From positions 1 to 6,224 of the forward strand of contig CAMLOR010000203.1 of NCBI GenBank assembly GCA_946481615.1: a stretch of DNA of 6,224 bases, in the 5' to 3' direction. This document shows, piece after piece, positions 1-6,224 of this stretch (positions are counted from its first letter, which is position 1; the number at the start of each line of letters is the position of its first letter). A program made the position numbers and the translations under genes. This DNA comes from an uncultured Aquimonas sp. GTDB taxonomy: Bacteria; Pseudomonadota; Gammaproteobacteria; Xanthomonadales; Xanthomonadaceae. The notes beneath the pieces are model-generated. The model had not been told where the DNA came from and ran no database searches. It saw only the letters and a program-made list of their open reading frames with translations.

Positions 1-78
1 GACGCCTCCGCCGAGCGCGCCGCGCTGGCGAAGGCGTGGGCGAACGCCGACATCGAGCCGAAGGGCGCACACCTCTGA
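1..78 (+). CDS. C-terminal fragment of an unidentified protein
   Basis: The window opens inside a + strand reading frame of 25 codons that ends at a TGA at 76-78. The visible residues end in ANADIEPKGAHL. Nearly every codon ends in G or C, as in the other genes here, which supports real coding sequence. The visible part is Ala- and charge-rich and probably helical at first. I do not recognise the family, and no function can be given from this tail. It is convergent with the VOC gene, with only 7 bp between the two stop codons and no hairpin terminator visible between them. Confidence 0.6.
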   Translation, partial: DASAERAALAKAWANADIEPKGAHL

Positions 79-85
79 GGCGCGC

Positions 86-457
86 TCACTTCCCGCAATA
101 GGCCTCGACGCGATAACCGTCGGGGTCGATGGCGAAGGCGGCGTAGTAGTTCGGGTCGTAGTCCTGACGCACGCCGGGCCGGCCGTTGTCCTGGCCCTTC
201 TCGCGCAGCGCGGCGGCGTGGAAGGCGTCGACGCTCTGGCGGGTGGGCGCGTCGAAGCAGAAGTGCAGGCCGGACGCGGTGTCGGCCGGCACGGGGCGGT
301 CGGTCTGCGAGATCCACAGCGCCACCGAGTCCTTGCCGTAGCCGAGCGAGGAAGGCGAATCGCTGAGGCAGCGATAGCCCAGCGGGGCGAGGGCGGCGTC
401 GTAGAAGCGCTTGCTGCGCGCGATGTCGCGCACGCCGATCGATACGTGGTTGAGCAT
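86..457 (-). CDS. VOC family (glyoxalase/bleomycin resistance-like) protein
   Basis: This 123-residue protein has the size and pattern of a single-chain vicinal-oxygen-chelate protein built from two beta-alpha-beta-beta-beta modules. The first module opens with MLNHVSIGVRDIARSKRFYD. The second runs from about residue 62 and closes with DPDGYRVEAYC at 111-121. His4, His65 and Glu118 sit where VOC proteins place metal ligands, so a metal-dependent lyase, dioxygenase or fosfomycin/glutathione-type transferase activity is possible. The substrate cannot be told from sequence; many members of this subgroup are annotated only as glyoxalase-like. The frame stays open far upstream, antisense to the AraC gene, but the ATG at 455-457 is preferred because it starts the domain and has a good AGGAG 7 nt upstream. 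The divergent AraC regulator is its likely controller (inference). Confidence 0.9.
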   Translation of the reverse strand: MLNHVSIGVRDIARSKRFYDAALAPLGYRCLSDSPSSLGYGKDSVALWISQTDRPVPADTASGLHFCFDAPTRQSVDAFHAAALREKGQDNGRPGVRQDYDPNYYAAFAIDPDGYRVEAYCGK

Positions 458-464
458 GGGACGA

Positions 465-469
465 CTCCT
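465..469 (-). promoter_or_regulatory. Shine-Dalgarno site fixing the VOC gene start
   Basis: On the - strand this reads AGGAG, 7 nt before the ATG at 455-457. It decides against the much longer upstream-open frame, whose extra residues show no domain and run antisense to the AraC gene. Confidence 0.8.
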
Positions 470-586
470 GCGTTCGGGTGGATGCAGTGTCGGCGCCGGC
501 GGGGGTCCTGGCTTGGGGAAAATTGCTGAGTTCGCGTGCCGAGCCGGCCCGATCGCGCGGCAGCTGTCGTGTCGGGCGATGTGCGC

Positions 587-592
587 GATACT
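587..592 (+). promoter_or_regulatory. Candidate -10 element for a leaderless AraC transcript
   Basis: GATACT matches TATAAT at four of six bases, including the key second A and last T. Its last base lies 7 nt before the A of the ATG at 599, which is where a -10 box sits when transcription starts on the start codon itself. The -35 position (CTGTCG at 564-569) matches only three of six bases. Absence of a Shine-Dalgarno before the ATG fits a leaderless mRNA, but this is a weak call. Confidence 0.25.
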
Positions 593-598
593 GGCGCC

Positions 599-1426
599 AT
601 GGCTGCCGCGCCCTCCACAGTCGAAGTACTCGCCTCCGGCCGCGGCTGGCGGATCAGCGACGTGCGCTGCGAACGCGGGCCGCGCGACCGGCCCTTCGAG
701 GAGCAGCACCGCAGCGTCAGCCTCGGCGCCGTGCTGGGCGGCACCTTCCGCTACCGCGGCAGCACCGGCGACGCGTTGTTGTATCCGGGAGCCGTGCTGC
801 TCGGCGCACCGGGGGCGTGCTTCGAATGCGGCCACGAACACGGTGTCGGCGACCACTGCCTGGCGCTGCAGTTCGACGTCGACGTGTTCGAGGAACTCGC
901 CGCGGGCGCCAGCGGTGACGCGCGCTTCCGGCTGCGCCGCCCGATGCTGCCCGCGGTGCGCGACACCATCGCGCCGCTGCAACGCCTGCAAGCACGGCTG
1001 GCGACGAACGAAGGCATCGAGGAAGCCGCGCTGCAGTTCGCCGAAAGCGTGGTGCGTGCACTGAGCGACGACCCGCCGGATGCACCGCGCGTATCGCCGC
1101 GCGATCAGCGCCGCATCGCCGCCGTGGCGCGCCACATCGAGAGCAACAGCCACGAAGCGCTCGACCTCGATGTCCTCGCGACGCTGGCCTGCATGAGCAA
1201 GTACCACTTCCTGCGAAGCTTCAGCCGCACGCTGGGCTGCACGCCGCACCAATGGCTGTTGCAGCAACGCTTGCACCGCGCCGCTCGGACGCTGCGTGAA
1301 GACCGCAACACGGCCATCGCCGCCGTCGCGCTCGACGCCGGCTTCGGCGATCTCTCCACGTTCAACGCCCTGTTCCGCGGTGTGTTTGGAACCACGCCGA
1401 GCGCGTGGCGGAACGTTCCGCGCTGA
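599..1426 (+). CDS. AraC family transcriptional regulator
   Basis: The product is 275 aa from the ATG at 599-601. Residues 40-95 look like the cupin-type sensory domain of AraC regulators (TGDALLYPGAVLLGAPG, then a Cys/His-rich stretch at 74-87). Residues 170-271 form the DNA-binding domain with two helix-turn-helix units. The first is about 188-220, with LATLACMSKYHFLRSFSRTLG and TPHQW. The second is about 238-271, with AVALDAGFGDLSTFNALFR followed by the typical FGTTPSAWR ending. A GTG at 536 in the same frame would add 21 residues, but these resemble no domain, so the ATG is preferred. No good Shine-Dalgarno precedes either start. Gene order suggests it regulates the divergent VOC gene and possibly itself. 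The ligand is unknown; the cluster C74, C77, H79, H81, H86, C87 could sense metal or electrophiles (inference). Confidence 0.93.
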   Translation: MAAAPSTVEVLASGRGWRISDVRCERGPRDRPFEEQHRSVSLGAVLGGTFRYRGSTGDALLYPGAVLLGAPGACFECGHEHGVGDHCLALQFDVDVFEELAAGASGDARFRLRRPMLPAVRDTIAPLQRLQARLATNEGIEEAALQFAESVVRALSDDPPDAPRVSPRDQRRIAAVARHIESNSHEALDLDVLATLACMSKYHFLRSFSRTLGCTPHQWLLQQRLHRAARTLREDRNTAIAAVALDAGFGDLSTFNALFRGVFGTTPSAWRNVPR

Positions 1427-1447
1427 GTCGCAAGTGCCCCATCATTC

Positions 1448-1451
1448 GGAG
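1448..1451 (+). promoter_or_regulatory. Shine-Dalgarno site of the secreted DUF11-like gene
   Basis: GGAG lies 8 nt before the ATG at 1460-1462 and supports that start. It falls in the 33-bp gap after the AraC stop codon; no terminator hairpin is seen in that gap, so read-through from the AraC gene is possible. Confidence 0.65.
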
Positions 1452-1459
1452 CAAAATCG

Positions 1460-2029
1460 ATGACTTTTCTTCGCCCGCCCGTTCTCGTCCGTTTCGCGCT
1501 GCTCCTCGTGGCGCTCGGCAGTGCTCCGCTGGTGCACGCGCAGTCGGCGATCACGATGTCAAAATCGTTCAATCCTTCCAGCGTTGCGGTCGGCGGCACG
1601 GCGACGACGACGATGACGGTGACGATCACCAATCCGAACGGGTTCGCGGTCAGCGGCATCGCTTTCAGCGATACCTATCCTGCAGGGCTGGTGCCCGATC
1701 AGGTCGGCGCCTACACCTGCAATGCCGGCAGCGCGATGTTCAATGGCTCGGGCTGGGCGTTCAACAACGTGACGCTCGGCGCCGGCGCCTCGTGTTCCGT
1801 GCCGATGCTCATGCATGCGGCGGTGGCGGGGCAGATCACCAATACGACCTCGCAGGTCACGGGCATTGGCGTGCCGCCCGGCGGACCCGCTTCGGCCGTA
1901 CTCAACGCGGGCGGTGCGGTCGATCTGCCTTTCGTCGCACCGATCGCGATACCCGCGCTCTCGGGAGGCATCCTCGTGCTGCTCGCCGCGGCGATCGCTG
2001 GCGTGCTCCTGCTTCGAATCAGGAGATGA
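1460..2029 (+). CDS. Secreted protein with one DUF11-type domain and IPTL-like C-terminal membrane anchor
   Basis: This 189-aa protein has three parts. Residues 1-27 are a Sec signal peptide: basic RPPVLVR, a Leu/Ala/Val core, and a likely type I cleavage after VHA27. Residues 29-150 form one beta-sandwich of the DUF11/DUF7933 type, recognised by SKSFNPSSVAVGGTAT, then TVTITNPN, then FSDTYPAGL. Cys87 and Cys112 could form its disulfide. Residues 162-189 read IAIPALSGG, a hydrophobic helix (170-185) and a terminal LRIRR. This matches the layout of IPTL-CTERM sorting signals (short motif, membrane helix, basic end), with the core motif diverged from IPTLxxWG to IPALSGGI. Such tails are held to be handled by an exosortase-type enzyme, XrtH for the canonical form. 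The protein is probably displayed on the cell envelope. Its role is unknown; adhesion or surface structure is a guess. It is convergent with the App1 gene. Confidence 0.82.
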   Translation: MTFLRPPVLVRFALLLVALGSAPLVHAQSAITMSKSFNPSSVAVGGTATTTMTVTITNPNGFAVSGIAFSDTYPAGLVPDQVGAYTCNAGSAMFNGSGWAFNNVTLGAGASCSVPMLMHAAVAGQITNTTSQVTGIGVPPGGPASAVLNAGGAVDLPFVAPIAIPALSGGILVLLAAAIAGVLLLRIRR

Positions 2030-2043
2030 GCGGCCGGCGCCGC
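2030..2043. terminator. Possible short bidirectional terminator hairpin
   Basis: The 15-bp gap between the convergent stops of the DUF11-like and App1 genes contains GCGGC-CGGC-GCCGC, a perfect 5-bp G/C stem with a 4-nt loop. There is no T-run on either side, so it is a poor intrinsic terminator by the usual rules. It is listed because it fills the convergent gap almost exactly. Confidence 0.25.
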
Positions 2044-2044
2044 G

Positions 2045-3376
2045 CTATCTGCCTGCGGCCTTCTTCGCGACATCCTCGACTTTTTCGGCCACCCTGTCGG
2101 TGGCCTCGGTGACTTTGTCGGCGATCCTGGCCGTGCCTTCCGCCATTTTGTCCGCCACTTTCGCGACGCCGGCTTCGGCATCCTCGACGAGCTTCTCCTT
2201 CGCCGCTTCGGTCGCGGCTTCGCCCAGCGTCGGGCGCACGCGGTCGCGTTTGACTTCAGCGTCGATGGCGTCCATCGATGTTTCGGGGATGAGGCCCAGC
2301 GTCAGCGCGTGTTCGGCGATGGCGAGGCTGTCGCTCACGCGCAGCATGGGCACGTTGGTGCCGGCCACTTTCTCGATGTAGGTGTCGACGAAGCGGTCAC
2401 GCGGGTCTTCGGTGTCGGGATCGACGTCGCGGATGTAGATGGCGAGGATGCGGTTGCCGAATTCGCGTGCGGCTTCGGCATAGAGTTCGGCGTCGGCCTG
2501 GCCGGAATCGCCGAGCAGGATCCAGCGCATATCCGGGAAGCGCAGGATGATCTCGCGGGCGCGTTCGAGCTTGTGGCCGTGCCCGGCGCTCTTGAGGAAC
2601 TTGCCGGTGTCGAAGCCGAGATCGCGCAGGTGGATGGGGCCGAACGGGATCGCGTTCAGTTCGAGGAAGTCCTCGAGCAGGTCGTAGAGATTCCAGGGCG
2701 AACTCGACACGTAGAAGATCGGATTGCGCGCTTGCCCATCGGCGCCGGCCTGCAGCGCCTGGTAGAGCTTGGCCACGCCCTGCAGCGGTTTGCGCGTGCG
2801 CGCGTTGTGCAGGAAGGTGAGCTGCGCCGCCGTCTTCCAGTCGAGGATGCTCGAATGCAGGATGGTGTCGTCGATGTCGGAGATGCAGCCGTACGCGGCC
2901 TTCGGCCCCACCTGCAGGATCGGTTGCGGCGTCAGCAGCGTGCCGTCGGCGAGCGACACCGCCGCGTTGTCCCACAGTTCGTCCAGCGGCACCGCCGAGG
3001 TGTCGAAGGCGAAGCGGTAATAACCTTCGGCGTCGCTGGTGGCGGTGGCCTGCGCGCCGCGGAACTGCGCTTTCAGCGCCACGCCCGGCACCTCGTCGCT
3101 TTCGAAGCGGCGATAGGTGTTGAGCAGGTTGTCCCACCAGTCGTCGTCGTCCTTCGGGCCGCCCATCGGTTTGGACGCGAGTACGCGGCCGGTGAACTCG
3201 ACGGTCCTGGCGTCGGCCCAGCCGCGGTAGGCTTCGATGTGGCGCGGGCGGGCCCAACCGAAACGCGTGTCGATGCGGCGACGCGCCGCATCGAGGTATT
3301 CGTCCGCCTGGATCACCGAGTTCTTGAGGTAATCCACGACGTGCGCGGGAAAGCGCCGGCCGGGCGGCTTCGCCAC
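2045..3376 (-). CDS. App1 family (DUF2183) phosphatidate phosphatase-like protein with hendecad-repeat tail
   Basis: The 443-aa product matches the App1 phosphatidate phosphatase family, a HAD-like fold that in yeast removes the phosphate of phosphatidic acid to give diacylglycerol. An N-terminal region with a beta-rich segment (FTGRVLASKP, residues 61-70; SDAEGYYRFAF, about 114-124) precedes the catalytic domain. The catalytic motifs are visible in order: DIDDTI with D167, D169 and T171; YVSSSPWNLY at 222-231; K269 in GHKLERAREI; and LLGDSGQADAELY at 287-299. Residues 394-437 carry four tandem 11-residue repeats rich in Ala, Lys and Glu, an addition I do not associate with the family. There is no signal peptide, so it is probably cytoplasmic or at the inner face of the membrane. 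The start is GTG, 7 bp after the DUF1428 stop, with only a weak distant AAGG, which suggests translational coupling. The substrate is inferred from the family. Confidence 0.9.
   Translation of the reverse strand: MAKPPGRRFPAHVVDYLKNSVIQADEYLDAARRRIDTRFGWARPRHIEAYRGWADARTVEFTGRVLASKPMGGPKDDDDWWDNLLNTYRRFESDEVPGVALKAQFRGAQATATSDAEGYYRFAFDTSAVPLDELWDNAAVSLADGTLLTPQPILQVGPKAAYGCISDIDDTILHSSILDWKTAAQLTFLHNARTRKPLQGVAKLYQALQAGADGQARNPIFYVSSSPWNLYDLLEDFLELNAIPFGPIHLRDLGFDTGKFLKSAGHGHKLERAREIILRFPDMRWILLGDSGQADAELYAEAAREFGNRILAIYIRDVDPDTEDPRDRFVDTYIEKVAGTNVPMLRVSDSLAIAEHALTLGLIPETSMDAIDAEVKRDRVRPTLGEAATEAAKEKLVEDAEAGVAKVADKMAEGTARIADKVTEATDRVAEKVEDVAKKAAGR
2066..2197 (-). repeat. Four 11-residue (33-bp) repeats in the App1 C-terminus
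   Basis: Residues 394-437 divide without gaps into EKLVEDAEAGV, AKVADKMAEGT, ARIADKVTEAT and DRVAEKVEDVA. The shared pattern is: Lys/Arg at position 2, aliphatic at 3, Ala/Val at 4, Asp/Glu at 5, usually Lys at 6, Ala/Met/Val at 7, usually Asp/Glu at 9. At the DNA level the 33-bp period is still recognisable, for example between the units beginning GACTTTTTCGGC and GACTTTGTCGGC on the + strand. An 11-residue period gives an amphipathic 11/3 helix, as in LEA proteins, apolipoproteins and synucleins. Confidence 0.85.
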
Positions 3377-3383
3377 GGCGGGC

Positions 3384-3749
3384 TCAGGCCTTGAGTTCGA
3401 ACAGCGGCTTGAAGCCGCCCCAGAACATGCGCATGCCGTCGAAGGGCAGCTTCTTCGGATCCATCATCGCGCCCAGGCGCGGATCGGACATCACCTTCTT
3501 GTTGATGCGGTCGCGCGCGGCGCGCGATTTGTAGACGATCCAGGAAAACACCACCACTTCGCCGGGCTTGAGTTTCACGGCTTGCGGGAAGGACGTTTTC
3601 TTGCCCGGTTTGACGTCATCCTCGACGCACTCGATGTAGTGCAGGGCGCCGTGCTCCATCCAGATCTTGCCGGCCTTGCGCGACATCGCCTTGTAGGCGG
3701 CGATGTTCTTCTTCGGCACCGGCAACACGAAACCGTCGACATACGCCAT
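3384..3749 (-). CDS. DUF1428 family protein (YbaA-like)
   Basis: This 121-aa protein matches DUF1428, the family of E. coli YbaA, along its whole length. The start MAYVDGFVLPVPKKN, the middle ALHYIECVEDDV (residues 35-46), the strand GEVVVFSWIVYKSRAARD (63-80) and the ending PFDGMRMFWGGF (102-113) are all typical. The family has a small alpha/beta fold resembling dimeric alpha-beta barrel proteins. Its biochemical function is not established, and I do not assign one. The frame is open for another 41 codons upstream, but those run antisense into the GH44 signal peptide. The chosen ATG has GAGGA 8 nt upstream and starts exactly at the family's N-terminus. It is the first gene of a likely two-gene operon with the App1-like phosphatase 7 bp downstream, and is divergent from the GH44 gene. 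Confidence 0.93.
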   Translation of the reverse strand: MAYVDGFVLPVPKKNIAAYKAMSRKAGKIWMEHGALHYIECVEDDVKPGKKTSFPQAVKLKPGEVVVFSWIVYKSRAARDRINKKVMSDPRLGAMMDPKKLPFDGMRMFWGGFKPLFELKA

Positions 3750-3757
3750 GGCGGATT

Positions 3758-3762
3758 TCCTC
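3758..3762 (-). promoter_or_regulatory. Shine-Dalgarno site fixing the DUF1428 start
   Basis: On the - strand this reads GAGGA, 8 nt before the ATG at 3747-3749. It excludes the 41-codon upstream extension. Confidence 0.8.
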
Positions 3763-3790
3763 GGGTCGGGTGTTCGGAGTCTAGTACGAT

Positions 3791-3806
3791 TCCTCCGTCG
3801 GGAGGA
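3791..3806. repeat. Perfect inverted repeat in the DUF1428/GH44 divergent region
   Basis: TCCTCC-GTCG-GGAGGA is a perfect 6-bp stem with a 4-nt spacer, lying just after the candidate GH44 -10 box and before its Shine-Dalgarno. It could be an operator half-site pair or a hairpin in the GH44 leader. The GGAGG in the right arm is not the ribosome site used, because AAGGAG at 3816-3821 has the correct spacing. Confidence 0.5.
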
Positions 3807-3815
3807 TGCCAGCGC

Positions 3816-3821
3816 AAGGAG
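3816..3821 (+). promoter_or_regulatory. Shine-Dalgarno site fixing the GH44 start
   Basis: AAGGAG lies 7 nt before the ATG at 3829-3831. That ATG also begins a proper signal peptide, so the frame's 42-codon upstream extension (to 3703, antisense to DUF1428) is excluded. Confidence 0.85.
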
Positions 3822-3828
3822 CCGGTTC

Positions 3829-5538
3829 ATGCAACGAGCACTACTTTCCGCGGGCCTGCTGCTGTGCGGCACGGCTCAGGCCGCCACCATCGCCGTGAGC
3901 GTGGACACCACGCAGGACCGGCGCGCGATCGATCCGCGCATCTACGGCGTCAACGATGCCGACGAACAACAACTCGCCATCGGCTACACGGTGAACCGCT
4001 GGGGCGGCAACGCCACCACGCGCTACAACTACACCACCGACGTGAGCAATCGCGGCAGCGACTATTTCTTCCTCAATGTGAATCTCGGCGCGGCGACACC
4101 GCCCGCGCAGTCGAGCCTGAATTCGTTCATCGATCGCACGCTGGGTGCGGGCGCCACGCCGCTCGTCACCCTCGGCACGATCGGGTGGCGTCCGCTCGAC
4201 AACGTGCGCTCGAAGCGCTACGGCTTCTCCATCGCGAAGTACGGGACTCAGCTGGAAAACGGCTGCCCCTTCGATTGCGACGGAGGCAACGGTGAATGCG
4301 ATTCGGCGGTGAACACGACGGTGTATTGTCCGGATCGCCCGGGTTATCCGGATCTGATGGTGCTCAATCAGCCGAGCGACACCTCGTCTTCCTCCGATCC
4401 CGATTGGACCGGCGACTGGGTCGATCACCTGGAAACCCGCCACGCCGCGGCGGTGCATCACTACGCGCTCGACAACGAGCCGATGCTGTGGAATTCCACC
4501 CATCGCGATGTGCACCCGCTGCCGGCCACCTACGACGAGATGTGGAACCAGCGCACCGTGCCTTACGCCACGGCGATCAAGAATGCCGATCCGGCGGCGG
4601 TGGTCTTCGGTCCGGTCACCTGGGGCTATTGCGATCTCTTCGGCTCGGCGGCCGACGATTGCGTGCAGGGTGCGGACCGCGCCGCGCACGGCGGCGTGGC
4701 CTTCGTGCCGTGGTATCTGCGGCAGGTCTGCGCGCACCAGCAGCAGACCGGCCGCCGCCTCGTGGATTACCTCGATCTGCACTACTACCCGCAGGGCCAG
4801 ATCGCGCCGCAGGTGGGCGTGGTCGATTTCGGCGACGGCGCCAACGATGCGAATACGGCCGCGCTGCGCCTGCGTTCGCTCAAGGAACTCTACGATCCGG
4901 ACTGGGTGGCCGAGTCGTGGTTCGCCGATCTGGGCGATTTCGACGAAAACCACTACAGCAAACCGCAGTTCATCCGCCGCGTGAAGGCGTGGATCGCGGC
5001 CGAATGTCCGGGTACCAGGCTCGCCATCACCGAATACCAGTGGGGCTCGGACCACGGCGCCAGTTCGGCGCTGGCGCATGCCGAAGTGCTGGCCATCTTC
5101 GGGCGCGAAGGCGTGGATCTGGCCACGCGCTGGGTGGCACCGGCGAGCGGTTCGCTCGTGGAGCGCGCCTTCCGGCTCTTCCTCGATTACGACGGCAACG
5201 GCAGTCGCGTCGAGGGCACCAGCGTGCGCGCCAGCAGCGCCGACGTCGATTCGCTCGGCGCCTACGCGGTGGATCTGACGAACCAGCGCACCATGATCCT
5301 GCTGTTCAACAAGGACGCCGAAGCCAACACCGCGCAGATCGCCCTGAACGGCACGTACAACGGCGCCTGGCAGCTGTATCGCTTCGATGCCGGCCACGAT
5401 CTGGCGCAGGTGGCGAGCGGCAGCATCGCGGGCAGTTCGATCACCTTGGCGAACCTGCCGGCGCGCAGCGCCAACCTGCTGGTGCTGCCGGCCGGCGTGG
5501 TGCCGGACGGCAGCATTTTCGCCGACGGCTTCGAATGA
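3829..5538 (+). CDS. Secreted glycoside hydrolase family 44 endo-beta-glucanase/xyloglucanase
   Basis: The 569-aa protein begins with a Sec signal peptide, MQRALLSAGLLLCGTAQA, with likely cleavage after Ala18. The mature part matches GH44, which cleaves internal beta-1,4-glucosidic bonds of cellulose-type glucans, xyloglucan or mannan with retention of configuration. Visible hallmarks are RWGGNATTRYNY (57-68), the acid/base Glu217 in YALDNEPMLWNSTH (212-225), DYLDLHYYPQG (313-323) and the nucleophile Glu402 in LAITEYQWGSDHG (398-410). Residues from about 440 to 553 fit the C-terminal beta-sandwich of the GH44 module, including LDYDGNGSRVEGTSV. No carbohydrate-binding module or dockerin is present. 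A four-Cys loop (146-167) looks like a lineage insertion. The chain ends VPDGSIFADGFE, a short acidic tail beyond the catalytic module. It is probably monocistronic and acts outside the cytoplasm. The exact polysaccharide is not predictable. Confidence 0.93.
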   Translation: MQRALLSAGLLLCGTAQAATIAVSVDTTQDRRAIDPRIYGVNDADEQQLAIGYTVNRWGGNATTRYNYTTDVSNRGSDYFFLNVNLGAATPPAQSSLNSFIDRTLGAGATPLVTLGTIGWRPLDNVRSKRYGFSIAKYGTQLENGCPFDCDGGNGECDSAVNTTVYCPDRPGYPDLMVLNQPSDTSSSSDPDWTGDWVDHLETRHAAAVHHYALDNEPMLWNSTHRDVHPLPATYDEMWNQRTVPYATAIKNADPAAVVFGPVTWGYCDLFGSAADDCVQGADRAAHGGVAFVPWYLRQVCAHQQQTGRRLVDYLDLHYYPQGQIAPQVGVVDFGDGANDANTAALRLRSLKELYDPDWVAESWFADLGDFDENHYSKPQFIRRVKAWIAAECPGTRLAITEYQWGSDHGASSALAHAEVLAIFGREGVDLATRWVAPASGSLVERAFRLFLDYDGNGSRVEGTSVRASSADVDSLGAYAVDLTNQRTMILLFNKDAEANTAQIALNGTYNGAWQLYRFDAGHDLAQVASGSIAGSSITLANLPARSANLLVLPAGVVPDGSIFADGFE

Positions 5539-6147
5539 CTATTTGACCAAGCCTTCGGCCTTGAGCGCGGCCTGCACCGCAGGCCGCGCCACCACACGCT
5601 TCTGGAAGGCGAGCAGGTTGGGGAAATCGGAGAGATCGACCTTCACCGCCTTGGCCCAATTGGTGACCACGAACAGATAGATGTCGGCGACGGTGTAGTG
5701 CTCGCCGAGCAGATAGCTGTTGGTGGCGAGGCGCTGTTCGATCAGGTCGTAGCGTTTGCGCAGGTAATCGATCTTTTCCCTGCGCGTCTCTTCGCTGGTG
5801 GCGGAATTGAACAGCGGCGAGTAGTTCTTGTGGATCTCGGAATTGATGTAGCCCAGCCATTCCAGCAGACGGTAGCGCTCCATCGTTCCGGGCAGCGGCG
5901 CGAGGTCCGATTCCGGATGCAGGTCGGCCAGGTACTGCGACACCACCGGCCCTTCGGTGAGGATGGCGCCGTCGTCGAGTCGCAGCGCGGGCACGTAGCC
6001 CTTCGGATTGATGTCGCGGAAATCGCCGCCCGAGGCCATGGCCTTGGTCTTGGTGTCGACCTTTTCCAGATCCAGGCGGATGCCGGTTTCGTGCGCGACG
6101 ATGTGCGGCGCCAGCGAGCAGGCGCCGGGCGCGTAGTAGAGCTTCAT
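5539..6147 (-). CDS. gstA: Beta-class glutathione S-transferase
   Basis: The 202-aa product matches bacterial beta-class GSTs, cytosolic dimers that bind glutathione and conjugate it to electrophiles or reduce peroxides. The N-terminal thioredoxin-like domain (about 1-80) has MKLYYAPGACSLAPHI with the beta-class Cys10, the cis-proline loop NPKGYVPAL (47-55) and the glutathione-binding TEG (64-66). The helical C-terminal domain (about 88-202) has His106 in INSEIHK, the second beta-class signature residue, and LLGEHYTVADIYLF (147-160), the conserved N-capping box region. The length is standard. AAGGGG lies 7 nt before the ATG. It is probably cotranscribed with the truncated upstream gene, whose stop is 12 bp away. 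Its own stop codon directly touches that of the convergent GH44 gene. The physiological substrate is unknown. Confidence 0.95.
   Translation of the reverse strand: MKLYYAPGACSLAPHIVAHETGIRLDLEKVDTKTKAMASGGDFRDINPKGYVPALRLDDGAILTEGPVVSQYLADLHPESDLAPLPGTMERYRLLEWLGYINSEIHKNYSPLFNSATSEETRREKIDYLRKRYDLIEQRLATNSYLLGEHYTVADIYLFVVTNWAKAVKVDLSDFPNLLAFQKRVVARPAVQAALKAEGLVK
5565..5589. terminator. Perfect 11-bp stem-loop inside the gst 3' end, possible terminator of GH44
   Basis: GCGCGGCCTGC (5565-5575), ACC loop, GCAGGCCGCGC (5579-5589) is a perfect inverted repeat 26 bp after the GH44 stop. It lies in the codons for ARPAVQAA of the convergent GST. A smaller imperfect hairpin with a CTTCGG tetraloop core (5548-5563) sits just before it. 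No T-run follows the stem on the + strand, so intrinsic termination would be atypical. The RPAVQAA protein motif is common in GSTs and partly forces the sequence. Confidence 0.35.
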
Positions 6148-6154
6148 CGGTGTT

Positions 6155-6160
6155 CCCCTT
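6155..6160 (-). promoter_or_regulatory. Shine-Dalgarno site of gstA overlapping the upstream stop codon
   Basis: On the - strand the sequence reads TGAAGGGG: the last base of the upstream gene's TGA (position 6160) is the first A of AAGGGG, 7 nt before the gstA ATG. This arrangement lets a ribosome finishing the upstream gene re-initiate on gstA. Confidence 0.75.
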
Positions 6161-6224
6161 CAGTCGAAGTCGTCGCGGAAGATTACACGCGAGTCGAAGC
6201 GCAGGCCGAGGTCGTCGAACAGGA
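6160..6224 (-). CDS. C-terminal fragment of an unidentified protein ending in an IFRDDFD tail
   Basis: Reading leftward from the window edge, the last 20 codons end in LRFDSRVIFRDDFD and a TGA at 6160-6162. Eighteen of these codons end in G or C, so it is very likely real coding sequence. The body of the protein is outside the window and the family cannot be named. Its last residues resemble the end of the GH44 enzyme (SIFADGFE): Ile-Phe-x-Asp-x-Phe-acidic at the C-terminus. If that tail marks exported proteins, this may be another secreted protein (inference). It lies 12 bp upstream of gstA in the same direction. Confidence 0.65.
   Translation of the reverse strand, partial: LFDDLGLRFDSRVIFRDDFD

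Follow-up and report, generated by a model that had tools for sequence, protein, structure and literature searches.

The window, i.e., the whole stretch of 6,224 nucleotides analysed here, contains in its right part a GH44 enzyme gene, a GstA-type glutathione transferase gene and a gene cut by the window edge (Table 1). The GH44 gene likely starts at 3829, within a longer open reading frame (3703-5538), as far as can be judged from the sequence. The last residues of its AlphaFold2 model have low confidence and lack secondary structure, and the tail is predicted to lie outside the GH44 fold, in agreement with the preliminary description, which had treated it as an add-on beyond the catalytic module.

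Table 1. Features in the right part of the window
Feature	Position	Strand	Basis
GH44 protein, Sec-type signal peptide MQRALLSAGLLLCGTAQA	3829..3882	+	translation judged by eye
GH44 catalytic domain, Pfam PF12891, ORF residues 115-364	4045..4794	+	E 3e-59
GH44 protein tail SIFADGFE	5512..5535, stop 5536-5538	+	read from translation
GstA-type glutathione transferase	5539..6147	-	NF007831, 241.7 bits (cut-off 198)
Truncated gene, readable end (LFDDLGLRFDSRVIFRDDFD plus stop) up to the window edge	6160..6222	-	translation
Truncated gene tail VIFRDDFD, probable tag variant	6163..6186, stop 6162-6160	-	IFADDFD and VFADDFE end other proteins

Both tails lie where they had been described (5512-5538 and, on the opposite strand, 6186-6160, stop codons included). 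The claim that unrelated proteins share them stands for the GH44 protein; for the right-edge gene, with 20 residues readable, membership is likely only. All that can be read upstream of its tail is LFDDLGLRFDSR, and it has R at position -9, where the tag usually has D. The closest parallel to VIFRDDFD is IFADDFD, the ending of a protein (L132) judged by eye to be delta-60-repeat-like and to begin with a signal-peptide-like stretch; VFADDFE ends another protein (L066). Judging by these endings, the right-edge gene is likely a tag carrier. The proposed recovery of the full gene failed: a synteny search with GstA covered 12 genomes, 11 of which matched, and none of the 7 loci read has a neighbour that fits. 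GstA itself is a neighbour placed between the two tagged genes and is outside the tag system.

The C-terminal tag and its carriers

The tag has the consensus D-x-[ILV]-F-x-[DN]-G-F-[DE], usually followed by 0-8 residues. The strict motif was counted before stop codons taken as TRR, which admits TGG as noise, with the reversed pattern as a control. The preliminary description had asked for an excess over a control, and it is found: two Dokdonella genomes contain 32 (D. fugitiva, G003) and 26 (G004) strict matches, and over four genomes the counts are 32, 26, 11 and 8, the reversed control being 0 throughout. The looser form [VILFM]FxxxF[DE] before a stop gives 36 matches against 3 reversed in G003, namely the 32 strict ones plus IFADDFD, IFTGGFD, IFRSGFE and IFADSFE. 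Its counts in G012, an AT-rich genome, are noisy (125 against 58 reversed). The tail is a genuine C-terminal tag and occurs far more often than expected by chance.

The tag ends in an acidic residue. The earlier statement that this residue stands right at the stop is too strict: in 75 of 245 tags from three protein families, a further 1-7 residues follow. Among 561 neighbour genes, 16 of the 21 matches to FxDGF[DE] lie at most 8 residues from the stop, and the 49 tagged genes contain no internal match to it. In some genomes G is replaced by R (e.g., IFSDRFEQP), and certain R-form tails terminate in SGN, SGG or SGNAW. Among the best-listed 120 of 7145 GH44 homologues, 102 have the tag and 16 a variant; one (P0094) reads FADGFESGDLGRWSQTAP. 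In the FG-GAP family, 71 of 120 proteins are scored as untagged, including at least 12 near-variants of the IFADGFGP type not counted by the rule, a number that rests on 60 of the 80 non-strict rows.

The recurrence described for Lysobacterales is supported: the strict tag is present in 95 of 250 genomes of the order, with 0-2 reversed matches per genome. In the sample of the class outside the order, 16 of 273 genomes match (15 once and one twice), which is about equal to the reversed control; the tag is thus at background in this sample. Between genomes its presence is mostly all-or-none.

The carriers are unrelated (FG-GAP, DUF5122, DUF11, subtilase, M64, GH44 and choice-of-anchor domains). 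Choice-of-anchor domains among 49 carriers are of type Q in 7, D in 2 and J in 1; NCBI named these families for the swapping of C-terminal anchors. The expected association with exported proteins is observed at the level of predicted signal peptides: our own heuristic, which chooses starts by codon usage, assigns them to 36 of 48 tagged proteins and 123 of 390 neighbours (odds ratio 6.5, p 1e-8). An earlier, looser rule gave 32 of 49 against 207 of 561, and scanning 60, 120 or 200 codons gave 27, 34 and 37 of 49 tagged against 105, 138 and 158 of 407 neighbours. These controls are conservative because the neighbours include further tagged genes with longer tails.

The neighbours of tagged genes were clustered for 60 loci of 4 genomes; the recurrent families, named by eye, are repeat proteins and kinase-like, ABC-transporter-like and transposase-like proteins, and no candidate for a processing enzyme was found among them. 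No model for such a tag is present among the NCBIfam families listed.

The second type II secretion locus

In genomes of the order, GspD splits into an Xps-like class and a second class, S. The class-S locus is gspC-D-E-F, found beside the Xps-like one, and its GspC has a PDZ domain: T2SSC plus PDZ was detected in all 4 class-S GspC proteins tested, and one class-S GspC model has the PDZ domains of EpsC and PulC as its best matches in PDB. Classical binding of a C-terminus by a PDZ domain is disfavoured by the residues that trail the tag. All of GspC, D, E and F are present; against the NCBIfam cut-offs in one locus (L211), GspD and GspF score above, and GspC (78 of 101.6) and GspE (626 of 630) below. 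A regular-expression search within the loci, some of them short, found no pseudopilin-like reading frame in 31 of 32; the remaining one (L193) has a single match, which is not pilin-like. GspD is matched in 30 of 31 tag-rich genomes, the exception being G186 (a 2.5 Mb genome), and the top-scoring secretin is of class S in 27 of the 28 for which it was fetched.

Genomes with class-S GspC mostly have at least five tags (G or R form; 101 of 112), and few of those without it do (16 of 138), the median numbers of tags being 29.5 and 1. Five class-S-positive genomes were first scored as tag-free; in these, the R form ends 19 of 25 choice-of-anchor loci, the other 6 comprising 2 IPTL-like ends, 3 with none and 1 cut. 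In two class-S-negative genomes it ends 0 of 5 such loci (1 IPTL-like, 3 none, 1 cut).

Shared ancestry inflates this correlation. Eight independent pairs contrast in class S. In 2-3 of them the tag differs in the same direction, in none in the opposite direction and in 5-6 not at all; an opposite pair appeared, singly, in 4 of 200 pairings. The test is not significant (median p 0.25) on an rpoB tree of 72 of 80 genomes chosen by us, 6 without an rpoB match and two more (G023, split; G056, partial) being left out.

There are exceptions on both sides. Fewer than five tags accompany class-S GspC in 11 of the 112 genomes; when any residue is allowed at the G/R position, 10 of them still yield 1-8 matches, a level similar to that of four class-S-negative genomes (3-6). 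G131 counted in this way gives 15 matches against 3 reversed, with mixed residues. Of the 16 genomes with at least five tags and no class-S GspC, only three (G122, G216 and G233) contain pieces of class-S GspD. Two (G192 and G213) nest among class-S genomes on rpoB, and their missing GspC looks like a gap in the draft assemblies. G067, with 13 tag matches, is placed in a class-S-negative clade; G160 and G234, which lack the tag and match GspC weakly, are placed in such clades as well. The idea of a tag recognised by a machine is retained in part: the tag recurs and a candidate PDZ-type T2SS locus correlates with it, although ancestry confounds the correlation and exceptions occur in both directions.

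Possible readers of the tag

We propose, giving it close to an even chance, that the tail is a linear C-terminal sorting signal for the class-S T2SS, perhaps read by the PDZ domain of GspC. Exported proteins would be sorted by this short tag, and we infer the class-S system, possibly through its GspC PDZ, as the reader; the DG/NG (or DR) step between the two Phe could fold into a short turn or strand and extend the sheet of the reader. Given the tolerance of further residues behind the tag, the reader would not need to accommodate a free C-terminal carboxylate in a pocket. It is tempting to go further and regard FxD[G/R]FE as the first linear, transplantable T2SS signal, read by a dedicated second T2SS via the GspC PDZ, with tag and reader co-evolving (G form and R form in different genomes); this stronger version seems to us rather doubtful. 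The genomes using the tag mostly have an extra T2SS locus, for which the tail may serve as a so far undescribed kind of address label. If so, eight-residue peptides and swapped tails could be used to test how the T2SS chooses its substrates, and a secretome, including proteins of unknown function, could be listed straight from sequence.

Another co-inherited gene could encode the reader. That some other outer-membrane or surface anchoring or processing machine of the order reads the tag, the class-S T2SS being merely co-inherited, is a real possibility: it accords with the phylogenetic confounding, with class-S genomes having few or no tags and tags occurring without class S, and with the choice-of-anchor domains of the carriers. 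It is opposed by the rpoB tree, on which three distinct clades, except for three genomes, have neither tag nor class S, and by the lack of a recurrent processing-enzyme-like family beside the tags, within the 60 loci of 4 genomes.

Export by the class-S T2SS according to fold, with the tag acting later (e.g., in surface or vesicle retention), would produce the same correlation with class S, and PMC12369372 offers a precedent in GlyGly-CTERM of VesB, another sorting tag alongside T2SS export. We consider such a two-step scheme improbable, as the tail has no obvious anchor chemistry: a TM-like segment by hydropathy is found in the last 40 residues of 3 of 119 carriers and Cys in the last 12 residues of 2 of 119. 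Still less can be said for a structural or stability cap (a C-terminal hairpin or protection against tail proteases) selected without a dedicated reader; the turn-forming NG/DG step in the motif sequence would suit it, but the mostly all-or-none presence between genomes, the predicted disorder of the GH44 tail and the unrelated folds of the carriers make it very improbable. Finally, the tag might be a product of decay, left over from a C-terminal lectin-like domain whose first strand (FADGFESGDLxxWS) it resembles; this is extremely improbable: P0094 and the SGN, SGG or SGNAW endings fit it, but that reading occurs in 1 of the best-listed 120 GH44 homologues and the motif is conserved in dozens of copies per genome, mostly ending within a few residues.

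The proposed class-S signal can be compared with known systems. In PMC11981180, PMC7949064 and PMC12369372, a common linear T2SS signal is stated to be unknown and substrate choice unsolved. The T2SS contacts described there (OutC/PelI, EpsC/VesB) likewise involve folded exported substrates and a PDZ-bearing GspC as the suspected docking site, but are made by loops or Ig/Fn3 folds rather than a linear tag. As in T2SS substrates, an N-terminal Sec/Tat signal peptide is predicted for most of the carriers by the heuristic above, and tag-rich genomes have a gsp system. No description of the tag was found in the literature searched, of which parts were available and one query was swamped by unrelated papers; its absence from print is unproven.

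The tag also resembles the CTERM sorting tags (PEP-, GlyGly-, MYXO- and IPTL-CTERM), short C-terminal motifs that dozens of unrelated exported proteins share within a genome, with patchy spread across genomes and with choice-of-anchor domains. A signature motif on many unrelated exported proteins is what we observe. The CTERM tags differ in having a TM helix followed by a basic cluster, whereas here TM-like segments are rare, the end is acidic and usually up to 8 residues may follow; they also have a cognate exosortase, rhombosortase or myxosortase, and for this tag an intramembrane protease as a partner is not suggested.

The C-terminal domains of the T9SS are also a C-terminal address on exported proteins, but they are folded, of about 70-100 residues, and belong to Bacteroidota. 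The tag does not match them: the GH44 tail is predicted to have no structure, and the sole Por_Secre_tail (NCBIfam) match among 49 carriers (L080, E 6e-11, at 796-834 of 1627) is inside a repeat region, away from the tail. To our knowledge, type I secretion substrates have no N-terminal signal peptide; the heuristic signal peptides of 36 of the 48 carriers speak against a type I signal.

Tails in the window and their recurrence

Translation confirms both C-terminal tails that the preliminary description had reported, SIFADGFE on the GH44 enzyme and VIFRDDFD on the right-edge gene.

Features of the window relevant to the tail
Feature	Position	Strand	Basis
DUF7933/DUF11 protein, C-terminus IPALSGGILVLLAAAIAGVLLLRIRR	1460-2029	+	
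GH44 Sec-type signal peptide	from 3829		read by eye
GH44 C-terminal tail SIFADGFE	5512-5535, stop 5536-5538	+	translation
GstA-type glutathione transferase	between GH44 and right-edge gene		
Right-edge gene, cut by the window edge, ends LFDDLGLRFDSRVIFRDDFD	6222-6163, stop 6162-6160	-	translation

A close GH44 relative is encoded at four loci; the strict motif closes three of these proteins, and VIYANGFDF the fourth. GH44 relatives with organism names belong to Dokdonella, Chiayiivirga, Rudaea and Tahibacter; Dokdonella fugitiva is a member of Lysobacterales. The strict DNA pattern was [VILFM]Fx[DN]GF[DE] followed by TRR (stop codons, with TGG as noise), and the reversed pattern served as control. 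The genomes of the four loci contain 32, 26, 11 and 8 strict sites and no reversed ones. In the order Lysobacterales the pattern is found in 95 of 250 sampled genomes (at most 53 sites each) and is absent from 155, versus 0-2 reversed sites per genome; the tail recurs beyond chance, as had been supposed, and is a genuine C-terminal feature. The sample of the taxonomic class outside the order yields 16 matching genomes out of 273, of which 15 have a single site and one has two; about as many, 15 by our count, match the reversed pattern. The 119 distinct strict carriers (genes ending in the motif) have 115 distinct tails, and 73 of these carry D nine residues before the end; outside the motif, none of the remaining positions among the last 16 is conserved to a similar degree.

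The end of the DUF7933/DUF11 protein, which has no NCBIfam match at 0.001, resembles that of IPTL-CTERM proteins, so two types of C-terminal tag may be in use in the window's genome.

Position, variants and carriers of the tag

The neighbour genes scanned, 561 in number and about 211,000 residues in total, contain 21 copies of FxDGF[DE]. Of these, 16 lie no more than 8 residues from the stop and the others 18, 21, 37, 54 and 473 residues away; 49 strict carriers scanned contain no internal copy. The motif had been described as standing right at the stop. This holds for 170 of 245 tags in three protein-database families; the other 75 have 1-7 extra residues, mostly one or two. Considering these and the neighbour copies, the tag is near-terminal, not strictly terminal. 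Since variants such as FADDFD and FADDFE exist (also FANSFE, FASGFE and FADGFQ), VIFRDDFD is, by its sequence, a plausible member. In the GH44 homologue P0094 the tag runs on as FADGFESGDLGRWSQTAP, which we take to resemble the start of a lectin-like domain.

The expected association with signal peptides is observed: 36 of 48 carriers versus 123 of 390 neighbours (OR 6.5, p 1e-8, by a home-made rule), and several of the 12 carriers missed begin, by eye, just after the signal sequence. The 49 carrier proteins match 71 Pfam families and are unrelated; FG-GAP_2 (5), DUF5122 (4), PD40 (4) and DUF11 (3) lead the 25 families listed. By NCBIfam, 7 carriers have a choice-of-anchor Q domain, 2 a D domain and 1 a J domain. 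The 25 families listed, out of 44 that NCBIfam gives for carriers, include no model of the tag, and the one carrier with a Por_Secre_tail match has it within a repeat region.

Among the 120 best-listed homologues in each case, 102 are tagged and 16 variant for GH44, 103 and 17 for an M12 peptidase, and 40 and 9 for an FG-GAP family. The remaining 71 of the FG-GAP family were scored as untagged; at least 12 of them have near-variant ends (e.g., IFADGFGP). Planctomycetes and Binataceae records are among the named FG-GAP relatives that lack the tag, so the tail looks like an add-on in this family. The AlphaFold2 model of GH44, starting two residues downstream of the likely start, has a pLDDT of 91 overall and about 53 on average at residues 561-567; its last 15 residues are predicted without secondary structure.

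A second type II secretion locus and the R form

A GspD (TIGR02517) profile search of 31 tag-rich and 31 tag-zero genomes gave matches in 60 of 62 (59 above the cut-off), and two strong secretins are usual in tag-rich genomes. The tree of 60 secretins separates a class that we liken to Xps from another, class S. The Xps-like secretin adjoins 3-4 pseudopilin genes in 22 of 25 loci. The top secretin is class S in 27 of 28 tag-rich genomes fetched and Xps-like in the 28th (G132); the Xanthomonas-like secretins of genomes G090 and G065 are near class S, yet on a separate branch. The class-S secretin lies in gspC-gspD-gspE-gspF, often upstream of an ftsE-ftsX-like pair (by eye); a pattern search of loci L188-L213, L215 and L223-L227, some of them short, gave no pseudopilin genes nearby (the one hit, in L193, is not pilin-like). 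The class-S system may use the Xps-like pseudopilus, or its own pseudopilin genes may be scattered. In L200-L203, L207, L210 and L215, gspC and gspD are separated by a gene of about 306 residues that by eye is alpha/beta-hydrolase-like.

Class-S GspC has T2SSC and PDZ domains in 4 of 4 tested. One modelled GspC contains a membrane helix and a beta domain as well as a disordered linker; its PDZ domain matches EpsC and PulC best in the PDB. For XpsC of Xanthomonas, PMC11981180 describes a single helix in this position.

Class S is also present in five "tag-zero" genomes (G013, G033, G041, G048 and G062), where choice-of-anchor proteins end in EIFSDRFEQP, AIFSDRFEAP, EIFRDRFEEP, LFSDRFESGG, RIFGSRFD, etc. 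Such R-form ends (R for G) occur at 19 of their 25 choice-of-anchor loci (2 IPTL-like, 3 without, 1 cut) and at 0 of 5 in the class-S-negative G036 and G057 (1 IPTL-like, 3 without, 1 cut). With G or R allowed and the stop not required, the five genomes give 43, 18, 80, 10 and 22 sites, respectively (reversed, 0-2). On the rpoB tree, the sampled genomes tagged almost only under this pattern (e.g., G103, G055, G069, G024 and G123) belong to one larger clade, which also contains the third of the class-S-negative clades described below. In the choice-of-anchor Q proteins L256 (G057), L252 (G033) and L271 (G013) IPTL-like membrane ends replace the FxD[G/R]FE tag; this is an anchor swap inside one domain family.

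Co-distribution and possible role

Class-S GspC (called above 110 bits) is present in 112 of 250 genomes. At least five G-or-R sites are found in 101 of these 112 and in 16 of the 138 others (Fisher p 3e-39, OR 70; this p ignores ancestry), the medians being 29.5 and 1 sites; the highest reversed count is 8 (G196). In an rpoB tree of 72 genomes of our selection, tag and class S are jointly absent in the Xanthomonas-like, Rhodanobacter-like and third clades (names guessed), except for weak GspC matches without tags in G234 and G160 and for G067. The last, with 13 tag sites and no class S, is nested in a clade otherwise without the tag and, except G160, without class-S GspC. Eight independent pairs of genomes differ in class S. 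The tag changes in the same direction in 2-3 of them and in the opposite one in none (in 4 of 200 pairings, in one); a sign test on these pairs is not significant (median p 0.25).

In our view there is good support for the tail as a C-terminal sorting signal. For the supposed machine reading it, a correlated candidate was obtained: that the class-S system is the reader is the leading hypothesis, still unproven. The tag might dock on the PDZ domain of class-S GspC; this is appealing because PMC12369372 reports a GspC PDZ in contact with substrates. The tolerated extra residues disfavour a plain carboxylate pocket. If true, the class-S reading would contradict the absence of a linear T2SS signal stated in PMC11981180, PMC7949064 and PMC12369372.

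Fewer than five tags despite class-S GspC are found in 11 genomes, most with weaker GspC matches. With the G/R residue left free, ten of them give 1-8 matches, as class-S-negative genomes do, and G131 gives 15 with mixed residues (3 reversed). Among the 16 genomes with at least five tags and no class-S GspC, 3 contain pieces of class-S GspD; for G192 and G213, their position on the tree beside class-S genomes makes gaps the likely reason for the missing GspC.
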